From assembly GCF_000620125.1 (NCBI RefSeq), contig NZ_JHVL01000013.1, positions 1-64,000 on the forward strand: a stretch of 64,000 nucleotides of DNA. The letters run 5' to 3'. The notes beneath the pieces were generated by a model. It was not told the origin of the DNA. It did not search any database and saw nothing but the letters and a program-made list of their open reading frames with translations. Made by a program: the position numbers and the translations under genes. Shown here piece by piece: positions 1 through 64,000 of the stretch. The DNA is from Clostridiisalibacter paucivorans DSM 22131 (lineage in GTDB: Bacteria; Bacillota; Clostridia; Tissierellales; Clostridiisalibacteraceae). Numbering within the stretch: the first letter of the stretch is position 1; every line of letters starts with the position of its first letter.

Positions 1-321
1 TAAAGATTTTCCAACCAAAGGCTTTGAGTCTATTGAGCAAGCTAGGAGCTGGGTGTTTGAATTTGTAAACTTTTATAATAAAGAATCCCTTCATAGTGGT
101 ATAAAGTATGTAACTCCACATGATAGACATTATGGTTTAGATGATGAAATACTTGCAAATAGAAAAGAAGTCTATAAAAATGCTAAATCAAAAAATCCTA
201 ATAGATGGTCTAAAGGTATAAGAAATTGGGATAAGGTTGAAATAGTAAGCCTTAATCCAACCGATGATTTATACAAAAACGAGAAGCTTAAGAAAAAAGT
301 TCTATGACAACTTACTTGACA
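1..321 (+). mobile_element. IS3-family insertion sequence, right end (partial)
   Basis: The window opens inside an insertion sequence. The 3' end of an OrfB-type transposase is followed by a probable right terminal repeat that ends in CA at about 320–321. Read inward, the end is TGTCAAGTAAGTTGTCATAG, which fits the TG...CA termini of IS3-family elements. Immediately beyond it the sequence becomes the coding region of hsdM on the other strand. The left end and target duplication lie outside the window, so the exact boundary is an inference. Confidence 0.75.
2..307 (+). CDS. IS3-family transposase (OrfB, integrase core), C-terminal fragment
   Basis: The reading frame is open from base 2 and encodes the last ~101 residues of an rve-type DDE transposase; the rest lies left of the window. 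The segment W-V-F-E-F-V-N-F-Y-N followed by SLHSGIKYVTP is the conserved C-terminal part of IS150/IS3-like OrfB proteins, just after the catalytic Glu region. It ends NPNRW...SLNP and then a Lys-rich tail. A GTG at 53 could look like a start, but the homology begins upstream of it, so this is a gene cut by the window edge and not a small protein. It lies on the plus strand, opposite to nearly all neighbours, and its stop overlaps the antisense 3' end of hsdM. Confidence 0.85.
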   Translation, partial: KDFPTKGFESIEQARSWVFEFVNFYNKESLHSGIKYVTPHDRHYGLDDEILANRKEVYKNAKSKNPNRWSKGIRNWDKVEIVSLNPTDDLYKNEKLKKKVL

Positions 322-1672
322 AACACCGTTCTATCGGCTCTCTACTCTTGATAGTATCAGCAATTTTTTTTATGTCACAGGCTCTCAGTATATTGTTTTT
401 CCCAGATTTCTCAAATCCTTTTGATGCATCTATAATCAACACATCTGAAGTAGGGCGTTTTCTTTTAAGCACCATTACGATAGTAGGAATACCTGTGCCA
501 AAGAAAATATTTGATGGCAAACCGATGATAGTATCTATGTTGTTCTTTTCTATAAGATTCTCTCTAATCTTACCTTCATCTCCACCCCTATATAACACAC
601 CATGTGGAAGAACTATTGTCATAATCCCATCATCTTCAAGGTGATATAGATCATGTAATAAAAACGCATAGTCTGCTTTGCCCTTTGGTGCCACACCATA
701 ATTTTTATATCTTGGATCGAACTCTTTATCAGTCGGATCCCATTTTTGTGAATACGGAGGATTAGAAACAACAGCATCAACACGTATCAATTTGTACGTC
801 TTATCTTTATCATTATCTTCGAAAAATGGCCAATCATCCTCTAATGTATCACCATTTCTTACATTAATATTTGCAGGACTAATCCCTCGCATGACCAAGT
901 TCATTCTTGTTAGGTTATAAGTATTTTCCTTAAGTTCCTGTGCATAATAATCTATCTTATTTTCTCCTAAGAATCTTGCAATGGAGTTACCAATATTTAT
1001 CAATAAAGATCCTGATCCAGATGTAGGGTCATATATCTTAATTTGTTTTTTATCTCTTAAATGTTCTGCAATAATTTCAGACATTAAAACAGAAACTTCA
1101 TGAGGGGTATAAAATTCTCCTGCTTTTTTACCTGCATTGGCAGCAAACATACTTATTAAATACTCATAAATAAAACCAAGAACATCATAATCTTGCTTTC
1201 CATCCATAGGAATTTTTTTAATTAATTTAAGAAGACTCTTTACAGCTTTTGTTTGAGCTTGTGAAGTTTCTCCAAGTTTAGATAAGCCCGTCTGCAATGT
1301 ATTGAAAATTTTCTCAAATACTTTCTTATATACATCATCGATATTACGATCAAAGGCAGACAATGCATCCCTCACATTTGATATGTCAAAATCGTTACCT
1401 TTTTTAATCCAGGTTGAAAATAGATTTTCATATGAAATAAAATATCCCAAGTTTTCTCTTACGTAAGTTGCGTACTTAACATCGTTCTCAGTAACTTTTT
1501 CAATATCTGCATTGGTTAATTTTTCTTTTCTAAAAAAGGCAAGCTCTTTTTCGGATAAATATTTATAAAAAATAAAACCAAGAATAAAATCCTTATATTC
1601 ATTAGCTTCAATTTTTGATCTCATTTGATTTGCTGATTCCCAAATAGTTGATGCCAGCTTCTGCTTATTCAT
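302..1672 (-). CDS. hsdM: Type I restriction-modification DNA methylase subunit, 3'-truncated by IS
   Basis: HsdM N6-adenine methyltransferase of a type I restriction system; it acts with HsdS and HsdR. Residues 1–150 are the helical HsdM N-terminal domain. The SAM-binding motif I is DPTSGSGSLL at about 215 and the catalytic motif IV is NPPY at about 304. The protein is 456 residues, whereas this family usually runs to 500 or more. Homology stops at ...REPIER. The final codons (C-L-S-S-K-L-S) run into the terminal repeat of the IS element, which supplies the stop. The C-terminal helices that contact HsdS are therefore lost. Its start overlaps the small HTH gene by 8 bases, implying one transcript. 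Catalytic motifs remain, but the subunit is probably non-functional in a complex. HsdS/HsdR, if present, lie to the left outside the window. Confidence 0.88.
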   Translation of the reverse strand: MNKQKLASTIWESANQMRSKIEANEYKDFILGFIFYKYLSEKELAFFRKEKLTNADIEKVTENDVKYATYVRENLGYFISYENLFSTWIKKGNDFDISNVRDALSAFDRNIDDVYKKVFEKIFNTLQTGLSKLGETSQAQTKAVKSLLKLIKKIPMDGKQDYDVLGFIYEYLISMFAANAGKKAGEFYTPHEVSVLMSEIIAEHLRDKKQIKIYDPTSGSGSLLINIGNSIARFLGENKIDYYAQELKENTYNLTRMNLVMRGISPANINVRNGDTLEDDWPFFEDNDKDKTYKLIRVDAVVSNPPYSQKWDPTDKEFDPRYKNYGVAPKGKADYAFLLHDLYHLEDDGIMTIVLPHGVLYRGGDEGKIRENLIEKNNIDTIIGLPSNIFFGTGIPTIVMVLKRKRPTSDVLIIDASKGFEKSGKNNILRACDIKKIADTIKSREPIERCLSSKLS

Positions 1673-1889
1673 TTTCTTCGTCCTCTCTTTTCACGTAAAT
1701 TAATTCAATGTCATAGCCCAAACCTTCCATCATCTCCACGAAGGTTTTATTTATCACTCCATCATTCTTTTTCACAATACGATTTATGTACTGACTTGTC
1801 TTACCAATTTTTTCTGCAAGCCCCATCTGAGTAGTATCATTTTCCACACACTTCAATTTAATATCTTTTTCAATATTGTTTAAAATCAT
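1665..1889 (-). CDS. Small HTH (XRE/Cro-like) regulator upstream of hsdM
   Basis: A 74-residue protein with a helix-turn-helix at about residues 18–42 (TQMGLAEKIGKTSQYINRIV), typical of compact XRE-family regulators. It starts after a strong Shine–Dalgarno (GGGAGG, six bases before the ATG). It overlaps the hsdM start by 8 bases, so the two are translationally coupled. Small HTH genes preceding hsdM are common in Clostridia and are thought to control expression of the restriction operon; that role here is inferred from position. There is no sign of damage in this gene, although its downstream partner is truncated. Confidence 0.75.
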   Translation of the reverse strand: MILNNIEKDIKLKCVENDTTQMGLAEKIGKTSQYINRIVKKNDGVINKTFVEMMEGLGYDIELIYVKREDEENE

Positions 1890-2287
1890 ATTTACCCTCC
1901 CTTTCCTTCAAAGTATTCATGTGTTTCAAGGTTTAAATACACCTTTATATTTTAACACATTATGGTTTATATTTCAGCACAAATAAGATTATTTTTTAAA
2001 CAAAATGAATTTTCAAAGCTTACTAATAGTTACCTTCTCAATATGCTTAAAATCCTATTACTAAACCTTACTCACTTCAGTTTTTAAGTTAGTAAACTTA
2101 TCAACTCACCACATTTTTGATAGCCATTTCATCAACTCATAAGCACTGAAGTTATTTTTCTCCGTCAGGCTCACGCTTTTCGAGTTTTAGATAAGTTCGC
2201 ACAAAAATAAAAACCGTGATTATCCTCCCAGCTTAAAGCCAGGTCTCAAATCACGGAAAGCTCTTATTTCAAGACTTTTCTACACTC
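1890..2287. other. Intergenic stretch between the restriction remnant and rlmD
   Basis: About 400 bases without a convincing gene. It holds the Shine–Dalgarno and presumably the promoter of the HTH–hsdM unit at its left end, and the rlmD terminator hairpin at 2214–2256 on the right. Between them, at about 2158–2190, is a short island richer in G+C than its surroundings (around TCCGTCAGGCTCACGC). It has no open frame of note and may be a relic of lost DNA. Confidence 0.5.
2201..2256 (-). terminator. Rho-independent terminator of rlmD
   Basis: Read on the minus strand, CCGTGAT pairs with ATCACGG. A second hairpin is nested inside (CCTGGCTT with AAGCTGGG, using two wobble pairs), and a T-rich run (TTTTTATTTTTG) follows. 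It begins 32 bases after the rlmD stop. Confidence 0.85.
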
Positions 2288-3658
2288 TTACTTCTCTACC
2301 CTTGACAGCAATACTACCGTCTCAACGTGCATAGTATGGGAAAACATATCTACTGGCTGTATTTCTTCTGCTTTATATCCTCTTTCATCTAAATATTTTA
2401 AATCCCTAGCCAATGTTGATGGGTTGCAAGATACATATACTATCTTTTTGGGATTCATATCTACAATAGTCTCCAGTACCTTTTCATCACAGCCTTTTCT
2501 AGGTGGATCTACCACTACTACATCTGCTATTACTCCATCATTATAGAGCTTAGGAAATATATCTTCCGACTTTCCAGCATAAAATTGTACATTGTCTATA
2601 TTATTTAACTTAGCATTTTCCTTGGCATCCTTTACTGCTTGCTCTACTATTTCTATGCCATATACCATTTTTGCCCTTTGGGCTAAGAATAATGAGATAG
2701 TTCCTGCTCCAGAATATAGGTCAAACACTGTTTCATCACCATTTAAGTCACAGTACTCCAATGCCTTTTTGTATAGTACTTCTGTTTGTTTGGGATTAAC
2801 TTGTAAAAATGATTTTAGTGATATCTTAAATTTCAGATTTTCTATATAGTCTACTATAGTATCTTCACCATATAATAATCTATTTTTATTACCTAAGATA
2901 ACATTGGTTTTTCTAGTATTTATATTTTGCACTATAGATTTTATATTAGGTACTTCCATCACTAAACTATCTATAAGTGCCTTTTCATAGGGTATTTTTT
3001 CTTTATTAGTAACTATACCCACCATAGTATCCCCTGTTCTAAATGATACTCTGGATACTATATGCCTAATAATGCCCTTTCCCGTTCTTTCATTGTAGGG
3101 CATTATATTATAATCTTTCATATAATTTCTAACGATCTCTATGATTTTATCACTATTCTCATGTTGAATTAAGCATTCCTTTGTATCTATTATTTCATGG
3201 GTGCCCATCTTATAAAATCCTATAGCTAAATCATTATCCTTCTTTCCTACTGGTAATTGAGACTTGTTTCTATATCTAAAAGGAGATTCCATGCCTATTA
3301 CATCGTGTATTTTAACATCCTCTAATCCACCTATCTTCTGTATATTATTTTCAACTAGTCTTTTCTTTATATTTAATTGCTGCTGATATTTTAATTCCTG
3401 TATTTGACACCCTCCACATATATGGGCTATTGGACATGGGGGAGTAATCCTGTTTAATGAAGGGGTATATATGTCCTCCATTTTACCCAATGCAAAATTC
3501 TTTTTTATCTTATTTATCTTAACTTTTCCCACATCTCCAGGTATTCCACCTTCAGCAAATACAGTAAACCCTTCTACTTTCCCTACTCCTTTACCTAAAT
3601 GATTTAAGTCTATTATTTCTATATCATAACTGTTATCTTTTTTAATAGGTATTTCCAA
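2288..3658 (-). CDS. rlmD: 23S rRNA (uracil-5-)-methyltransferase, RlmD/RlmCD type
   Basis: SAM-dependent methyltransferase that makes 5-methyluridine in 23S rRNA (U1939 and/or U747 in Gram-positive RlmCD enzymes). The N-terminal ~60 residues form a TRAM RNA-binding domain. An iron–sulfur cysteine cluster follows (C75, C81, C84 in CPIAHICGGC, with a later fourth Cys). The C-terminal Rossmann methylase domain has DLYSGAGTISLFLA (SAM site), VVVDPPRKGCD, and the nucleophilic Cys in YVSCNPSTLARDL. At 456 residues it has the normal length. It starts at ATG 3658 behind GGAGGAG. The aldo/keto reductase lies upstream (right) with a 7-bp-repeat element between them, so it may be transcribed separately. 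Which of the two uridines is methylated cannot be told from sequence. Confidence 0.93.
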   Translation of the reverse strand: MEIPIKKDNSYDIEIIDLNHLGKGVGKVEGFTVFAEGGIPGDVGKVKINKIKKNFALGKMEDIYTPSLNRITPPCPIAHICGGCQIQELKYQQQLNIKKRLVENNIQKIGGLEDVKIHDVIGMESPFRYRNKSQLPVGKKDNDLAIGFYKMGTHEIIDTKECLIQHENSDKIIEIVRNYMKDYNIMPYNERTGKGIIRHIVSRVSFRTGDTMVGIVTNKEKIPYEKALIDSLVMEVPNIKSIVQNINTRKTNVILGNKNRLLYGEDTIVDYIENLKFKISLKSFLQVNPKQTEVLYKKALEYCDLNGDETVFDLYSGAGTISLFLAQRAKMVYGIEIVEQAVKDAKENAKLNNIDNVQFYAGKSEDIFPKLYNDGVIADVVVVDPPRKGCDEKVLETIVDMNPKKIVYVSCNPSTLARDLKYLDERGYKAEEIQPVDMFSHTMHVETVVLLSRVEK

Positions 3659-3692
3659 GGCAATAATCTCCTCCTTCTTTACTTATTCTCCC

Positions 3693-3722
3693 TAAGAACT
3701 AAGAACCAAAAACTAAGAGCTA
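3693..3722. repeat. AAGAACY heptad-repeat element
   Basis: Four tandem degenerate 7-mers, AAGAACT AAGAACC AAAAACT AAGAGCT, lie seven bases after the stop of the aldo/keto reductase gene. The same repeat type, in the opposite orientation, recurs at 26741–26795. Confidence 0.7.
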
Positions 3723-3729
3723 TATCTTC

Positions 3730-4740
3730 CTACCCTAAATTCTTATGGACTCTCTTAAGCATCTTTCTTATAGGCAAATCATAAGGACATCGTGTTTCAC
3801 ATATTCCACATTCTACACATTCATTTGCCTTATGCTCAAATGTAGCATACCTTTCCTTGGCCCAGTCTTTTAGATCATATCTAGTGTAATATCCCTCTAC
3901 TATGAATTGAACAGGAATATCTATACCCTGAGGACATGGTGCACAATATCCACATCTTCTACAGAATTCTGTACCCAATTCCTTTGCCTCTCCTAATATT
4001 ATATCTCGTTCTTCATCTGTCAACGGCTTATAATTATTCCCTATCGCAGCATTACTCTCTATATGCTTCACTTCATTCATACCTGGTATCACTACAGATA
4101 TATTTGAATTTTCCAATATAAATCTCAATGATAAATCTACATTTCTTATAGCCCCTCCAGCAACAGGCTTCATAACTATAACTCCAACATCCATTTTATG
4201 AGCCCTATCAAATATTTCACTGGCTTGAGTTTCTACTGGGTTGTATGGAAATTGAATTGTTGAGAATATATCATCATCCAATGCCCTCTCAATAATTCCT
4301 AGATCATGGCTAGTAATCCCTATATGTTTTATTTTTCCCTGTTTTTGCGCCTCTTTTAATGCCTTCAATGCACCATCTTCAGACATAACCTTATCATATT
4401 GATCATCTGTTCTAACATTATGCAATTGATATAAGTCTATATAATCTGTTTTCATTAATTCTAGACTTCTCTCTATATCTTTCTTCATAGCATCATAGTC
4501 TCTCTCAGGAGATTTTGTTGCCAATATCCAGTTTTCTCTTCCTGTCTCTTCCACTCCATATCCTATTAACTCTTCACTTCTTCCATATATCTTTGCAGTA
4601 TCTATAAAGTTTATACCCTCTTCTTTTGCCTTTTTTATCAGTTCTATAGCTGTTTCTTTATCTACCTTTTGTATAGGTATACCTCCAAATCCTATAGCTG
4701 ATATTTCTAAATTAGTTCTTCCTAATATTCTTTTTTCCAT
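3730..4740 (-). CDS. Aldo/keto reductase with C-terminal 2x[4Fe-4S] ferredoxin domain
   Basis: The first ~270 residues are an aldo/keto reductase TIM barrel. The catalytic Tyr is in DTAKIYGRSEELIG, the Lys in ATKSPERD and the His in YQLHNVR. The C-terminal ~70 residues carry two cysteine clusters, CRRCGYCAPCPQGI and CVECGICETRCP, each able to hold a [4Fe-4S] centre. This fusion is widespread in Clostridia and is usually annotated as a putative oxidoreductase; its physiological substrate is unknown. The iron–sulfur tail suggests ferredoxin-linked as well as NAD(P)H-linked electron flow (inference). It starts at ATG 4740 behind GAGGGGG and lies 16 bases from fxsA, so the two are probably co-transcribed. 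Confidence 0.9.
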   Translation of the reverse strand: MEKRILGRTNLEISAIGFGGIPIQKVDKETAIELIKKAKEEGINFIDTAKIYGRSEELIGYGVEETGRENWILATKSPERDYDAMKKDIERSLELMKTDYIDLYQLHNVRTDDQYDKVMSEDGALKALKEAQKQGKIKHIGITSHDLGIIERALDDDIFSTIQFPYNPVETQASEIFDRAHKMDVGVIVMKPVAGGAIRNVDLSLRFILENSNISVVIPGMNEVKHIESNAAIGNNYKPLTDEERDIILGEAKELGTEFCRRCGYCAPCPQGIDIPVQFIVEGYYTRYDLKDWAKERYATFEHKANECVECGICETRCPYDLPIRKMLKRVHKNLG

Positions 4741-4756
4741 AATTTTGACCCCCTCA

Positions 4757-5149
4757 TTATTTGCGATAAATATTTATATTGCCTCTTTCTAACATACTTT
4801 TAAACTTATCTCTCAATAATTGTTTAAACACTTCCCTAGTGGCTGGTATTACAAGGCTAAAACCCATTACATCTGTTATTATACCTGGAGTTAAAAGTAA
4901 TGCCCCTCCAATCAATACACATAGTCCATTAATCAATTCATTTCCAGGCATTCTTCCACTGTTCAGTTCAAGCCTTATTCTATCTAATATTGCTCTTCCT
5001 TGACTTTTTGCTAAATATGCACCTACAACACCTGTCAACAACACTATTGCTATAGTAGTTAAGGCACTGGTCTTTTCTGCTAATTTGAATAATACATAGA
5101 GCTCTGCTATTGGTATAGCAGTAAATAAAATAATCAATCTTGCTAACAT
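4757..5149 (-). CDS. fxsA: FxsA family membrane protein
   Basis: A 130-residue small integral membrane protein. It has an N-terminal hydrophobic segment (ARLIILFTAIPIAELYVLF), a GVVGAYLAKSQG turn, and a further pair of membrane stretches ending at LLTPGIITDVMGFSLVIP. This is the FxsA (UPF0716) pattern. In E. coli FxsA overproduction relieves phage T7 exclusion by the F factor; its normal role is unknown. It starts at ATG 5149, 13 bases after the thioesterase stop, so it sits within a run of three minus-strand genes. The cytoplasmic C-terminus is short and basic. Confidence 0.88.
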   Translation of the reverse strand: MLARLIILFTAIPIAELYVLFKLAEKTSALTTIAIVLLTGVVGAYLAKSQGRAILDRIRLELNSGRMPGNELINGLCVLIGGALLLTPGIITDVMGFSLVIPATREVFKQLLRDKFKSMLERGNINIYRK

Positions 5150-5162
5150 GTTTTCACTCCTA

Positions 5163-5582
5163 TCAACCCTTTTCTATTGATTCCATTAATCTATTCCACA
5201 CATCATTAAATTTCTTCTTAAAGTTTATTGGTTTCAAATCTTTATTTACAAATGCATGATTTGTCCATCCCTCTGCCAATAATTTATCGTCTCTCTTTCT
5301 CTTTATCTGATAATTAAATCCTATCCTTACACCTTTCAATTTTTTAATAGCAGTCCTGATAATTATCTCATCATCATATTTTGCCGAAAGTATATATTTA
5401 CACCCCACATCAATTACTGGCAATAATATATTATTATCCTCTAAAACTTTATAATCCATTCCCAACTGTCTAAAAAATGACGTTCTTCCTATCTCAAACC
5501 AATTAAAATAATTTGCATGATATATTACACCCATTTGATCTGTTTCACTGTATCTTGCTCGTATAACTGTCTCATTTATCAT
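5163..5582 (-). CDS. Acyl-CoA thioesterase, 4HBT/YbgC hotdog fold
   Basis: A 139-residue single hotdog-domain protein. The motif SETDQMGVIYHANYFNWFE near residue 12 contains the catalytic Asp15 and the HANYF helix typical of 4-hydroxybenzoyl-CoA thioesterase/YbgC proteins. Such enzymes hydrolyse short- or medium-chain acyl-CoA; the substrate here is not evident. The length is normal. The gene begins at ATG 5582 after GGCGGGG and is followed at 13 bases by fxsA. The opuA operon terminator lies just upstream, so transcription probably starts in the ~100-base gap 5583–5678. Confidence 0.87.
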   Translation of the reverse strand: MINETVIRARYSETDQMGVIYHANYFNWFEIGRTSFFRQLGMDYKVLEDNNILLPVIDVGCKYILSAKYDDEIIIRTAIKKLKGVRIGFNYQIKRKRDDKLLAEGWTNHAFVNKDLKPINFKKKFNDVWNRLMESIEKG

Positions 5583-5671
5583 CTATACCCCGCCTTTTTA
5601 GAAATAAAATAATTAAATTCTATAAATTTCATTATATCAAATTTAACTATATTTTTTTAGTCCATATATAA

Positions 5672-5700
5672 ATAAAAAAGTTAGTAGCTAACTACTAACT
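5672..5700 (-). terminator. Terminator of the opuA operon, AGTTAGTAG hairpin
   Basis: AGTTAGTAG (5679–5687) pairs perfectly with CTACTAACT (5692–5700) around a 4-base loop. On the minus strand it is followed by TTTTTTATTT. It lies seven bases past the opuAC stop. Its arms are the same words that build the larger heptad-repeat elements elsewhere in the window. Confidence 0.8.
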
Positions 5701-5707
5701 TCTTATA

Positions 5708-6598
5708 TCACTTTCCTTCAGGTATCCATTTTTCAACTAATTCTCTATTGTTTTCTACAAATTCCTTTGCTGCCTTTTCTGGGTCCATGCCATTTTGTAT
5801 CTTTAACATTACAGAAGATAATTGTTCAGTATTTATTCTATAATTCTCCAAAAACGCTGCAACCTCTGGTAAATCTTCTCTTATATTAGGCCTACCCATA
5901 CTTTTAATACATTCTCCTGTCCCCATAACTTGATCTGGATCTTCTAAAAACTTTAGATCCCAACTTGCCCATTTCCAATGGGGTTTCCATCCTGTTACTA
6001 CAATCCATTCTCCATTATTTATTGATCTTGACAATTCTGTTGTCATGGCAGGGCCACTACTTCCCTCAAGATTCCAATCTTCAAGCCCATAATGGGGCAT
6101 AACTTCTTTCTCTGTTACTACCATCTGAGCAGCTCCTGGGTCTATTCCCACTATTCTTCCTTCAAATTCATCTTTATGATCTTTAAGCTCCTCTATACTA
6201 TCTATTTCAACATATTCAGGAACAACTAGTCCAATCTGTGCCGATGTATAATTGTCGTTTAACTCTACTAAATCATCACCATATTTTTTCCAATAATTTC
6301 TATCGGTGTCTGGAAGCCAAGAGCACACAAATGCGTCTATTTTTCCATTGGCTGTAGATTGATACATAACTCCAGTTTGAAGCATTGGAGTCTTGACTTC
6401 ATATCCCATATCCTCCAATACCACCTTCACTATATTGGTAGATGCTTGAGCCGATGCCCACTGGACATATCCTATTTCAACAGTTCCTTTTGTTTCTTTA
6501 TTTTCATTGGATTTTATCGGACTTTCCATCATTGCACATCCTGTTGATATTAACACTATCAACAATAATATTGATATTACTTTAATAAATTTATTGAT
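5708..6598 (-). CDS. opuAC: Glycine betaine/choline ABC transporter, substrate-binding lipoprotein
   Basis: An OpuAC/ProX-type periplasmic-binding-fold protein that captures quaternary ammonium osmoprotectants for the permease and ATPase encoded just upstream in the same operon. The lipobox STGC, at the end of a hydrophobic stretch, marks lipid attachment. Ligand-box features include VQWASAQASTNI near the N-terminus and WKPHWKWASWDLKFLED towards the C-terminus. The start is odd. The first standard start codon (TTG, 6565) would leave a signal peptide with no basic head. The Shine–Dalgarno AGAGGTGA sits 6 bases before an in-frame ATC (6598) and 3 bases before an ATT (6601), which would give I-N-K-F-I-K-V before the hydrophobic core. 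I chose 6598, and only that point is uncertain. The permease stop is 19 bases away. Confidence 0.88.
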   Translation of the reverse strand: MNKFIKVISILLLIVLISTGCAMMESPIKSNENKETKGTVEIGYVQWASAQASTNIVKVVLEDMGYEVKTPMLQTGVMYQSTANGKIDAFVCSWLPDTDRNYWKKYGDDLVELNDNYTSAQIGLVVPEYVEIDSIEELKDHKDEFEGRIVGIDPGAAQMVVTEKEVMPHYGLEDWNLEGSSGPAMTTELSRSINNGEWIVVTGWKPHWKWASWDLKFLEDPDQVMGTGECIKSMGRPNIREDLPEVAAFLENYRINTEQLSSVMLKIQNGMDPEKAAKEFVENNRELVEKWIPEGK

Positions 6599-6617
6599 AA
6601 TAAATCACCTCTATTAA

Positions 6618-7451
6618 TTAACTATTTTTAGCTCTACCCATCTTTATACTTCCTGTTATTCTATCCAGTATTATTGCCATTATAACTACTCCCAATCCTG
6701 CTTCAAATCCTACTCCTACTTCCATTTGTTGTATCCCTGTTAATACTTGGCTACCTAATCCCTCTGCTCCAATCATTGATGCTATTACCACCATAGATAG
6801 AGACAACATTATAGTTTGATTTATACCTGCCATGATTGATGGAAATGCCATTGGAAGCTTAATTTTATATAACATCTGTATAGAAGTTAATCCAAATGCA
6901 TCCCCTGCCTCTATTAAGTCATCAGGTACTTGTTTTAAACCTAATTTTGTTAACCTTATTGATGGAGGCATTGAAAATACTATAGTTGAAATCACCCCTG
7001 GCACTTCTCCTATTCCAAACAGTATTGCAGCTGGTATAAGGTATACAAATGGAGGCATCGTCTGCATAAAATCAAGAATTGGTGCCACTATACGATTCAA
7101 TACTTTAGATTTACTACAAAGTATACCTATTGGCAGCCCTATTAATAAAGACAATATTGCAGATATTAAAACTAAAACAAAGGTCTGAACAAAATTTATC
7201 CATATACCTATATAAAAAACAAATACTAGACTCCCAAATGTAAATAACGCAACCTTTTTATTTGCCAGTAATAATGCTATACCAGCCAATATAATTGTAA
7301 AGATAAGTGGCGGTAATGTTAATAATCCTATTTCTGTCCACCCCATAAAATTTTCTATAATATTTGATATACCATCAAATACAGTTCCAAAGTTTTCAAG
7401 TAACCATTGTACGAATTTATCAACGACTTTTCCCACAGGAATAGTATTCAA
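6618..7451 (-). CDS. opuAB: Glycine betaine/choline ABC transporter, permease
   Basis: Membrane component of the osmoprotectant importer, ProW/OpuAB family. Its several hydrophobic segments include ISNIIENFMGWTEIGLLTLP, followed by the binding-protein-dependent transport region. The ATPase-contact loop is about DAFGLTSIQMLYKIKLPMAFPSI, as EAA...G...P. The reading frame is open back to 7484, but GGAGGTG at 7458–7464 stands seven bases before a TTG at 7451. That gives 277 residues beginning L-N-T-I-P-V-G and no overlap with the ATPase gene. It is the middle gene of opuAA–opuAB–opuAC. Confidence 0.92.
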   Translation of the reverse strand: MNTIPVGKVVDKFVQWLLENFGTVFDGISNIIENFMGWTEIGLLTLPPLIFTIILAGIALLLANKKVALFTFGSLVFVFYIGIWINFVQTFVLVLISAILSLLIGLPIGILCSKSKVLNRIVAPILDFMQTMPPFVYLIPAAILFGIGEVPGVISTIVFSMPPSIRLTKLGLKQVPDDLIEAGDAFGLTSIQMLYKIKLPMAFPSIMAGINQTIMLSLSMVVIASMIGAEGLGSQVLTGIQQMEVGVGFEAGLGVVIMAIILDRITGSIKMGRAKNS

Positions 7452-7467
7452 AACTAACACCTCCATA

Positions 7468-8634
7468 TTATGATAAGTTTGCAAGCACTGTACCTTTTAC
7501 TATTATTCCCTTTAAAATTTCATCTTCAACTACTGGAATAGGTACATCCATTTGTGATATATCGTCAAACAACTGATTTATAGTTGTATCAGGGCTTACC
7601 TCTTTAGTTTCTTCCATAACATTTAATAAATCCTTGTCTCCATTTTCAACGGCTCTTTTTATACCTTCAACTGTAACTAACCCCTTAAGTTTTCTTTTCT
7701 TACCTACTACAAAAATACTAGATATTTTATTCTGTTTCATTTTATATTTTGCAGTATTAGGACCATCTTTTTCATAGGCCAGCTCCAATGGTTTTACCAT
7801 TATATCTTCTGCAGTTAATATTTGAGACCTGTTCACATTTTTTACAAACTCTTCCACATATTCATTTTTTGAATTAGTCAAAATATCTTCTGCCGTACCC
7901 AATTGAACTATCTCTCCGTCTTTCATTATTGCTATCCTATCTCCTAATCTCAGTGCCTCGTCCAAGTCATGGGTTATAAATATAATAGTTTTATCTAATT
8001 CGTCATATATTTCCAATAATAGATCTTGCATATCCCTTTTTATAAGAGGATCCAATGCACTAAAGGGTTCATCCATCAAGAGTATATCGGGTTCAATTGC
8101 CAAGGCTCTGGCTAATCCCACTCTCTGTTGCATCCCTCCACTTAACTCATCTGGGTATTTATCACCCCATCCCTCTAACCCTACCTTTTTAAGTGCCTTT
8201 TTTGATTTATCTTCCATTTCTGATTTAGACATATCATATACTTCCAGTCCAAATTGTGTATTTTCTAATATATTTCTAAAGGGAAACAGTGCAAAGTTTT
8301 GGAAAACCATTCCAAATTTTTCCCTTCTTATATCTCTAAGCTGTTTTTTATCTAATTTAGTTATATCAGTATCTCCTATCAATATTTCACCTGATGTTGG
8401 TTTTATAAGTCTATTTATGCATCTAAGCAAAGTAGATTTTCCACTGCCTGATAAACCCATAATCACAAATATCTCATTGGATTCAATATCAAAGCTCACA
8501 TTATTAACTCCAACCGTCAGCCCCTTCTTTTTCAATATCTCCTCTTTGGAATATCCTTGGTCCAACAGTTTGAGCCCCTCTTCAGGGTCATCACCAAATA
8601 CCTTAGTAACATTTTTCATTTTAATTTTTGCCAT
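7468..8634 (-). CDS. opuAA: Glycine betaine/choline ABC transporter, ATP-binding protein with CBS domains
   Basis: First gene of the operon; ATPase that powers osmoprotectant uptake. The N-terminal insert typical of ProV/OpuAA ([19 protein letters not shown]) precedes the Walker A motif [17 protein letters not shown] is the signature and [13 protein letters not shown] the Walker B. The C-terminal ~120 residues contain two CBS motifs ([39 protein letters not shown]), which in OpuA-type systems sense ionic strength. The start ATG at 8634 follows GGGAGG. A hairpin at 8683–8722 lies in the upstream region. Confidence 0.95.
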
Positions 8635-8682
8635 CTAAAAAAGCCTCCCAATTATTTTTAATTCATTTAATATATATAAACA

Positions 8683-8722
8683 AAACACTTTAGAATATTA
8701 TAAATTACATCCTAAAGTGTTT
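8683..8722 (-). terminator. Hairpin between pyk and the opuA operon
   Basis: An 11-bp perfect stem (AAACACTTTAG with CTAAAGTGTTT) with an 18-base loop; on the minus strand it is followed by TTTTGTTTATAT. It could be a second terminator for pyk or an attenuator in the opuA leader. The position of the opuA promoter, which I could not fix, would decide. Confidence 0.5.
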
Positions 8723-8821
8723 ATTATCTGTTAAAACATATATTTAAAAATAGACCATACATATAAAACCATTTATAAAACTATCATATAAGTTACAAAT
8801 AGTCAAACTTAGGTATGTGGC

Positions 8822-8856
8822 AAATAAAAAACAGAAAAGTGACCAGTGGCCACTTT
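8822..8856 (-). terminator. Terminator of the pfkA–pyk operon
   Basis: AAAGTG...CACTTT with an inner CCA/TGG pairing (8836–8856) begins directly beside the pyk stop. It is followed on the minus strand by TCTGTTTTTTATTTG. Confidence 0.8.
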
Positions 8857-8857
8857 C

Positions 8858-10615
8858 CTATAATACCTTTGCTTTACCTTTATATATTAGTCCTCTAATA
8901 CCATCTACAGTAACTATACCTCCATGGGCAAGTACCTCTGTGGCATTTGCTGCTCCAACGATTACTGGCTTACCTATACTTAATCCCACTACTGCTGCAT
9001 GGGATGTAAGTCCTCCCTCTTCTGTGATTATTGCTGATGCCCTTTGCATAGCATCTACCATATCTTTATCTGTACTAATAGTTACTAATATATCACCAGT
9101 TTCAAATTTTTCATTTATTTCACTGGCATTTTTAATTGTACAAACCTTTCCTACTGCTGATTTGTTTCCTATTCCTGTACCCTTAAGTAATACCTCTCCT
9201 ACTATGTGTACCTTTAAAAGATTTGTACTTCCTGCTACTCCCACTGGTACTCCAGCTGTAATTACTACTAGATCACCATTCTTTATATATCCCTTTTCCA
9301 TAGCTCCATCTATGGAAACATCTACTATCTCATCTGTAGAATTAGTTTGGTCTACTAATATGGGATATACTCCCCATGCCAACGACAATAGTCTCATAAC
9401 CCTTTCTGTTGTAGTAGCAGCTATTATAGGTGCCTTAGGTCTAAATTTAGATACTGCCATGGCAGTATATCCTGATGATGTAGCTGTAATTATGGCAGCT
9501 GCACCTAAGTCCTGTGCTGTAGCACAAGTAGCATGACTTATAGCGTTAGTTACAGTTATATCATTTTGTCTAACTATAGATGCCAATATGTCCTTATAAT
9601 CCATAGAGTCTTCCGTTCTTTCTGCTATATTATGCATAGTTTTAACTGCTTCTATGGGATATTTACCTGCTGCTGTCTCTCCCGACAACATTATCGCATC
9701 AGTACCATCTAATATAGCATTTGCCACATCTGTAACCTCTGCCCTAGTAGGTCTTGGGTTTCTAATCATAGAGTCTAACATCTGAGTAGCTGTAATTACT
9801 GGCTTACCTATATTATTACATTTCTTAATTATCATCTTTTGTATAAGAGGTACTTCCTCTGCTGGCACTTCAACCCCCATATCTCCTCTGGCAACCATTA
9901 TTCCATCGGACACTTTGAGTATGGAGTCAATATTCTCTACACCTTCTCTATTCTCTATTTTAGATATTATCTGTATATGATCTGCATTATTTTCTTCAAG
10001 AATTTTTCTTATTTCAATTACATCTGAAGGTTTTCTAATAAATGATGCCGCAATAAAATCTATATCATTTTCTATTCCAAACTTTATATCCTCCAAATCT
10101 TTTTCAGTGATGGCAGGAAGATTTATCTTTGTACCTGGCACATTTACACCTTTTTTATTTTTTATCACTCCGCCATTTTCAACAGTACATACTATATCTG
10201 TATCTTCTTTTATATCTATTACCTTTAATCCCACTAAGCCGTCATCTATAAGTATGGTATCCCCCACATTGACATCCTTAGCCAATCCCTTATATGTAAC
10301 ATGGCATAAATCTTTATTGCCCATAGTATCTCTAGTAGTCAATGTAATAGTATCTCCATCTTCGACAGTTATTTCTCCACCTTCAAAATTTCCTGTCCTT
10401 ATCTCTGGTCCCTTAGTATCTAACATTACTGCTATGGGTAGTTCCAATTCATCCCTCAAAGCCTTTACCATATCTATCCTGACCTTGTGCTCTTCATGAT
10501 TCCCATGGGAAAAATTAAGCCTAGCTACATTTAAACCACTTTTAATCATGCCTTTTAATACTTCTCTCTTCTCTGAAGCTGGTCCCAGTGTACATACTAT
10601 TTTTGTCTTTTTCAT
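8858..10615 (-). CDS. pyk: Pyruvate kinase with C-terminal PEP-utiliser domain
   Basis: Last step of glycolysis: phosphoenolpyruvate + ADP to pyruvate + ATP. The TIM barrel holds MLDTKGPEIRTG, the substrate loop MVARGDMGVEVP and ATQMLDSMIRNPRPTRAEVTD. After the normal ~475-residue enzyme there is a ~105-residue extra domain related to the mobile phosphohistidine domain of PEP synthase/PPDK. In it, EEGGLTSHAAVVG carries the His motif. This tail is usual in Bacillus-type enzymes. The frame is open from 10633, but AGGAGG lies inside that extension, seven bases before the ATG at 10615, giving 585 residues. The gene follows pfkA by 14 bases and ends at a terminator, so pfkA–pyk form one operon. 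Confidence 0.96.
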   Translation of the reverse strand: MKKTKIVCTLGPASEKREVLKGMIKSGLNVARLNFSHGNHEEHKVRIDMVKALRDELELPIAVMLDTKGPEIRTGNFEGGEITVEDGDTITLTTRDTMGNKDLCHVTYKGLAKDVNVGDTILIDDGLVGLKVIDIKEDTDIVCTVENGGVIKNKKGVNVPGTKINLPAITEKDLEDIKFGIENDIDFIAASFIRKPSDVIEIRKILEENNADHIQIISKIENREGVENIDSILKVSDGIMVARGDMGVEVPAEEVPLIQKMIIKKCNNIGKPVITATQMLDSMIRNPRPTRAEVTDVANAILDGTDAIMLSGETAAGKYPIEAVKTMHNIAERTEDSMDYKDILASIVRQNDITVTNAISHATCATAQDLGAAAIITATSSGYTAMAVSKFRPKAPIIAATTTERVMRLLSLAWGVYPILVDQTNSTDEIVDVSIDGAMEKGYIKNGDLVVITAGVPVGVAGSTNLLKVHIVGEVLLKGTGIGNKSAVGKVCTIKNASEINEKFETGDILVTISTDKDMVDAMQRASAIITEEGGLTSHAAVVGLSIGKPVIVGAANATEVLAHGGIVTVDGIRGLIYKGKAKVL

Positions 10616-10629
10616 TATATACCTCCTCA

Positions 10630-11589
10630 TCATATAGATAATATTTTAGCTAATTTATACATGTCCTTATCAAAATAATTTTTAGAATTAATAGCATCGT
10701 TTAAATCTACAGATATTATTTTATTACCCTTTATACCTACTGCCAATCCTGCTTTATCATCTAGTAATAAACTCACTGCCATAGCTCCCATCTTACTAGC
10801 CATTATTCGATCTGAAGCAGTGGGACTTCCACCTCTTTGAATATGTCCCAATACAGTAACCCTTGTCTCTATATTGGTCTTATCTTGTATAGATTTCTCT
10901 AATTCAAAGGCATTTCCTACACCCTCCGCCAACACTATTATACTATGGAGTTTTCCTCTATTCCTTCCTTGGAGTATCTTTTTACATATCTGTTCTGTAT
11001 TAATCTTTTCCTCTGGGACTATTATACTTTCAGCTCCACCGGCTAATCCTGCATACAATGCTATATCTCCACAGTGTCTTCCCATCACCTCAACAATATT
11101 TGCTCTGCCATGAGATGTAGATGTATCCCTTATTTTACTTATAGCGTCCAATACTGTATTGATAGCAGTATCAAACCCAATAGTATAGTCGGTATATCCC
11201 AAATCATTATCTATAGTTCCAGGTATTCCCATCGTAGGGATACCTGCATCGGCAAGCTTTTGTGCTCCCTTAAATGAACCATCTCCACCTATTACCACTA
11301 TGCCATCAATACCAAAAACATTTATTACATTTAAACCCTTTTGTAATCCCTTTTCTGTTTTGAACTCTTCACAGCGGGCTGTTCTTAATACGGTACCTCC
11401 CCTATGGATTATATCTGCTACAGATGATAAGTTCATCTCTTTTATGTCTCCATTTATCAAACCATTATAGCCATGCTTTATACCAAAAACATTAAGACCA
11501 TTATATATCGCTGACCTTACCACTGCCCTTATGGCTGCATTCATCCCTGGCGCATCACCACCACTGGTCAATACCCCAATATTTTTCAT
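10630..11589 (-). CDS. pfkA: ATP-dependent 6-phosphofructokinase
   Basis: Phosphorylates fructose 6-phosphate to fructose 1,6-bisphosphate. At 319 residues it is the standard bacterial length. [20 protein letters not shown] opens the protein. GGDGSFKGA binds [15 protein letters not shown] contains the catalytic Asp, and GRHCGDIA and [13 protein letters not shown] are substrate/effector-site motifs. The Gly in GGDGS is the ATP-using rather than the PPi-using signature. A longer frame exists upstream (to 11691), but AAGGAGGCGG directly before ATG 11589 sets the start. It is co-transcribed with pyk and downstream of dnaE, the conserved clostridial order. Confidence 0.96.
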
Positions 11590-11692
11590 TATACCGCCTC
11601 CTTTTGCCATGATGGACCTTATGTGTCCCACAAACATTAAAAATAAGTTTTCCACTATTATATACATTAAAAATATTACTTTTATTGCCATA

Positions 11693-11884
11693 TTATAGAT
11701 TGAGTTCTAATATTACAGACTGAATATCATCAGCCTCAAACTCTGGGGCCAATATTTGATAAGTAATCAAATCCCCTTCTCTAGCTAGTATGTCAGTCTT
11801 TATCAAGAATCCTTCTGCCTGTAGTTTTCTCATAATTTCATCAGCTTCTTCTTTACTATCAACTATATGAACTGTAGTCCACAT
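11693..11884 (-). CDS. Small conserved protein between dnaE and pfkA (DUF2007-like)
   Basis: A 63-residue soluble protein, [20 protein letters not shown] and onward, with an alternating strand–helix pattern and no Cys or membrane segment. The pattern (valine-rich start, [15 protein letters not shown], then [16 protein letters not shown]) resembles the small ferredoxin-fold DUF2007 type of putative signal-transducing protein, but the match is only by eye. It starts at ATG 11884 after GGGGGTAAAT and lies about 100 bases before the pfkA start, in the dnaE–pfkA string. Its function is unknown. Confidence 0.7.
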
Positions 11885-11952
11885 ATATTTACCCCCATGT
11901 CCCTATAAATATCTACTAAATATAGCAATATTATATCACATAAAATAATTTA

Positions 11953-14900
11953 CTAACATATTTTTACACAATTATCCCCTAAAATTTCTGATAATTTTTC
12001 TATAAGCTCTTCATCTTTCACATTAACCCATAAGCTTCTATCAGCCATAGCTGTGGATTTATTTTTTTCCATATATACATATACTGGAGTATCTCCAGAA
12101 TATTTTCTCAATATCCCCTTTATGTTATTAAATATATTTGCTCTATGTTTAGGAGATACTTTAAGATATAATTTGGTCTTCTTCTCTGAAAAGAAAGGTG
12201 ATATCCTATCGCATATTATCTTAGGGTCATCTTCTTCGTTAATAGAAAGCCTTCCATCTATTACTATTATACTATCTTCTTTTATATATCTCCCATATCT
12301 CTCGTATACCTTAGGAAATATTATTATTTCAATACTACCATATAAGTCCTCCACAGTAGCAAATGCCATCATATTGTTATTCTTAGTTATTTTCTCTTTG
12401 ACATCGATTATTATCCCACCAAGATAGACTTTACTTCCATCCCTATAAATAGTATCAATATCTCCTTCTCCTGTATTAATACTATTGTTCAACTCATATA
12501 TTTCACTGCTATTCATAGTAGATATTTCTTCTATTTTACTGGCATACTGAGACAATGGATGTCCACTTATATATACCCCCGTCATTTCCTTTTCCATAGA
12601 TAATAATGTCCTCTCAGGAAATTCTTCTATATTAGGTAAAGTTTCATCCTTTAGATTATTGTCTTCTTGTTTAATAGTATCAAATATAGAAAACTGTCCT
12701 TCAATATTCTTCTTTCTATCATAATGGATGCCATCTAACACCCTTTCATATATGGCCAAATATTGTGCTCTATTTCCATCTAATGAGTCAAAGGCACCAC
12801 ATTTTATCAGGCTTTCAACCATTCTCTTATTTAAGCTACTTATATCTACCCTCTGACAAAAATCTGTTAACGTCTTAAATTCTCCATCTTTATTTCTTGC
12901 ATCTACTATGGCTTCAATGGCACCAATACCCACATTCTTAACTGCCGCTAATCCAAATCTTATCTTATCACCTGATACTGTAAACTTGGCATAGCTCTCG
13001 TTTATATCGGGTGGTAATATCTCTATGCCTAACTTTTTACATTCTTGTATATATAGAGATATAGATGTGGTATTACCCATTACACTGGTTAAGAGTGCCG
13101 CCATAAACTCCACAGGATAATAATACTTAAGCCATGCTGTCTCATAGGCCAATACTGCATATGCTGCCGAATGGGATTTATTAAAGGCATATTTTGCAAA
13201 ATCTATCATCTGGTCATAAATTTTATTTGCTATCTTTTCATCTACTCCGTTATTTATAGCACCAATTATTTCTTGATTGCCTTTTTCATCCTTTTTACCA
13301 TATATAAAGTGTTTTCTCTCTTGTTCCATTACATCCATCTTTTTCTTTCCCATGGCCCTTCTAACTAAATCTGATCTTCCCATGGAAAAGCCACCGATAT
13401 CCCTTACTATTTGCATAACCTGCTCTTGATATACCATACAACCATAGGTTACACCTAATATGGGTTTTAGTGTAGAATGTATATATTGAATATTCTCAGG
13501 ATTATTTTTATTTGATATATATGTTGGAATCTGTCTCATAGGACCTGGTCTAAAAAGTGAATTTGCAGCAACTATATTTTCAAACCCTGTGGGTTTTAGT
13601 TCTTTTAAAAACTGTCTCATACCAGCACTTTCAAACTGAAATACACCTAAAGTATTCCCTTCAGCAAACATCTTATAAATATTGGGATCATCATACTGAG
13701 AATTTTCAAAAGATATCTCTACATCATGATTATATTCTATAAGATGTTTTGCATCCCTTATAACAGTAAGGTTCCTGAGTCCTAAAAAGTCCATCTTCAA
13801 AAGTCCCAATTCTTCCAATTCAGTCATAGTAAATTGGGTGATTACTGCATCATTATTTCTACCCAGTGGTACATATTCTGTTATTGGCAATTTAGATATA
13901 ACTACCCCTGCTGCATGGGTAGATGTATGCCTTGGCAAACCCTCTACAGATAGTGCAATATCTATTAGCTTCTTAACCTTTATATCATTATCATAGGATT
14001 CCTTTAATTTTCGATTTACATTCAATGCCTTTTCTATGGTCATCCCCAATTCCATCGGGATTTGCTTGGCTATATAGTCAACTTCTCCATAGGACATATT
14101 AAGGGCTCTTCCTACATCCCTTATTGCCCCACGAGCAGCCATGGTACCAAAGGTTACTATCTGTGCCACTTTATCACTACCGTATTTTTTAACAACGTAA
14201 TCTATAACCTCTTCTCTTCTTTCGTAGCAAAAATCTATATCTATATCTGGCATAGTCACCCTTTCAGGATTTAAAAAACGTTCAAATATCAGATTGTATT
14301 TTATAGGGTCTATATCTATAATTCCTAATGTATAAGATACTATACTTCCTGCTGCTGAACCTCTACCTGGTCCAACCATGATTCCATTGTCCTTGGCAAA
14401 TTTTATAAAGTCCCAAACGATGAGAAAATAGTCTACATATCCCATATCTTCTATGGTCTTCATCTCATATTCTAATCTATTCTCTATTTCTTCTGTTATA
14501 TGATCATATCTCTTTTTCAATCCATCATAGCATAATTTTCTAAAGTACTCCACATTTGTATATCCCTGGGGTACTTTATATTCAGGTAAATGTAATGTAT
14601 CAAAATCTAAGTCCACATTACATCTCTCTGCTATTTTCACCGTATTACTTATAGCCTCTTTAACATTGGGAAATAATGCACTCATTTCCTCTGGAGATTT
14701 AAGATAAAACTCATCAGAAGGAAACCTCATTCTCTGTTCGTCGTCTACAGTTTTTCCAGTCTGAATGCATAATAATACATCATGTACCCTGGCATCATCT
14801 CTATCTATATAATGTACATCATTAGTTGCTACTAAAGGTATATTTAATTCTTTACTCATAGATATCAACTTTTGATTTACATATTTCTGTTCCTTCATAT

Positions 14901-15435
14901 TATGGTCTTGTAACTCTAAATAAAAATTATCTTGTCCAAATATTTCATTATATTCCTTTGCCCTCTCTATGGCCTTTTCATAATTATTGTTTAATATATG
15001 ATTCTGTATTTCTCCACCCAGGCAAGCACTAAGGGCTATTACCCCTTTACTATATTTCCTTAATACACTACTATCTACCCTCGGCTTATAATAGAAACCA
15101 TTTACAAAGCCCTCAGAAACAATATTCATCAAATTATTATATCCCTCATTATTTTCTGCTAACAAAACCAAATGATATTGGTTTTTATCTCTTTGAGGGT
15201 CTTTTTCTGTATATGCACCTTTAGATGTATAAACTTCACATCCTAATATAGGTTTTATTCCCTTTTTTATAGCATTCTTATAAAAGTTAACTACGCCATA
15301 CATCACACCATGATCAGTTATGGCTATACTATCCATCCCCAATTCCTTTACTCTATCAAGAAGTTTTGAAACTCTGGCTGAGCCATCTAACAAACTATAT
15401 TCAGTATGGACATGCAGATGAACAAATTCACTCAT
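11953..15435 (-). CDS. dnaE: DNA polymerase III subunit alpha, DnaE type
   Basis: Replicative/lagging-strand DNA polymerase of the C family, 1160 residues. The N-terminal PHP domain starts FVHLHVHTEYSLLDGSARV. The catalytic palm contains PDIDIDF and GRGSAAGSIVSY. The fingers and tandem helix-hairpin-helix region follow. An OB-fold domain near residue 1000 (VYLGGIIIDVKEKITKNNNM) precedes a C-terminal domain. There is no 3'–5' exonuclease insert, so this is DnaE and not PolC. The frame extends to 15453, but GAGGAG places the start at ATG 15435. It is downstream of HPr with a weak hairpin between. Confidence 0.96.
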   Translation of the reverse strand: MSEFVHLHVHTEYSLLDGSARVSKLLDRVKELGMDSIAITDHGVMYGVVNFYKNAIKKGIKPILGCEVYTSKGAYTEKDPQRDKNQYHLVLLAENNEGYNNLMNIVSEGFVNGFYYKPRVDSSVLRKYSKGVIALSACLGGEIQNHILNNNYEKAIERAKEYNEIFGQDNFYLELQDHNMKEQKYVNQKLISMSKELNIPLVATNDVHYIDRDDARVHDVLLCIQTGKTVDDEQRMRFPSDEFYLKSPEEMSALFPNVKEAISNTVKIAERCNVDLDFDTLHLPEYKVPQGYTNVEYFRKLCYDGLKKRYDHITEEIENRLEYEMKTIEDMGYVDYFLIVWDFIKFAKDNGIMVGPGRGSAAGSIVSYTLGIIDIDPIKYNLIFERFLNPERVTMPDIDIDFCYERREEVIDYVVKKYGSDKVAQIVTFGTMAARGAIRDVGRALNMSYGEVDYIAKQIPMELGMTIEKALNVNRKLKESYDNDIKVKKLIDIALSVEGLPRHTSTHAAGVVISKLPITEYVPLGRNNDAVITQFTMTELEELGLLKMDFLGLRNLTVIRDAKHLIEYNHDVEISFENSQYDDPNIYKMFAEGNTLGVFQFESAGMRQFLKELKPTGFENIVAANSLFRPGPMRQIPTYISNKNNPENIQYIHSTLKPILGVTYGCMVYQEQVMQIVRDIGGFSMGRSDLVRRAMGKKKMDVMEQERKHFIYGKKDEKGNQEIIGAINNGVDEKIANKIYDQMIDFAKYAFNKSHSAAYAVLAYETAWLKYYYPVEFMAALLTSVMGNTTSISLYIQECKKLGIEILPPDINESYAKFTVSGDKIRFGLAAVKNVGIGAIEAIVDARNKDGEFKTLTDFCQRVDISSLNKRMVESLIKCGAFDSLDGNRAQYLAIYERVLDGIHYDRKKNIEGQFSIFDTIKQEDNNLKDETLPNIEEFPERTLLSMEKEMTGVYISGHPLSQYASKIEEISTMNSSEIYELNNSINTGEGDIDTIYRDGSKVYLGGIIIDVKEKITKNNNMMAFATVEDLYGSIEIIIFPKVYERYGRYIKEDSIIVIDGRLSINEEDDPKIICDRISPFFSEKKTKLYLKVSPKHRANIFNNIKGILRKYSGDTPVYVYMEKNKSTAMADRSLWVNVKDEELIEKLSEILGDNCVKIC

Positions 15436-15466
15436 AAAAAATCTACTCCTCATTTAAAAATTTAAA

Positions 15467-15487
15467 GGACAGTGATTACCACCATCC
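15467..15487 (-). terminator. Weak hairpin between the HPr gene and dnaE
   Basis: An 8-bp stem with two G·U pairs (GGATGGTG/CACTGTCC on the minus strand) and a 5-base loop, followed by TTTAAATTTTT. It could partly terminate the whiA–HPr transcript ahead of dnaE. Confidence 0.45.
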
Positions 15488-15536
15488 TTATTATATCAAA
15501 TACAAATCCATATATCATCTTTAGTATAGATAATAT

Positions 15537-15803
15537 CTATTCTTCATCTAATCCACTTTGCAGAAGTTCTATCAATGCATTTATTGCTTCTGCTTCATCT
15601 TCCCCTTTAGCTATTAATTCTATTTCGTCACCTTGAGAGACACCCAATGCCATAACCCCCATTATACTCTTGGCATTTACTTCTCTACCTTCTTTTTTGA
15701 TATAAATATCTGCTAAAAACCTAGTTGCTGTCTGCACAAATAGCGCTGCTGGCCTAGCATGAAGCCCTATTTTATTCTTTACAACAATGGATTCACATTT
15801 CAT
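15537..15803 (-). CDS. ptsH: HPr phosphocarrier protein
   Basis: An 88-residue HPr-family protein. His15 in GLHARPA is the site phosphorylated by PTS enzyme I, and Ser46 in NAKSIMGVM is the site of the HPr kinase encoded at 25575–26498. With both residues present it can act as phosphocarrier and, as P-Ser-HPr, in CcpA-type catabolite control. The PTS role would need enzyme I, which is not in this window. Its start codon shares one base with the whiA stop, so translation is coupled. In Bacillus the same locus carries the HPr paralogue Crh, which lacks His15; here His15 is retained, so HPr is the better name. Confidence 0.92.
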   Translation of the reverse strand: MKCESIVVKNKIGLHARPAALFVQTATRFLADIYIKKEGREVNAKSIMGVMALGVSQGDEIELIAKGEDEAEAINALIELLQSGLDEE

Positions 15804-16759
15804 TAAACTTCACCTCTTTTCATTTTTAAGTCTTCGGCTATCTCTTCAAGCTTTCTTAATCTATGATTTACACCTGATTTACCTATGGGAGGATTTAACA
15901 TTTTTCCCAATTCTTTTAAACTTGCTTCCCTATGATCAAGCCTAAGTTTTGCAATTTCTATAAGATTTTCTGGAAGATTATTTATTCCAATATGTTTATC
16001 TATATACTCTATGTTATTTATTTGTCTAATAGATGCATTTATAGTCTTACTCAGATTTGCTGTCTCACAATTAACTATGCGATTTATATTATTCCTAACA
16101 TCTTTCAATACCCTTATGTCTTCAAGCTTCAACAAGGCATTATGGGCACCAATTATATTGAGTATATCTACTATTTGTTCTCCTTCTTTAAGATATACTA
16201 TATAGTTGTCCTTTCTTAATACAATCTTAGCATTTAATCCAAACGAATTTATTATATCACAAAGACCCTTACTATGCTCTTCACTATGATTTACAAATTC
16301 CAAATGATAGGTCTTTTCTGGGTCACTTATGGAACCTCCTCCTAGAAAAGCTCCCCGTATATATGCCCTTTTACAGCATCTATTGTTGACTAAATTCTGG
16401 GGCACTTCTGTATTAAATTTAAACGGCTCATCTTCGTTAAATACTTCGGTTTCTGTCAAAATCTTTTTTGCATCCTCAGAATCATCCACAATCATAAGAT
16501 AACTATTATTCTTCTTGAGCTGTTTATTCCTTCTCACCATAACTTCAATCTTCATATCATATATCTTTTTTAATATCAGAAATATCCTTCTAGCTATGGC
16601 AGCGTTTTCAGTCACAAATTTCAAAGATATATTCCCCATGCCGTTAAACTGTATAGTACCACTCATTCTTATGAGGGCTGATATCTCTGCTATGGCACAG
16701 CAATAGTTTTCAATCTCAAGTCTTGAAAGTTCATTCTTTGTTTTAGAAGAAAAAGACAT
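15803..16759 (-). CDS. whiA: WhiA, sporulation/division DNA-binding protein
   Basis: A 318-residue WhiA homologue. The N-terminal two-thirds is a degenerate LAGLIDADG homing-endonuclease fold (RAYIRGAFLGGGSISDPEKTYH). The C-terminal ~85 residues are the helix-turn-helix domain (ASLKELGKMLNPPIGKSGVN). WhiA influences cell division and chromosome segregation in Gram-positives; in clostridia its targets are less clear. It sits next to HPr, as is usual. The upstream neighbour here is a Nudix gene rather than yvcK, the usual partner. ATG 16759 is the likely start. Confidence 0.94.
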   Translation of the reverse strand: MSFSSKTKNELSRLEIENYCCAIAEISALIRMSGTIQFNGMGNISLKFVTENAAIARRIFLILKKIYDMKIEVMVRRNKQLKKNNSYLMIVDDSEDAKKILTETEVFNEDEPFKFNTEVPQNLVNNRCCKRAYIRGAFLGGGSISDPEKTYHLEFVNHSEEHSKGLCDIINSFGLNAKIVLRKDNYIVYLKEGEQIVDILNIIGAHNALLKLEDIRVLKDVRNNINRIVNCETANLSKTINASIRQINNIEYIDKHIGINNLPENLIEIAKLRLDHREASLKELGKMLNPPIGKSGVNHRLRKLEEIAEDLKMKRGEV

Positions 16760-16798
16760 ATATATCTACTCCCACTTTCAACTCTTATAAATACTAAA

Positions 16799-17218
16799 TT
16801 ATATAAACTCACTTATAGCCTTCATAATAATACTTCTTTCATCCTCATATCTAGCTACCTTTATAGCTCTATCCATATGGACAAATCTTGCATCAACAAA
16901 ACCCTCCTGCCTTTGAGGTGTACAATTCATATTTCTAGTAACCATAAGAAACCAATGGACAGTTTTATTGACTATTTCTGTTTTTTCACATCTACTATTA
17001 GTAAAACTATATCTAATATATCCTAAATATTTCAGTATTTTCCCTTTTACATTACTTTCTTCAAAAACTTCTCTTATGGCAGTTTCATTCAACTTTTCGC
17101 CCTGTTCTACCTTTCCCTTAGGTAGTACCCAATCACCATTGTATTTTTTAAGTAGTAAGATGGCATTTCCAAATACCACAACTCCACCGGCACTTATTTC
17201 CCTTTTCACAATATACAT
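16799..17218 (-). CDS. Nudix hydrolase (YvcI-like position)
   Basis: A 139-residue Nudix protein. The box GKVEQGEKLNETAIREVFEE (residues ~35–54) contains the metal-binding REVFEES variant of RExxEE. Nudix enzymes hydrolyse nucleoside diphosphates linked to another group; the substrate cannot be read from sequence. B. subtilis has a Nudix gene, yvcI, in the same yvcI–rapZ–yvcK–whiA neighbourhood, which suggests orthology by context. It precedes whiA by 39 bases and is likely the first gene of the Nudix–whiA–HPr transcript. A divergent T-box/trpP unit begins ~200 bases to its right. Confidence 0.85.
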   Translation of the reverse strand: MYIVKREISAGGVVVFGNAILLLKKYNGDWVLPKGKVEQGEKLNETAIREVFEESNVKGKILKYLGYIRYSFTNSRCEKTEIVNKTVHWFLMVTRNMNCTPQRQEGFVDARFVHMDRAIKVARYEDERSIIMKAISEFI

Positions 17219-17395
17219 CTCCTGTTTATATTATGTATGACATATATCCAGATTTTATTATACCACCTATCTAAATTACAATAATTATATACAAAAATAT
17301 ATACTCTATTATTATATCATAGTTTTTACTCATTGTAATGAATAATATCATGTCTTCACTATCAATTCAATAATTATTATTTTTTCAAAATATTA

Positions 17396-17424
17396 TTGAC
17401 ATTATATTTTTACTATGTTAATAT
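17396..17424 (+). promoter_or_regulatory. Sigma-A promoter of the T-box/trpP transcript
   Basis: TTGACA at 17396–17401 and TAATAT at 17419–17424, with a 17-base spacer, about 30 bases before the T-box leader. Confidence 0.8.
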
Positions 17425-17449
17425 TATTTAAAATATATATACAAATTCT

Positions 17450-17730
17450 TTGAACAGGAATAGTAAACAGATTGCTAACATTATAGCGAGTCGGCGATAG
17501 TGGAAGGTCGATATTAGGTAACTGTTGAATGGACCTGGGAGAATCCTAGTGAACACTGATTTGTTAAGTAGCTATGGATGGGATTTCCCATTATAGAAAT
17601 AAGATATCGAGTTCATTATATGCTCCGTATCTGATTTAAGCGAGATAGTATTACATACTATCTAATTTGGGTGGTACCGCGGAAAAAATAGCCTTTCGTC
17701 CCTTTATGGGGATGGAGGGCTTTTTGTTTT
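17450..17730 (+). ncRNA. T-box riboswitch, tryptophan-type
   Basis: Leader of trpP. The T-box sequence GGGTGGTACCGCGG (17669–17682) forms the antiterminator bulge that pairs with the acceptor end of uncharged tRNA. It is followed by a terminator hairpin (GTCCC...GGGGA with AGCC/GGCT) and TTTTTGTTTT at 17690–17729. In Stem I the motif GAA-TGG-ACC places a UGG codon (17530–17532) in the specifier loop, matching tRNA-Trp. The AGCGAG-like loop-E region is at about 17485. When Trp-tRNA is uncharged, transcription should read through into the transporter gene. Assignment to tryptophan agrees with the downstream gene. Confidence 0.93.
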
Positions 17731-17832
17731 GTTAAATTTTGCGAGGTGATAATAATGATATGAACTTCAAATAAAAAAATATATTATTTTTAAAATGTTA
17801 TTTACACTAATTTATTAAAAGGAGAGATTTAG

Positions 17833-18354
17833 ATGGATTTAAGAAAAAATATATTAACCGCATTATTGTTAGCTATAGGATTTATATTGCATCAAGTTAT
17901 GCCAGGTGCCATAGGTAGTATGAAATTTGATCTGATGTTAGCCTTTATATTTGTCTCCATATTTATAAATCGAGAGTTTAAAAATGTAATCCTTACTGCA
18001 TTATTAGGAGGTATAATTACTGCATTAACAACTGCATTTCCAGGAGGTCAAATAGCAAATATCGTAGACAAAATTATTACTTGCTTAGTCATTTATCTAT
18101 TAGTTTTAATTGCAGAAAAGGTTAAATTCAATCAAATATCTGTGGGAATCATATCTTTTATTGGTACTATTGTAAGTGGTTCTGTATTTTTAGGAACTGC
18201 ACTATTTTTAGTAGGCCTTCCTGCTCCTTTCTTGGCATTGTTTGTGGGTATAGTAATTCCCACATCAATAACAAATATATTTATAACCCTTATAGTATAC
18301 AATGCCGTAAAATCAACATTGAAGGTTTCAGGCGTGAAATTTATTGAACAATAA
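17833..18354 (+). CDS. trpP: Tryptophan transporter, TrpP family
   Basis: A 173-residue polytopic membrane protein with about five to six hydrophobic segments (ILTALLLAIGFILHQVMPG; LIAEKV; VGIISFIGTIVSGSVFLGT; FLALFVGIVIPTS). It resembles TrpP/YhaG of B. subtilis and the ECF S-component fold. It is the only gene controlled by the tryptophan T-box upstream, which supports tryptophan as substrate. It starts at ATG 17833 behind GGAGAG. It is inserted against the direction of the surrounding minus-strand genes, where yvcK is normally found. A palindromic heptad element separates its end from the convergent rapZ. Confidence 0.9.
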   Translation: MDLRKNILTALLLAIGFILHQVMPGAIGSMKFDLMLAFIFVSIFINREFKNVILTALLGGIITALTTAFPGGQIANIVDKIITCLVIYLLVLIAEKVKFNQISVGIISFIGTIVSGSVFLGTALFLVGLPAPFLALFVGIVIPTSITNIFITLIVYNAVKSTLKVSGVKFIEQ

Positions 18355-18356
18355 AA

Positions 18357-18437
18357 TATAGTTTGTAGTATGTAGCCGGTAGTTCGTGGGATTTTTAGTA
18401 TAGACTACGAACTACATGCTACAAACTACGAACTATA
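18357..18437. repeat. Heptad-repeat palindrome between trpP and rapZ
   Basis: The left arm (TATAGTTTGTAGTATGTAGC...) and right arm (GACTACG AACTACA TGCTACA AACTACG AACTATA) are imperfect reverse complements over ~30 bases. It fills the 84-base gap between two convergent stop codons and so could terminate both genes. Confidence 0.8.
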
Positions 18438-18438
18438 T

Positions 18439-19302
18439 TTATTCCTTTATCTTGCCTGCATCTCTATGATTTACTACTGATCTTAGACCTCTTTGTCTCA
18501 AATGTTCATGTAATAAATTTGCCAAAGTTACAGATCTATGCTTTCCACCTGTACATCCCATAGCTATTACCAATTGGCTTTTTCCTTCTTTTACATAATA
18601 GGGAATTAAAAAATCTATCATATCTTTGAGCTTTTGAGCAAATATCCTAGTCTGATCCCAACTCATCACATAGTCCCTTACATTTCTATCATTTCCAGTA
18701 AAGTCTCTTAATTCATCTATATAGTGGGGATTTGGAAGAAATCGGACATCAAATACCAAATCTGCATCTAAGGGTATACCATATTTAAAACCAAAGGATA
18801 ATACTGATATGGTGAAATTATCGGGTTTCTTTCCCTCTAAAAATATCTTTTGAATTTCTTCCTTTAGCATCCATATAGTAAAATTAGATGTGTCTATTAT
18901 ATTATCTGATTTTTTCTTTACTTCACTTAATATTTCCCGTTCTTTTTTTATACCATCAATTATCCTACCGTCTGGAGTCAAAGGATGAGGTCTCCTAAGT
19001 TCCTTATATCTCTTTATTAAAGTATCATCTGATGCCTCTAAAAATAATATGGTATATTTATAGCCCCGCTCTTTTAATATATCCAAACTTTCAAACAGGT
19101 CATCGAAAAACTTCCCTCCCCTTATGTCTACAACAAGGGCTACCTTTTCAATCCTACCCTTAGACTGATAGCAAAGTTCTGTGAATTTCGGTAATAGTGA
19201 AGGTGGCAGGTTGTCCATACAATAGAACCCTATGTCTTCCATTACCTTTATAGCTTGACTTTTACCAGCTCCCGATAGTCCAGTAACAATTACAAATTCC
19301 AT
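18439..19302 (-). CDS. rapZ: RapZ/YvcJ nucleotide-binding protein
   Basis: A 287-residue P-loop protein. Walker A is [10 protein letters not shown] at residues 8–17. The central [11 protein letters not shown] and the C-terminal [14 protein letters not shown] motif are diagnostic. In E. coli RapZ delivers the sRNA GlmZ to RNase E and senses GlcN-6-P. In Gram-positives (YvcJ) it binds and hydrolyses GTP/ATP, with a less defined role in envelope metabolism and competence. It is preceded at 28 bases by the PHP gene and murB, so it likely ends a murB–PHP–rapZ operon. yvcK, the usual next gene, is absent. Confidence 0.94.
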
Positions 19303-19330
19303 ATTATTATTCCCCTTTCATTGTCACTAT

Positions 19331-20062
19331 TTAGTCTTTTGCATTTATTATTCTTTCAGCAGTTAGTCCTGCCTCTTTAGCCCTCTCTATTCCCTTCATG
19401 ACATTTCCTACATCTTCAGGAGTATGGGCATCACTATCTATAACAAACTCCACATCTTCCTGCATTGCTATTTTTATATATTCCACAGTTAGATGCCCAT
19501 GACTAGCATTTATTTCTAATTTAGTTCCCCTTTTGGCTGCTGCCTTTGCCAACATTCTAGAGTCTATATCTACCTTAGCTCCAGGATGAGTTATGATATC
19601 TATTTTATACCTATTCATAGCATTTATTAATGCTTGAGTATTCAAATATCGGGCCTTTTCTGCCTTCTTCTTAAACATCTTTCCCATATAGTTTAATCCA
19701 AAAATCTTATATCCATCTTTAATAGATTGAGGAAGAGCTCCAAAGTGAAATCCTACTAATAGAATGTCTAGATATTTTTTTATGTCATCGTCTATGTCTA
19801 AAGTTCCATCATATCCAACCACATTGGCCTCTACTCCCAATAATATATTTATATCTTTAAATTCTCTATTTAATTCATCTATTTCTTTTCTCATAACACT
19901 GAAATTCTTTCGTTTAACACCATACCCGATATGTCTAGGACCATGATCAGTTATTGCTATCTCTTCAAGACCTATACTAATCGCCTTTTCAACATTTTCC
20001 CTTATGGTTCCCTTTCCATGACTATATATAGTATGGGTATGATAATCGGCAAATATTTTCAT
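19331..20062 (-). CDS. PHP-domain phosphoesterase (YcdX-like), copy 1
   Basis: A 243-residue PHP-fold metallohydrolase. Metal ligands are visible as ADYHTHTIYSHGKG at the start, AITDHGPRHIGYG, a Glu in VEANVVG, HFG, THPG, and the final SDAHTPEDVG. The protein closely resembles the second PHP protein at 24808–25542 in length and motif order, so the two are probably paralogues. YcdX-type enzymes are trinuclear-zinc phosphatases; the substrate is unknown. The gene lies between murB (23 bases upstream) and rapZ. In many clostridia a PHP gene occupies this spot, which hints at a link with cell-wall precursor metabolism (inference). Confidence 0.9.
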   Translation of the reverse strand: MKIFADYHTHTIYSHGKGTIRENVEKAISIGLEEIAITDHGPRHIGYGVKRKNFSVMRKEIDELNREFKDINILLGVEANVVGYDGTLDIDDDIKKYLDILLVGFHFGALPQSIKDGYKIFGLNYMGKMFKKKAEKARYLNTQALINAMNRYKIDIITHPGAKVDIDSRMLAKAAAKRGTKLEINASHGHLTVEYIKIAMQEDVEFVIDSDAHTPEDVGNVMKGIERAKEAGLTAERIINAKD

Positions 20063-20085
20063 ACAATCTTTCTCCTTCCCCTTTA

Positions 20086-21009
20086 CTACCTTTCTCCTAT
20101 TATCTTTATTTCTGGTTCTAATTTTATATCAAATTTATCTTTTATGGTCTTCTGTACAAATTTAATTAATCTCAGTACATCTTCAGCAGTTGCATTTCCA
20201 CAATTCACTACAAATCCACAATGTTTATCTGATACCTGGGCATCCCCAAACCTAACTCCCTTAAGTCCTGCGGCATCTATCAATCTACTGGCATAATCTC
20301 CTTCAGGTCTTTTAAATGTACTTCCAGCACTGGGCATATTTAATGGTTGTTTGCTAGTTCTTTTTTTAGTTAAATCATCCATCTGTACCTTTATAAGACC
20401 ATATTCACCTTTATTTAATTCCATTTCAACTTCTACAACTATAAGATTATCTTTTACAACTCTACTATATCTATACCCAAATTCCATATCTTCATTTGAA
20501 TAAGTCTTAATTCTTCCTCTACTATCTATACATTTTACTTTGGTTACTATATCCTTCATTTCTGGTCCATATGCCCCAGCATTCATAGTCACAGCTCCAC
20601 CAATAGACCCTGGAATACCACTGGCAAATTCCATTCCAGTTAACCCATGATTCAAGGCTATTTTAGATATTTGTGACAATAAACTGCCCCCTTGTGCCAC
20701 AATTTTATTTCCATTGATCTTTATATCATTAAAGTTTTCCCCAATTTTTACAACTATTCCCCTTATACCTTTATCTGTTACTAATAAATTTGTTCCATTT
20801 CCCATAATAAAATAGTCTATACCATTTTCTTTGCATATATCCAAAATAAATATTATTTCATCAACAGTCTTCGGCAATACCAAGATATCAGCAGGTCCTC
20901 CTATTTTAAAATATGTATGTCTCTTCATAGGCTCATTACTTAATACCCTATCTTCTCCTAAAGTTTTAAATATAGTGTCATACACCTTATCTTTGTTCAA
21001 TATTTTCAC
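20086..21009 (-). CDS. murB: UDP-N-acetylenolpyruvoylglucosamine reductase
   Basis: Second committed step of peptidoglycan synthesis: NADPH-dependent reduction of UDP-GlcNAc-enolpyruvate to UDP-MurNAc. At 307 residues it is a type II MurB. The FAD-binding motif is FIMGNGTNLLVTDKG, with GSIGGAVTMNAGAYG. The catalytic Ser is in SAGSTFKRPEG and the C-terminal Glu in LEPEIKIIGE. It starts at ATG 21009. It is followed closely by PHP and rapZ. Confidence 0.96.
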   Translation of the reverse strand: MKILNKDKVYDTIFKTLGEDRVLSNEPMKRHTYFKIGGPADILVLPKTVDEIIFILDICKENGIDYFIMGNGTNLLVTDKGIRGIVVKIGENFNDIKINGNKIVAQGGSLLSQISKIALNHGLTGMEFASGIPGSIGGAVTMNAGAYGPEMKDIVTKVKCIDSRGRIKTYSNEDMEFGYRYSRVVKDNLIVVEVEMELNKGEYGLIKVQMDDLTKKRTSKQPLNMPSAGSTFKRPEGDYASRLIDAAGLKGVRFGDAQVSDKHCGFVVNCGNATAEDVLRLIKFVQKTIKDKFDIKLEPEIKIIGER

Positions 21010-21100
21010 CTCTAGTATCTATTTTTATAATCCATTATATTTTTATTCATAATATATTAAAAGTATATCGGTTTTAATATATTTATACAAGATATAGGCA

Positions 21101-21134
21101 AAATAAAAAGCAGCGAAATAAATTTCGCTGCTTT
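21101..21134 (-). terminator. Terminator of the pyruvate:ferredoxin oxidoreductase gene
   Basis: A perfect 12-bp stem AAAGCAGCGAAA/TTTCGCTGCTTT (21107–21118 and 21123–21134) with a 4-base loop, followed on the minus strand by TTTATTTTG. Confidence 0.93.
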
Positions 21135-21141
21135 TCTTATA

Positions 21142-24708
<3,567 letters not shown>

Positions 24709-24726
24709 CTATCTACACACAACTCT

Positions 24727-24755
24727 AGTATAATAAACTGTGTCCATAAAGTCAA
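24727..24755 (-). promoter_or_regulatory. Sigma-A promoter of nifJ
   Basis: On the minus strand TTGACT (24750–24755) and TATACT (24727–24732) are separated by exactly 17 bases. The predicted start is about 45 bases before the nifJ ATG. A short inverted repeat (TTTCAAA/TTTGAAA, about 24780–24796) lies just upstream. Confidence 0.75.
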
Positions 24756-24807
24756 CAATTTACAAGTTTTTAGACAGATTTCAAAAAAATTTGAAATTGC
24801 TGATTTT

Positions 24808-25542
24808 TTAGATATTTGACTCAAACCTTTTCTTGCCTTTGTTCTCCAAATATTTCATGAATTTTTCAGGCCATAGATTCATTATCAGATCCCTTGGCAT
24901 ATCTATATCTTTAAATATTTCTACAACTTTGTCAAAATTACCTACATCATATGCTATATGGGCATCACTCCCCATAACCACGGGCACCTTATATTTCTTA
25001 CATAACTTAGCTATCTCTATGCAATTAACAAGACTTCCCTTTCTAGTGACTCCTAACGAGCTATTATTTATCTCTATCAATGTGTTGTTCTTTTTTGCAG
25101 CCAATACCATTTCCTCCTTATGGATAGGAAAAACAGGATTCCCCGAATGTCCTATAATATCCACTAAAGGATTTTCTATAGCACCTATAATAGCCGCTGT
25201 ATTTTCGTCCCTATGTCCAGGTTCTATACATTTGTCATGTAATGATGCTATTACTAAATCTAGATTTTTCAATACCCTATCTGGCACATCTAATGCACCT
25301 TCAAAGTCCATTATATTTGCCTCCACTCCTTTTAATACGTGAACCCCCATCACTTTTTTAGGAATTACTCGCTGATTGGCTATATAAAACATATGAGGAC
25401 CACCAGGCATCTCTGGTCCATGATCAGTCAATGCTACTATAGATAAGCCCTTGTTACTGGCCTCATGAATCACTTCACTGACAGTACTATATGCATGACC
25501 ACTAGCTATTGTATGACAATGTATATCCATTAAATACATCAT
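24808..25542 (-). CDS. PHP-domain phosphoesterase (YcdX-like), copy 2
   Basis: A 244-residue PHP protein with metal-ligand motifs MDIHCHTIASGHAYST, ALTDHGPEMPGG, GVEANIMD, SLHDK, GHSGNP and GSDAHIAYDVGNF. Same family and size as the protein at 19331–20062. The two are separated by murB and nifJ, suggesting an old duplication. The start is ATG 25542 after AGGAGG. It follows hprK by 32 bases and probably shares its transcript. The C-terminus is basic (ENKGKKRFESNI). The substrate is unknown. Confidence 0.9.
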   Translation of the reverse strand: MMYLMDIHCHTIASGHAYSTVSEVIHEASNKGLSIVALTDHGPEMPGGPHMFYIANQRVIPKKVMGVHVLKGVEANIMDFEGALDVPDRVLKNLDLVIASLHDKCIEPGHRDENTAAIIGAIENPLVDIIGHSGNPVFPIHKEEMVLAAKKNNTLIEINNSSLGVTRKGSLVNCIEIAKLCKKYKVPVVMGSDAHIAYDVGNFDKVVEIFKDIDMPRDLIMNLWPEKFMKYLENKGKKRFESNI

Positions 25543-25574
25543 AAAAAAGCCTCCTTCTTTTATACTGTATACAT

Positions 25575-26498
25575 CTACTCACTAAATCCCATCTGTTTCA
25601 TTAATTTATTGTTTAACTCCACTGCGGCGTTATAACCCATCTGTTTTTGTCTATGATTTTTAGCTGCAACCTCCATTATCATTGCTAAATTTCGTCCTGG
25701 TTTCACTGGTATTACAATCTTGGGCAATTTGGTATTCAGTATTTCAGTGAAATCTTCATCTAATCCTACCCTGTCATAACTCTTTTCTTCATCCCAATAT
25801 TCCAGTTCTATTACCAATTCTATGGTTTTAAAAGCCCTAACAGCTCCTATTCCATAAAGCCTTTTTATATCCAATATCCCTAGTCCCCTTATCTCAAGAA
25901 AATGTCTTATCAATTCAGGGGCCATTCCCTTTAATTTTCCTTCTTCTTCTCTGATAATTTCTACTGCATCATCTGCAACTAGTCTATGTCCTCTTTTTAT
26001 CAATTCCAATGCTGTTTCACTTTTGCCAACGCCACTTTTTCCTACTATTAGTATACCAATACCATATACGTCAACCAATACTCCATGAATAGTAGTACTT
26101 GGAGCTAACATATCATCTATATATCCTATGATCTTACTTATAAACTTGGTCGTAGGCATCTCTGTAGTCAAAATAGGTCTTTTATATTTCTTGGCACATT
26201 CTATCATATAGGGATCAACTTCCATTTTTCTACTAACTATTAGTGCTGGTATAGGAGCACTAAAAAATCTATTTAGTCTGTATTCCTTAGTCTCCTTATC
26301 CAATGTCTCCAGATAACTGGACTCAACCTTCCCTATAATTTGAAGTCTATCATAAACAAAATGATCAAAGTATCCTGCCAATTGAAGACCTGGCCTATTT
26401 ATGTCACTTTTTATTATTTCAGTATCTATTTTTTCTGGTTTATATATAATCTGTAATTTCATATCTTTAATTAATCTGTCTATAGTAAGAGATTTCAT
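25575..26498 (-). CDS. hprK: HPr kinase/phosphorylase
   Basis: Bifunctional enzyme that phosphorylates Ser46 of HPr at high fructose-1,6-bisphosphate and removes the phosphate at high Pi, controlling catabolite repression. At 307 residues it has the usual N-terminal domain, then the Walker A motif GKSGVGKSETALELIKRGH at about 152–170. VADDAVEI carries the catalytic Asp, and EIRGLGILDIKRLYG is the family signature. Its target HPr (Ser46 intact) is encoded 10 kb away in the window. It starts at ATG 26498, nine bases after the pspC stop, so the pair is co-transcribed. Confidence 0.96.
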   Translation of the reverse strand: MKSLTIDRLIKDMKLQIIYKPEKIDTEIIKSDINRPGLQLAGYFDHFVYDRLQIIGKVESSYLETLDKETKEYRLNRFFSAPIPALIVSRKMEVDPYMIECAKKYKRPILTTEMPTTKFISKIIGYIDDMLAPSTTIHGVLVDVYGIGILIVGKSGVGKSETALELIKRGHRLVADDAVEIIREEEGKLKGMAPELIRHFLEIRGLGILDIKRLYGIGAVRAFKTIELVIELEYWDEEKSYDRVGLDEDFTEILNTKLPKIVIPVKPGRNLAMIMEVAAKNHRQKQMGYNAAVELNNKLMKQMGFSE

Positions 26499-26507
26499 TT
26501 TTTCCCC

Positions 26508-26720
26508 CTAATATTCATCAAAATGTTTTGGTTTATCTGGCATAACCATAGCTGCCACAATATATGCTATGACACCAGGAAATCCAACGGTAAATATTGT
26601 TGCCAATACCCATAATAATCGTATCAGTGTAGAATCTATCTCAAAGTATTCTGCTATACCTCCACAAACTCCTGAAATCTTTTTATCAGTCCTCGATAAA
26701 TATAATTTTTTATTTTCCAC
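26508..26720 (-). CDS. PspC-domain membrane protein
   Basis: A 70-residue PspC-family protein. [23 protein letters not shown] is the signature N-terminal region ([10 protein letters not shown]), followed by a transmembrane helix ([27 protein letters not shown]) and a short tail. The open frame continues upstream to 26810, but that part is translated from a heptad-repeat element and is not protein-like. A GTG at 26720, seven bases after AAGGAG, is the better start. PspC proteins take part in envelope-stress sensing in some bacteria; the role here is unknown. It is immediately upstream of hprK. Confidence 0.83.
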
Positions 26721-26740
26721 CAGTTTCACTCCTTCTTTTT

Positions 26741-26851
26741 TAGCTCTTAGTTCTTGGTTCTTGGTTCTTAGGGCTTGGTTCTTAGGGCTTAGAAGTATGA
26801 AGAAATTCATAGAATTTCATTCATCGACTACCGACTACCAACTACAAACTA
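26741..26851. repeat. Composite heptad-repeat element after uvrC
   Basis: The left half (26741–26795) on the minus strand is a run of 7-mers AAGCCCT/AAGAACC/AAGAACT/AAGAGCT. The centre has an AAATTC-ATA-GAATTT hairpin. The right half is GACTACC GACTACC AACTACA AACTATC, whose last 7-mer includes the uvrC stop codon. It is the one place where both heptad types occur in a single element. Confidence 0.75.
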
Positions 26852-28714
26852 TCGTCTCTGTCTAAAATAATTATATACAGATTCTGCCGATATATTATTC
26901 ATACCCTTAACTGCTCTTAATTCTTCTAAAGATGCCTTTCTTATATTTTCTACAGAACCCAATGCCTTTAACAATTCAAATTTCCTTTTGGGTCCTATGC
27001 CCTTTATATCATCTAATACAGATTTAAACACCTTTTTATCCCTTAATGTTCTATGGTAGCTTATGGCAAATCTATGGGCCTCATCTTGAATTCTAGTAAT
27101 AAGATTGAACGCCTTACTTCCAACAGGGAGTTTTATTTCCTTATTATTATATATAATACCTCTAGTCCTGTGATTTTCGTCCTTTACCAGACCACATATA
27201 GGGATATCTATTCCCATTTTATCTATAACTTTTTTTGCTATATTTACTTGACCTTTCCCTCCATCAATCATTATAATATCTGGAAATACAGAAAAACTCT
27301 TCATCTTTACTTTATTGTTCTTTATAAGTCTTCTTTCCTCTATGCCACGATTAAACCTTCTTCTAACAATTTCTTCCATGCTTCCATAGTCATTAGAACC
27401 AATTACACTTTTTATTTTAAATCTTCTATAATATCTGGGGACCTTTTGTCCATCCTGAAACACTACCATGGAACCCACTGATTCTACCCCCTGTATATTG
27501 GATATATCAAAGGCCTCTATCCTTATGGGCAATGCTTCCAACCCCATTATTTCTGATAATTGCTGTAATGCCTCCTTTGCTTCCAATGTTTTCCCCTTTA
27601 TTCTGTCACTATATTGATTTAATACATTCATTGCATTGGTTCTTACCATTTCCATTAACTGATTTCTATCTCCCCTTTTAGGTATCTTCATATATACCTT
27701 TGAACCCCTTTTTTCACTTAACCATTTTTCTACTACTTCTCTATCTTCAAAGTCTTCTTCTATCAATACTTCCTTTGGCACATATGCAGCTCCTAGATAA
27801 AATTGTTTTACAAAGGCGCTTAATATTTCCCCTCTATTCATACTCTCAGTATCATCTAAAATAAAATGTTCTCTTCCCATAACCTTTCCTGCTCTAACAA
27901 AGAATATCTGTATACAAGATTCGTCCATTGCTCTTGCCATACCTATTATATCTTGATCCACCATCTTAGTGGAAACTATCTTTTGTTTTTCCAATATATG
28001 TTTCAAAGACATTATCTTATCTCGATATTTTGCTGCCAATTCAAAGTCTAATTCCTTAGATGCCATTTTCATTTTTTCTTCTATAATCTGTACCAATTTT
28101 TCTTCTTTGCCATTAAGAAACATAATTATTTCATTAATCATATCCATGTATTTCTTTTCATCTACATTGCCTTGACAAGGTGCCATACATTTCCCTATAT
28201 AATAATTTAGACATGGCCTCTTTTTTCTCTGTCCCTTGTCTATATTCATCTTACATGTCCTTATTGGATATAAATTCCTAATGATATCTAATGTATCATT
28301 TACTGCACCGCTACTGGTATACGGTCCAAAATACTTTGCACCATCCTTTTTTATATTTCTAGTTTTAAACACTCTAGGATATGTCTCATTAGTAGTAACC
28401 TTTATATAAGGATATTGCTTGTCATCCCTTAAAAGCACATTATATTTAGGTTTGTGCTTTTTAATAAGGTTTGCTTCTAAAATTAATGCCTCCACTTCTG
28501 TATCAGTGATTATATATTCAAATTCCTTTATATTCTTCACCATAGCCCTTACCTTGGTCGCCTTTGATGAAGAGTTTTGAAAATATTGTCTCACCCTCTT
28601 CTTTAAAGAGATGGCCTTCCCTACATATATAATCTGTCCAGAATCATCTTTCATTAGATATACACCTGATCTATCTGGTAACTTTTTTAATTCCTCATCT
28701 ATATTAAAGTGCAT
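26849..28714 (-). CDS. uvrC: UvrABC excinuclease subunit C
   Basis: A 621-residue nucleotide-excision-repair nuclease that makes both incisions around a lesion in the UvrB–DNA complex. The GIY-YIG nuclease domain lies at residues ~14–95 (SGVYLMKDDSGQIIYVGKA). The UVR motif that contacts UvrB is at about 205–240 (ELDFELAAKYRDKIMSLKH). The RNase-H-like C-terminal nuclease includes IEAFDISNIQGVESVGSMVVF and PDIIMIDGGKGQVN. A helix-hairpin-helix pair ends the protein (IKGIGPKRKFELLKALGS; VKGMNNISAESVYNYF). It is normal in length. Its partners uvrA and uvrB are at 45–50 kb. Confidence 0.96.
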   Translation of the reverse strand: MHFNIDEELKKLPDRSGVYLMKDDSGQIIYVGKAISLKKRVRQYFQNSSSKATKVRAMVKNIKEFEYIITDTEVEALILEANLIKKHKPKYNVLLRDDKQYPYIKVTTNETYPRVFKTRNIKKDGAKYFGPYTSSGAVNDTLDIIRNLYPIRTCKMNIDKGQRKKRPCLNYYIGKCMAPCQGNVDEKKYMDMINEIIMFLNGKEEKLVQIIEEKMKMASKELDFELAAKYRDKIMSLKHILEKQKIVSTKMVDQDIIGMARAMDESCIQIFFVRAGKVMGREHFILDDTESMNRGEILSAFVKQFYLGAAYVPKEVLIEEDFEDREVVEKWLSEKRGSKVYMKIPKRGDRNQLMEMVRTNAMNVLNQYSDRIKGKTLEAKEALQQLSEIMGLEALPIRIEAFDISNIQGVESVGSMVVFQDGQKVPRYYRRFKIKSVIGSNDYGSMEEIVRRRFNRGIEERRLIKNNKVKMKSFSVFPDIIMIDGGKGQVNIAKKVIDKMGIDIPICGLVKDENHRTRGIIYNNKEIKLPVGSKAFNLITRIQDEAHRFAISYHRTLRDKKVFKSVLDDIKGIGPKRKFELLKALGSVENIRKASLEELRAVKGMNNISAESVYNYFRQRR

Positions 28715-28772
28715 ACTCTCACCCTTATTTATTTAAATGTTATACATATATAATACCACAAAAAAAGAAAGT

Positions 28773-28801
28773 AAAAAAACCTGAAGATAAATCTTCAGGT
28801 T
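28773..28801 (-). terminator. Terminator of the cold-shock gene
   Basis: A perfect 11-bp stem AACCTGAAGAT/ATCTTCAGGTT with a 2-base loop (28778–28801), followed on the minus strand by TTTTTAC. It begins 18 bases after the stop. Confidence 0.92.
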
Positions 28802-28819
28802 TTCATTGCTCTTATAAAA

Positions 28820-29017
28820 TTAAAGTATTGTTATATTTTCTGCTTGAGGGCCTTTTGGTCCTTTAACTACATCAAAGGATACTTTTTGTCCTTCTTCCAA
28901 TGTCTTGAATCCATCCTTATTAATTTGAGAAAAATGAGCGAATACATCATTTTCTTCTTCTGTAGTAATAAATCCAAATCCCTTTTCTGCATTAAACCAT
29001 TTTACTATACCATTCAT
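28820..29017 (-). CDS. Cold-shock protein, CspA/CspB family
   Basis: A 65-residue single OB-fold nucleic-acid chaperone. RNP1 (KGFGFIT, residues 12–18) and RNP2 (DVFAHFS, about 24–30) are intact, as is the N-terminal [11 protein letters not shown]. It melts RNA secondary structure and supports translation, often at low temperature. It is monocistronic, with a promoter at 29171–29199 and a strong terminator. The implied leader of ~145 bases is long, as is common for cold-inducible csp mRNAs, but cold regulation is an inference. It starts at ATG 29017 behind GGAGGT. Confidence 0.95.
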
Positions 29018-29170
29018 ATTTTCATACCTCCGAAATTTTTATTCCTTTAATTCTTTGTAAATATAACTTATCAATAGAAATTTCGGATTTTATATGCAAA
29101 GTCATTGTTAGCAATAAACAAATCAGAAATACAATAATAATAATTTACTTTTGAATTAAGGTTCTTACTA

Positions 29171-29199
29171 AGTCTATAATACTTTTAATAATAAGTCAA
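29171..29199 (-). promoter_or_regulatory. Probable promoter of the cold-shock gene
   Basis: On the minus strand TTGACT (29194–29199) and TAGACT (29171–29176) with a 17-base spacer. The -10 box is only a moderate match. Transcription from here gives a long 5' leader. Confidence 0.5.
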
Positions 29200-29247
29200 G
29201 TAATTTTTGGAAATGTTACAAAAAAACTGAAACTAAATCTTCAAATT

Positions 29248-30606
29248 CTATGCTGTAGCCTCTAATTCATTTGCCTTTTCCATTTCTTTATTCTTTCCAC
29301 TTCCTATTATAAAATGCAATATCAGTCCTACAGCCAATCCCCAAGCAGCTCCTTTGGTAGCTAGTACAGCACCCATAACTCCAGCCAATCCCTTTTCTTC
29401 ATTTGTTTCAGTATATTGCATGGCTATCCTAGTACAAACAAATCCTTGAACTAATAATGTCAAAGATAGTGCAATAGGCAATACAGGCTTTAACAATGAC
29501 ACTATGGGCATTAATGAAACACCTATAAAACTAGCTATTCTAAAACTTCCAAATCCTCCATATATAGAATCCATTTGATGCCTTCCCTCTTTATACCTTT
29601 CACTAACAGCTGCTGTCACTGCAGCCCATAAGGGTCCACATAATGTGGCATAGGGAACTATTATAGATTGAATGATATTTCTAGCACCACTTATAAGATT
29701 AGATCTATTGGAGTCAAAGTCTATCTTTTCATCTTTTCTGCTTTCATTTGCTTCATTTATCAATGCTTTACTAGTTATAAAGTCTCCAAAGGCTATTATA
29801 TACACTACAATTACCATAGGTAATGCAGCTATAAATATATCAACGCCTGGAAAGCCTATGCCCAATGGGCTTATGGTCTTTATAACTTCTCCAAATCTAG
29901 GCACAAATATTTCCCACTGTATATTTGGTACTGGTATTTCTTTTACTAAAACACCTATAAATAAAGACACTATTATAGCTGGTACCATTCCATATTTGCC
30001 TAAATATGACAATATATTAGATTTCACCTTTATACTCTTAAACTTTGCTGAAAATAAAATATAAAATGACAATAACCCCCCTAATGCTATAGAAATAGGA
30101 AATTCACCAAATCTTCCTCCTATGCCCATTTCCCCTGTTATAGCAGCAACACCAGCACCCAATAATATACCAGCTTTCATTGAATTGGGAATCCAGTTTA
30201 TTATTTTTCCAGCTAAACCTGTTATCCCCATTATTACAAACAATACTCCCACTAATAATTGTAATGCTATTAGTGCATGTATTCTATCTGGGCCCATTTT
30301 ATATTGTCCTAAAAACCCTAAAATCAATGGCAATGCTGGAGTTATCCAGCCTGGCACAACAGGATCTCCCATTAAAACATGTAGGTTATAAAACAATCCA
30401 TTTATTATAACCATTGTTAAAGCCACCTCAAAAGAAAATCCTAGAGTCTCAGTCATAACAGGTATCGCACCTAGACAAGTTGCACAAAGTAAGAGTCCTT
30501 GCCAAATTTCAGGCATTTCTATTTTATAGTGTATAAATGGAATTCTTATTTTAAATATTCCAAATGGAATATACGGTTGCTCTTCACCATTTTTTCTTCC
30601 TTTCAT
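29248..30606 (-). CDS. Multi-spanning permease of the 4-hydroxybutyrate operon (NCS2/SLC23-like)
   Basis: A 452-residue membrane protein with about 12 hydrophobic segments. The overall pattern (PEIWQGLLLCATCLGAIPVM, a repeated glycine-rich half such as AGILLGAGVAAITGEMGIGG, and a re-entrant-like GFPGVDIFIAALP) resembles the xanthine/uracil–ascorbate (NCS2) or sulfate permease superfamily fold. I cannot assign a substrate by motif. It is the last gene of the abfD–NifU–Cys-rich–abfT run, starting 19 bases after the abfT stop, so it may import 4-hydroxybutyrate or a related acid or export a product (inference from position). The start ATG 30606 follows GAGGGGG. No clear terminator hairpin follows its stop. 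Confidence 0.7.
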   Translation of the reverse strand: MKGRKNGEEQPYIPFGIFKIRIPFIHYKIEMPEIWQGLLLCATCLGAIPVMTETLGFSFEVALTMVIINGLFYNLHVLMGDPVVPGWITPALPLILGFLGQYKMGPDRIHALIALQLLVGVLFVIMGITGLAGKIINWIPNSMKAGILLGAGVAAITGEMGIGGRFGEFPISIALGGLLSFYILFSAKFKSIKVKSNILSYLGKYGMVPAIIVSLFIGVLVKEIPVPNIQWEIFVPRFGEVIKTISPLGIGFPGVDIFIAALPMVIVVYIIAFGDFITSKALINEANESRKDEKIDFDSNRSNLISGARNIIQSIIVPYATLCGPLWAAVTAAVSERYKEGRHQMDSIYGGFGSFRIASFIGVSLMPIVSLLKPVLPIALSLTLLVQGFVCTRIAMQYTETNEEKGLAGVMGAVLATKGAAWGLAVGLILHFIIGSGKNKEMEKANELEATA

Positions 30607-30624
30607 AAATATATCCCCCTCATT

Positions 30625-31914
30625 TTATTTAAATCGCTTTGCAAACTCATCTTTTAACTCATCTCTAAAATTAGGATGAGCAATATTGATAAGGGCCTTA
30701 GCTCTACCTCTCAATGTCTTCCCCCTTAAATCAGCTATACCATATTCAGTAACAATATAATGAACATCATTTCTTGAAGTAGTAACTGCAGAACCCTTAT
30801 TTAAAAATGGTACTATTCTTGAAGTCTTGCCTTTCCTTGCTGTGGAAGGTATGGCTATTATAGATTTCCCATCTTTGGCCATACTAGCACCTCTAACATA
30901 GTCAACCTGCCCCCCAGTCCCACTAAATTGATTTAATCCTATACTTTCAGAAGATATTTGTCCCATTAAATCTACTTCTAGGCATGAATTAATGGAAATC
31001 ATCTTATAATTTTGTGCAATGATTACAGGATTATTTACATAGTCCACAGGATATAGTTCCACAGATGGATTATTATCAATAAAATTATAAAGTCGTCTCG
31101 TCCCCATCATGAAAGTAACTACCATTTTTCCTTTATGAATAGTTTTGTTCCTATTTGTTATTACACCTGCCTCAACAAGGTCTACAACTCCATCAGAAAA
31201 CATCTCTGAATGAATCCCCAAATCTCTTTTATCCTTTAAAAACAATAATACAGCATCGGGGATTGCCCCTATTCCCAATTGTAATGTGGATCCATCATCA
31301 ATAAGAGCAGCACAGTTCTCTCCTATTGCCCTTTCGATATCACCTATTTTAGGTGCATTAAGCTCTATGAGCTCTGTTGAATTTTCAACTATATAATCCA
31401 TATTAGACACATGTATAAAATTATCACCTAAAGTTCTTGGCATCTTATCATTGACCTCTGCTATTACTAACCTTGCACATTCGCTAGCAGGCTTAGTGTA
31501 ATCATTAGATAATCCATAACTACAATATCCATGTTCATCTGGAGTACTTACCTGTATAAGTGCCACATCTACAGGTAAGTAATTATCTGTAAACAACCTA
31601 GGTATTTCATAAAAAAAGCTAGGTGTATAATCTGCCCTATTTTGATTAACTGCCTCCCTAGTAGATCCTCCAACAAAAAGGGCATTATGCCTGAAGTGTC
31701 CTCTCATTTCAGGTTTTGTATATTCACTTTTTCCCATGGCAACCATATGGACAATTTCAACATCTTCGTATTGTTCCTTATTATCTATCATGGCCTTAAC
31801 CAGTTTCGTAGGTTCACTGCATGCATGGCCTATAACTACTCTATCGCCAGACTTTATATTTTTTACTGCTTCATCAGCAGATGTCAATCTATTTTTATAA
31901 ATTCTTTTCCACAT
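30625..31914 (-). CDS. abfT: 4-hydroxybutyrate CoA-transferase
   Basis: A family I-type CoA-transferase (acetyl-CoA hydrolase/transferase), 429 residues. It transfers CoA from acetyl-CoA or butyryl-CoA to 4-hydroxybutyrate, producing the substrate of AbfD. It opens WKRIYKNRLTSADEAVKNI with VVIGHACSEP. The catalytic Glu lies in HSEMFSDGVVDLVEAG, and the oxyanion/CoA loop is FSGTGGQVDYVRGA. The start is the ATG at 31914 after GAGGGGGGAG; the frame extension to 31929 is not needed. It overlaps the small Cys-rich gene by 20 bases. Specificity for 4-hydroxybutyrate rather than another acid is supported by the operon with abfD. Confidence 0.92.
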   Translation of the reverse strand: MWKRIYKNRLTSADEAVKNIKSGDRVVIGHACSEPTKLVKAMIDNKEQYEDVEIVHMVAMGKSEYTKPEMRGHFRHNALFVGGSTREAVNQNRADYTPSFFYEIPRLFTDNYLPVDVALIQVSTPDEHGYCSYGLSNDYTKPASECARLVIAEVNDKMPRTLGDNFIHVSNMDYIVENSTELIELNAPKIGDIERAIGENCAALIDDGSTLQLGIGAIPDAVLLFLKDKRDLGIHSEMFSDGVVDLVEAGVITNRNKTIHKGKMVVTFMMGTRRLYNFIDNNPSVELYPVDYVNNPVIIAQNYKMISINSCLEVDLMGQISSESIGLNQFSGTGGQVDYVRGASMAKDGKSIIAIPSTARKGKTSRIVPFLNKGSAVTTSRNDVHYIVTEYGIADLRGKTLRGRAKALINIAHPNFRDELKDEFAKRFK

Positions 31915-32188
31915 AATCTCCCCCCTCATGCCTTAACATATTTATCTTTTTAAATATATCTTCATAACAATCTCTACTGTCTACTTTTATCTTCCACTGG
32001 CACAAAATTCTATCACTATTTGCACAAGCACTTGTGCACCCACACACTATAATCAACACACCATAATACTCATTTTCTCTAGCTACAAAAAATTTATCTT
32101 CTGTTAATATATCCTTTATATATTTTACAAACCTTTTTCTATTGTATTTGGGATTACAACCACCACAATACTTTATACCTATATTCAC
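31895..32188 (-). CDS. Small Cys-rich protein of the 4-hydroxybutyrate operon
   Basis: A 97-residue soluble protein that I do not recognise by name. It has two cysteine clusters: YCGGCNPKYNRKRF at residues 7–20 and VCGCTSACAN at about 48–57. These six cysteines in CxxC/CxCxxxC arrays suggest metal or Fe–S binding. The CGGCNPxYxR motif appears to be a recurrent family signature in anaerobes (my recollection, not checked). It lies 11 bases after the NifU-like gene and overlaps the start of abfT by 20 bases, so it is translated with them. A role in assembling or repairing the AbfD iron–sulfur cluster is possible but unproven. Confidence 0.8.
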   Translation of the reverse strand: MNIGIKYCGGCNPKYNRKRFVKYIKDILTEDKFFVARENEYYGVLIIVCGCTSACANSDRILCQWKIKVDSRDCYEDIFKKINMLRHEGGDYVEKNL

Positions 32189-32199
32189 ATCATTTCTCC

Positions 32200-32478
32200 T
32201 TATAGAGATTTGTTTAAAATTTTTTTTGCCATATCAATAAGCTCTGGACTCACTTCTCTAGATATAACAACTTCATTGACCCATGGAAACTCTTCCTTTA
32301 ACTTTTGTTCAATAAAATCCTTTGTAGTCATATCAGAATGGGGACACCCACTACATGCACCCAATAATTTTATCCTGACTACTCCATTTTTAACTTCTAA
32401 AAGTCTTACATCCCCATTATGACTTATTAACCTAGGTCTTATTTTTTCTTCAAGTATTTCCTTCACTTTGTCAACCAT
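32200..32478 (-). CDS. NifU C-terminal-domain Fe–S scaffold protein
   Basis: A 92-residue stand-alone NifU-C (Nfu) domain. VRLLEVKNGVVRIKLLGACSGCPHSDMTT contains the CxxC pair that holds a transferable [4Fe-4S] cluster between two subunits. The family carries clusters to apo-enzymes. Position between abfD, a [4Fe-4S] dehydratase, and abfT suggests a dedicated carrier for AbfD. It starts at ATG 32478 and is separated from abfD by ~100 bases containing a long hairpin. The normal Nfu length is about 75–95 residues, so it is complete. Confidence 0.9.
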   Translation of the reverse strand: MVDKVKEILEEKIRPRLISHNGDVRLLEVKNGVVRIKLLGACSGCPHSDMTTKDFIEQKLKEEFPWVNEVVISREVSPELIDMAKKILNKSL

Positions 32479-32503
32479 AATATCACTCCATATTTATAGA
32501 TCA

Positions 32504-32548
32504 ACAGAGACATAAAATTGCTACAAATAATTTTATTTATGCCTCTGT
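32504..32548 (-). other. Long hairpin between abfD and the NifU-like gene
   Basis: ACAGAG-CAT-AAAATT pairs with AATTTTAT-ATG-CTCTGT across an 8–9-base loop, with small internal mismatches. No T-run follows on the minus strand. It therefore looks more like an mRNA stabiliser or processing site between a highly expressed first gene and the rest of the operon than a full terminator. Confidence 0.55.
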
Positions 32549-32577
32549 CAATACTAAAATTTATAATTACATCTCAA

Positions 32578-34032
32578 TTATTTTTCTATTTTGGCTATAT
32601 TTTTAGCTAAATCTTTTTTGTGTTCTAAATTACCTTGTCTCCATATCATTACTCTCTGTGCTTGAGGAGACCCTGCTCCATGCATTGATTCTGTTCTATA
32701 TCCTACCGCTGCAGTACCCAGTGTCATATTTTCAATTAATCTTAATATTTTCATACGATCCATAGTAGGTACATTTGCATTACCTTTAAAGTATTTTTCA
32801 CATATGGGTCCTATTTCTGGGTGTTTGAAATCCTTTTCAGATGGCATAGTAACCATTAATCCCCCTGCAATATCTTCAGCTAATCGGGCTATCTCATAAG
32901 GGAATCTCGTAACATTCTGTTTACATATATTCGCCAATAACATATCTATTTGGTAATTCCCCGATTGTGTAGCATAGCCCTCTGAAGAACATGCTATACC
33001 ACAACAGTATAGAGTTTCATTTAGATGCATCATCTCTATAAGTTTATCCTTTATATGAGATGCCTTAGGCACTCCATTATATTCCGCAGCCAATGCAGCA
33101 GCTCCTATTAATACATCACCAACTCCTACTTTACAGCCACCATAACTTTGTCTATGATATCCTGCAAATCTTTCTACTAACATACCTGCAAATTCTGTCT
33201 CTCCATTTAAAAATATTCTCTCATTGGGTACAAAGACATCATCAAATACCACCAATGCCTCTTGCCCTCCAAATTCACTATTACCCACATCCATTTGTAC
33301 ATCTTCTTCCAGCTTTCTAGTATCACATGACTGACGGCCATATATCATGAAAACTCCATCTGCATCTGTAGGTATAGCAAAGGACACAGCATAATCTTTG
33401 TCATCGGGTCCCATCGCTATTGTAGGCATGATTAAATGCTCATGGGAATTAATGCTACCTGTTTGATGTACCTTTGCCCCCCTTACTACAATACCGTCAT
33501 TCCTTCTTTCTACTACATGGACAAACATATCTGGATCCTCTTGTTTACTAGGGGCTAAACCTCTATCTCCTTTGGGATCTGTCATTGCTCCATCCACTGT
33601 CCAATCCTTTTGTTGAACCTCTTTCATGTATTTTGTAAAATTCTTATGATAATTAGTCCCATATTTTTCATCTGTTTCATAAGTAGTACTAAAAACTGCA
33701 TTAAAGGCATCCATCCCAACACATCTTTGAAAGCATGATGCCGTTTTTTGTCCCAATAATCTTTGCATTTTTACTTTTTTAACTAAATCTTCAGTACTTT
33801 GATGTAAATGACAGAACCTATTTACCTTTTCTCCTGTTAAATTAGATGTAGCTGTCATCAAATCTTCATATTGTGGATCATGGGCCAATTCATATGTCAT
33901 TGCCACTGAATTAATAGATGGACGAATTATCGGATGGTCTACTGGATTCTCCACCAACTCTCCAAACATATAAACCTTTATGTCTAAACTTCTAAGACTT
34001 TCAATATACTCTTTCCCTGTCATAAGTGCCAT
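32578..34032 (-). CDS. abfD: 4-hydroxybutyryl-CoA dehydratase / vinylacetyl-CoA isomerase
   Basis: A [4Fe-4S]- and FAD-dependent enzyme that dehydrates 4-hydroxybutyryl-CoA to crotonyl-CoA by a ketyl-radical route and isomerises vinylacetyl-CoA. It is 484 residues. The four cluster ligands known for the Clostridium aminobutyricum enzyme (C99, C103, H292, C299) are all present, shifted by one for the initiator Met: C100 and C104 in ASCFQRCVG, H293 and C300 in GYHRQSYGGC. The fold is acyl-CoA-dehydrogenase-like. The start is ATG 34032 behind GGGAGG, although the frame is open to 34071. It is the first gene of the operon, with a sigma-54-type promoter at 34105–34120. Confidence 0.97.
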   Translation of the reverse strand: MALMTGKEYIESLRSLDIKVYMFGELVENPVDHPIIRPSINSVAMTYELAHDPQYEDLMTATSNLTGEKVNRFCHLHQSTEDLVKKVKMQRLLGQKTASCFQRCVGMDAFNAVFSTTYETDEKYGTNYHKNFTKYMKEVQQKDWTVDGAMTDPKGDRGLAPSKQEDPDMFVHVVERRNDGIVVRGAKVHQTGSINSHEHLIMPTIAMGPDDKDYAVSFAIPTDADGVFMIYGRQSCDTRKLEEDVQMDVGNSEFGGQEALVVFDDVFVPNERIFLNGETEFAGMLVERFAGYHRQSYGGCKVGVGDVLIGAAALAAEYNGVPKASHIKDKLIEMMHLNETLYCCGIACSSEGYATQSGNYQIDMLLANICKQNVTRFPYEIARLAEDIAGGLMVTMPSEKDFKHPEIGPICEKYFKGNANVPTMDRMKILRLIENMTLGTAAVGYRTESMHGAGSPQAQRVMIWRQGNLEHKKDLAKNIAKIEK

Positions 34033-34104
34033 TTTAACAACCTCCCTAACATAATTTAATTTTGATATCAAGATAGCTATCTTTTATTCTCACTTAATTA
34101 ATAT

Positions 34105-34120
34105 TGCAATTGATATGCCA
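34105..34120 (-). promoter_or_regulatory. Sigma-54 (-24/-12) promoter of the abfD operon
   Basis: The minus strand reads TGGCATATCAATTGCA. The GG and GC are 12 bases apart, as required, and the match to TGGCAC-N5-TTGCA is close. It lies about 70 bases before the abfD ATG, next to a gene for a sigma-54 activator. Confidence 0.8.
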
Positions 34121-34217
34121 TTTTTTTAACAAAGTTAATTATTTTTTATTTGTCCTCATTAAATGACTGTATTTTCAGTATCTTCATTTAATAAAAAACC
34201 AAAACAAATCCTATATT

Positions 34218-34277
34218 TTCAAAAAACAAAGAGAAATTCGTTGCGATATCGCAACGAATTTCTCTTCGTTTTTTGAA
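34218..34277 (-). terminator. 60-base inverted repeat: terminator of the sigma-54 activator gene and/or activator site
   Basis: Positions 34229–34266 form a perfect 38-bp palindrome. After one mismatch the pairing continues to 34218 and 34277. On the minus strand the perfect part is followed by TTGTTTTTTG, so the RNA hairpin could end the activator transcript. Its centre (34241–34254, TTGCGATATCGCAA) is also the best of three dyads matching TTGC-N6-GCAA. Confidence 0.7.
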
Positions 34278-34322
34278 TTCTTAATATGAAATCATTGAAT
34301 TTAAAGCTATATATACCCTTGT

Positions 34323-34355
34323 TTGCATATATGCATTTTTATTGCATTATTGCAA
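34323..34355. promoter_or_regulatory. Pair of TTGC-N6-GCAA dyads, candidate enhancer sites for the sigma-54 activator
   Basis: TTGCATATATGCAT (34323–34336) and TTGCATTATTGCAA (34342–34355) are dyads whose centres are 19 bases apart, about two helical turns. They lie roughly 205–235 bases upstream of the -24/-12 promoter, within the normal range for enhancer-binding proteins. The same dyad recurs at 34241–34254. Binding by the neighbouring activator is inferred. Confidence 0.6.
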
Positions 34356-34358
34356 CAT

Positions 34359-36119
34359 CTATTTTTCATATTTTTTCCTCTTTCTCACAAATGTAGAAGG
34401 ATCTATGTCTAAAGCCCTAGCAGCATCCCTGACATTACCATATTTTTCATATGACCTCTCTAGCAAATTTTTTTCTACAATGGAAACTGCCCTTTTTATA
34501 GGGATTATATCATCACAGAATTCAAATCTTGGCCTATTCTTTTTATTGAGTATTTTTCTAGGTAAGTCTTTACAATTTATCTCATCGCCACTACTCATTG
34601 CTGTTATTCTTTCTATAACATTTTTTAGTTCCCTTACATTTCCTGGCCATTGGTAGTCATAAATAGCATCCATAACATCTCTGGCTAAAGATTTATTCCA
34701 TCCATATTTTTCGTTTATATTCATTAAAAAATATCTAGTCAATTCTATTATATCCTGCTTTCTCTCTCTAAGTGGAGGAATATTTATAGGAATTACATTT
34801 AATCTATAAAATAGATCTTCTCTAAATAGCTTCTGTTTTACCATCTTTTCTAAATCCCTATTAGTGGCAGAAATTATCCTCACATCTATCTTTATGGATT
34901 TCACTCCCCCAACCCTTTTGACTTCATTTTCTTGAAGTACCCTCAAAAGTTTTACCTGCATATTTAGTGGCAATTCTCCTATCTCATCTAAAAATAAGGT
35001 TCCTCCATTAGCAACCTCAAAAAGTCCCATCTTTCCATCTTTATTTGCACCAGTAAATGCCCCTTGTTCATATCCAAAGAGTTCAGATTCTATTAGATTT
35101 TCTGGTATAGCACCACAATTTACTTTTATAAATGGCTTTTCAAGTCTGTTACTATTCTTGTGTATGAATTTGGCCACAACCTCTTTTCCAACTCCACTTT
35201 CACCAAAAAGTAATACTGTAATATCAGTTATTGCCGCCTTTTTAGCACGATAAAGAATATCTAACATTTTTTTATCCTTTACCACAAGACCTGATGTGTC
35301 TAGATATTGATTTTTTAGTTCTTTAATCTCCCAATAATATTTTTCAGCTAACTTTTCCTGTACTTGCAGTTCACTTTTTAGTTTATACAGCTCAGTGACA
35401 TCCCTTACATTAGTTATCACTATAATTATATTTCCTTTTTCATCAAATACTGGTCTACTGGTAATCAATGCCTTCTTCCCTGTCTTAAACTCTTGATTTA
35501 AAGAAATAGTCTGTCTTTTCTCTATTGATAAAAGAGAACCTGACTTTGATATATAACCCTCTTTCACAAGGTCTTTCATATTTCTATCAATTAGATTCGC
35601 CCTTTTCAGCCCTGTTATTCTCTCATATGATTCATTAACTCTGATAGTTTTTCCTTTTCCATCTGTAATATATATCCCATCATAGGAATACTCTATAGTT
35701 CTATCCAATCTTTTAGATAACTTTCTATTAATTTCTAGCTCCTTTAATATCTTTTCAAAGGAAGTTATATCTTGAAATAAGATAGTAGCTCCCCATAATT
35801 TGTCATCTATTCTCAACGGAATAAAATCATATATTAGTAATTTCCCTTTATACCTGATTTTCTCTTTATATATACTATTAAATTCTTTCAATATATTTTT
35901 CTCTATTCTGAATTTTTCAAATATATCTGAGATATGACTATCTTTCACATCATACTTGTCAACCCCCAATATCTTTAAAGCCGTCTTATTAAAACATGAT
36001 ATAATTCCATCCTTATCAATTGTAACTATCCCATTGCTGGAAGATTGTATTATTGTTCGAAGTTTTTTAAGTTCATATTGTATTGATAATTTATCTGCAT
36101 TACTCTCGCCCATCCCCAT
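34359..36119 (-). CDS. Sigma-54-dependent transcriptional activator with two PAS domains
   Basis: An enhancer-binding protein of 586 residues. PAS domains lie at about 20–125 and 142–250 (ATILFQDITSFEKI; ITNVRDVTELYKLK mark their ends). The AAA+ domain spans 280–520 with Walker A GESGVGKE at 306–313, the sigma-54 contact loop GAFTGA at 353–358, Walker B GGTLFLDEIGELP, and the arginine-finger region LFREDLFYRLNV. A Fis-type HTH ends the protein (NVRDAARALDIDPSTFVRKR, 562–581). The start is ATG 36119 after GGAGGGGG. It has no receiver domain, so it probably senses a small molecule or redox state through PAS. It lies directly beside the abfD operon, its likely target, with the liv operon on the other side as an alternative. 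Confidence 0.94.
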   Translation of the reverse strand: MGMGESNADKLSIQYELKKLRTIIQSSSNGIVTIDKDGIISCFNKTALKILGVDKYDVKDSHISDIFEKFRIEKNILKEFNSIYKEKIRYKGKLLIYDFIPLRIDDKLWGATILFQDITSFEKILKELEINRKLSKRLDRTIEYSYDGIYITDGKGKTIRVNESYERITGLKRANLIDRNMKDLVKEGYISKSGSLLSIEKRQTISLNQEFKTGKKALITSRPVFDEKGNIIIVITNVRDVTELYKLKSELQVQEKLAEKYYWEIKELKNQYLDTSGLVVKDKKMLDILYRAKKAAITDITVLLFGESGVGKEVVAKFIHKNSNRLEKPFIKVNCGAIPENLIESELFGYEQGAFTGANKDGKMGLFEVANGGTLFLDEIGELPLNMQVKLLRVLQENEVKRVGGVKSIKIDVRIISATNRDLEKMVKQKLFREDLFYRLNVIPINIPPLRERKQDIIELTRYFLMNINEKYGWNKSLARDVMDAIYDYQWPGNVRELKNVIERITAMSSGDEINCKDLPRKILNKKNRPRFEFCDDIIPIKRAVSIVEKNLLERSYEKYGNVRDAARALDIDPSTFVRKRKKYEK

Positions 36120-36219
36120 AAAATAACCCCCTCCCATTTTTAATAATAACACAAAAAAATGATTCTAAAAACAAATATCCCGATTGTTGGCAACTATAAA
36201 ACTTATTAAAATATAAAAA

Positions 36220-36303
36220 AGTTAGTAGTAAGTAGTTTAATGATAAAATCCATAGGATTTCCACCATCAACTACGAACTACTAGCTACCAACTACTAACT
36301 ATA
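36220..36303. repeat. Heptad-repeat palindrome after the liv operon
   Basis: The left arm begins AGTTAGTAGTAAGTAG, the centre is AAATCC-ATA-GGATTT, and the right arm is AACTACG AACTACT AGCTACC AACTACT AACTATA. It lies just after the livF stop. On the minus strand it ends CTACTAACTTTTTTAT, so it can act as a terminator. Confidence 0.85.
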
Positions 36304-36313
36304 TTTTATATTC

Positions 36314-37024
36314 TCATTTGACTTCTCCTAAATATGCCCTTTGAACATCATCATTGTCTAGAAGCTCCATTCCATTACCTTCTAATACTATCTTTCCTGT
36401 CTCCAATACATATCCATAATCAGCAATCTCTAACGATGCTTTAGCATTCTGCTCTATTAAAAGTATAGTTACTCCTTCTCTATTTATCTCTTTTATTATA
36501 TTAAAAATATCTTTAACTATTAATGGTGCCAACCCTAGAGAAGGCTCATCCATCATTAATAATTTTGGTCTAGACATAAGTCCTCTAGCCACAGCTAACA
36601 TCTGCTGTTCTCCTCCTGACATAGTCCCTGCCTTTTGCCAGATTCGTTCCTTTAATATGGGAAACAACTCATATACCCATTTCAAATCCTTTTGAATTTG
36701 CTCTTTATCATTTCTACCATAGGCACCCAACATAAGATTTTCTTCAACCTTTAGGTCGGGAAATACCCTTCTTCCCTCTGGTACCAATACCAATCCTTTC
36801 TTCACAATGCCAGTGGTATTTTCACCAGTTATATCCTTCCCCTGATATATTATCTTTCCACTGCTACTCTCAACTAATCCCATAGTAGTCCTTAGTGTTG
36901 TGCTTTTCCCTGCTCCATTTGCCCCAATGAGGGTTACTATTTTACCACTGATCACTTCCAATGTAATACCCCTTAGTGCATGTATACCTCCATAATGTAC
37001 ATTTAAATTTTCTATTTTAAGCAT
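36314..37024 (-). CDS. livF: Branched-chain amino-acid ABC transporter ATPase LivF
   Basis: The second ATPase of the high-affinity Leu/Ile/Val importer. Walker A is GANGAGKSTTLRT, the signature MSGGEQQMLAVARGL and Walker B LLMMDEPSLGLAP. At 236 residues from ATG 37024 it has the usual LivF length. The frame can be read from a TTG at 37033, but GGGGG stands nine bases before the ATG. It overlaps the last bases of livG and is the final gene of livJ–H–M–G–F. Confidence 0.95.
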   Translation of the reverse strand: MLKIENLNVHYGGIHALRGITLEVISGKIVTLIGANGAGKSTTLRTTMGLVESSSGKIIYQGKDITGENTTGIVKKGLVLVPEGRRVFPDLKVEENLMLGAYGRNDKEQIQKDLKWVYELFPILKERIWQKAGTMSGGEQQMLAVARGLMSRPKLLMMDEPSLGLAPLIVKDIFNIIKEINREGVTILLIEQNAKASLEIADYGYVLETGKIVLEGNGMELLDNDDVQRAYLGEVK

Positions 37025-37025
37025 A

Positions 37026-37787
37026 TCAATCAACCCCCAAGTAGGCTTCTATTACCTTTTGATTGTTTTGTATCTCGTAAGGATTGCCCACCGCTATAGT
37101 TTCTCCATGGTCTAAAACATAAATATTCTCGCATACCCCCATGACTACTTGCATATGGTGCTCTATCATCAATATAGTTATGTCAAATTTCTCTTTTATT
37201 TCCTGTATAAAGTTCATCAACTCCAAAGATTCTTGAGGATTCATGCCTGCCGCTGGCTCATCTAAAAGTAATACTTTAGGATTTGTAGCCAATGCCCTAG
37301 CTATCTCAAGTCTCCGTTGTTTTCCATAGGGCAGTGAATATGACTTTTCATCCTTTACATCTAACAAATCTACTTCATTTAAAAGATTTATGGATTTTTC
37401 ATACATATATCTTTCCTTTTTTACATAATCAGGTGTCCTAAATATAGATGAAATAACATTGGAATTAAGTCTCAAATGGTTGGCTACTAACACATTATCT
37501 AAAACTGACAACTCTTTAAACAACCTTATATTCTGAAATGTCCTTGCCAATCCTAATTTAGTTATATTGTGAGGCTTCATTAATGTTATATCTTTATCTT
37601 CAAAATATATACTTCCTTCAGTCGGTTTATATACACCTGTTATCATATTAAATGCAGTAGTCTTACCTGCACCATTGGGACCTATTAATCCTACAATTTG
37701 ATTTTTTTCCAAATCCATATTCAAATTTGATACTGCAACCAGTCCTCCAAATTTCATGGTTATTCCATCAGTTCGTAAAACTGACAT
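37026..37787 (-). CDS. livG: Branched-chain amino-acid ABC transporter ATPase LivG
   Basis: The first ATPase of the importer, about 253 residues. Walker A is GPNGAGKTTAFNMITG. The LivG-specific segment LARTFQNIRLFKELSVLDNVLV follows, then the signature YGKQRRLEIARAL and Walker B VLLLDEPAAGMNP. The start is placed at ATG 37787 behind AAGGATG; an in-frame GTG at 37796 is too near the Shine–Dalgarno. It partners LivF on the cytoplasmic face of LivH/LivM. Confidence 0.95.
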   Translation of the reverse strand: MSVLRTDGITMKFGGLVAVSNLNMDLEKNQIVGLIGPNGAGKTTAFNMITGVYKPTEGSIYFEDKDITLMKPHNITKLGLARTFQNIRLFKELSVLDNVLVANHLRLNSNVISSIFRTPDYVKKERYMYEKSINLLNEVDLLDVKDEKSYSLPYGKQRRLEIARALATNPKVLLLDEPAAGMNPQESLELMNFIQEIKEKFDITILMIEHHMQVVMGVCENIYVLDHGETIAVGNPYEIQNNQKVIEAYLGVD

Positions 37788-37810
37788 ATACTTCACATCC
37801 TTCTGTTATA

Positions 37811-38854
37811 TTAACTAACTTTTTTGCGTTTCTTTCTATCTATAAACCAATCCCATGTAAACTCATTGGTCCCCATAAGCCCTTGCTGATAAAATAATAT
37901 AACTATCATCAATAGAGCAGAAAATACTACCATTCTCAGTCCTGGTATGGCTGCAATCTTTATAAATCCAAAGTTCATACTTCCATCTAATACCCTCAAT
38001 ACCTCCATTAGTGTTGTAACTACTACAGCAGATATTACTGTCCCTGTTATACTGCCAATACCTCCCAGTACTACTATAAGAACTATATTAAATGTCAAAA
38101 TAAATCTAAACATTAATGGATCTATAGTACCCAATAAATGGGCTAATAATGCCCCTCCTATTCCAGCCAAAAAAGAGCCTATTGTAAATGCCAATATCTT
38201 ATGTTTAAATAGATTTATTCCCATGGCCTGTGCTGCTATCTCATCTTCTCTTATGGCTTTAAAGGCCCTTCCATAACTACCTTTTATAAGAAATACCATA
38301 AATATTATACATACTATTGCTATACCCCAACTCCACCATACATTGGTAGTATTGGGCAATCCTTTAAGTCCCAATGCTCCATTAGTCAAAGATTGGGTAT
38401 TAGTAAATATTATCCTGATAATCTCACCAAATCCCAATGTTGCTATAGCAAGATAATCATCTCGTAATCTTAATACAGGTGCTCCTATTAAAAAACCTGC
38501 CAATCCAGCCATAATTCCTCCCATAAGTAATGCGATATAGAAGGGTACTTCCACATTGGCCAAAAAGGGTACTATGGGTTTCATAAAAAAATTCATTTCC
38601 TTCATATCAGGGGACATTGTAAGTAATGCAGATGTATATGCCCCCACAGCCATAAAACCTGCATGACCCAAAGAAAATAATCCAGTAAACCCATTTATCA
38701 AATTAAGTCCCAAAGCTAAAATTACATATATTCCACATAGATTAAATATCCTCATCTTGTATGAGTCAAATGTTTTGTTAAATATTACTATTATTACAAG
38801 AAATAACCCAATAGCTATTAAAGTCATTAATCTCTTTTTTTTATTTATTTCCAT
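37811..38854 (-). CDS. livM: Branched-chain amino-acid ABC transporter permease LivM
   Basis: A 347-residue inner-membrane protein with eight or more hydrophobic segments. The LivM hallmark NLINGFTGLFSLGHAGFMAVGAYTSA is split across an early helix. The ATPase-contact motif is RAFKAIREDEIAAQAMGIN. Paired with LivH it forms the channel. It begins at ATG 38854, three bases after the livH stop. The C-terminus is strongly basic (DRKKRKKVS). Confidence 0.94.
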   Translation of the reverse strand: MEINKKKRLMTLIAIGLFLVIIVIFNKTFDSYKMRIFNLCGIYVILALGLNLINGFTGLFSLGHAGFMAVGAYTSALLTMSPDMKEMNFFMKPIVPFLANVEVPFYIALLMGGIMAGLAGFLIGAPVLRLRDDYLAIATLGFGEIIRIIFTNTQSLTNGALGLKGLPNTTNVWWSWGIAIVCIIFMVFLIKGSYGRAFKAIREDEIAAQAMGINLFKHKILAFTIGSFLAGIGGALLAHLLGTIDPLMFRFILTFNIVLIVVLGGIGSITGTVISAVVVTTLMEVLRVLDGSMNFGFIKIAAIPGLRMVVFSALLMIVILFYQQGLMGTNEFTWDWFIDRKKRKKVS

Positions 38855-38857
38855 ATG

Positions 38858-39760
38858 CTACACCTTCTCCACTGTATTTTGCCCCATAATGCCTGTGGGC
38901 TTAAATAATAAAATGACTATTAATAATACAAAGGCAAAGGCATCCCTATATCCTGATAAACTAGGCAAAAATGCCACTAGCATAATCTCTCCTAGCCCCA
39001 ATATAAATCCGCCAATAACTGCACCTTTGATATCCCCAATACCACCCACAACAGCAGCAATAAAACATTTAAGACCAGGCATAAGTCCCATTAAAGGAAT
39101 CATAGATGGATACCTAAGTCCCCACATTACTCCCCCTACTGCAGCCATTACAGAGCCTATTCCAAAGGTTATAGTTATTATACTATTTACATTTATAGCC
39201 ATGAGCCTTGCAGCTTCATAGTCCTTAGATACAGCCCTCATAGCCATACCTGTTTTAGTATGATTAACTATATATAATAATCCAATTAATAATACCATTG
39301 TCACAATGGGAATATAAAGAGATACACTTGTCAATGTAACTGAACCTATTTTTACTACTTTACTAAAAATCCCTATATTGGGAAAAGACTTTGGTTTTCC
39401 TCCAAATATAACTACTGCAAGGTTTTCTATAAAAAAAGATACTCCTATGGCCGATATCATAACAGATATTCTTGGAGAGTCCCTTAATGGTCTATAAGCC
39501 AGTCTTTCTATTAATATTCCTATTATTCCAGTCAAAAGAATTGCTACTATAAATCCTATCCACCATGGTAGGAAGAATCTACTTACAGCATAAAAGCCAA
39601 AATATATACCCAACATAAATATATCTCCATGAGCAAAATTTATTAGTCTCAATATGCCATATACCATTGTATAACCAATAGCTAATAATGCATATAAACT
39701 ACCCAATGATATGCCATTGGCCAAATGTTGAAAAAAGCTTTCTAAACTCATATAGTCCAT
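38858..39760 (-). CDS. livH: Branched-chain amino-acid ABC transporter permease LivH
   Basis: A 300-residue permease. GISLGSLYALLAIGYTMVYG and LINFAHGDIFMLG are the classic LivH N-terminal motifs. The coupling motif is MRAVSKDYEAARLMAIN and the final half has VVGGIGDIKGAVIGGFILG. About eight membrane segments are visible. It is separated from livJ by 99 bases holding a strong hairpin, so its expression is probably lower than that of livJ. Confidence 0.95.
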   Translation of the reverse strand: MDYMSLESFFQHLANGISLGSLYALLAIGYTMVYGILRLINFAHGDIFMLGIYFGFYAVSRFFLPWWIGFIVAILLTGIIGILIERLAYRPLRDSPRISVMISAIGVSFFIENLAVVIFGGKPKSFPNIGIFSKVVKIGSVTLTSVSLYIPIVTMVLLIGLLYIVNHTKTGMAMRAVSKDYEAARLMAINVNSIITITFGIGSVMAAVGGVMWGLRYPSMIPLMGLMPGLKCFIAAVVGGIGDIKGAVIGGFILGLGEIMLVAFLPSLSGYRDAFAFVLLIVILLFKPTGIMGQNTVEKV

Positions 39761-39811
39761 AAATATCCCTCTCTTGTATTAGATTAAATATGCAAAATAT
39801 TGCGAATTTAT

Positions 39812-39857
39812 AAAATATAATATAGACTATCAATACCGATAGTCTATATTATATTTT
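39812..39857 (-). terminator. Perfect 20-bp hairpin between livJ and livH
   Basis: The arms at 39812–39831 and 39838–39857 are fully complementary with a 6-base loop (core TAGACTATC/GATAGTCTA). It lies three bases after the livJ stop. The A/T part of the stem supplies a T-rich 3' arm, but no pure T-tract follows. It may be a partial terminator or a 3' stabiliser that keeps the binding protein in excess over the membrane genes. Confidence 0.7.
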
Positions 39858-39859
39858 TC

Positions 39860-41056
39860 CTATTTCTTAAAAGGCTCTACAGTTGTCAAATATTTAAATT
39901 CTCCATCTTTAACCTCTTTTATTATTGCACTCTTAACAGCATCTCCATTTTCATCTAATGTAATTATTCCCGCTGCCCCTTCAAAATTTTCTGTTTCAGC
40001 CAATGCATCCCTTATAGCTACTTTATCAGCTGACCCAGCCTTTTCAATTGCATTTAATATCATTAAATATGCATCAAATCCCAATGCAGCAACTGCTGGT
40101 GGCTCTGAATCAAATTTTTTCCTATATGCATTCAAAAATTCCTCTGATTTATCAGTTATAGGTACCTCTGATGTAAAGAATGTAGATATAACAGTTCCTT
40201 CAACTGCTTCTCCACCTATTTCTAAGAATTCCTCTAGTTCCCAAGTATCTCCACCTAAAATAGGTGTCTCTATTCCCAATTCTCTGGCTTGTTTTATAAG
40301 TAATGCAGATTCAGTAAAATTACCTGGTGCAAATATAACATCTGGATTTTGATCTTTAATATTTGTTAGTTGTGCAGTAAAATCCTGATCCATAGTATTA
40401 TAATTTGCCTCTCCTACTATTGCATTTTCATCTCCAGTTAATTCTTTAAATGCATCAGTAAAAAACTTAGCTAGTCCTACTGAATAATCATTTGATATTT
40501 CCTTTATTATAGCGGCCTTTTTAGCACCTAACTCATTAAAGGCATAGTTAGCCATAACCTTGCCTTGGAAAGGATCTATAAAACATGCTCTAAAATAGTA
40601 TTCATTTCCCGCTGTAACCAATGGATTTGTACAAGATGCACCTACAGTGGGTACTTGCCCCTTCTGTATTATTGGACCAGCAGCCATTGACAATGAACTT
40701 CCCCAACTACCTATTATTGCCACAACTTTCTCTTTATCTACAAGTCTAGTGGCAGCATTAGCTGCTTCAACTTTATCTGATTTATTATCTACTATAACAA
40801 GTTCTACCTCTTTTCCTAAGACTTCTGAATACAGTTCATTGGCCAACTTTATACCTTCTACTTCCATTTCTCCTCCTGCAGCATTTGGGCCTGTCATAGG
40901 CTGAAATACACCTATCTTAATCGTATCTCCACCTTCACTAACCTGCTTATCTCCAGCTCCACCTTCATTAGATGTCTCTTGCCCTTGAGAACATCCCACA
41001 GTAAATAATGACAATATCATAACCAATGCCAAAAACAATGAAATTCTCTTCCTCAC
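39860..41056 (-). CDS. livJ: Branched-chain amino-acid ABC transporter substrate-binding lipoprotein
   Basis: A 398-residue type I periplasmic-binding-fold lipoprotein. The signal peptide MRKRISLFLALVMILSLF ends at the lipobox TVGC; the mature chain begins with a Gly/Glu/Ser-rich linker. IKIGVFQPMTGPNAAGG, AIIGSWGSSLSMA and VPTVGASCTNPLVT outline the ligand pocket of Leu/Ile/Val-binding proteins. It starts with GTG at 41056 behind GGGGGG. It is first in the operon livJHMGF. The exact amino acid cannot be fixed from sequence. Confidence 0.94.
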   Translation of the reverse strand: MRKRISLFLALVMILSLFTVGCSQGQETSNEGGAGDKQVSEGGDTIKIGVFQPMTGPNAAGGEMEVEGIKLANELYSEVLGKEVELVIVDNKSDKVEAANAATRLVDKEKVVAIIGSWGSSLSMAAGPIIQKGQVPTVGASCTNPLVTAGNEYYFRACFIDPFQGKVMANYAFNELGAKKAAIIKEISNDYSVGLAKFFTDAFKELTGDENAIVGEANYNTMDQDFTAQLTNIKDQNPDVIFAPGNFTESALLIKQARELGIETPILGGDTWELEEFLEIGGEAVEGTVISTFFTSEVPITDKSEEFLNAYRKKFDSEPPAVAALGFDAYLMILNAIEKAGSADKVAIRDALAETENFEGAAGIITLDENGDAVKSAIIKEVKDGEFKYLTTVEPFKK

Positions 41057-41112
41057 AATATACCCCCCTTATAATTTTAGTCCCATCGCTTTAAGACAAT
41101 ACTAAGTTAAAG

Positions 41113-41158
41113 CAATAAAACAAAACTTGATTCAGAGACAATACTGTCTCTGAATCAA
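41113..41158 (-). terminator. Terminator of the unknown secreted-protein gene
   Basis: A perfect 14-bp stem TTGATTCAGAGACA/TGTCTCTGAATCAA (41127–41140 and 41145–41158) with a 4-base loop. On the minus strand it is followed by GTTTTGTTTTATTG. Confidence 0.92.
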
Positions 41159-41247
41159 ATGCTAAAATATTAAATTTATTTAATATAATTTTAATCTGTA
41201 TTCATGAAGAAGTCAAGTGTTTTTTGTGTGTATACAATTTGTAAATT

Positions 41248-41787
41248 TTAACCTTCTAATATAATCCCCCGAACTTTGCCATTAGCATTGAGTACCATAC
41301 CTATGTTATCTCCTAATTTTAAATCCTTAAATGCTATATTCATTTTATTGTCTCCCCGTTTCAATATTATTACCAAATCATCTACTATTTCCTTTCTTCC
41401 TTCTATTTCTGTACTATTGTGGTCAAATGCCTGTTCTATTTCAATATATCCCTTTTCATCATCTAGTATTTTTATTGTTCCATAGACAAATATCTCTCCC
41501 TCCAATGGATTGCACTCATCAAAATCCCTATACCTTTTTATATCTACCTCTTTATCAATATCATGGAAATCTATATCACTATTATATATACTTTCTATCT
41601 GCTCCAATGACATATAGGGCAAATCATCATAAAAGAGTACATCATACTCTATATCATCTGTATTATTATCAATTTTAAATGATATCTTTTCTATGTAGCA
41701 TTGGATGCCTTGTTCCAGTCCCTGCGCAATATTTACATTACTCAACAATATCAACACAAATATAATTATAATCATCTTTCTATTCAT
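41248..41787 (-). CDS. Unknown secreted protein
   Basis: A 179-residue protein with a typical signal peptide (MNRKMIIIIFVLILLSNVNIAQG) and probable cleavage after AQG; there is no lipobox. The mature part is acidic and rich in Asp/Ile, with short beta-like stretches (EGEIFVYGTIKILDD; DNIGMVLNANGKVRGIILEG). A repeated theme of the type KLGDNIGMVLN...GKVRGI resembles small beta-barrel domains, but I recognise no family. It appears monocistronic: its own terminator is 41127–41158, and the polar amino-acid ABC terminator precedes it. Function unknown. Confidence 0.75.
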   Translation of the reverse strand: MNRKMIIIIFVLILLSNVNIAQGLEQGIQCYIEKISFKIDNNTDDIEYDVLFYDDLPYMSLEQIESIYNSDIDFHDIDKEVDIKRYRDFDECNPLEGEIFVYGTIKILDDEKGYIEIEQAFDHNSTEIEGRKEIVDDLVIILKRGDNKMNIAFKDLKLGDNIGMVLNANGKVRGIILEG

Positions 41788-41862
41788 TATTCATACCTCC
41801 CAATAAATATGCTTGTACAATATTATTAGAAAGTATTTCCTCAATAAATAATTCTATACTGA

Positions 41863-41919
41863 TATATTAAAAACAGCTCTCAATTCTTATTTAACTAGTG
41901 AATAAGAATTGAGAGCTGT
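41863..41919 (-). terminator. Terminator of the polar amino-acid ABC operon
   Basis: A long stem ACAGCTCTCAATTCTTATT with its complement (41873–41919) around an 8–9-base loop, followed on the minus strand by TTTTTAATAT. It begins 17 bases after the permease stop. Confidence 0.9.
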
Positions 41920-41935
41920 AATTATGCAATAATTT

Positions 41936-42580
41936 TTAATTTTTTATCTGGAATTTCATCTCTAGATATCTAAAAAACAATACAACAAAACTACTAAATA
42001 TCAGATATAGTATTGCTGTAATAATAAATGGGGTTATAGTAAAAGATGCAGTAACTAATTCTTTAGAAGACCTCAGTAGATCTCCCATTCCTATGGCAGC
42101 TACCAAAGCCGTATCCTTCACAAGATTAATAGCTTCATTGCATAGTGGAGGTATAACTCGTCTCAATGCTTGAGGAATTACTACAATTGACATAGTCTGT
42201 CTATAACTCATACCTAAAGCAAATGATGCCTCATATTGCCCCTTATCTATAGATTCTATACCTGATCTAAAAATTTCAGTCAGATATGCCCCATAATTCA
42301 GAGTATATGTGATTAATGCTGCAATAAAAGGACTATAAGATATGCCTGTAGCTATAGGTAATCCATAATAGGTAAAGAACAATTGGAGTAGAAGGGGTGT
42401 TCCCCTAAATATCCAAGTATATATACCTAATATATTTCTTAAACCCTTAAGCTTTGATACCTTACCTATTGCAAATACAAGCCCTAAGGGCAAACAAAGT
42501 ATAGCTGTAAATATATACAACCTCAATGTTACCGATAATCCCTTTAATATAAAAATTGTCATATCTAAAATATCTGCCAT
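41936..42580 (-). CDS. Polar amino-acid ABC transporter permease
   Basis: A 214-residue HisM/GlnP-type permease with about five membrane segments. The N-terminal part has GLSVTLRLYIFTAILCLPLG and the signature YTWIFRGTPLLLQLFF. The coupling region is about EASFALGMSYRQTMSIVVIPQALRRVIPPLCNE, as EAA...G. It imports polar amino acids together with the binding protein 37 bases upstream. No ATPase gene follows; the operon ends at the terminator 41873–41919. The ATPase must come from elsewhere or be shared. Confidence 0.92.
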   Translation of the reverse strand: MADILDMTIFILKGLSVTLRLYIFTAILCLPLGLVFAIGKVSKLKGLRNILGIYTWIFRGTPLLLQLFFTYYGLPIATGISYSPFIAALITYTLNYGAYLTEIFRSGIESIDKGQYEASFALGMSYRQTMSIVVIPQALRRVIPPLCNEAINLVKDTALVAAIGMGDLLRSSKELVTASFTITPFIITAILYLIFSSFVVLFFRYLEMKFQIKN

Positions 42581-42616
42581 AATTTAAACCCCTCAATTTT
42601 ACTTTAGAAAAATCAT

Positions 42617-43426
42617 TTATTTAACTAATATATCCTCTCCAAACCACTTTTCAGATATTGTTTTACCAGTGCCATCTTCTTTTATCTCCTTTAAAATCTT
42701 GTTTAATTCTTCAGTAAAGGAATCATCTTCTTCCCTAACTCCCACAGCATAAGATTCTTCAGCCAGATAATCTTCTAATATCTTGTATTCATCCTGTTTC
42801 TTTGCAGTATAATATCTTCCTACTATCTCATCTACAATAACAGCTTCTAGCCTACCAGCTTTTAAGTCTAAAAGTGCTTCCACATTATTGGAATATTTTC
42901 TAACTTCCTTTAAAGAATTTGTAAGTTCATCATCTGAAGCCAATGCCTTTTCACTACTGCTTCCCATCTGGATACCTACTATTTTATCCTTTAAATCTGA
43001 TCTATCCTTTATTTCAGAGTCTCTTCCAACTATTATAGCTTGTCTATTGGCAAGATAAGCATCTGAGAAGTCTATATTCTCTTCTCTTTCCTCTGTAACT
43101 GTCAATCCATTCCATATTACGTCTATATCTCCCTTTTTAAGACTTAATACAACTCCATCCCATTCTACAGGTTGAAACTTTACATCTACCCCCATTTTTT
43201 CAGCTACTGCCTTTGCCAAGTCAATATCAAATCCTACTATCTCTCCAGAATTATCTCTAAACCCCATAGGTGGAAAACTATCATCTAGTCCCACTACAAA
43301 ATATCCCTTTTCCTTTATATCATTCAATGAATTATCAACAGATTTCTTTTCTCCACACCCCGTCAAAATTACTGATAAAGATAATATAATTACAAAACTA
43401 ATCAATAAATATTTTTTCCTATTCAT
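42617..43426 (-). CDS. Polar amino-acid ABC transporter substrate-binding lipoprotein
   Basis: A 269-residue type II binding protein (SBP_bac_3). The signal peptide ends at the lipobox ILTGC. FVVGLDDSFPPMGFRDNSGEIVGFDIDLAKAVAEKM is the family signature around residues 43–80, and DVIWNGLTVTEEREENIDFS contains the ligand-binding Arg/Asp region. The amino acid bound is not evident. It is first gene of a two-gene unit with the permease. Confidence 0.93.
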   Translation of the reverse strand: MNRKKYLLISFVIILSLSVILTGCGEKKSVDNSLNDIKEKGYFVVGLDDSFPPMGFRDNSGEIVGFDIDLAKAVAEKMGVDVKFQPVEWDGVVLSLKKGDIDVIWNGLTVTEEREENIDFSDAYLANRQAIIVGRDSEIKDRSDLKDKIVGIQMGSSSEKALASDDELTNSLKEVRKYSNNVEALLDLKAGRLEAVIVDEIVGRYYTAKKQDEYKILEDYLAEESYAVGVREEDDSFTEELNKILKEIKEDGTGKTISEKWFGEDILVK

Positions 43427-43506
43427 ATTAATTTCTCCTCTCTTTTTTAACTATATACTATTATACTTTATCACTTTATATAAGTAAAGTATAAATTTAA
43501 AAATTT

Positions 43507-43548
43507 GTAGCTAGTAGCTTGCAATATTAACTACTAACTACTTGTTAT
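43507..43548. repeat. Degenerate heptad-repeat element after putP
   Basis: TAGCTAGTAGCTTG...TTAACTACTAACTACTTG, a short version of the palindromic heptad element, ending four bases from the putP stop. Confidence 0.65.
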
Positions 43549-43551
43549 TAA

Positions 43552-45027
43552 TTACTCATTACCAACTCTCTCAAATTCCTGCTGAATTTCTTCAGATGGT
43601 TCTTTTCCCAACAGACTAACTATTACTATTATTAGACTGGCTATGGCAAATCCAGGGGCTATTTCATAAAGATCAAATATTCCCCCTGAAAGTTGTTTCC
43701 AAACAACTACTGTGATTCCTCCCGTAAGCATACCTAATATGGCACTATTTCTAGTCATTCTCTTCCAAAATAAAGAAAATATAACTACTGGTCCAAATGC
43801 TGCACCAAATCCTGCCCAGGCATATGATACTAAATCCAACACTGAACTTTCAGGATTAAGTGCTAATATATATGCAACTATAGCTACCCCTATTACAGAT
43901 AATCTGCTAACCCATACCAGTTCCTTATCCGATGCATTTCTTTTAAACAATGCCCTATATACATCCTCTGTCAATGCAGACGCAGTAACTAAAAGCTGTG
44001 AATCCGCTGTACTCATTATAGCTGCCAATATGGCTGCCAACATTATTCCCGCTATATATGATGGAAATAATCTATTTACCATTACCATAAATACCTTCTC
44101 AGCATCAGCCAATGGCTCAGCTAAATATACCCTACCTATCATTCCTATTAATATTGCCATGACCAAACTTATGACCACCCATATCATAGCTATCATTCTA
44201 GACTTCTTTATCTTTTCAGCAGAAGATATAGCCATAAATCTAGACAATATATGGGGTTGTCCAAAGTAGCCAAAACACCATGCAAAAAGGGATATTATTG
44301 AAATCCAGCCCAAAAAATTTCCCTCAATATTAGTAAAGGGATTAATTAGTTCCATATTTATGACTCTTATTTTATCTAATGTCTCAGAAATACCTCCCAG
44401 ATTATAAATACCACCTATAGGTACTATTATTATGGCAAAAAACATAATAACACCTTGAAAAAAGTCTGTCCAACTCACAGCCATAAATCCACCTAAAAAC
44501 GTATAACCTATTATTACTATAGCTCCAATAGTAAGGGCTAAATTATACTCAATACCAAATACAGTACTAAATAATTTTCCTCCTGCAACCAATCCCGATG
44601 AAGTATAGAATAAAAAGAATAATAATATAAACAATGCCGACAATGTTCTAAGAATCCCCGAGTTATCTCTAAACCTATTTTCAAAGTATACAGAAAGGGT
44701 TATAGAATCTCCTGCTATCTCTGTATATTTCCTAAGCCTTTCAGCTACAAATTTCCAATTTAAGTATGTTCCCAATCCCAGTCCTATAGCTATCCATACT
44801 GACTCTATTCCTGTTAAATATGCAGCTCCAGGCAATCCCATCAAAAGCCATCCACTCATATCTGAGGCTTGGGCACTCAATGCTGTTACCCAACTGTTTA
44901 ATCCCCTTCCTCCTAATACATAGTCTGATAAATTTTCTGTCCTTTTATAAAAGAAAAAACCTATACCTAGCATAAAAAGTAGATATATTATAAAGGTCAA
45001 CAGTATACTTCCACTATTAATTGCCAT
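43552..45027 (-). CDS. putP: Sodium/proline symporter
   Basis: A 491-residue sodium:solute symporter (SSSF) with 12–13 hydrophobic segments. SDYVLGGRGLNSWVTALSAQASDMSGWLLMGLPGAAYL in its parts matches the PutP helix 2 region with the Na+-binding Ser/Ala. GYTFLGGFMAVSWTDFFQG is the family signature, and AAIMSTADSQLL is the conserved helix 8 motif. It is monocistronic, flanked by heptad elements on both sides. The start is ATG 45027 behind GGAGGAG. Confidence 0.93.
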   Translation of the reverse strand: MAINSGSILLTFIIYLLFMLGIGFFFYKRTENLSDYVLGGRGLNSWVTALSAQASDMSGWLLMGLPGAAYLTGIESVWIAIGLGLGTYLNWKFVAERLRKYTEIAGDSITLSVYFENRFRDNSGILRTLSALFILLFFLFYTSSGLVAGGKLFSTVFGIEYNLALTIGAIVIIGYTFLGGFMAVSWTDFFQGVIMFFAIIIVPIGGIYNLGGISETLDKIRVINMELINPFTNIEGNFLGWISIISLFAWCFGYFGQPHILSRFMAISSAEKIKKSRMIAMIWVVISLVMAILIGMIGRVYLAEPLADAEKVFMVMVNRLFPSYIAGIMLAAILAAIMSTADSQLLVTASALTEDVYRALFKRNASDKELVWVSRLSVIGVAIVAYILALNPESSVLDLVSYAWAGFGAAFGPVVIFSLFWKRMTRNSAILGMLTGGITVVVWKQLSGGIFDLYEIAPGFAIASLIIVIVSLLGKEPSEEIQQEFERVGNE

Positions 45028-45125
45028 AAATATTCACTCCTCCTATTGTTTTTACAAATATTGTCTCATTTTTGGGTGAAAAAACACATATTAATAAATT
45101 GTAACATATTATAGGAGAAAAGAAA

Positions 45126-45209
45126 AGTTAGTAGTCAGTGGTTTAATCATGAAATCCATAAGATTTCCTCCACCAACTACTAACTACGCACTATGAACTA
45201 CCAACTATA
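45126..45209. repeat. Heptad-repeat palindrome after uvrA
   Basis: The left arm starts AGTTAGTAGTCAGTGG, the centre is AAATCC-ATA-AGATTT, and the right arm is AACTACT AACTACG CACTATG AACTACC AACTATA. It ends one base before the uvrA stop codon. Minus-strand reading ends CTACTAACTTTTCT. Confidence 0.85.
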
Positions 45210-45210
45210 T

Positions 45211-48027
45211 TTACAATATCTCCTTTAAAAACTGTCCTGTATAGGACTCTGGTGTTTCAACAACTTCTTCTGGAGTTCCCTTAGCGATTACAGTACCTCC
45301 TCCATCTCCACCTTCAGGACCTAAATCCACTATATAGTCTGCAGTTTTTATTACATCTAAATTATGTTCTATTACTATTACCGTATTTCCTCCCTCAACA
45401 AGCTTGTTTAATACCTTTATAAGTTTATGCACATCGGCCATATGCAATCCTGTTGTTGGCTCATCTAAAATATATAGAGTCTTTCCAGTACTCTTTTTAC
45501 TTAATTCAGTGGCTAGTTTTATCCTCTGGGCTTCACCACCAGAAAGTTGTGTGGAAGGTTGGCCTAATTTTATATATCCCAATCCCACATCATACATTGT
45601 CTGCAATTTTCTTTTTATTTTGGGTATATTCTCAAAGAATTCTAGACCTTCTTCAACAGTCATATTTAATACATCGGATATGGTTTTACCTTTATATTTA
45701 ACCTGTAAAGTTTCCCTATTATATCTTTCCCCTTTACATACCTCACAGGGTACATATACATCAGGTAAAAAATGCATCTCTATCTTAATTATACCGTCTC
45801 CATTACATGCCTCACATCTACCGCCCTTTACGTTGAAACTAAATCTTCCCTTCTTATATCCCCTCATTTTAGCTTCAGGAGTCTTAGCAAATACATCTCT
45901 TATATGGTCAAAAACTCCTGTATATGTGGCTGGATTGGACCTTGGAGTTCTTCCTATTGGAGATTGATCTATATCTATAACCTTGTCTATATTTTCTATT
46001 CCTTTTATACCTTTATGAGCCCCTGGTTTTGTCTTAGCCCTATGTAAATTATGGGCTAGACCTCTATATAATATTTCATTTACCAATGTACTTTTACCAG
46101 AGCCCGATACACCTGTTACACAGAGAAATACTCCCAGTGGAAACTCCACGTCTATATCCTTCAAATTATTTTCTTTAGCACCCATAACCATGACTTTTTT
46201 ACCATTGGGTGCCCTTCTATTTTTAGGTATTTCTATTTTCTTTTTTCCACTCAAATATTGCCCTGTTATAGATCTATCACAGTTCATTATATCTTCTACA
46301 GTACCTTGAGCTACCACTTCTCCACCATGGAGCCCTGCCCCTGGTCCTATATCCACTATATGATCTGCATTATACATCGTATCTTCATCATGTTCTACAA
46401 CTAATACTGTATTACCTAAATCAGTTAAATTTCTCAATGTCTTTAATAATCTGTTATTATCCCTTTGATGAAGACCTATACTGGGTTCATCGAGGACATA
46501 TAAAACTCCCACAAGGCTTGATCCAATTTGAGTAGCCAATCTAATCCTTTGAGACTCTCCTCCAGAGAGGGTACCTGCACTTCTAGATAATGTCAAATAA
46601 TCCAAACCCACATCCTTTAAAAAGTTAAGTCTACTTTTTATTTCCTTCAGGATTTGATGTCCTATAAATTCCTGTCTTTCTGTTAAAGATAGCGTGTTAA
46701 AAAACTCTACAGTATCTTTAATGGACATTTCAGTTATTTCATATATATTCTTATTTCCCACTGTAACAGCTAAGCTTTCCTTTTTTAATCTGCTTCCATT
46801 ACAATTATTACATAATATAACTCCCATGAATTTATCTATTTTATCCCTCATATAATTAGAATTCGTTTCTGTATATCTTCTTTCCAAATTGTTTATTATA
46901 CCCTCAAATTTGCCATTATAAGTCCTTCTGCCATTAAATCTACTCTCAAACTCAAAGGATATATTTTTGTTTGTCCCATATAAAAGCTCTTGTAAAAAGC
47001 TATCAGGTGCATCTTTAAGGGGTGCCTGCAAATCGAAATTATTATTCTTTGCTATGGATTCAAATATCTTATAATAGTATGTGTCCTCGGATATATTGCT
47101 ATATGGTGCTAATCCTCCTTGATTTATTGAAAGCTCATAATTGGGTATTACTAAATCAGGATCAATCTTTTTATGACTTCCCAATCCATTACATACGGGA
47201 CACATTCCAAAAGGACTATTAAAAGAAAACATCCTAGGTGCCAATTCCTCCAGTGCTATTCCACATTCTACACATGCAAATTTTTCACTAAAAAGCATTT
47301 CTTCTCTATCAATTATATCAACTATAACTAATCCCTCTGACAATTTTAAAGCCGTTTCCAAGGAATCAGTCAATCTCTTTCTTATACCGTCTTTAATTAT
47401 AATCCTATCTATCATTACCTCTATATTATGCTTTTTATTTTTGTCTAGTTCTATATCATCTGTAAGCTCAAATATTTCTCCATCTACCCTAACCCTTACA
47501 AATCCATCTTTCCTTATTAATTCCAGTGTCTTTTTATGTTGTCCTTTACGACCTCTAACTATGGGAGACAGTATCTGAATCCTTGTTCTATGTTGTAGAT
47601 CCAATATAGCATCCACCATTTGGTCCACTGTCTGAGAAGTTATCTCCTTTCCACATTTAGGACAATGTGGCGTACCAATTCGTGCAAACAATAACCTCAT
47701 ATAATCATATATCTCTGTCACAGTTCCCACTGTAGATCTGGGATTATTGCTAGTAGTCTTTTGATCTATAGATATGGCTGGAGATAATCCCTCTATATAC
47801 TCCACATTTGGCTTCTCCATCTGACCCAGAAATTGCCTTGCATATGCAGATAAACTTTCCACATACCTTCTCTGTCCCTCGGCATATATGGTATCAAATG
47901 CAATAGATGACTTACCCGAACCACTTAATCCCGTTAAGACTACAAATTTATCCCTTGGTATTTCTAAATCTACATCCTTTAGATTATGTTCCTTTGCTCC
48001 TTTTATAATAATACTGTTTCTTTCCAT
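45211..48027 (-). CDS. uvrA: UvrABC excinuclease subunit A
   Basis: A 938-residue DNA-damage recognition ATPase. It has two ABC-type ATPase modules: [15 protein letters not shown] with [17 protein letters not shown], and [15 protein letters not shown] with [15 protein letters not shown]. Zinc modules are seen as CPKC...; CVECG...CPVCNG; and CEACNG...CEVCKG. Normal length. It overlaps nothing but follows uvrB by one base, so uvrB–uvrA are co-transcribed from the SOS-controlled promoter upstream of uvrB. A heptad-repeat hairpin closes the operon. Confidence 0.97.
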
Positions 48028-48028
48028 T

Positions 48029-50008
48029 TTATCCCTCTATCCTCTGTTCTAGTTCTTTTATTTTATCCCTCAATTCTGCTGCCCGTTCAAATTGTAAATT
48101 TTCAGCTGCTTCAAACATTTCAGCATCTAGTTGAACTATTAATTCCTTTATTTCCTCCTTGGAAAGCTTATCTTCTTCACTTATTCCATATTTTTCTTCA
48201 TCCTCTGCCACTTTTGTGGCCTCTATTACATCCCTTATGGACTTTCTAATAGTTCTTGGTACTATACCATGTTCCTCATTGTATTTTTTCTGAATTTGTC
48301 TTCTTCTATTAGTCTCACTTATTGCTCTCTCCATAGAACCAGTAATTCTATCTCCATACATTATGACCTTTCCTTCGGAGTTTCTAGCTGCCCTTCCTAT
48401 GGTCTGTACCATAGAAGTCTCTGATCTTAAAAATCCTTCCTTATCTGCATCTAATATTGCCACAAGGGAAACCTCAGGTAAGTCTAACCCTTCCCTCAAA
48501 AGATTTATTCCCACAAGCACATCAAATTCTCCCAATCTCAAGTCTCTTATTATTTTCATTCTCTCTATAGTCTTTACATCAGAATGTAAATAATTTACCT
48601 TCACTCCTATTTCCTTTAAGTAATTGGTCAAATCCTCAGACATCTTCTTGGTCAATGTAGTTACTAATACCCTTTGGTTCTTTTCTATTCTCATATTTAT
48701 TTCCTTTATTAAATCATCTATTTGATTTTTTACAGGTCTAACCTCAACTAGAGGATCTAATAATCCTGTAGGCCTTATTATCTGTTCTACCACTTCTTCA
48801 GAGTGTTCATTCTCATAGAGTCCAGGTGTTGCACTTACATATACTATCTTATTTATATGACTTTCAAATTCGTCAAATCTTAATGGTCTGTTATCTAACG
48901 CTGAAGGCAATCTGAATCCATAATTTACTAGAGTTTCCTTTCTAGACCTGTCCCCTGCATACATGCCTCTTATCTGTGGAATAGTAACATGGGACTCATC
49001 TATTATCATTAAATAATCGTCGGGAAAATAGTCTAACAAAGTATATGGCTTACTTCCTGGAGGTCTTCCACTTATATGTCTAGAATAATTCTCTATACCT
49101 TGACAATATCCCATCTCTCTTAACATCTCTATATCATACATAGTCCTTTGCTCTAATCTTTGAGCTTCTAATAGTTTGTCCTGTGAACGCAGTTCTTTTA
49201 GTCGTTCAACTAGCTCTTGTTTTATATCATTAATAGCCCTTTCTATCTTATCTTGAGATGTAGCAAAGTGAGATGCTGGAAATATAGATATATGACTTCT
49301 AGTCCCTATTATCTCCCCTGTCAAAGAATTTACCTCTGTTATTCTATCTATCTCATCCCCAAAAAATTCTACCCGTATGGCATTCTCCGAAGAAGAGGCA
49401 GGAAATATCTCAACTACATCTCCCCGTACCCTGAAGGTACCCCTAACAAAATTTATATCATTTCTTTCATACTGTATATCTACAAGTTTAGCCAATACTT
49501 CATCTCTATCCTTTATCATACCTGGTCTTAACGACAATACTAAATTTTCATAATCTATTGGATCTCCCAAACCATATATACAAGAAACACTAGCTACTAT
49601 AATTACATCCCTTCTCTCAAATAGAGATGCAGTAGCCGAATGTCGAAGTTTATCTATTTCATCATTTATTGATGCATCTTTTTCTATATAAGTATCGCTT
49701 TGAGGTACATATGCTTCTGGCTGATAATAATCATAATAGCTTACAAAGTATTCTACAGCATTTTCAGGAAAAAACTCTCTAAACTCACTGGCCAATTGAG
49801 CAGCCAATGTCTTATTATGCGCTATAACTATAGTAGGTTTTTGTACCTTTTCTATGATATTTGCCATAGTAAAGGTCTTGCCAGAACCTGTTACCCCCAA
49901 AAGGGTCTGATGTTTTTTGTCATTTACAATCCCTTCACTTAATTTATTTATAGCATAAGGCTGATCTCCTGTTGGTTTATATTCGGAAACCAGTGTGAAT
50001 TTACCCAT
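48029..50008 (-). CDS. uvrB: UvrABC excinuclease subunit B
   Basis: A 659-residue damage-verifying helicase-like subunit. Walker A is [14 protein letters not shown]. The beta-hairpin region follows [15 protein letters not shown]. The DESH-type Walker B is [11 protein letters not shown]. Motif VI is [14 protein letters not shown]. The C-terminal UVR domain ([20 protein letters not shown]) binds UvrC. It starts at ATG 50008 after GAGGTG. A LexA-type box at 50028–50040 in the leader predicts DNA-damage induction together with uvrA. Confidence 0.97.
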
Positions 50009-50027
50009 AAAATCACCTCATCGATAT

Positions 50028-50040
50028 GAACATTTGTTCG
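50028..50040 (-). promoter_or_regulatory. LexA (SOS) box upstream of uvrB
   Basis: The minus strand reads CGAACAAATGTTCA, matching the Gram-positive consensus CGAACRNRYGTTYC at all but the last base. It lies 20 bases before the uvrB start. Confidence 0.85.
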
Positions 50041-50234
50041 TATTAATTATATATTTATGTATATAAAAAGTCAACTTTCTTTAATTTTTAATCTAATAGA
50101 AATAAGAAGATTTGTATCCTAAAATGTTAATAGTTAAATACTAGCTTTGGCACATTTTATACCCAAATAAAAAGGGGTTTTAAAATATTTGTTGAATCAT
50201 ATATAATGTAAGTATCCAAGGAGGTATTAAACTT

Positions 50235-51785
50235 ATGAAGAAAAAAATATTATTTGTATTTATAATACTGTCTGTTTTTATTTCTGGATGTAATTTCTTA
50301 TCTGATGGAAATAATGATACAGAAACAATAAAAGACACTTCTAAAGAAACCCTTTTAAATTTTAATATTGAAAAAAAGGTTTTATCTATGGGATACCAAT
50401 CCATAAAACAAAATGTAGAAATGATAAATAAATCTAAAAACCCTAATTTATTAATAAATCTAGGTATTGTTAAATGCTCTGATGCTGTAATTACTAAAAT
50501 AACGTCTAAAAATAATCTGGTTAAAATATATACTTCCAGTGTTTCCAGAGGTAAAACCGATGATCTATTTATACCTCAACTGACAATTTCTTTGCCTGAT
50601 ATAGACATAAATAAATTAAAGGATGTCACCTTTGAAATAATACCCACAAATTATGATCCTATTCAACTTCCTTTTAATAAGGTTGACATTCTTAATAATG
50701 TATTTTCACAATTTAAAATTGCTACAAATACAAAGCCCATTGTAAAACTGATAGAGACAAAAGATGGCTATATTTGGGATATAAAATTAGAGTTTGCATT
50801 TGATAAATCTAAAAAAGAATACCCTATTGTCTCATTTGAAGGCACTGTCAATGCTATGGATGGAGAAATATTGACATCTAGCATAACTGATTTATCAACC
50901 TATATAGACGAAGGTACTCTATTAGATACATTTAATAATAAATATGTACTTTACAAAAAAAATAATACAACAGAAAGTGAAAATAGTGAGACTTTATGGA
51001 TCTATAATATAAATGATCAAAGTACTAAAAAATTATATACCACCCATAACGCTATTTTTGATGGTAGCTTTGGACAAAATGGTAGATATATTTCTGTTAT
51101 AGATAATAATGATGGCTTAACCGATATATTCCTTATAGACTTACATAAGGGCAGCACCGAAAAAATTCCATGTCTACAAATAGATCATACCTGGAATATA
51201 AAATGGAAAAATAATAATTTATATTTCATTAATAATGATGGTAATGAATCTTCTACCTTATATAAGTACAATATAAGTACCAATAATGTCAGTACTGAAT
51301 ATGTATTTGATACTATTGTATCTGAATTTGACATACTGCATGATATTATAATATACAAAAAGTTTGATGATAATAATACAAATTCACCTATATATATATT
51401 AGAAAAAGATCAAGAACCCTTAGAAATAGCCAATGGTTTTGATATAAATCTTTTAGACAAAGATACTTTAGTATATATGAAAAAGGAATTAAATAAAAAT
51501 GAATTATATATATACAATTTACTAGATAATTCAATAGAAAAAATTGATACCTTGAATATAAAAAATTATAATATATCATCAAATAGCTTAATAATATTTG
51601 ATGAGGATACCTTTAGTAATATAATAAAAATAATAAAATATTCTATGAAATCCAAAGAATTATCTACATTATTTTATTCATTGTCCAGTGATACCATATA
51701 TAGTGAGAATAATTTGTTTGTAAATACCTCACCTCCCATCTCCGAGGTTGAAAACAAAAGAATATACATGATTCCAACAAAATAG
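50235..51785 (+). CDS. Putative beta-propeller lipoprotein, unknown function
   Basis: A 516-residue lipoprotein. Its signal peptide MKKKILFVFIILSVFI is followed by the lipobox SGC. Residues ~30–200 form an Asn/Lys-rich domain ending in YPIVSFEGTVNAMDGEIL, which resembles a PepSY-like strand-turn. The rest (about 210–500) has repeated blades of the pattern LWIYNINDQSTKKLY, DIFLIDLHKGSTEKI, TLYKYNISTNNV and ELYIYNLLDNSIEKI, typical of TolB/WD-like propellers. I do not recognise a named family. It is a single gene on the plus strand, with GGAGG before ATG 50235, divergent from uvrB and convergent with the MinJ-like gene. Confidence 0.8.
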   Translation: MKKKILFVFIILSVFISGCNFLSDGNNDTETIKDTSKETLLNFNIEKKVLSMGYQSIKQNVEMINKSKNPNLLINLGIVKCSDAVITKITSKNNLVKIYTSSVSRGKTDDLFIPQLTISLPDIDINKLKDVTFEIIPTNYDPIQLPFNKVDILNNVFSQFKIATNTKPIVKLIETKDGYIWDIKLEFAFDKSKKEYPIVSFEGTVNAMDGEILTSSITDLSTYIDEGTLLDTFNNKYVLYKKNNTTESENSETLWIYNINDQSTKKLYTTHNAIFDGSFGQNGRYISVIDNNDGLTDIFLIDLHKGSTEKIPCLQIDHTWNIKWKNNNLYFINNDGNESSTLYKYNISTNNVSTEYVFDTIVSEFDILHDIIIYKKFDDNNTNSPIYILEKDQEPLEIANGFDINLLDKDTLVYMKKELNKNELYIYNLLDNSIEKIDTLNIKNYNISSNSLIIFDEDTFSNIIKIIKYSMKSKELSTLFYSLSSDTIYSENNLFVNTSPPISEVENKRIYMIPTK

Positions 51786-51806
51786 AACTTAGTTTAAAAT
51801 ATAAAT

Positions 51807-51910
51807 ATAGTTAGTAGGTAATGGCTAGTAGTAAATAGTTTAATGATGAAATCCATAAGATTTCTTCCATCAACTACGAACTACTAGCTACGAACTACTA
51901 ACTGTATTTA
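51807..51910. repeat. Heptad-repeat palindrome between convergent genes
   Basis: The left arm (ATAGTTAGTAGGTAATGG...), centre AAATCC-ATA-AGATTT, and right arm AACTACG AACTACT AGCTACG AACTACT AACTGTA. It lies between the stop of the propeller lipoprotein and that of the MinJ-like gene, and could terminate transcription in both directions. Confidence 0.85.
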
Positions 51911-51932
51911 TAACTCTGTCATTATATTGAAC

Positions 51933-53144
51933 TTACTTCCTCTTCATAATCCTCTTTAAGATTCCATCTTTTTCCCTTACCACAAAGGGATATATTGAAT
52001 TTTTAGGAACTGTCAGTATTCCTAGTTTTCGTATCCCTATTCCATAGTCTTTATAGTCTAAAGTCTTTATATTATTAGGCCCCTCATATAAATCTATCCA
52101 TATATATGAGGGTGTTTCCATAAGTACATTATCTATTTCTTCCTTATAGTCTACCCTATTTCCATTTATAGCAAAAATTATATCTCCTGTTTTAAGTCCC
52201 ATTCTATCTCCTGCAAAACCTGGTATAGTATCCAGTATAAGAACGCCCTTTTGTGGTGGAGAAAATATTGACTTTCCATTTAACTCAGTTTTACGACCTA
52301 TTTGTATCAGCAATTCATGGGCTACTGGGCTAAATATAGCTGCTATATATTTAAATACATATATATGTGATGATATTACAGCCAATATCAATAGGACTAT
52401 GCTAAATAAAAACAAATTTTTTGAAGAATTTTTTATCTTTTCCCTAGGCATTTGAGCTATAGCCATATCTCCATAACCCAATGCAGCTATTACACCTATC
52501 ATTATATAGAATACATTTTTCATATCTGTGGAACTAAAAAGTGGCCACCACTCAGGCATATCTATTCCACTAGAAATATCATAGCTGGAAACAAGCAAAA
52601 GTACAATAAAGGGTATGGGCCAAAACCTCATCATATTAAATCCCCCCACTATTCTACCCTTTGTTTCCATAAATATGGGGATTTTTGTTGTATCACCATC
52701 TATAAATATTAAAAAACTTTCTACTAGATGGAGAACTGCTACGATGGCCATTATACTAGATACATTTATATCTGGAAATCCAAATATTAAACTAAATAGT
52801 GATATCAATCCACCACCATAAGAAAAACAGATGAATCTAGGATGAATCAACATCAAAATTATAGCCAATACAAATATATATCTAAAATCTGAAGCCTCTA
52901 TGGTAACTCCTAATAAAATAACTATTATACTCCCAAGAACTCCTCCTAAAAGCCCCACAGCTGTTGATGAAAATATCCTCTTGGCTATACTCTCTTTGTT
53001 TATTCCCAATATGTCCCTTTCCATCTTTGAAATCTTATTGTATTGAATAAATAATATTAATAACACTACTAAAAAAATAGGATTAAGTATAACCTGAATC
53101 AACGTGAAAAATATCATTTTAATCAGATACACAATTTGATTCAT
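51933..53144 (-). CDS. MinJ-like membrane protein with C-terminal PDZ domain
   Basis: A 403-residue protein. The first ~280 residues have about seven or eight hydrophobic segments, and the last ~110 form a cytoplasmic or extracytoplasmic PDZ domain (GVLILDTIPGFAGDRMGLKTGDIIFAINGNRV). This architecture and the position next to a C-terminal processing protease and ftsEX match B. subtilis MinJ (YvjD), which links DivIVA to the MinCD division inhibitor. I infer a MinJ-type role from architecture and synteny; sequence identity could not be tested. The start is ATG 53144 behind GAGGGG, 35 bases after the ctp stop. Confidence 0.75.
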   Translation of the reverse strand: MNQIVYLIKMIFFTLIQVILNPIFLVVLLILFIQYNKISKMERDILGINKESIAKRIFSSTAVGLLGGVLGSIIVILLGVTIEASDFRYIFVLAIILMLIHPRFICFSYGGGLISLFSLIFGFPDINVSSIMAIVAVLHLVESFLIFIDGDTTKIPIFMETKGRIVGGFNMMRFWPIPFIVLLLVSSYDISSGIDMPEWWPLFSSTDMKNVFYIMIGVIAALGYGDMAIAQMPREKIKNSSKNLFLFSIVLLILAVISSHIYVFKYIAAIFSPVAHELLIQIGRKTELNGKSIFSPPQKGVLILDTIPGFAGDRMGLKTGDIIFAINGNRVDYKEEIDNVLMETPSYIWIDLYEGPNNIKTLDYKDYGIGIRKLGILTVPKNSIYPFVVREKDGILKRIMKRK

Positions 53145-53179
53145 TCAACCCCTCCATACATTTACAAATCACCAGAAAA

Positions 53180-54409
53180 CTAATGATTCATTTTTTCTTT
53201 AACTTCTTCAATAGCCTTTTTAAGTTGAGTATCTTGATTCAAATTGTCTAATCCTATTTGATCTACATCCTCAGGTATGGGCACAATTATGTCTGGAGTT
53301 ATACCTTCTCCATGAATAGATACACCATTAGGAGTAAAATACTTAGAAACAGTAAGCTTAAATCCAGATCCATCAGGCAATTGATTTATTCTTTGTACTA
53401 TTCCTTTACCAAAGCTCTTAGTTCCTATAAGAGTTCCTGACTTAGTATCCTTAACTGCTCCTGCCAAAATTTCAGAAGCACTGGCACTACCTTCATTTAT
53501 TAATACAGTATATGGAATATTAATTTTATCTGAATCAGATTTAAAATACTCCCTATCTCCCGATTTTGTTTCTGTATATACTACCACAGATTTACCTATA
53601 AGTTTATCAGCTATATCTACACATTTATCTAATAATCCACCAGGATTATTTCTTAAATCTATTATAAGTCCCTTCATACCTTCATTTTTTAATGCCTCAT
53701 AGTGTTCAATAAAATCATCATATACCAATTCATCAAATTGAATTATTCTTATATACCCTATATCATCAGAAAGCATCTTTGATTTTATGCTCTCTAATCT
53801 TATTTCTTCCCTAGTTATGGGCATTTCAATATAGTTAGGCTTTCCTTCTCCATCTCTTCTCATTACAGTAATATTAACTTCTGTTCCCGGTTCTCCTTTC
53901 ATTATTTTTATAGCATCGTCCAATTTATCTGCTGTAAACTCCTCTCCATTCACCTTTATTATTTTGTCTCCAGGCTTAAACCCTGCCCTGTATCCTGGAG
54001 TGTCCTCTATGGGAGAAACTACTGTTATCATATTATCTTCTCCAGGAGTGACTATTACACCTATACCTCCATAGCTACCCTTTGTATGCTCCATGAAGTT
54101 GTTAAATTCATCTTCTGTCATATATACAGAGTAGGGGTCATCCAATGATTCGAACATACCCTTTAATTGTCCATCCATCATCTCTTTCTCAGATATATCA
54201 TTTAAGTAATTTTCATTTATAAAGTTTTCCAATGCCATAGCTTTAGCATATTTCTCATATGTATTTGTTAACTTATTTACCTCCCTTTTTGCTATTATTA
54301 CCTTATCACCTACAGATATTTGAATAATATTTCCCACAGTAAATGTCACAATACTTGATATAAAAACTAATATCACACTCCATAAAACAGCCTTTCTTTT
54401 TGATATCAT
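53180..54409 (-). CDS. ctpB: C-terminal processing peptidase, S41 family
   Basis: A 409-residue secreted/membrane-anchored serine protease. An N-terminal signal anchor (AVLWSVILVFISSIVTFTVG) is followed by a helical region, a PDZ domain (GGIGVIVTPGEDNMITVVSP; AGFKPGDKIIKVNGEEF) and the S41 core with the catalytic Ser in EGSASASEILAGA and Lys in TKSFGKGIVQ. CtpB of B. subtilis cuts SpoIVFA during sporulation; other homologues trim envelope proteins. I chose ATG 54409 over the GTG at 54418 because GGGGTG overlaps the latter. Same genomic order as in Bacillus (ftsEX, ctpB, minJ). Confidence 0.92.
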   Translation of the reverse strand: MISKRKAVLWSVILVFISSIVTFTVGNIIQISVGDKVIIAKREVNKLTNTYEKYAKAMALENFINENYLNDISEKEMMDGQLKGMFESLDDPYSVYMTEDEFNNFMEHTKGSYGGIGVIVTPGEDNMITVVSPIEDTPGYRAGFKPGDKIIKVNGEEFTADKLDDAIKIMKGEPGTEVNITVMRRDGEGKPNYIEMPITREEIRLESIKSKMLSDDIGYIRIIQFDELVYDDFIEHYEALKNEGMKGLIIDLRNNPGGLLDKCVDIADKLIGKSVVVYTETKSGDREYFKSDSDKINIPYTVLINEGSASASEILAGAVKDTKSGTLIGTKSFGKGIVQRINQLPDGSGFKLTVSKYFTPNGVSIHGEGITPDIIVPIPEDVDQIGLDNLNQDTQLKKAIEEVKEKMNH

Positions 54410-54526
54410 ATATTTCACCCCAGTTATTGTTCTAATATTTTATTCTATTAAACAGATGTGTTCATTATACCACCACTGTTTGTACTTTTCAATAATTCCC
54501 ATTTCTATATATCTGTGAAATAAAAA

Positions 54527-54576
54527 AGCTAGTAGTTAATATCTACCAACTACTAGCTATGAACTACTAACTGTAT
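54527..54576. repeat. Heptad-repeat hairpin after the M23 peptidase gene
   Basis: AGCTAGTAGTT (54527–54537) pairs perfectly with AACTACTAGCT (54548–54558). Two further heptads run up to the stop codon. On the minus strand AGCTTTTTTATT follows, so it is a good terminator. Confidence 0.85.
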
Positions 54577-55710
54577 TTATTTCCCTTTAACCCAAGGTAA
54601 TGGGTTTACATGAGATCCATTTTTTCTAACCTCAAAGTGAAGATGCGCCCCTGTAGAGTTTCCTGTACTCCCTACCTTTGATATAGCCTGTCCCCTCTTT
54701 ACTTTAGCTCCTGCCTTTACCAATAGTCTGGAATTATGTGCATATAATGTGGTTATACCTCCACCATGATCTATTAAAACAACCTTACCATATCCACCAA
54801 GCCATCCTGACATCTGAACCACACCATCATTGGCAGCAAGTACCTTTGTTCCATATGATGCACCTATATCTACACCTGTGTGCATCTTTCTAGTATGGAA
54901 TATAGGGTGGATTCTATATCCATATGGAGATGTTATCCTATATATCCCAGGAGTAGGCCACATCATCTCTCCACCTGCATACTCTACAGATAATTGCCTC
55001 TTTCTTATCTCTGATGAAATCTTTTCTGCCAACGCATTTAGTTCATCTACCTGTTTCTCTAATTTATCTTTATCTTGCTTTATATCTGACATTAACCGTT
55101 CTTTAGCCCTAGTAGCAACAACTAAATCTTGTTTCTTATTATTTAATTCAACTCTAGTGGAAGCCAAAGCATCCTGTTGAATCTCCAAGTCCTTCTTCTT
55201 TGAGACTATTATTTCTCTCTGTTCCTTCATGTATTTCAATAAATCAACATCGTGAGAAACTACGCTTTTAACCATATCTAATCTAGTTAAAAGATCTCCT
55301 ATGTCTTCTGAATCTAAAAGCACCTCCAAATATCCCACAGAACCATTTTTATACATTACCCTTAACCTAGAGTTTAGAGTGTCATTTTTCTTTGTTATAT
55401 TATTCTCTGCTTCAACTAATTCTTCTTTAGTCTTTTTTATATTGCCATTAATAGTTTTCAATTTATTTTCTACTTTGGCCAGTTCATTATCTGCCTCATC
55501 TATTTTCCTATCTAATGCATTTATTTCATTGGTAACCTCTGCCTCTTTCAGCTGTTTTTTGTGTATTTCTTTTTGTATAGATTTTATTTCACTATCAGTT
55601 TTAGACTTTTTTTCCCTCAAAGCATTCACATCATTATTACCTGCATACACCACAATGGAATTCAATAACACTAACATACCTAATATCAAATATGTTATCC
55701 TTTTTTTCAC
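54577..55710 (-). CDS. Coiled-coil M23 (LytM) murein peptidase, probable FtsEX-activated hydrolase
   Basis: A 377-residue secreted protein. It has a signal peptide ending VVYAG, then a ~200-residue coiled coil (IKSIQKEIHKKQLKEAEVTN onward to about residue 235), then a LytM domain from about 250. The zinc ligands are intact: HPIFHTRKMHTGVD near 270–276 and GAHLHFEVRKNG near 355. It is therefore an active endopeptidase type, not a degenerate EnvC. Gene order directly after ftsX implies activation by FtsEX, as for EnvC in E. coli and coiled-coil hydrolases (PcsB, CwlO) in Gram-positives. Confidence 0.92.
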   Translation of the reverse strand: MKKRITYLILGMLVLLNSIVVYAGNNDVNALREKKSKTDSEIKSIQKEIHKKQLKEAEVTNEINALDRKIDEADNELAKVENKLKTINGNIKKTKEELVEAENNITKKNDTLNSRLRVMYKNGSVGYLEVLLDSEDIGDLLTRLDMVKSVVSHDVDLLKYMKEQREIIVSKKKDLEIQQDALASTRVELNNKKQDLVVATRAKERLMSDIKQDKDKLEKQVDELNALAEKISSEIRKRQLSVEYAGGEMMWPTPGIYRITSPYGYRIHPIFHTRKMHTGVDIGASYGTKVLAANDGVVQMSGWLGGYGKVVLIDHGGGITTLYAHNSRLLVKAGAKVKRGQAISKVGSTGNSTGAHLHFEVRKNGSHVNPLPWVKGK

Positions 55711-55728
55711 TTTGCCCCCTCCTTAAAC

Positions 55729-56631
55729 CTATACTCGTAAAAATTTTCTCAATGAAATAACACTACCTAATATTCCTATACCTATTCCGATTACTGAAAA
55801 TATTATTATTATATCTTCAAAGAGACCATCAAAGGGAATCATATACATAGTAAAAAATACATATAACTTCTCACTGGCCACATTAAATATGTATTTATAT
55901 CCAAAGCTCACTATAGCTATAGCCAGTGCTGAACCTATAACTCCTAATAATGTCCCTTCTATAATAAAAGGTCCCCTAATAAATCCATTAGTCGCTCCCA
56001 CATACTTCATAATATTTATTTCTCTCTTTCTAGCAGAAACAGTTAATTTTATAGTGTTAGATATAATAAATATAGAAATCAATGTAAGTATAGTTATTAT
56101 AATCAGTCCGCTCATCCTTACAAAATTTGTTATAGTCATCATCTTCTCTACTATATCTTGATGGAATCTAATACCTTCTATACCTGAAACTGCCTGTAGT
56201 TTCTGGACTACTGCATCTGCCTTATCTATGCTACTCAATTGAATAATGTATGAATTAGGAAACGGATTATCTTCTAAACCTTCTAATAAATAACTTTCAT
56301 CTCCCCAGTCCTTCTTCATTATCTCTAATGCCTGTTCTCTTGAACGAAATGTTACTGATAAAACGCCTTCGTATTCACTTATTTTATCTCCTATACTATC
56401 AACATTTTCATCGGTTAAATCATCTACTAAAAACACATGTATCTCATCAAATTTTTCTTGAGCCATATTGGTCATATTGTTTATATTCAATATAAGAATA
56501 AGTACTATCCCCAAAATAAATAATGCCGAGGTAACAGAACCTATGGATGCTAAACTCATCATTCTATTTCTCCACATCCCTGTTAATCCTTGTTTCATCA
56601 TATGTTTAAACATTCTAAACTTCATAGTCAT
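55729..56631 (-). CDS. ftsX: Cell-division ABC transporter-like protein FtsX
   Basis: About 300 residues with four membrane segments: one near 25–50, then three in the C-terminal half (IIITILTLISIFIISNTIKL; IIEGTLLGVIGSALAIAIVSF; IIIIFSVIGIGIGILGSVISL). The large extracellular loop between helices 1 and 2 (about 55–170) contacts the murein hydrolase. FtsX transmits ATP-driven changes from FtsE. Its start overlaps the ftsE 3' end by about 17 bases. Several in-frame starts exist (56637 GTG, 56631 ATG, 56625 ATG); AAGGG before 56631 favours that one. Confidence 0.94.
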   Translation of the reverse strand: MTMKFRMFKHMMKQGLTGMWRNRMMSLASIGSVTSALFILGIVLILILNINNMTNMAQEKFDEIHVFLVDDLTDENVDSIGDKISEYEGVLSVTFRSREQALEIMKKDWGDESYLLEGLEDNPFPNSYIIQLSSIDKADAVVQKLQAVSGIEGIRFHQDIVEKMMTITNFVRMSGLIIITILTLISIFIISNTIKLTVSARKREINIMKYVGATNGFIRGPFIIEGTLLGVIGSALAIAIVSFGYKYIFNVASEKLYVFFTMYMIPFDGLFEDIIIIFSVIGIGIGILGSVISLRKFLRV

Positions 56632-57301
56632 ATCCACCCTTCTGATTGTCTCTAATAACTTCTCCTTTGTCCAAGGCTATGACTCTTCGTTTCATTGAAT
56701 CTACTATATCTTTAGCATGGGTAGCCATAAGTACTGTAGTGCCCCTTCTATTGATATGTTTTATCAGCTTCATTATCTCCCACGCCGTATCTGGGTCAAG
56801 ATTTCCTGTGGGCTCATCAGCTATAAGTACTGCAGGGCTATTTACTATTGCTCTAGCTATGGAAACCCTTTGTTGTTCCCCTCCTGAAAGCTGATCAGGA
56901 TAAGAATTTGCCTTATTACTAAGCCCTACCATGCTTAGTATCATGGGAACTTGTCTCCTTATTTCCCTTGAAGACGCCCCTATTATCTCCATAGCAAAGG
57001 CAACATTTTCATATACTGTTTTCTTAGGCAGTAATCTAAAGTCTTGGAATACAACCCCTACACTCCTCCTTATAAAAGGTATCCTTCTGTTCCTCACATA
57101 GGTTATATCCTTATTGTTTAATATAATCCTTCCCCTAGTAGGTTCCTGCTCCTTCAACAGTAACTTTATCAATGTAGATTTTCCTGCACCACTAGATCCC
57201 ACTAAAAATACAAAATCTCCCTTTTCTATATGTACATCTATATTTTTTAGTGCCACAACACCATTATCATATTCTTTGTATATATTTATAAAATCTATCA
57301 T
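56615..57301 (-). CDS. ftsE: Cell-division ATP-binding protein FtsE
   Basis: A 228-residue ABC ATPase. Walker A is GSSGAGKSTLIKLL, signature LSGGEQQRVSIARAI, Walker B VLIADEPTGNLDP, and the switch His is in MATHAKDI. The start is ATG 57301 (IDFINIYKEYDNG) after AGGAG; the frame is open to 57331. It is the first gene of ftsE–ftsX–M23–ctp–minJ-like, which couples cytoplasmic ATP hydrolysis to septal peptidoglycan cleavage. Confidence 0.96.
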   Translation of the reverse strand: MIDFINIYKEYDNGVVALKNIDVHIEKGDFVFLVGSSGAGKSTLIKLLLKEQEPTRGRIILNNKDITYVRNRRIPFIRRSVGVVFQDFRLLPKKTVYENVAFAMEIIGASSREIRRQVPMILSMVGLSNKANSYPDQLSGGEQQRVSIARAIVNSPAVLIADEPTGNLDPDTAWEIMKLIKHINRRGTTVLMATHAKDIVDSMKRRVIALDKGEVIRDNQKGGYDYEV

Positions 57302-57673
57302 CTTATCACTCCTGTAAAATATACTATCCAAACCTTATATTATCAGTTATTTCGTCAAAAAGTACTTTAGTTATATAAATTTAAACATAAAATGTTATTT
57401 TTAGTTCTTAAGTCCTAATTTTAATAGCATCCATAAACCATATTATGAATCTAATATAATTTTTTCTGCACTAATTTATTTACCTTGATTAGACATTGAC
57501 TACTAACAATTAGCCCTAATTTATATTATAATAGTTTTTGGGAAATTAAGTATTGATTTGAAAATAACTTACTATATTTCTTCTGCTTTTTTCTCTAAAA
57601 TCCTTCAAAATTCTTTTAATAAATGTTAAATATCCATTATTTTTTATGAAATTATTGGTAAGGAGGGTCTATT
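57302..57673. other. Divergent intergenic region ftsE / cyclo-ligase
   Basis: A 372-base AT-rich gap between two divergent genes. It must contain both promoters. TATAAT at about 57530 on the plus strand is a good -10 box without a good -35. I see no hairpin, RNA gene or open frame of note. Confidence 0.4.
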
Positions 57674-58246
57674 TTGAAAAAATTTCACTTGCGAAAGTCT
57701 ATTTTAGAAAAAAGAAGGGAATTATTGTCTAATGATGTAAAATATAAAAGCAAAGTCATATCAAAAATATTCTTTGAGTCTGAAATGTATATGAATGCCA
57801 ATTCTATAATGACCTATGTTAGTTATAGAAATGAGGTTATTACTAAATACATAATTCAAAGGTGCATTGAAGATAAAAAAATAGTGTCAATACCCATAAC
57901 AAATACTAAATCTAAGGTATTGACACCTTCAGTTTTAAAAGACTATGATAAAGAACTTACACAGGGCACCTATGGTATTCTAGAACCAAAACAAGAGTAT
58001 ATAAGGCCCATAAATCCCCTCTCCATTGATCTAATATTAATCCCTGGATCAGTATTCTCCAATAGTGGTCATAGGATAGGGTATGGAGGAGGATATTACG
58101 ACAGATTCCTTATAAGAACCAAAGAAACCGCTCTAAAGATTGGATTGGCATACAAATTCCAATTACTAGATACTATCCCTTATGACAAACACGATATACC
58201 TATGGACTACATAATTACAGAGGACGGTATTGTCCTCTGTAATTAG
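57674..58246 (+). CDS. 5-formyltetrahydrofolate cyclo-ligase
   Basis: A 190-residue enzyme (MTHFS/YgfA family) that converts 5-formyl-THF to 5,10-methenyl-THF using ATP. RKSILEKRRELLS opens the protein. GTYGILEP and IDLILIPGSVFSNSGHRIGYGGGYYDRFL in parts give the folate- and ATP-binding signature (GxGxGYYDR). It starts with TTG at 57674, six bases after GGAGGG. It is one of four plus-strand genes and is convergent with the Lon-like gene. A hairpin spans its stop codon. Confidence 0.93.
   Translation: MKKFHLRKSILEKRRELLSNDVKYKSKVISKIFFESEMYMNANSIMTYVSYRNEVITKYIIQRCIEDKKIVSIPITNTKSKVLTPSVLKDYDKELTQGTYGILEPKQEYIRPINPLSIDLILIPGSVFSNSGHRIGYGGGYYDRFLIRTKETALKIGLAYKFQLLDTIPYDKHDIPMDYIITEDGIVLCN
58214..58243. 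terminator. Hairpin over the cyclo-ligase stop codon
   Basis: ATTACAGAGGAC pairs perfectly with GTCCTCTGTAAT (12 bp, 6-base loop) and lies between two convergent stop codons. No good T-tract follows on either side, so terminator function is uncertain. Confidence 0.55.
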
Positions 58247-58251
58247 ATACT

Positions 58252-60651
58252 TTACTCGTATTCCTTACTTAAGTCTGCATAATAATCTAATTTTTTCTGT
58301 ACCAAATAATTTACTGTATCCTTGGAATAATTTCCTTCTTTGTCCATCTTACCATATTCTACTCCTGTTAGAATCTCTATCCCTTCATCTATGCTCTCAA
58401 TGGCATATATGGAAAATTTCCCTTCTTTTACTGCATCTATAACTTCATCCTTTAACATCAAATTATTTACATTTTGTATTGGTATAATAACCCCTTCATC
58501 GCCTTTCAATCCCTTTTCTTTACAAACCTTAAAAAAGCCTTCTATTTTTTCATTTACTCCACCAATAGGTTGTATTTCTCCCTTTTGATTCACAGAACCT
58601 GTAACAGCTATAGATTGATTTATTGGGAGTTCTGATATACTAGACAGTATTGCATATAATTCTGTACTGGAAGCACTATCTCCATCCACCATATCATATG
58701 ATTGTTCAAATGTGATACTAGCATTCAATGATAATGGGGTATTCTGAGCATATTTGGCGCCCAAATATCCACTAAGTATTAACACGCCTTTGTCATGTAT
58801 ATTACCACTCTGTTCTACTTCCCTTTCAATATTTGTTATCCCATCTTTTCCTGCATAGGTGGAGACTGTTATTTTGCTAGGCCTTCCAAAGGAATATTGA
58901 CCAGAGTCCAATACAGCAAGACCATTTATCTGTCCCACCTTATACCCTGTCGTCTCAATCATCAATGTATTGTCTCTAAACAATTCATGAAGCTTCTCTT
59001 CGTACTTGTTATTTCTATATATTTTTTCTTCTATTGCCATATTTATATGTTTCTCCGTTACAATATGGTCTTCAGAAGCTACAGCCATTGCATCAGCCTC
59101 ATATAACAACTCTACTATCTCATTAAATCTAGTACTTAATTTTCTCTTATCACCTGAAAGCCTTGAACTATATTCAACTATTCTACCTATAGCATCTTTA
59201 CTAAAATCGCATAATTCTTCATCTTTACAATGATTAGCTACAAATAATGCTATCTTTTTTATATTTTCTTCATTTCTTTCTATTTCTATATCAAAGTCTG
59301 CACGAATTTTAAATAGTTTTTTGAAATCAGCATCATAATTATAAAGCATTTGATAGGTATAGTAATCTCCTACTATGATTACTTTTAACTCTATAGGAAT
59401 AGGCTCTGGCTTTATAGTTTCAGCTATTACTGTACCTTTAGTAATATTCTCTATTTGAATTTCATTAGACTTAAGGGCCCTCTTAAGTCCTATCCATGCA
59501 AAGGAACTACTCAATATGTCCTTAGCCTGTATTATTAAGAATCCCCCATTTGCTTCGTGTATAGAACCTGGTTTTATCATAGTATGATCTGTTCTCAATA
59601 CACCCATCTCATTTACATATTCAATTTTCCCCAAAAGATTATAATAATTAGGGTTCATCTCCCTTATTACAGGGGCATTTTTTTTATTACTATTATCTAT
59701 AAATAAGTTTATTTCATAACGTTTAAAAAAGTCTTCATGTAATTTTAATTTAGAAGTTATTTTTTTATCCTTATTCTCATCTTCTTTTCCTAGAAATTTA
59801 TCTAAATTTTTTACAATGTCCTTTTCCAATTCATTTAAGTGATTTATCACATCTTTATTATCTTCAAACTCTTTTACTAATTCTTCCATATAGTCTTTGA
59901 TTAATTCAGATGTCTCTTTTTTATTAAACTCATCTAAATCGTCTAGCAATTTACTTTCCATATCTTTAAATTCAATTAATATATTGTGTACTTCTGAGCT
60001 CATCTCATTAGACTTTTTCTTAAGCTCCAACATCTCTTTTTCACTCAAGTTTTGAAGTTCTTCCTCTTTCATAGGTCTATCTTCAATAAGAGGATAAGTT
60101 ATTAATCCTCTATCAGTCTGTTTAAATTGAAACCCATATTTTTCTGCTTTGTCATTTAATCTATTTACTATATCTTGATTTTTTGCATCAAACTCATTAT
60201 AAATATTGCTTTTTTTGTCCTCATATTCCTTAGATGTAAAATATTTTGGAATCTCAGTTTTTAATCTGCATACAAAATCTTCCACATGTTTTTTAAATGC
60301 ACTTCCATTACCTGCTTTTAGTTCTATTGCTTTAGGTCTCACAGGTTTATCAAAATTGTAAACATAGCACCAATCAGAAGGTACATGCTTACCCTTTGCA
60401 AATTTTTTAGCCAAAGAATAAGAATAGCTATTGCGACCAGTACCAGTAATACCCGTAACAAAAACATTATATCCCTTTCTATTGATAGACAGCCCAAAAT
60501 TCAATGCCTTTGTGGCCCTTTTCTGACCTATTATCTCATCAGATATGGGTAATTCTCTGGTAGTTTTAAAATTAAACAAGTCCAAATTGCATCTTTTGTT
60601 TAATTCTTCTATAGACAATTTTCTCTTTTCCTTCAGTTTGCACACCCCCAA
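58252..60651 (-). CDS. Lon-like ATP-dependent protease (AAA_32 / LonB-like family)
   Basis: A 799-residue protein. The N-terminal P-loop region (FVTGITGTGRNSYSYSLAKK near 67–86) and the middle segment (NGGFLIIQAKDIL; DFDIEIERNEENIKKIALFVANHCKD) form an AAA domain interrupted by a long coiled-coil insert at about 150–300. The C-terminal ~200 residues are a Lon proteolytic domain with the catalytic Ser in DGDSASSTELYAILS near 659 and Lys in GGVNEKIEGFF near 700. The usual Lon N-terminal domain is absent. The start is unclear: the frame allows TTG 60651, but GGGGGTG could serve a CTG at 60636. The substrate is unknown. It is convergent with the cyclo-ligase gene. Confidence 0.88.
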   Translation of the reverse strand: MGVCKLKEKRKLSIEELNKRCNLDLFNFKTTRELPISDEIIGQKRATKALNFGLSINRKGYNVFVTGITGTGRNSYSYSLAKKFAKGKHVPSDWCYVYNFDKPVRPKAIELKAGNGSAFKKHVEDFVCRLKTEIPKYFTSKEYEDKKSNIYNEFDAKNQDIVNRLNDKAEKYGFQFKQTDRGLITYPLIEDRPMKEEELQNLSEKEMLELKKKSNEMSSEVHNILIEFKDMESKLLDDLDEFNKKETSELIKDYMEELVKEFEDNKDVINHLNELEKDIVKNLDKFLGKEDENKDKKITSKLKLHEDFFKRYEINLFIDNSNKKNAPVIREMNPNYYNLLGKIEYVNEMGVLRTDHTMIKPGSIHEANGGFLIIQAKDILSSSFAWIGLKRALKSNEIQIENITKGTVIAETIKPEPIPIELKVIIVGDYYTYQMLYNYDADFKKLFKIRADFDIEIERNEENIKKIALFVANHCKDEELCDFSKDAIGRIVEYSSRLSGDKRKLSTRFNEIVELLYEADAMAVASEDHIVTEKHINMAIEEKIYRNNKYEEKLHELFRDNTLMIETTGYKVGQINGLAVLDSGQYSFGRPSKITVSTYAGKDGITNIEREVEQSGNIHDKGVLILSGYLGAKYAQNTPLSLNASITFEQSYDMVDGDSASSTELYAILSSISELPINQSIAVTGSVNQKGEIQPIGGVNEKIEGFFKVCKEKGLKGDEGVIIPIQNVNNLMLKDEVIDAVKEGKFSIYAIESIDEGIEILTGVEYGKMDKEGNYSKDTVNYLVQKKLDYYADLSKEYE

Positions 60652-60734
60652 ATGAATGTATAGAATAAATTTCCATATATTTATATATACCCTATAAATA
60701 TATTTTCAAAAAATATAAATCAATATGTAAATAT

Positions 60735-60780
60735 AAAAAATGAAGAAATCCTATGGATTTCTTCTACTAACTATATTTAA
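60735..60780 (-). terminator. Terminator after the PrcB-like gene, minimal repeat element
   Basis: GAAGAAATCC pairs perfectly with GGATTTCTTC around TAT (60742–60764). On the minus strand ATTTTTTATATTT follows. The AAATCC-ATA-GGATTT core and the adjoining CTACTAACTATA are the centre and one heptad of the larger elements. Confidence 0.85.
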
Positions 60781-60782
60781 CA

Positions 60783-61223
60783 CTAGTCCAAATACTCTAC
60801 TTTTAACTCTACTTTATTTGGTAATTCTTCTAGTTCTGTTTTCACTACAATCATAGGATATGTAATTATTTGTGCCACCACTTCATCAGGTTTTGGATCT
60901 CTATATTCAGCATATACTACAAGTGTTTTTTCTTCCTCCTTTTCTTTTAGTTCCAATTTTTTTATATTAACTGAATACCCTGCTGTCTTTTTTTCTCCTC
61001 TAGTTACTACCACATAAACTCCATCTTCCAATTTGCAAGTCAATGCCCTTTCCTCTGTTTTATATTTTGGGAGTATCTCCATTAATTTTTGAGGAATTTG
61101 GTCTTGTTCTACTATTTCATAGCTCACTCCTTTATCCCCCTCATTGAATAAGAATTTACTCACTATAAATATAAGTGCCAATATCACTATGGCCACTACT
61201 ATATACAACCTATATTTTTTCAT
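60783..61223 (-). CDS. Membrane-anchored PrcB-like protein
   Basis: A 146-residue protein with one N-terminal membrane anchor (YIVVAIVILALIFIVSKFLF). The C-terminal domain pattern is VYVVVTRGEKKTAGYSVNIKKLEL, followed by VVYAEYRDPKPDEVVAQIITYPMIVVK. This agrees with the PrcB C-terminal domain found in Treponema dentilysin complex subunits and many secreted clostridial proteins. The start is ATG 61223 after GGGGGG. It looks monocistronic. Function unknown. Confidence 0.75.
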   Translation of the reverse strand: MKKYRLYIVVAIVILALIFIVSKFLFNEGDKGVSYEIVEQDQIPQKLMEILPKYKTEERALTCKLEDGVYVVVTRGEKKTAGYSVNIKKLELKEKEEEKTLVVYAEYRDPKPDEVVAQIITYPMIVVKTELEELPNKVELKVEYLD

Positions 61224-61294
61224 ATCATATCCCCCCATTAAATATTTATAACTTAAAATCTCTTATAAATATTTCTATTCAGGAGATGTATTTT

Positions 61295-61332
61295 TAGAAC
61301 AAAATAATAACGGTAGCTTAAGCTACCGTTAT
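61295..61332 (-). terminator. Terminator of the transketolase operon
   Basis: A perfect 26-base palindrome (ATAACGGTAGCTT and its complement, 61307–61332), followed on the minus strand by TATTTTGTTCT, 20 bases past the stop. Confidence 0.9.
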
Positions 61333-61352
61333 ATATATTAATAAACCTGAAA

Positions 61353-62291
61353 CTATATTCCCTTTATACATTTCACTTTTTCAACAATATTTTCAGCAGT
61401 AAGTCCATATTTGACTAATAATTCATCTCCATTACCAGACTCACCAAAGGTATCATTTACAGCAATCCTTATCATGGGCACAGGACAATTTTCAACCAAT
61501 ACCTCCGAAACAGCACTTCCTAATCCGCCAATCTTATTATGCTCCTCAGCAGTTACTATAGCCCCCGTTTCTTTTGCAGCATCAATTATTACCTTCTCGT
61601 CTATGGGCTTTATTGTATGCATATCTATTACTCTAATATTTATTGATTCCTTTTTTAGTATTTCTGCTGCTTTTAATGCAGCATTCACCATTATACCTGT
61701 AGCAATAACAGTAGCATCACTGCCATCTTTCAATATCTTTGCCTTACCTATTTCAAAGTCAAAATCATCTTCATTATATATTACAGGTACTTTACTTCTA
61801 CCTAGTCTTATATATACTGGTCCATTATACTCTGCTGCCTTCAATACTGCTTCTTTTGCCTCTACAGCATCAGCAGGATTTATAACTGTCATATTGGGCA
61901 ATGTCCTCATTAAACTTATATCTTCTAATGCTTGATGGGATGCACCATCTTCTCCAACAGTAAGCCCTGCATGGGTTGCAGCTATTTTTACATTCATCTT
62001 AGGATATGCAATGGAATTTCTTATAATTTCATATGCCCTTCCCGTAGCAAAAATAGCAAAACTACTGGCAAATGGTATCATTCCAGCTGCAGCTAACCCT
62101 GCTGCGGTACCCATAAGACCTTGTTCTGCTATACCTACATTTACAAACTTTTGTGGACAAACTTCTTTAAACTTAGCAGTTTTAGTAGATTTAGATAAAT
62201 CCGCATCCAATACCACTACATTTTCATTTTTTTCTGCCAATATCTTTAATGCTTCTCCATACGCCTCTCTTGTTGCCACTTTTTTTGCCAT
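61353..62291 (-). CDS. Transketolase, C-terminal subunit
   Basis: A 312-residue protein covering the pyrimidine-binding and C-terminal domains of transketolase. VVVLDADLSKSTKT and FVNVGIAEQGLMGTAAGLAA contain the catalytic Glu that activates TPP. TVGEDGASHQALEDISLMRT is conserved, and the C-terminal domain is IRVIDMHTIKPIDEK. With the N-terminal subunit it forms the split transketolase of anaerobes and thermophiles, interconverting pentose and hexose phosphates. Its start codon shares one base with the stop of the other subunit gene. Confidence 0.94.
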   Translation of the reverse strand: MAKKVATREAYGEALKILAEKNENVVVLDADLSKSTKTAKFKEVCPQKFVNVGIAEQGLMGTAAGLAAAGMIPFASSFAIFATGRAYEIIRNSIAYPKMNVKIAATHAGLTVGEDGASHQALEDISLMRTLPNMTVINPADAVEAKEAVLKAAEYNGPVYIRLGRSKVPVIYNEDDFDFEIGKAKILKDGSDATVIATGIMVNAALKAAEILKKESINIRVIDMHTIKPIDEKVIIDAAKETGAIVTAEEHNKIGGLGSAVSEVLVENCPVPMIRIAVNDTFGESGNGDELLVKYGLTAENIVEKVKCIKGI

Positions 62292-63112
62292 TATATCTCA
62301 CCCCCTAGTTCTTTAATAGCTATCGATGTTTCTTCATCATCCGGAGCATTTCCATGCCATTCTACTTTATCCTCCATGAAAGACACACCTTTGCCTTTAA
62401 TAGTCTCCGCTATAATTATAGTGGGTTTTCCTTTTGTATTCTTACTGTGCTCTATAGCATCAAATATTTCATCAAAATTATGTCCATCTATTTTTATCAC
62501 ATTCCAACCAAAGGCTTCCCATTTTTTATCAATAGGGGATATATCCATTATGTCACAATTTTTTCCATCTATCTGCAATCCATTATGGTCTAAAAATACA
62601 GTAAGATTATCTAATTTATAGTGGGCAGCCAACATAGCCGCTTCCCACACTATACCTTCTTGAACCTCACCATCTCCTAGCATTGCATAAACTCTATAGT
62701 CTTTGCTTCTCATTTTTCCTGCCAAAGCCATTCCATTGGCAGCAGAAAACCCTTGACCTAAAGAGCCTGTGGACATGTCTACACCAGGAGTACCCTTCAT
62801 ATCAGGGTGACCTTGAAGCATTGAATTTATCTTCCTCAAGCTATTAAGTTCCTCCTTAGGAAAATATCCTTTTTCTGCCAAAACTGCATATAATACTGGT
62901 GCAGCATGACCCTTTGACAATACAAATCTATCCCTATCTTCCCACTGTGGTTTTTTAGGATCTATATCCATTTCTTTAAAATACAAAGCTGTCATTATTT
63001 CACATGCAGATAAAGAACCTCCTGGATGACCAGATTTGGCTTTATTAAGCATGTTTATAATATCTTTTCGTAAGGTACTGGCGATAACCTTTAAATCTTT
63101 ATATTTATCCAT
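62291..63112 (-). CDS. Transketolase, N-terminal subunit
   Basis: A 273-residue TPP-binding half. [20 protein letters not shown] opens the active site. The diphosphate/metal motif is [15 protein letters not shown], with a following [10 protein letters not shown]. The C-terminal part [20 protein letters not shown] completes the domain. It precedes the C-terminal subunit in a tightly coupled pair. The start is ATG 63112 behind GGAGG. Confidence 0.94.
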
Positions 63113-63149
63113 TTTTTACCTCCTATTTAGTTAATACATTCTTGCTACA

Positions 63150-63911
63150 CTATTCTACAATATCTTTACTTGAAAACAATATTTTAAGCATAAACAATGG
63201 TAGTACTGTTTGTCTTTTCAGTCTTTTAGGCTCTTTAACCAGTCTATAGAGCCATTCAAGGCCTAATCTCTGATATATATCTGGTGCCCTTTTTACTTTA
63301 CCAGCCAAAACATCGATAGTACCACCATTACCTATTATGATTTTACATTTGAGTTTATCTTTATTTTTATGAATCCATTTTTCCTGTTTTTCTGCTCCCA
63401 ATCCTACAAACAATATATCTGTATCACCATCATTTATTTTGTCTATTATATCCATTTCCTCTTTATGACTTTCATACCCTGTATGTACTCCTTTAAAATA
63501 CCCATTATTTGTTCCCGATATTAATATATTGTCATAATTATCTTTGATTTTTTTAGCAGCTATATCAGCAACGCCCTCTTCTCCACCTAAAAGAAATAAC
63601 TTTAGCCTCCTAGTATGGGCTATATTAATAATGCCCATAGATATATCAAATCCCGTTACCCTCTCTGGTAATGGATGCTTTTTTATTCTAGATGCATATA
63701 TAAGACCAATACCATCGGGAACTACCAAGTCTCCTTCATTTAATACTTGTTTAAATTTATTATCTTTTTGTGCATTCATTATAATCTCAGTATTGGGAGT
63801 ATATATAGTTTTAGTAGCTTCTCCATTTAGAAATTCTTCTACTCTATTTAGTGCACCTTCCATAGTAATTTTATCTATTTTTATTCCCATAATTTTAATA
63901 AATTCATTCAT
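63150..63911 (-). CDS. WecB/TagA/CpsF family glycosyltransferase
   Basis: A 253-residue GT26 enzyme. IYTPNTEIIMNAQKD, GDLVVPDGIGLIYASRI and FLLGGEEGVADIAAKKI are family motifs. DILFVGLGAEKQEKWIHKN is the signature sugar-nucleotide region. The C-terminal RAPDIYQRLGLEWLYRLVKEPKRLKRQ is the membrane-associating appendage of TagA. It transfers N-acetylmannosamine(uronate) onto an undecaprenyl-linked GlcNAc, as in wall teichoic acid or related polymers. It follows an upstream partial gene by four bases, so it belongs to a larger envelope operon to the right. Confidence 0.93.
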   Translation of the reverse strand: MNEFIKIMGIKIDKITMEGALNRVEEFLNGEATKTIYTPNTEIIMNAQKDNKFKQVLNEGDLVVPDGIGLIYASRIKKHPLPERVTGFDISMGIINIAHTRRLKLFLLGGEEGVADIAAKKIKDNYDNILISGTNNGYFKGVHTGYESHKEEMDIIDKINDGDTDILFVGLGAEKQEKWIHKNKDKLKCKIIIGNGGTIDVLAGKVKRAPDIYQRLGLEWLYRLVKEPKRLKRQTVLPLFMLKILFSSKDIVE

Positions 63912-63915
63912 AATA

Positions 63916-64000
63916 TCACCTTCTATAGACTAGCTTAATAGCTAAATCTATATTCTTATAAGCCTTATTCTTAAAATCTACTTTATATTTTTCCAAATTA
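63916..64000 (-). CDS. C-terminal end of an upstream gene (partial)
   Basis: A frame open to the window edge that encodes ...FKNKAYKNIDLAIKLVYRR and ends in TGA at 63916–63918, four bases before the WecG-like ATG. The close spacing and the codon use suggest a real gene co-transcribed with the glycosyltransferase. Only about 27 residues are visible, too few to assign a family. Confidence 0.55.
   Translation of the reverse strand, partial: NLEKYKVDFKNKAYKNIDLAIKLVYRR

Follow-up and report, generated by a model that had tools for sequence, protein, structure and literature searches.

4-Hydroxybutyryl-CoA dehydratase (AbfD) is the textbook radical dehydratase of 4-hydroxybutyrate/GABA fermentation and of archaeal CO2-fixation cycles, and its catalysis involves a transient FAD/ketyl radical. 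Active recombinant C. aminobutyricum enzyme has been obtained from E. coli. To our knowledge, no accessory protein is known as part of this enzyme, the archaeal AbfDs function without a known helper, and AbfD is regarded as self-sufficient. Client-specific Fe-S accessory modules are a known kind of system; we found none for AbfD in the open-licence PubMed Central literature.

The closest described gene arrangement is that of the XanR sigma54 regulon of Clostridium, in which abfD-nifU-hyp-ach-golB is listed together with acp-caiC-luxEC (Nie et al. 2019, PMC6615313). The locus analyzed here lies in a 64-kb stretch of DNA, hereafter the window, from another Clostridia lineage, and it shows the same gene order, a sigma54 promoter and an adjacent enhancer-binding activator (EBP) gene. 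By position, 'hyp' corresponds to a 97-aa Cys-rich protein for which we use the working name CysP, 'ach' to a CoA-transferase, and 'golB' to a permease; the acp-caiC-luxEC operon is absent from the window. The operon is therefore already known as a regulon entry, with CysP as its unexplained 'hyp'; it was published as a regulon only, in which neither 'hyp' nor the Nfu was given a function or family (PMC6615313). Beyond that regulon table, we found in the open-licence PubMed Central literature no paper on CysP, and no mention of its tie to AbfD or of a dedicated Nfu branch.

Organization and control of the abfD operon

The genes abfD, nifU-C, cysP, abfT and that of the permease follow one another in this order on the minus strand and constitute one operon, with an RBS-like sequence at each of the five; this agrees with the one-direction order given in the sequence-only reading. 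Since dozens of genomes have this same set of genes, the arrangement is not a product of chance. The first gene, abfD (32578..34032), is separated by 99 nt from nifU-C (32200..32478), which encodes a putative cluster carrier, and 11 nt further on lies cysP (31895..32188, GTG start). The 3' end of cysP overlaps the gene of an AbfT-like CoA-transferase with the N- and C-terminal AcetylCoA_hydro domains (30625..31914, alternative start at 31929), and 18 nt separate the latter from the permease gene (29248..30606). The permease (452 aa) has no Pfam or NCBIfam family over the cut-off and showed only a sub-threshold match to MFS_MOT1. It is a candidate 4-hydroxybutyrate transporter and probably the 'golB' of the XanR regulon, and it is kept as a neighbour in 26 of the 80 CysP loci that were counted (best 80 of 314 relatives).

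The abfD product (484 aa; HpaB_N and HpaB above cut-off) had as its best PDB match the C. aminobutyricum dehydratase (1u8v, E 9.2e-254), to which it is homologous end to end (residues 3-482). The Cys3-His ligand set expected of the enzyme is intact: C100, C104, H293 and C300 correspond to Cys99, Cys103, His292 and Cys299 in the C. aminobutyricum numbering, and the four ligands are identical in all 145 fully covered homologues, with no difference between genomes that have CysP and those that do not. Full-length homology and the cluster ligands identify the protein as a 4-hydroxybutyryl-CoA dehydratase, a predicted activity.

A sigma54 -24/-12 promoter, TGGCATatcaaTTGCA (34105..34120, minus strand), is located 5' of abfD; it is the sole perfect match in the 64-kb window, where the mean expected by chance is 0.14. 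Further upstream of abfD, beyond this promoter, we found a 60-nt inverted repeat with 30-nt arms, 97% complementary and with no spacer (34218..34277, not assigned to a strand), which is a candidate activator-binding site, and a gene for a XanR/PrdR-like sigma54 enhancer-binding activator of PAS-AAA-HTH_8 architecture (34359..36152, minus strand; Sigma54_activat, PAS and HTH_8 matched). The EBP gene is kept at 34 of the best 80 CysP loci of the 314. Within the operon, the abfD/nifU intergenic region (32479..32577, minus strand) can form a stable hairpin, with an MFE of -22.5 kcal/mol versus -14.2 kcal/mol for shuffled sequences (z -2.6). It is a possible attenuator or processing site, and perhaps keeps the accessory genes at a lower expression level than abfD.

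The CysP family and its co-occurrence with AbfD

CysP carries seven cysteines (positions 8, 11, 49, 51, 55, 63 and 74) rather than the six counted in the sequence-only reading. Its motifs, CGGCNPxY(D/N)R and, further on, (C)GCxxxCA, contain the four cysteines C8, C11, C51 and C55. These are unchanged in all 77 homologues of the alignment, as are G4, K6, G9, G10, N12, R17 and G50; a cysteine at position 49 is present in 57 of the 77. A site for a metal or a cluster would be expected to show such a pattern. No Pfam or NCBIfam model was matched above cut-off and no PDB sequence was matched, the CysP profile found no solved structure up to E 10, and a search against PHROGs gave only a weak match (E 0.015). 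AlphaFold2 predicted a confident small alpha/beta fold with the topology beta-alpha-beta-beta-beta-alpha (mean pLDDT of 83 for the window protein and 89 for the C. bovifaecis relative, L049), in which strand 1 leads into C8/C11 and strand 3 into C51/C55. When the two models were submitted to Foldseek, nothing significant was obtained; the best hits were weak Rossmann-type and receiver-like matches (best E 0.15).

The occurrence of a CxxC after the first strand and of a GCxxxC(A) after a later strand is shared with the Rdx proteins (SelT/SelW/SelH), DGC, and the thioredoxin-like [2Fe-2S] ferredoxins; however, CysP stays below all the curated cut-offs, and Foldseek gave no match to the thioredoxin class. 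Assignment to SelW/Rdx (PF10262/TIGR02174) was rejected, as the cut-off was not reached: the window protein gave no match and the best of the 77 members gave E 0.0055. A weak, sub-threshold local resemblance in the CxxC-helix part was detected in 16 of the 77, and in the one member examined it covers residues 3-32 only. DGC (PF08859) was matched by five of the 77 members, all below threshold; the match in the member examined is restricted to residues 37-60, and no DGC relatives were found in 31 genomes of the order. The thioredoxin-like ferredoxins carry Cx4-12C and Cx3C ligands on a thioredoxin fold, whereas the first cysteine pair of CysP is CxxC, and no Pfam or fold match was obtained. A selenocysteine form of CysP was also discarded, since about 100 members have no TGA at the motif positions; the internal TGA in one CysP match (G183) is probably that gene's own stop.

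A search of 60 genomes from the window genome's order, based on sequence alone, detected CysP relatives, and an AbfD gene was present in all 12 stretches examined around them. A collection scan yielded 314 relatives, and among the best 80 of these abfD was found in 61 loci, in 55 of them at a distance of ≤1 kb; in this neighbourhood survey, which the sequence-only reading had called for, the small proteins are thus not mostly away from abfD. Eighteen of the 19 loci without AbfD were checked genome-wide, and AbfD was encoded elsewhere in 16 (71-80% identity). It is missing in the other two, both MAGs, one of which holds only a 41% paralogue. The Bacteroidales MAG L072 contains both CysP and AbfD, unlinked.

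The same tie was observed in two further sets of genomes. In a sample of 300 genomes across the phylum, with AbfD called at ≥55% identity, AbfD was present in 33 genomes and CysP in 19, all 19 of which have AbfD (Fisher p 1.5e-21), and among all 249 genomes of the order the corresponding numbers were 45, 34 and 34 (p ~1e-32), both p-values ignoring shared ancestry. A 35th CysP genome of the order, with a 30-aa fragment containing stops, was left out of the 34. In the phylum sample, no CysP gene among the 23 is more than 7.5 kb from an abfD, and in the order the distance is ≤8.5 kb in 31 of the 34 genomes and ≤1 kb in 21. The argument rests less on the p-values than on the spread over many families and over several phyla, which include Bacillota, Fusobacteriota, Calditrichota, Myxococcota and Thermodesulfobacteriota, on the unlinked cases, and on the pairing of abfD duplications with cysP duplications (G119, G085 and G170). 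Genomes that have CysP but no AbfD are thus very rare. As a separate observation, G085, G119, G170 and G033 contain at least two abfD paralogues and more than one cysP, mostly adjoining; some of these paralogues are 58-65% identical to the window AbfD and may have other substrates.

The converse does not hold: AbfD occurs without CysP in 11 of the 45 AbfD genomes of the order and in 14 of the 33 of the phylum sample, with unchanged Cys3-His ligands, which indicates that the AbfD cluster can form without CysP. In the AbfD tree, the 12 rows without CysP are scattered in several places (five changes), and neither an Nfu nor a look-alike four-Cys ORF was found within 1.5 kb of abfD in neighbourhoods without CysP.

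The linked Nfu and other partners of CysP

The window NifU-C is a bare Nfu domain of 92 aa with a CSGC motif (PF01106, E 1.6e-26; 92.7 bits versus a cut-off of 27) that also matched solved Nfu domains, and it is predicted to function in cluster transfer. It shares the PF01106 domain and its CxxC with the Nfu/NfuA-type carriers, but differs from them in being a bare domain, operon-bound to one client and placed on a separate branch. It is the sole Nfu of the window genome, which has one IscU and no match to SufB/D, whereas SufB/D was matched in each of 14 control genomes. When 12 CysP genomes were examined, 11 likewise had a single NifU-C. The gene immediately upstream of cysP encodes Nfu at 59 of the 80 loci (best 80 of 314), loci without abfD included. 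In a quick tree of about 90 columns, 69 linked Nfus and 30 general Nfus, the latter taken as the best-scoring domain matches, were placed on opposite sides of one branch (SH-aLRT 97). The linked Nfu of C. drakei and its second Nfu fall on opposite sides of this branch, and the single Nfu of L072, which is located away from the CysP locus, groups with the general ones.

Of the 19 genomes with CysP in the phylum sample, seven have no NifU-C (E 1e-6); hence CysP does not depend on Nfu, and its tie to AbfD is tighter than that of Nfu. Given also the AbfD genomes that have no CysP, neither small protein is universally needed. The earlier idea of a dedicated carrier with a Cys-rich partner was therefore partly supported, in that both are tied to AbfD and the linked Nfu forms a separate branch, and has to be narrowed in that neither is universal. 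Besides, NifU-C domains with one in-frame TGA, possibly selenocysteine, were seen in many genomes of the phylum (G102, G128, G142, G232, G281, G286, G305, G310, G329, G334 and others).

Fusions of CysP with a MaoC hydratase are found at many loci in Lachnospiraceae, Megasphaera and relatives (e.g. L054, L080 and L104), followed by genes for an ACP-sized protein, a metallo-hydrolase, LuxE, LuxC and an AMP-ligase, and at L123 the CysP reading frame continues into a crotonase-like sequence. MaoC and crotonase are two unrelated types of enoyl-CoA hydratase, and enoyl-CoA is the product class of AbfD. A conserved set composed of an AMP-ligase, an ACP-sized protein, LuxE, LuxC, a metallo-beta-lactamase-fold hydrolase and a MaoC hydratase was also observed beside abfD (L027, L048, L052, L062, L068, L104 and about 17 more loci). 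This set corresponds to acp-caiC-luxEC of the XanR regulon and has the appearance of an acyl-protein/aldehyde-forming reductase system with a link to 4-hydroxybutyrate metabolism. At L046, L050 and L053, away from abfD, CysP accompanies a C_GCAxxG_C_C-like protein and a nitroreductase-like gene, both named by eye.

Possible roles of CysP

The best reading of these data is that CysP serves AbfD as a dedicated accessory in cluster delivery, repair or redox function, and we infer its mechanism as follows. The operon would encode a sigma54/EBP-controlled 4-hydroxybutyrate fermentation that carries AbfD's own cofactor service: 4-hydroxybutyrate would be taken up by the permease, activated with CoA by AbfT, and subjected by AbfD to radical dehydration to crotonyl-CoA. 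The linked Nfu would be loaded with a cluster by the housekeeping IscU system and would carry this on its CxxC. With C8, C11, C51 and C55 as ligands, CysP may bind a metal or a cluster and, as an adaptor specific for AbfD, would contact this enzyme directly and install or repair its Cys3-His [4Fe-4S] cluster; transfer would presumably run in this direction, with Nfu as an optional feeder. Delivery or repair of the AbfD cluster in this manner is the reading that we favour, tentatively. The fuller proposal, that CysP is the founder of an undescribed small metalloprotein family and acts on a single client, AbfD, as a maturase or repair factor of its Cys3-His [4Fe-4S]/FAD radical site, fed by a private Nfu, is possible, and we advance it with less confidence. 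If C. aminobutyricum AbfD is indeed active when made in E. coli, CysP would be an enhancer or repair factor and not an absolute requirement.

CysP could instead act as a redox partner, whose CxxC/CxxxC thiols or cluster would reset AbfD, much as an activase or a small ferredoxin would, in response to a stalled FAD semiquinone/ketyl radical cycle or to an oxidised cluster. The radical chemistry of AbfD, the CysP genomes that have no Nfu (7/19), and the local resemblance to Rdx/SelW are consistent with this role; however, that resemblance is sub-threshold and confined to a short segment in the member examined, Foldseek returned no thioredoxin or ferredoxin fold, and the Nfu neighbour points to cluster trafficking. 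We consider this redox role unlikely. A role in the pathway itself, in which CysP would either handle a thioester or aldehyde of the pathway or serve as a scaffold between AbfD and the downstream hydratases, was kept as an alternative mainly because the fusion partners of CysP act on enoyl-CoA; the CysP-MaoC fusions argue to this extent against cluster service, and CysP can head the MaoC-ACP-LuxE-LuxC-AMP-ligase cluster instead of forming part of the abfD transcript. This role appears rather improbable to us, as there are loci with CysP and AbfD that have no MaoC, ACP, Lux or even AbfT (e.g. L032, L055, L057 and L090), and the invariant residues of CysP resemble a metal site rather than a substrate pocket.

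That cysP and nifU are mere hitch-hikers in a sigma54 regulon, linked to abfD by regulation or history and with no direct role for AbfD, would fit the presence of the operon among the XanR targets (PMC6615313). Nevertheless, co-occurrence persists where cysP and abfD are unlinked, extends across five phyla and follows the duplications of abfD, so that this explanation is very improbable. We favour a ranking in which cluster delivery or repair comes before redox reset, and the latter before a role in the pathway.

Taken together, the distribution and conservation of CysP suggest a dedicated helper for the much-studied AbfD. In at least five phyla, CysP is practically never found without AbfD; either the unusual cluster/flavin site of this enzyme needs service in many anaerobes, or a step of the pathway has been overlooked. 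If the helper role is true, pathway engineering that depends on AbfD would gain from it.

Follow-up and report, generated by a model that had tools for sequence, protein, structure and literature searches.

A predicted XanR-type sigma-54 module for 4-hydroxybutyrate genes, with a putative enhancer site at the centre of a terminator-like hairpin

Introduction

In Clostridium, XanR has been predicted to be the sigma-54 activator of an abfD-nifU-hyp-ach-golB operon, with a UAS and a sigma-54 promoter predicted upstream of that target, and acp-caiC-luxEC has been given as a second XanR target (Nie, Dong and Yang 2019, PMC6615313, Table 1). The accessible part of the same study places UASs in Clostridiales 100-250 bp upstream and at multiple sites, gives the UAS of another activator, PrdR, as TGT-N10-12-ACA, and includes Clostridium drakei among its species (PMC6615313).

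The DNA analysed here (hereafter the window, a stretch of 64 kb from Clostridiisalibacter paucivorans DSM 22131) carries a sigma-54 activator gene next to abfD. A reading made from the sequence alone (the sequence-only reading) had proposed that the two belong to a local sigma-54 module for 4-hydroxybutyrate genes, and rpoN, the conservation of the dyads between the genes and the association of the promoter with the activator all support that prediction. The parts of the module, their conservation and the co-change of the activator's recognition helix with the dyads were observed in silico.

Results

The activator gene (34359..36119, minus strand) was identified from its translation and domain profiles and encodes a predicted sigma-54 activator (bEBP) of 586 aa. 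Profile search placed PAS domains at residues 19-75 and 147-243, Sigma54_activat at 279-445 and HTH_8 at 547-584. The AAA+ sigma-54 interaction domain scored 246.5 bits against PF00158 (cut-off 20.2), as expected of a bEBP, the C-terminal Fis-type HTH scored 25.5 bits against HTH_8 (cut-off 22), and GAFTGA is present in the translation, as are the Walker motifs with GESGVGKE and DEIGE; the PAS–PAS–AAA+–Fis activator with a GAFTGA loop that the sequence-only reading had placed beside abfD is thus found in both domains and loop. The nearest curated model is NF041552 (PrdR, NCBIfam), against which the protein scored 467.7 bits, and PrdR was ruled out as its identity because this is well below the 795-bit cut-off of that model. 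The 3.25-Mb genome contains about 28 sigma-54 activator genes.

Immediately beyond the activator, on the same minus strand, lies abfD (32578..34032), predicted from a PDB match and profile search to encode 4-hydroxybutyryl-CoA dehydratase/vinylacetyl-CoA isomerase. Its best PDB match, 1u8v, extends over the full length (E 9e-254), far stronger than any match to an HpaB-type hydroxylase. Alignment to 1u8v shows that C99, C103, H292 and C299 (1u8v numbering), the [4Fe-4S] ligands of that enzyme, are all conserved, and by these similarities the gene downstream of the promoter is a genuine abfD. The predicted operon continues on the minus strand with genes for a NifU-like protein (32200..32478; profile search and recurring gene order), a small conserved protein of 97 aa, ‘hyp’ (31895..32188; recurring gene order), a 4-hydroxybutyrate CoA-transferase (ach/abfT, 30625..31914; PDB 3eh7 and 3gk7) and a membrane transporter similar to PurT (29248..30606; PDB match and gene order), the last a frequent operon partner. 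‘Hyp’ matched no Pfam family above cut-off and showed a weak, sub-threshold similarity to SeleniumBinding; the membrane protein likewise matched no Pfam family above cut-off, and PurT (7tak) was its sole PDB match. In many genomes the PurT-like protein adjoins abfD and the CoA-transferase, sometimes being placed between activator and abfD, and it may bring 4-hydroxybutyrate or some related acid into the cell. The label “4-hydroxybutyrate metabolism” suits the operon, which encodes a CoA-transferase for 4-hydroxybutyrate as well as 4-hydroxybutyryl-CoA dehydratase.

Pattern scans, together with the association with a tandem activator described below, identified a -24/-12 promoter, TGGCATATCAATTGCA (34105..34120, minus strand), that reads into abfD with an expected start near 34094. 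It is the sole zero-mismatch match to TGGCAYNNNNNTTGCW within the window and one of 23 matches in the genome to a strict pattern (TGGCAY-N5-TTGCW, spacing fixed), the reversed control pattern giving 0. The -24/-12 promoter that had been read as pointing toward abfD is therefore an exact match, and the next gene is a true abfD. A search for rpoN, which the sequence-only reading had suggested as a check, found one copy in the genome; with this gene and both elements at their fixed spacing, the site qualifies as a sigma-54 promoter. Sigma-70-like matches near abfD occur at chance level.

The gap between activator and abfD is about 326 bp and contains three dyads, listed without strand, that we regard as putative UASs. 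UAS1 (34342..34355) is a perfect TTGC-N6-GCAA dyad, TTGCATTATTGCAA, directly past the activator stop codon; it was called from the genome count and from its position, which is kept in relatives. UAS2 (34323..34336), TTGC-ATATAT-GCAT, was called from its sequence and from a spacing that recurs in relatives, and UAS3 (34241..34254) is a second perfect dyad, TTGCGATATCGCAA, called from the genome count and the hairpin comparison given below. Three TTGC-N6-GCAA dyads had been reported in this gap; those at 34241 and 34342 are perfect, and the one at 34323 does not strictly fit because it ends in GCAT, a single mismatch. The reported 19-base distance between the centres of the dyads at 34323 and 34342 (UAS2 and UAS1) is correct, and a spacing of 17-21 bp recurs in relatives. 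A shuffle test confined to the window found 2 perfect dyads against a mean of 0.58, with 11 of 100 shuffles reaching 2, and is weak alone; we therefore used the whole genome and relatives. Perfect dyads number 17 in the 3.25-Mb genome, and 2 of them fall in the activator-abfD gap (0.002 expected); none of the others comes as close as 1 kb to a strict sigma-54 promoter. The consensus GTTGCA-N4-TGCAAC is, from these sequence comparisons, a well-supported candidate for the activator binding motif.

Loci containing abfD came from named genomes and from genome searches at the level of order and class. The gene order activator, abfD, nifU, hyp, CoA-transferase, permease is common to many of them, the module has been kept in many genera, and its layout is found again in dozens of relatives; in Clostridium drakei (L034) the order is as here and the activator is 57% identical. 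Of 36 loci whose activator is in tandem, 28 have a promoter within about 300 bp of abfD, versus 9 of 53 loci that have no activator within 5 kb. For the dyad comparison we used the 47 loci in which the promoter lies 100-560 bp past the activator stop codon. Their activator-to-promoter gaps hold 33 perfect dyads, compared with 0.58 in dinucleotide shuffles, and the N6 spacing that accounts for these 33 stands out from spacings of 2-5 and 7-13, which gave 0-2 each. The geometry recurs: close to the stop codon lie two dyads at a spacing of 17-21 bp, a third usually follows some 50-120 bp beyond them, and the promoter comes last. Even with one mismatch allowed, 11 of the 47 loci contain no dyad of the TTGC-N6-GCAA type, and 3 contain a single one. 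Loss of the dyads from relatives that keep the activator-abfD pair had been named as evidence that would speak against the module; most such relatives keep them.

Among the relatives compared, a recognition helix of the STFVRKR type goes with TTGC-N6-GCAA dyads. Where the dyad is lost or altered, the recognition helix of the activator is usually altered too, which ties the dyads to the neighbouring activator. Sites in the clade with an ATLLRRK-type helix (L076-L079 and L087) read GTTTCA-N4-TGAAAC or similar, and those of L151 and L153 fall between the two types. The link is imperfect, because L036, L042 and L088, whose helix is of the VDRTTVFRK type, also show TTGC-N6-GCAA. With their different helix and GTTTCA-N4-TGAAAC-like sites, the abfD activators of L076-L079 and L087 constitute a natural specificity switch.

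UAS3 is also the exact centre of a hairpin, a feature absent from the sequence-only reading. Hairpin scanning and folding located this structure at 34226..34269 on the minus strand, with a stem of 20 bp by count and about 28 bp in the fold (-42.9 kcal/mol, z -10.2), followed by TTTTTT; a stable stem-loop and then a T run on the coding strand is what characterizes an intrinsic terminator, and we predict that the activator transcript ends here. The hairpin starts 89 bases past the activator stop codon, which is far for a terminator and looks as if the UAS might set the terminator's place.

To compare loci, a strong terminator was required to have a stem of at least 11 and a T run and to lie within the gap. 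Dyads and a strong terminator occur together in the gap at 18 of the 47 loci, and in 10 of these 18 a dyad forms the exact centre of the strongest terminator, versus 0.22 (maximum 2 in 100) when the dyads were kept and the remaining gap sequence was shuffled. Putative enhancer site and predicted terminator are therefore often one palindrome. In L016 the terminator is offset by 2.5 bases from the dyad, in L144 its centre is a degraded dyad, in L068 the dyad pairs with its degraded second copy, and in L053 the terminator is elsewhere in the gap. Mapped onto the activator tree, the exact-apex state, counted as present in the ten loci and L144, requires at least eight changes. Hairpins made by two neighbouring dyads, seen in the other 4 of the 18 loci, are not claimed as a signal, since their number is not clearly above the null (mean 1.5, maximum 4). 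A similarly placed third site resembling TTGC-N6-GCAA was present in L031, L126, L154-L157 and L164, where no strong terminator was found, and the site is thus not a mere by-product of termination.

Without selection on hairpins, at least 8 consecutive flanking pairs were present at 13 of 91 dyads, all others having 0-6. The arms were paired in 88 of 88 cases at loci chosen for having stems, so that only differences between loci are informative there: the arms vary in sequence between loci yet stay paired, and the close relatives L036 and L042 differ by a compensatory A-T to T-A arm change. RNAfold pairs enclosing the dyad numbered 12.5, versus 10.0 with shuffled flanks, a measure that discriminates weakly and is not used as proof.

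In the genome, 12 of the 22 other strict promoters directly follow an activator gene that is read from the same strand. Within these 12 tandem modules, UAS/terminator overlap was clear in one (L184) and suggestive in one (L175). The L184 module (L184/L192, contig C81, ~21125-21250), whose targets are a permease and two amidohydrolase-type enzymes, has two copies of GATGAA-N4-TTCATC past the activator stop codon, the second of which forms a terminator hairpin. In L175 (contig C13, ~12550-12718) the terminator apex resembles a nearby dyad at 13 of 16 bases, which is suggestive only. We do not claim that the overlap is general, because one module of 12 is clear and the L184 module was not found beside relatives of its permease.

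Discussion

We consider it highly probable, from sequence and its comparison, that the locus is a local XanR-type sigma-54 module with three UAS dyads that controls the abfD operon, and that the dyad at 34241 also acts as a terminator. Binding, looping, termination and signal are predictions. An intracellular signal would be sensed by the PAS domains of the XanR-type PAS-PAS-AAA+-Fis activator, which would bind the three dyads of the GTTGCA-N4-TGCAAC type in the stretch from the end of its gene to abfD and loop to sigma-54 RNA polymerase at TGGCATATCAATTGCA, with abfD transcription starting near 34094. The activated promoter would drive abfD-nifU-hyp-abfT(-permease), AbfD and the 4-hydroxybutyrate CoA-transferase would convert 4-hydroxybutyrate to crotonyl-CoA, and the PurT-like membrane protein may import a substrate. 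The 34241 palindrome would serve as an enhancer site in DNA and as the activator-transcript terminator in RNA; by ending that transcript, the hairpin would hold abfD off when activator is lacking and should insulate abfD from read-through. Very probably, this self-contained sigma-54 switch activates the adjacent genes of 4-hydroxybutyrate fermentation.

A very stable, T-tailed hairpin with the 34241 dyad at its apex would alone explain an inverted repeat, and the dyad could be a terminator stem only, leaving the pair at 34323 and 34342 as the enhancer. We think this unlikely, because nothing would lead a random terminator to have TTGC-N6-GCAA exactly in its middle, as is seen in 10 loci against a null of 0.22, and because L031, L126, L154-L157 and L164 have a similar third site with no strong terminator found there. 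The opposite reading, that the long inverted repeat is an extended DNA operator or a cruciform and not a terminator, would fit its near-perfect palindromy and the A/T tracts on either side, yet it seems quite unlikely to us given that the arms vary between relatives and remain complementary, the A-T to T-A change between L036 and L042 included, and that a T run (which the scan required) follows the ten exact-centre hairpins on the activator strand.

The dyads might instead be bound by some protein other than the neighbouring activator, such as a global regulator or a repressor, as the few loci that pair the dyad with activators of a different helix type could suggest. Such a protein would not account for a dyad sequence that shifts along with the activator recognition helix, for the rarity of the dyad in the genome and the absence of further perfect copies less than 1 kb from a strict sigma-54 promoter, or for a position and multiplicity that match Clostridiales UAS practice as described in the accessible part of PMC6615313, and we regard it as highly improbable. 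Scarcely credible is a fortuitous circuit, in which a housekeeping promoter expresses abfD and the activator controls something else: the nearby sigma-70-like matches that it could draw on are at chance level, whereas the sigma-54 promoter is tied to the tandem activator (28/36 versus 9/53) and many genera have kept the module.

If the 34241 element is both enhancer site and terminator, the two roles might also be coupled, with bound activator altering termination (or the hairpin or a cruciform altering occupancy) and a resulting feedback between activator level and abfD read-through, an arrangement that might have arisen repeatedly in XanR-type and occasionally in other sigma-54 modules. We offer this as a speculative extension, and a doubtful one. 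GTTGCA-N4-TGCAAC and the three-site geometry provide a candidate target for the activator of a key step in the anaerobic conversion of 4-hydroxybutyrate to butyrate. The overlap of enhancer site and terminator suggests that, where activator and target stand in tandem with a compact gap between them, a single palindrome can carry two functions, and it cautions that an inverted repeat set aside as a terminator may be a regulator site as well.

The AbfD protein is alike over its full length, with all cluster ligands, to that of Clostridium aminobutyricum (1u8v), and there is no difference of weight. The activator resembles PrdR in its proposed role, activation of a fermentation operon in Clostridia, but the TTGC-N6-GCAA dyads differ from TGT-N10-12-ACA, the PrdR UAS in the accessible part of PMC6615313. 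With the XanR regulon the locus shares the abfD-nifU-hyp-ach operon and the adjacent activator; the fifth gene may differ, being a PurT-like transporter here and golB in the XanR operon. By gene order, the locus is very probably a member of the XanR regulon, as far as the accessible part of that study defines it, outside Clostridium. A limited open-access literature search found no report of a sigma-54 UAS inside a terminator, and the accessible text of Nie et al. 2019 (PMC6615313) makes no mention of UAS/terminator overlap. Thus, the kind of circuit is already known, its regulon type having been predicted earlier in Clostridium (PMC6615313), and the predicted dual use of one palindrome, as enhancer site and terminator, is a new part of the module.

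Follow-up and report, generated by a model that had tools for sequence, protein, structure and literature searches.

The window (the whole 64,000-nucleotide stretch of DNA analysed here) carries on its minus strand a gene for a XanR-like σ54-dependent activator and, downstream of it, an operon containing an abfD-like gene. Three putative activator dyads of the form TTGC-N6-GCAA, a long inverted repeat and a match to a σ54 promoter lie between the two. In the direction of transcription the features are:

34359..36152, minus strand: σ54-dependent activator, XanR-like, with an AAA+ Sigma54_activat domain (PF00158, 1.5e-73), PAS and HTH_8
34342..34355, minus strand: upstream activator dyad 1 (putative), exact TTGC-N6-GCAA, 3 bp past the activator stop codon
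34323..34336, minus strand: upstream activator dyad 2 (putative), one mismatch
34218..34277, minus strand: predicted intrinsic terminator of the activator gene, 28 RNA pairs, 4-nt loop, U-run in the 3′ arm
34241..34254, no strand assigned: upstream activator dyad 3 (putative), TTGCGATATCGCAA, at the exact centre of the terminator hairpin
34106..34120, minus strand: σ54 promoter match TGGCATATCAATTGC, by the −24/−12 consensus given in section 6 of PMC6615313
32578..34032, minus strand: abfD-like gene, of 4-hydroxybutyryl-CoA dehydratase type as judged from gene order and assigned by Pfam to the HpaB family
32200..32478, minus strand: NifU-like gene of the same operon
31895..32188, minus strand: hypothetical gene of the same operon, no Pfam match
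30625..31929, minus strand: CoA-transferase gene of the same operon
29248..30606, minus strand: permease-like protein of 452 aa, last gene of the operon, with a sub-threshold Pfam match to MFS_MOT1 (18.4 bits against a 30-bit cut-off)

The Fis-type HTH of the activator terminates in STFVRKRKKY. No NCBIfam equivalog cut-off was reached by the activator among the best 25 matches listed. The locus resembles those of the XanR group of clostridial σ54 activators, for which Table 1 of Nie et al. (2019, PMC6615313) gives the target order abfD-nifU-hyp-ach: an activator with AAA+ and Fis-type HTH domains adjoins an abfD-nifU-hyp-CoA-transferase operon with a σ54 promoter and upstream sites, the match to the XanR target being one of gene order and protein family. 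That paper places most sites 100–250 bp from the promoter; at the window locus the distance from the centre of dyad 3 to the promoter match downstream is 127 bp, inside this range.

The likely start of the abfD-like gene is the ATG at 34032, which has GGGAGG upstream, and not the TTG at 34071 of the mechanical open reading frame; many abfD relatives align from about residue 14 onward, and some earlier. Between the promoter match and this likely start, in the presumed leader, AAGATAGCTATCTT at 34070–34083 is a 14-bp perfect palindrome. Relatives of the permease-like protein are found directly behind a like activator in L022 (50% identity over 101 aa), in L048 and, by eye, in L053, L066 and L070. 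From loci where abfD is not the next gene, four neighbouring gene fragments were compared with Pfam; three belong to the families of aldehyde dehydrogenase, iron alcohol dehydrogenase and CoA-transferase, and one has no Pfam match. This last fragment (L048) shares 51% identity over 146 residues with the product of the final gene of the window's operon. The neighbours at these loci would fit a 4-hydroxybutyrate-type pathway, and the permease-like protein is a candidate for transporting 4-hydroxybutyrate or an acid related to it.

The inverted repeat had been described in an earlier note as a 38-bp palindrome without a loop, stretching to 60 bp with one mismatch. Direct inspection of the sequence confirmed both dimensions: 34229–34266 is a perfect 38-bp palindrome, and 34218–34277 is a 60-bp inverted repeat in which 29 of the 30 pairs are complementary. 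By comparison, the longest palindrome per copy in 30 second-order Markov copies of the window measured 14–20 bp. The lone imperfect pair, 34228/34267, is A-C on the plus strand and G-U in RNA of the activator strand, so the activator-strand RNA hairpin is unbroken. The T-runs claimed for both strands are also present, a terminator scan giving the hairpin a T-tail on each, and the dyad said to lie exactly at its centre is there as the exact copy TTGCGATATCGCAA. The second-longest palindrome in the window, at 61307–61332, is perfect and 26 bp long.

Perfect palindromicity was considered as a special feature of such elements and rejected, as 6 of 19 activator terminators are loopless compared with 36 of 138 control terminator-like hairpins (p 0.40; the controls come from the same genome, are counted per strand and include the plus strand reading of the window's own hairpin). 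A loopless palindrome is thus in itself ordinary in this genome. By eye, the window's hairpin alone among 17 aligned has a fully self-complementary six-base centre. No support was obtained for a cruciform role of 34218–34277. A known RNA family was likewise rejected: all 12 Rfam matches up to an E-value of 1 in 33900–34500 fall far under the gathering scores and are mostly to microRNA-precursor models, and the long perfect hairpin accounts for them.

On the activator strand the repeat has the properties of an intrinsic (Rho-independent) terminator, namely a stable stem-loop and a 3′ U-run on the transcribed strand. The folded minus-strand RNA (86 nt) has a predicted energy of −40.8 kcal/mol (z −11), and none of 200 shuffles was equally stable. 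The hairpin (34277–34218) is preceded by the co-directional stop codon at 34359–34361 and followed by the σ54 promoter match at 34120–34106. With this stem and T-tail, in a fitting place and on the fitting strand, 34218–34277 looks like a strong intrinsic terminator, which agrees with the earlier suggestion that it can end the activator transcript. Among the open reading frames of the window no plausible plus strand gene is directed at the hairpin, and the plus strand T-run is therefore probably best explained as complementary to the A-run with which the U-run pairs.

Whether TTGC-N6-GCAA is the site of the activator was assessed on collected homologues of abfD and of the activator, by comparing the stretches 3′ of the activator stop codon. 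Regions were accepted where the activator homologue had at least 42% identity over at least 200 aa, reached query residue 587 and had at least 120 bp downstream; after dropping duplicates by their first 100 bases, 65 distinct regions from loci L001–L130 and L176–L192 remained. A dyad with at most one mismatch is present in 43 of the 65 and absent from 22. The regions hold 31 exact dyads, where shuffling gives 0.81 on average, and 91 dyads with at most one mismatch, where it gives 11. Occurrence of the dyad follows the recognition helix of the neighbouring activator: regions with a helix of the form [SA]T[FLY][VT]RK[RK] carry it in 36 of 42 cases and those with other helices in 7 of 23 (Fisher p about 1e-5, kinship ignored). 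The dyad is thus repeated within the region and tracks the HTH of the activator, as looked for in a XanR-like site, and this comparison of sequences makes it likely that TTGC-N6-GCAA is the site of the activator.

The whole genome contains 17 exact TTGC-N6-GCAA sites. Within about 0.5 kb on each side of the 15 that lie outside the locus no match to the σ54 pattern was found, and 12 of these 15 fall within open frames of at least 100 codons. On these grounds a genome-wide regulon of the dyad was rejected, and a single locus is the best reading of its target.

A recognisable terminator precedes the σ54 promoter in 27 of the 43 dyad regions, with none detected in the other 16 by the T-run-based method. 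These 27 terminators comprise 13 that are centred on a dyad, 7 that hold two dyads and 7 that lie apart from the dyads; in these calls L180 is entered as separate despite a two-mismatch dyad in the loop of its terminator, and L029 is entered among the two-dyad cases despite a hairpin that is nearly dyad-centred. Chance expectation was estimated by keeping the dyads fixed in place and shuffling the remainder 200 times. The 13 centred terminators compare with a null mean of 0.24 (maximum 2) at a stem score of at least 10 and of 2.2 (maximum 6) at a score of at least 7, the related genomes in these counts not being independent of one another, as judged from the activator tree. Terminators holding two dyads number 6 against a mean of 1.95 (maximum 6) at the higher threshold and 7 against 2.4 (maximum 6) at the lower one; two-dyad hairpins were rejected as a class of selected terminators clearly beyond chance. 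Downstream of the activator stop in L111, L112 and L114, a single terminator with a T-run is built from two dyads that face each other and whose six-base spacers are exactly complementary. No dyad lies at the centre of any of 137 other terminator-like hairpins in the genome sample.

Conservation of pairing versus core among relatives had been proposed in the earlier note as a check, with a hairpin kept around a different core as the sign that only terminator function is selected. By this check the idea largely stands: of the 27 terminators, 13 are centred on a dyad, with pairing and core kept as the stems turn over, and 7 more hold two dyads, but in the other 7 regions the terminator stands apart. 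Six of the 42 similar-helix regions lack a dyad with at most one mismatch (L049 from Clostridium drakei, L064, L182, L184, L187 and L188), and four of these (L049, L184, L187 and L188) have a terminator with another core, so that in those lineages the check went against the idea. Terminators with unrelated cores are also present in L089, L091 and L093, where the helix is different, and under the T-run rule no terminator coincides with the extended-arm dyads of L048, L116, L130 and L181. Fusion of terminator and site, as read from these alignments, is common but not universal among relatives. On a tree of 63 activators (L022 and L027 left out as too short, L029 labelled nested) the nested label needs 10 changes against 15.2 with shuffled labels, showing that the nested state is clustered but mobile.

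Stem turnover was followed in an alignment of 17 hairpins drawn from 18 extended-arm dyads, with L116 left out as too near the stop codon for the frame and L115 contributing two rows. The stems undergo compensatory change: double-sided changes occupy 65 cells against 17.8 in shuffles, a count reached by none of 500 shuffles, and covariation scores 0.848 against 0.10–0.18 for slid partners. The count of pairs with double changes is in itself not unusual, 57 of 500 shuffles having reached the observed 9 of 13. The core, by contrast with the turnover of the stems, is kept, with T10, T11, G12 and A22 invariant and three of the four dyad pairs hardly varying. Paired cells make up 98.2% of the alignment; because the rows were selected for extended pairing, this share is not independent evidence. 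Stem turnover with a kept core is independent evidence.

Read on a single strand, a DNA palindrome would be expected to decay into G-U and A-C pairs about equally often. For the 18 extended-arm dyads the activator strand shows 18 G-U, 5 A-C and 3 other imperfect pairs, and the 75 other dyads have 13 G-U, 14 A-C and 38 others. A one-sided sign test on the 18 G-U among these 23 G-U and A-C pairs of the extended-arm dyads gives 0.005, with kinship and the T-rich 3′ arm ignored. This excess of G-U on the activator strand makes it likely that the RNA hairpin on that strand is under selection. The window's single imperfect pair is of the G-U kind on the activator strand.

We put at about three in four the probability that 34218–34277 is a fused terminator and enhancer site. 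One short element would appear to do two jobs, because many relatives alter the stem and keep the dyad; the proposal of the earlier note that a single element acts in RNA to terminate and in DNA as the activator's site is supported by the 13 centred terminators against 0.24 expected and by the kept core. In the proposed mechanism, RNA of the activator strand would fold into the long hairpin with its U-run and the activator transcript would end there. Termination would keep transcription of the activator gene from running into the σ54 promoter about 100 bp further on, and so may insulate that promoter. The tip of the hairpin, TTGC-N6-GCAA, would act as DNA as the promoter-proximal of three dyads bound by the Fis-type HTH of the activator, and the bound activator would loop to σ54-RNA polymerase at 34106–34120 and activate the 4-hydroxybutyrate-type operon. 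An evolutionary route can also be envisaged, in which a dyad-symmetric site that already self-pairs had its arms lengthened and a T-run added. Such a site being a small hairpin from the outset, this may have been an easy step.

The same layout might instead form a coupled switch, in which activator at the core alters termination, as a roadblock or through blocked elongation, or polymerase arriving from the activator gene evicts the activator, either of which would feed back on the end of the regulator's mRNA or on the neighbour. Such a reading is invited by the position of dyads 1 and 2 in the transcribed 3′ region and of dyad 3 in the terminator, an order that recurs, for example in L025 and L006, and five loci of a second activator family (below) have a terminator dyad behind a stop-codon dyad. 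Economy alone nevertheless accounts for the layout, and at 14 of 17 loci inspected no dyad is present in the 400 bp before the approximate start of the activator gene; we consider a coupled switch unlikely. That the element is purely a terminator, with the dyad-like centre a matter of chance or a relic and the activator using just the two dyads near the stop codon, also seems quite unlikely. The hairpin is strong and has its U-run, two other dyads are present at the locus, and the separate terminators in 7 of 27 regions, together with the four similar-helix relatives that have a terminator and no dyad, are what this explanation would lead one to expect. It does not account for 13 centred terminators where 0.24 are expected, for a core that is kept while stems turn over, or for the absence of the dyad from all 137 control hairpins. 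A binding site only, with an extended DNA palindrome that improves binding without termination, is very improbable: a DNA palindrome alone would also yield covarying arms, and 4 of the 17 extended-arm regions have no terminator on the dyad by the T-run rule, but a T-run stands at the stem in the other 13, the G-U bias of the activator strand is confined to the extended hairpins, and the sequence of the arms varies freely.

Terminators are usually seen as punctuation that is neutral to regulators, and enhancer sites are regarded as plain DNA. The RocR downstream activating sequence of Bacillus subtilis rocG is, like the putative site of the window locus, a case of a σ54 enhancer in the 3′ region of a gene; it lies beyond its target gene and, unlike the fused element proposed here, is not known to be within a terminator. 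In the AdhR promoters of Clostridium beijerinckii, three activator sites lie upstream of the σ54 promoter, as do the three putative ones at the window locus, and mutation of any one severely impaired activity (PMC7017808). The word "terminator" is absent from the main text of that paper and from the main text of PMC6615313 on the XanR group.

DNA words with a function of their own are already known to build terminators. Uptake signal sequences form terminator hairpins in Neisseria and Pasteurellaceae, often from two closely spaced complementary copies, and Kingsford et al. (2007, PMC1852404) add that palindromic transcription factor sites might be mistaken for terminators. The double-copy terminators described there are resembled here by L010, L111, L112 and L114. 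Uptake words generally number at least 1000 per genome and serve transformation, whereas TTGC-N6-GCAA would be a locus-specific enhancer site of which one dyad makes the hairpin tip. With 17 exact sites in the genome against about 1000 or more copies, an uptake-signal terminator was rejected. Among the matches listed from open-licence full texts, none describes a terminator that contains an enhancer or the site of an activator, and the parts of PMC6060812 (inverted repeats in E. coli) and PMC12316311 that were matched hold nothing for or against a fused element.

The genome has 30 PF00158 matches, 28 of them strong and 25 of these with a readable region. An unsupervised search for a terminator core that recurs nearby was negative overall, p ≤ 0.05 being reached by 2 of 14 own activators and by 1 of 7 from G053, under a T-run rule that missed the window's own hairpin. 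The published TGT-N10-12-ACA dyad is weakly enriched at terminator centres, with 2 of 19 (p 0.07) and, in G053, 2 of 10 (p 0.02), against 2 of 138 controls, all of which come from the window's genome and whose two matches are one palindrome read on both strands.

Comparison across species was more informative, with two activator families giving firmer support. In the L162/L266 family (nine loci), the terminators of L266–L270 are centred on GATGA-N6-TCATC, and a related dyad, which is weak in L268, overlaps the stop codon. Several dyads of this type but no listed hairpin are present in L271, and in the more distant L272–L274 no GATGA-N6-TCATC nesting was found. In the L160/L249 family (17 loci), L258–L264, all of one genus, have a dyad of the TGT-ACA type at a hairpin with a T-run and at least one further such dyad ahead of the nested one; one dyad half is GCA and not ACA in L260, L262 and L264, and the hairpins of L262 and L264 were read by eye, not being picked by the hairpin listing. 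The family's own locus has one nested TGT-ACA dyad, and in L250–L252, L254 and L255 the terminator lies apart from the TGT dyads. In the L163 family nesting was found at its own locus only, and five other loci are without it. Two further activator families thus appear to nest their own dyads in terminators, one of them only in part. A wider and rather doubtful proposal is that an enhancer in the σ54 activator gene's own terminator is a recurrent architecture among these Clostridia, reached repeatedly with unrelated dyads (TTGC-N6-GCAA, GATGA-N6-TCATC and TGT-N10-12-ACA) because it couples the two functions: occupancy by the activator would influence how its own mRNA ends at the 3′ side, and the terminator would shield the promoter-proximal site and the promoter from polymerase.

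If fusion often occurs beside σ54 activators, site finders that mask terminators would miss real sites, and terminator finders could reveal unknown activator motifs. The short element would also offer a clean test of the effect of a bound activator on RNA 3′-end formation.

Two further observations were made behind activator genes of G000. In L153 (contig C29) the loop of a possible terminator holds TGTATATTTTTTATACA, and TGTAAAATTAATTTACA lies nearer the stop codon; both were seen by eye, the loop hairpin not being picked by the hairpin search. In L166 (contig C28) a perfect palindrome of 50 bp stops 4 bp short of a σ54 promoter match; this is too close for an ordinary activator site, and the palindrome is perhaps a terminator abutting the promoter.
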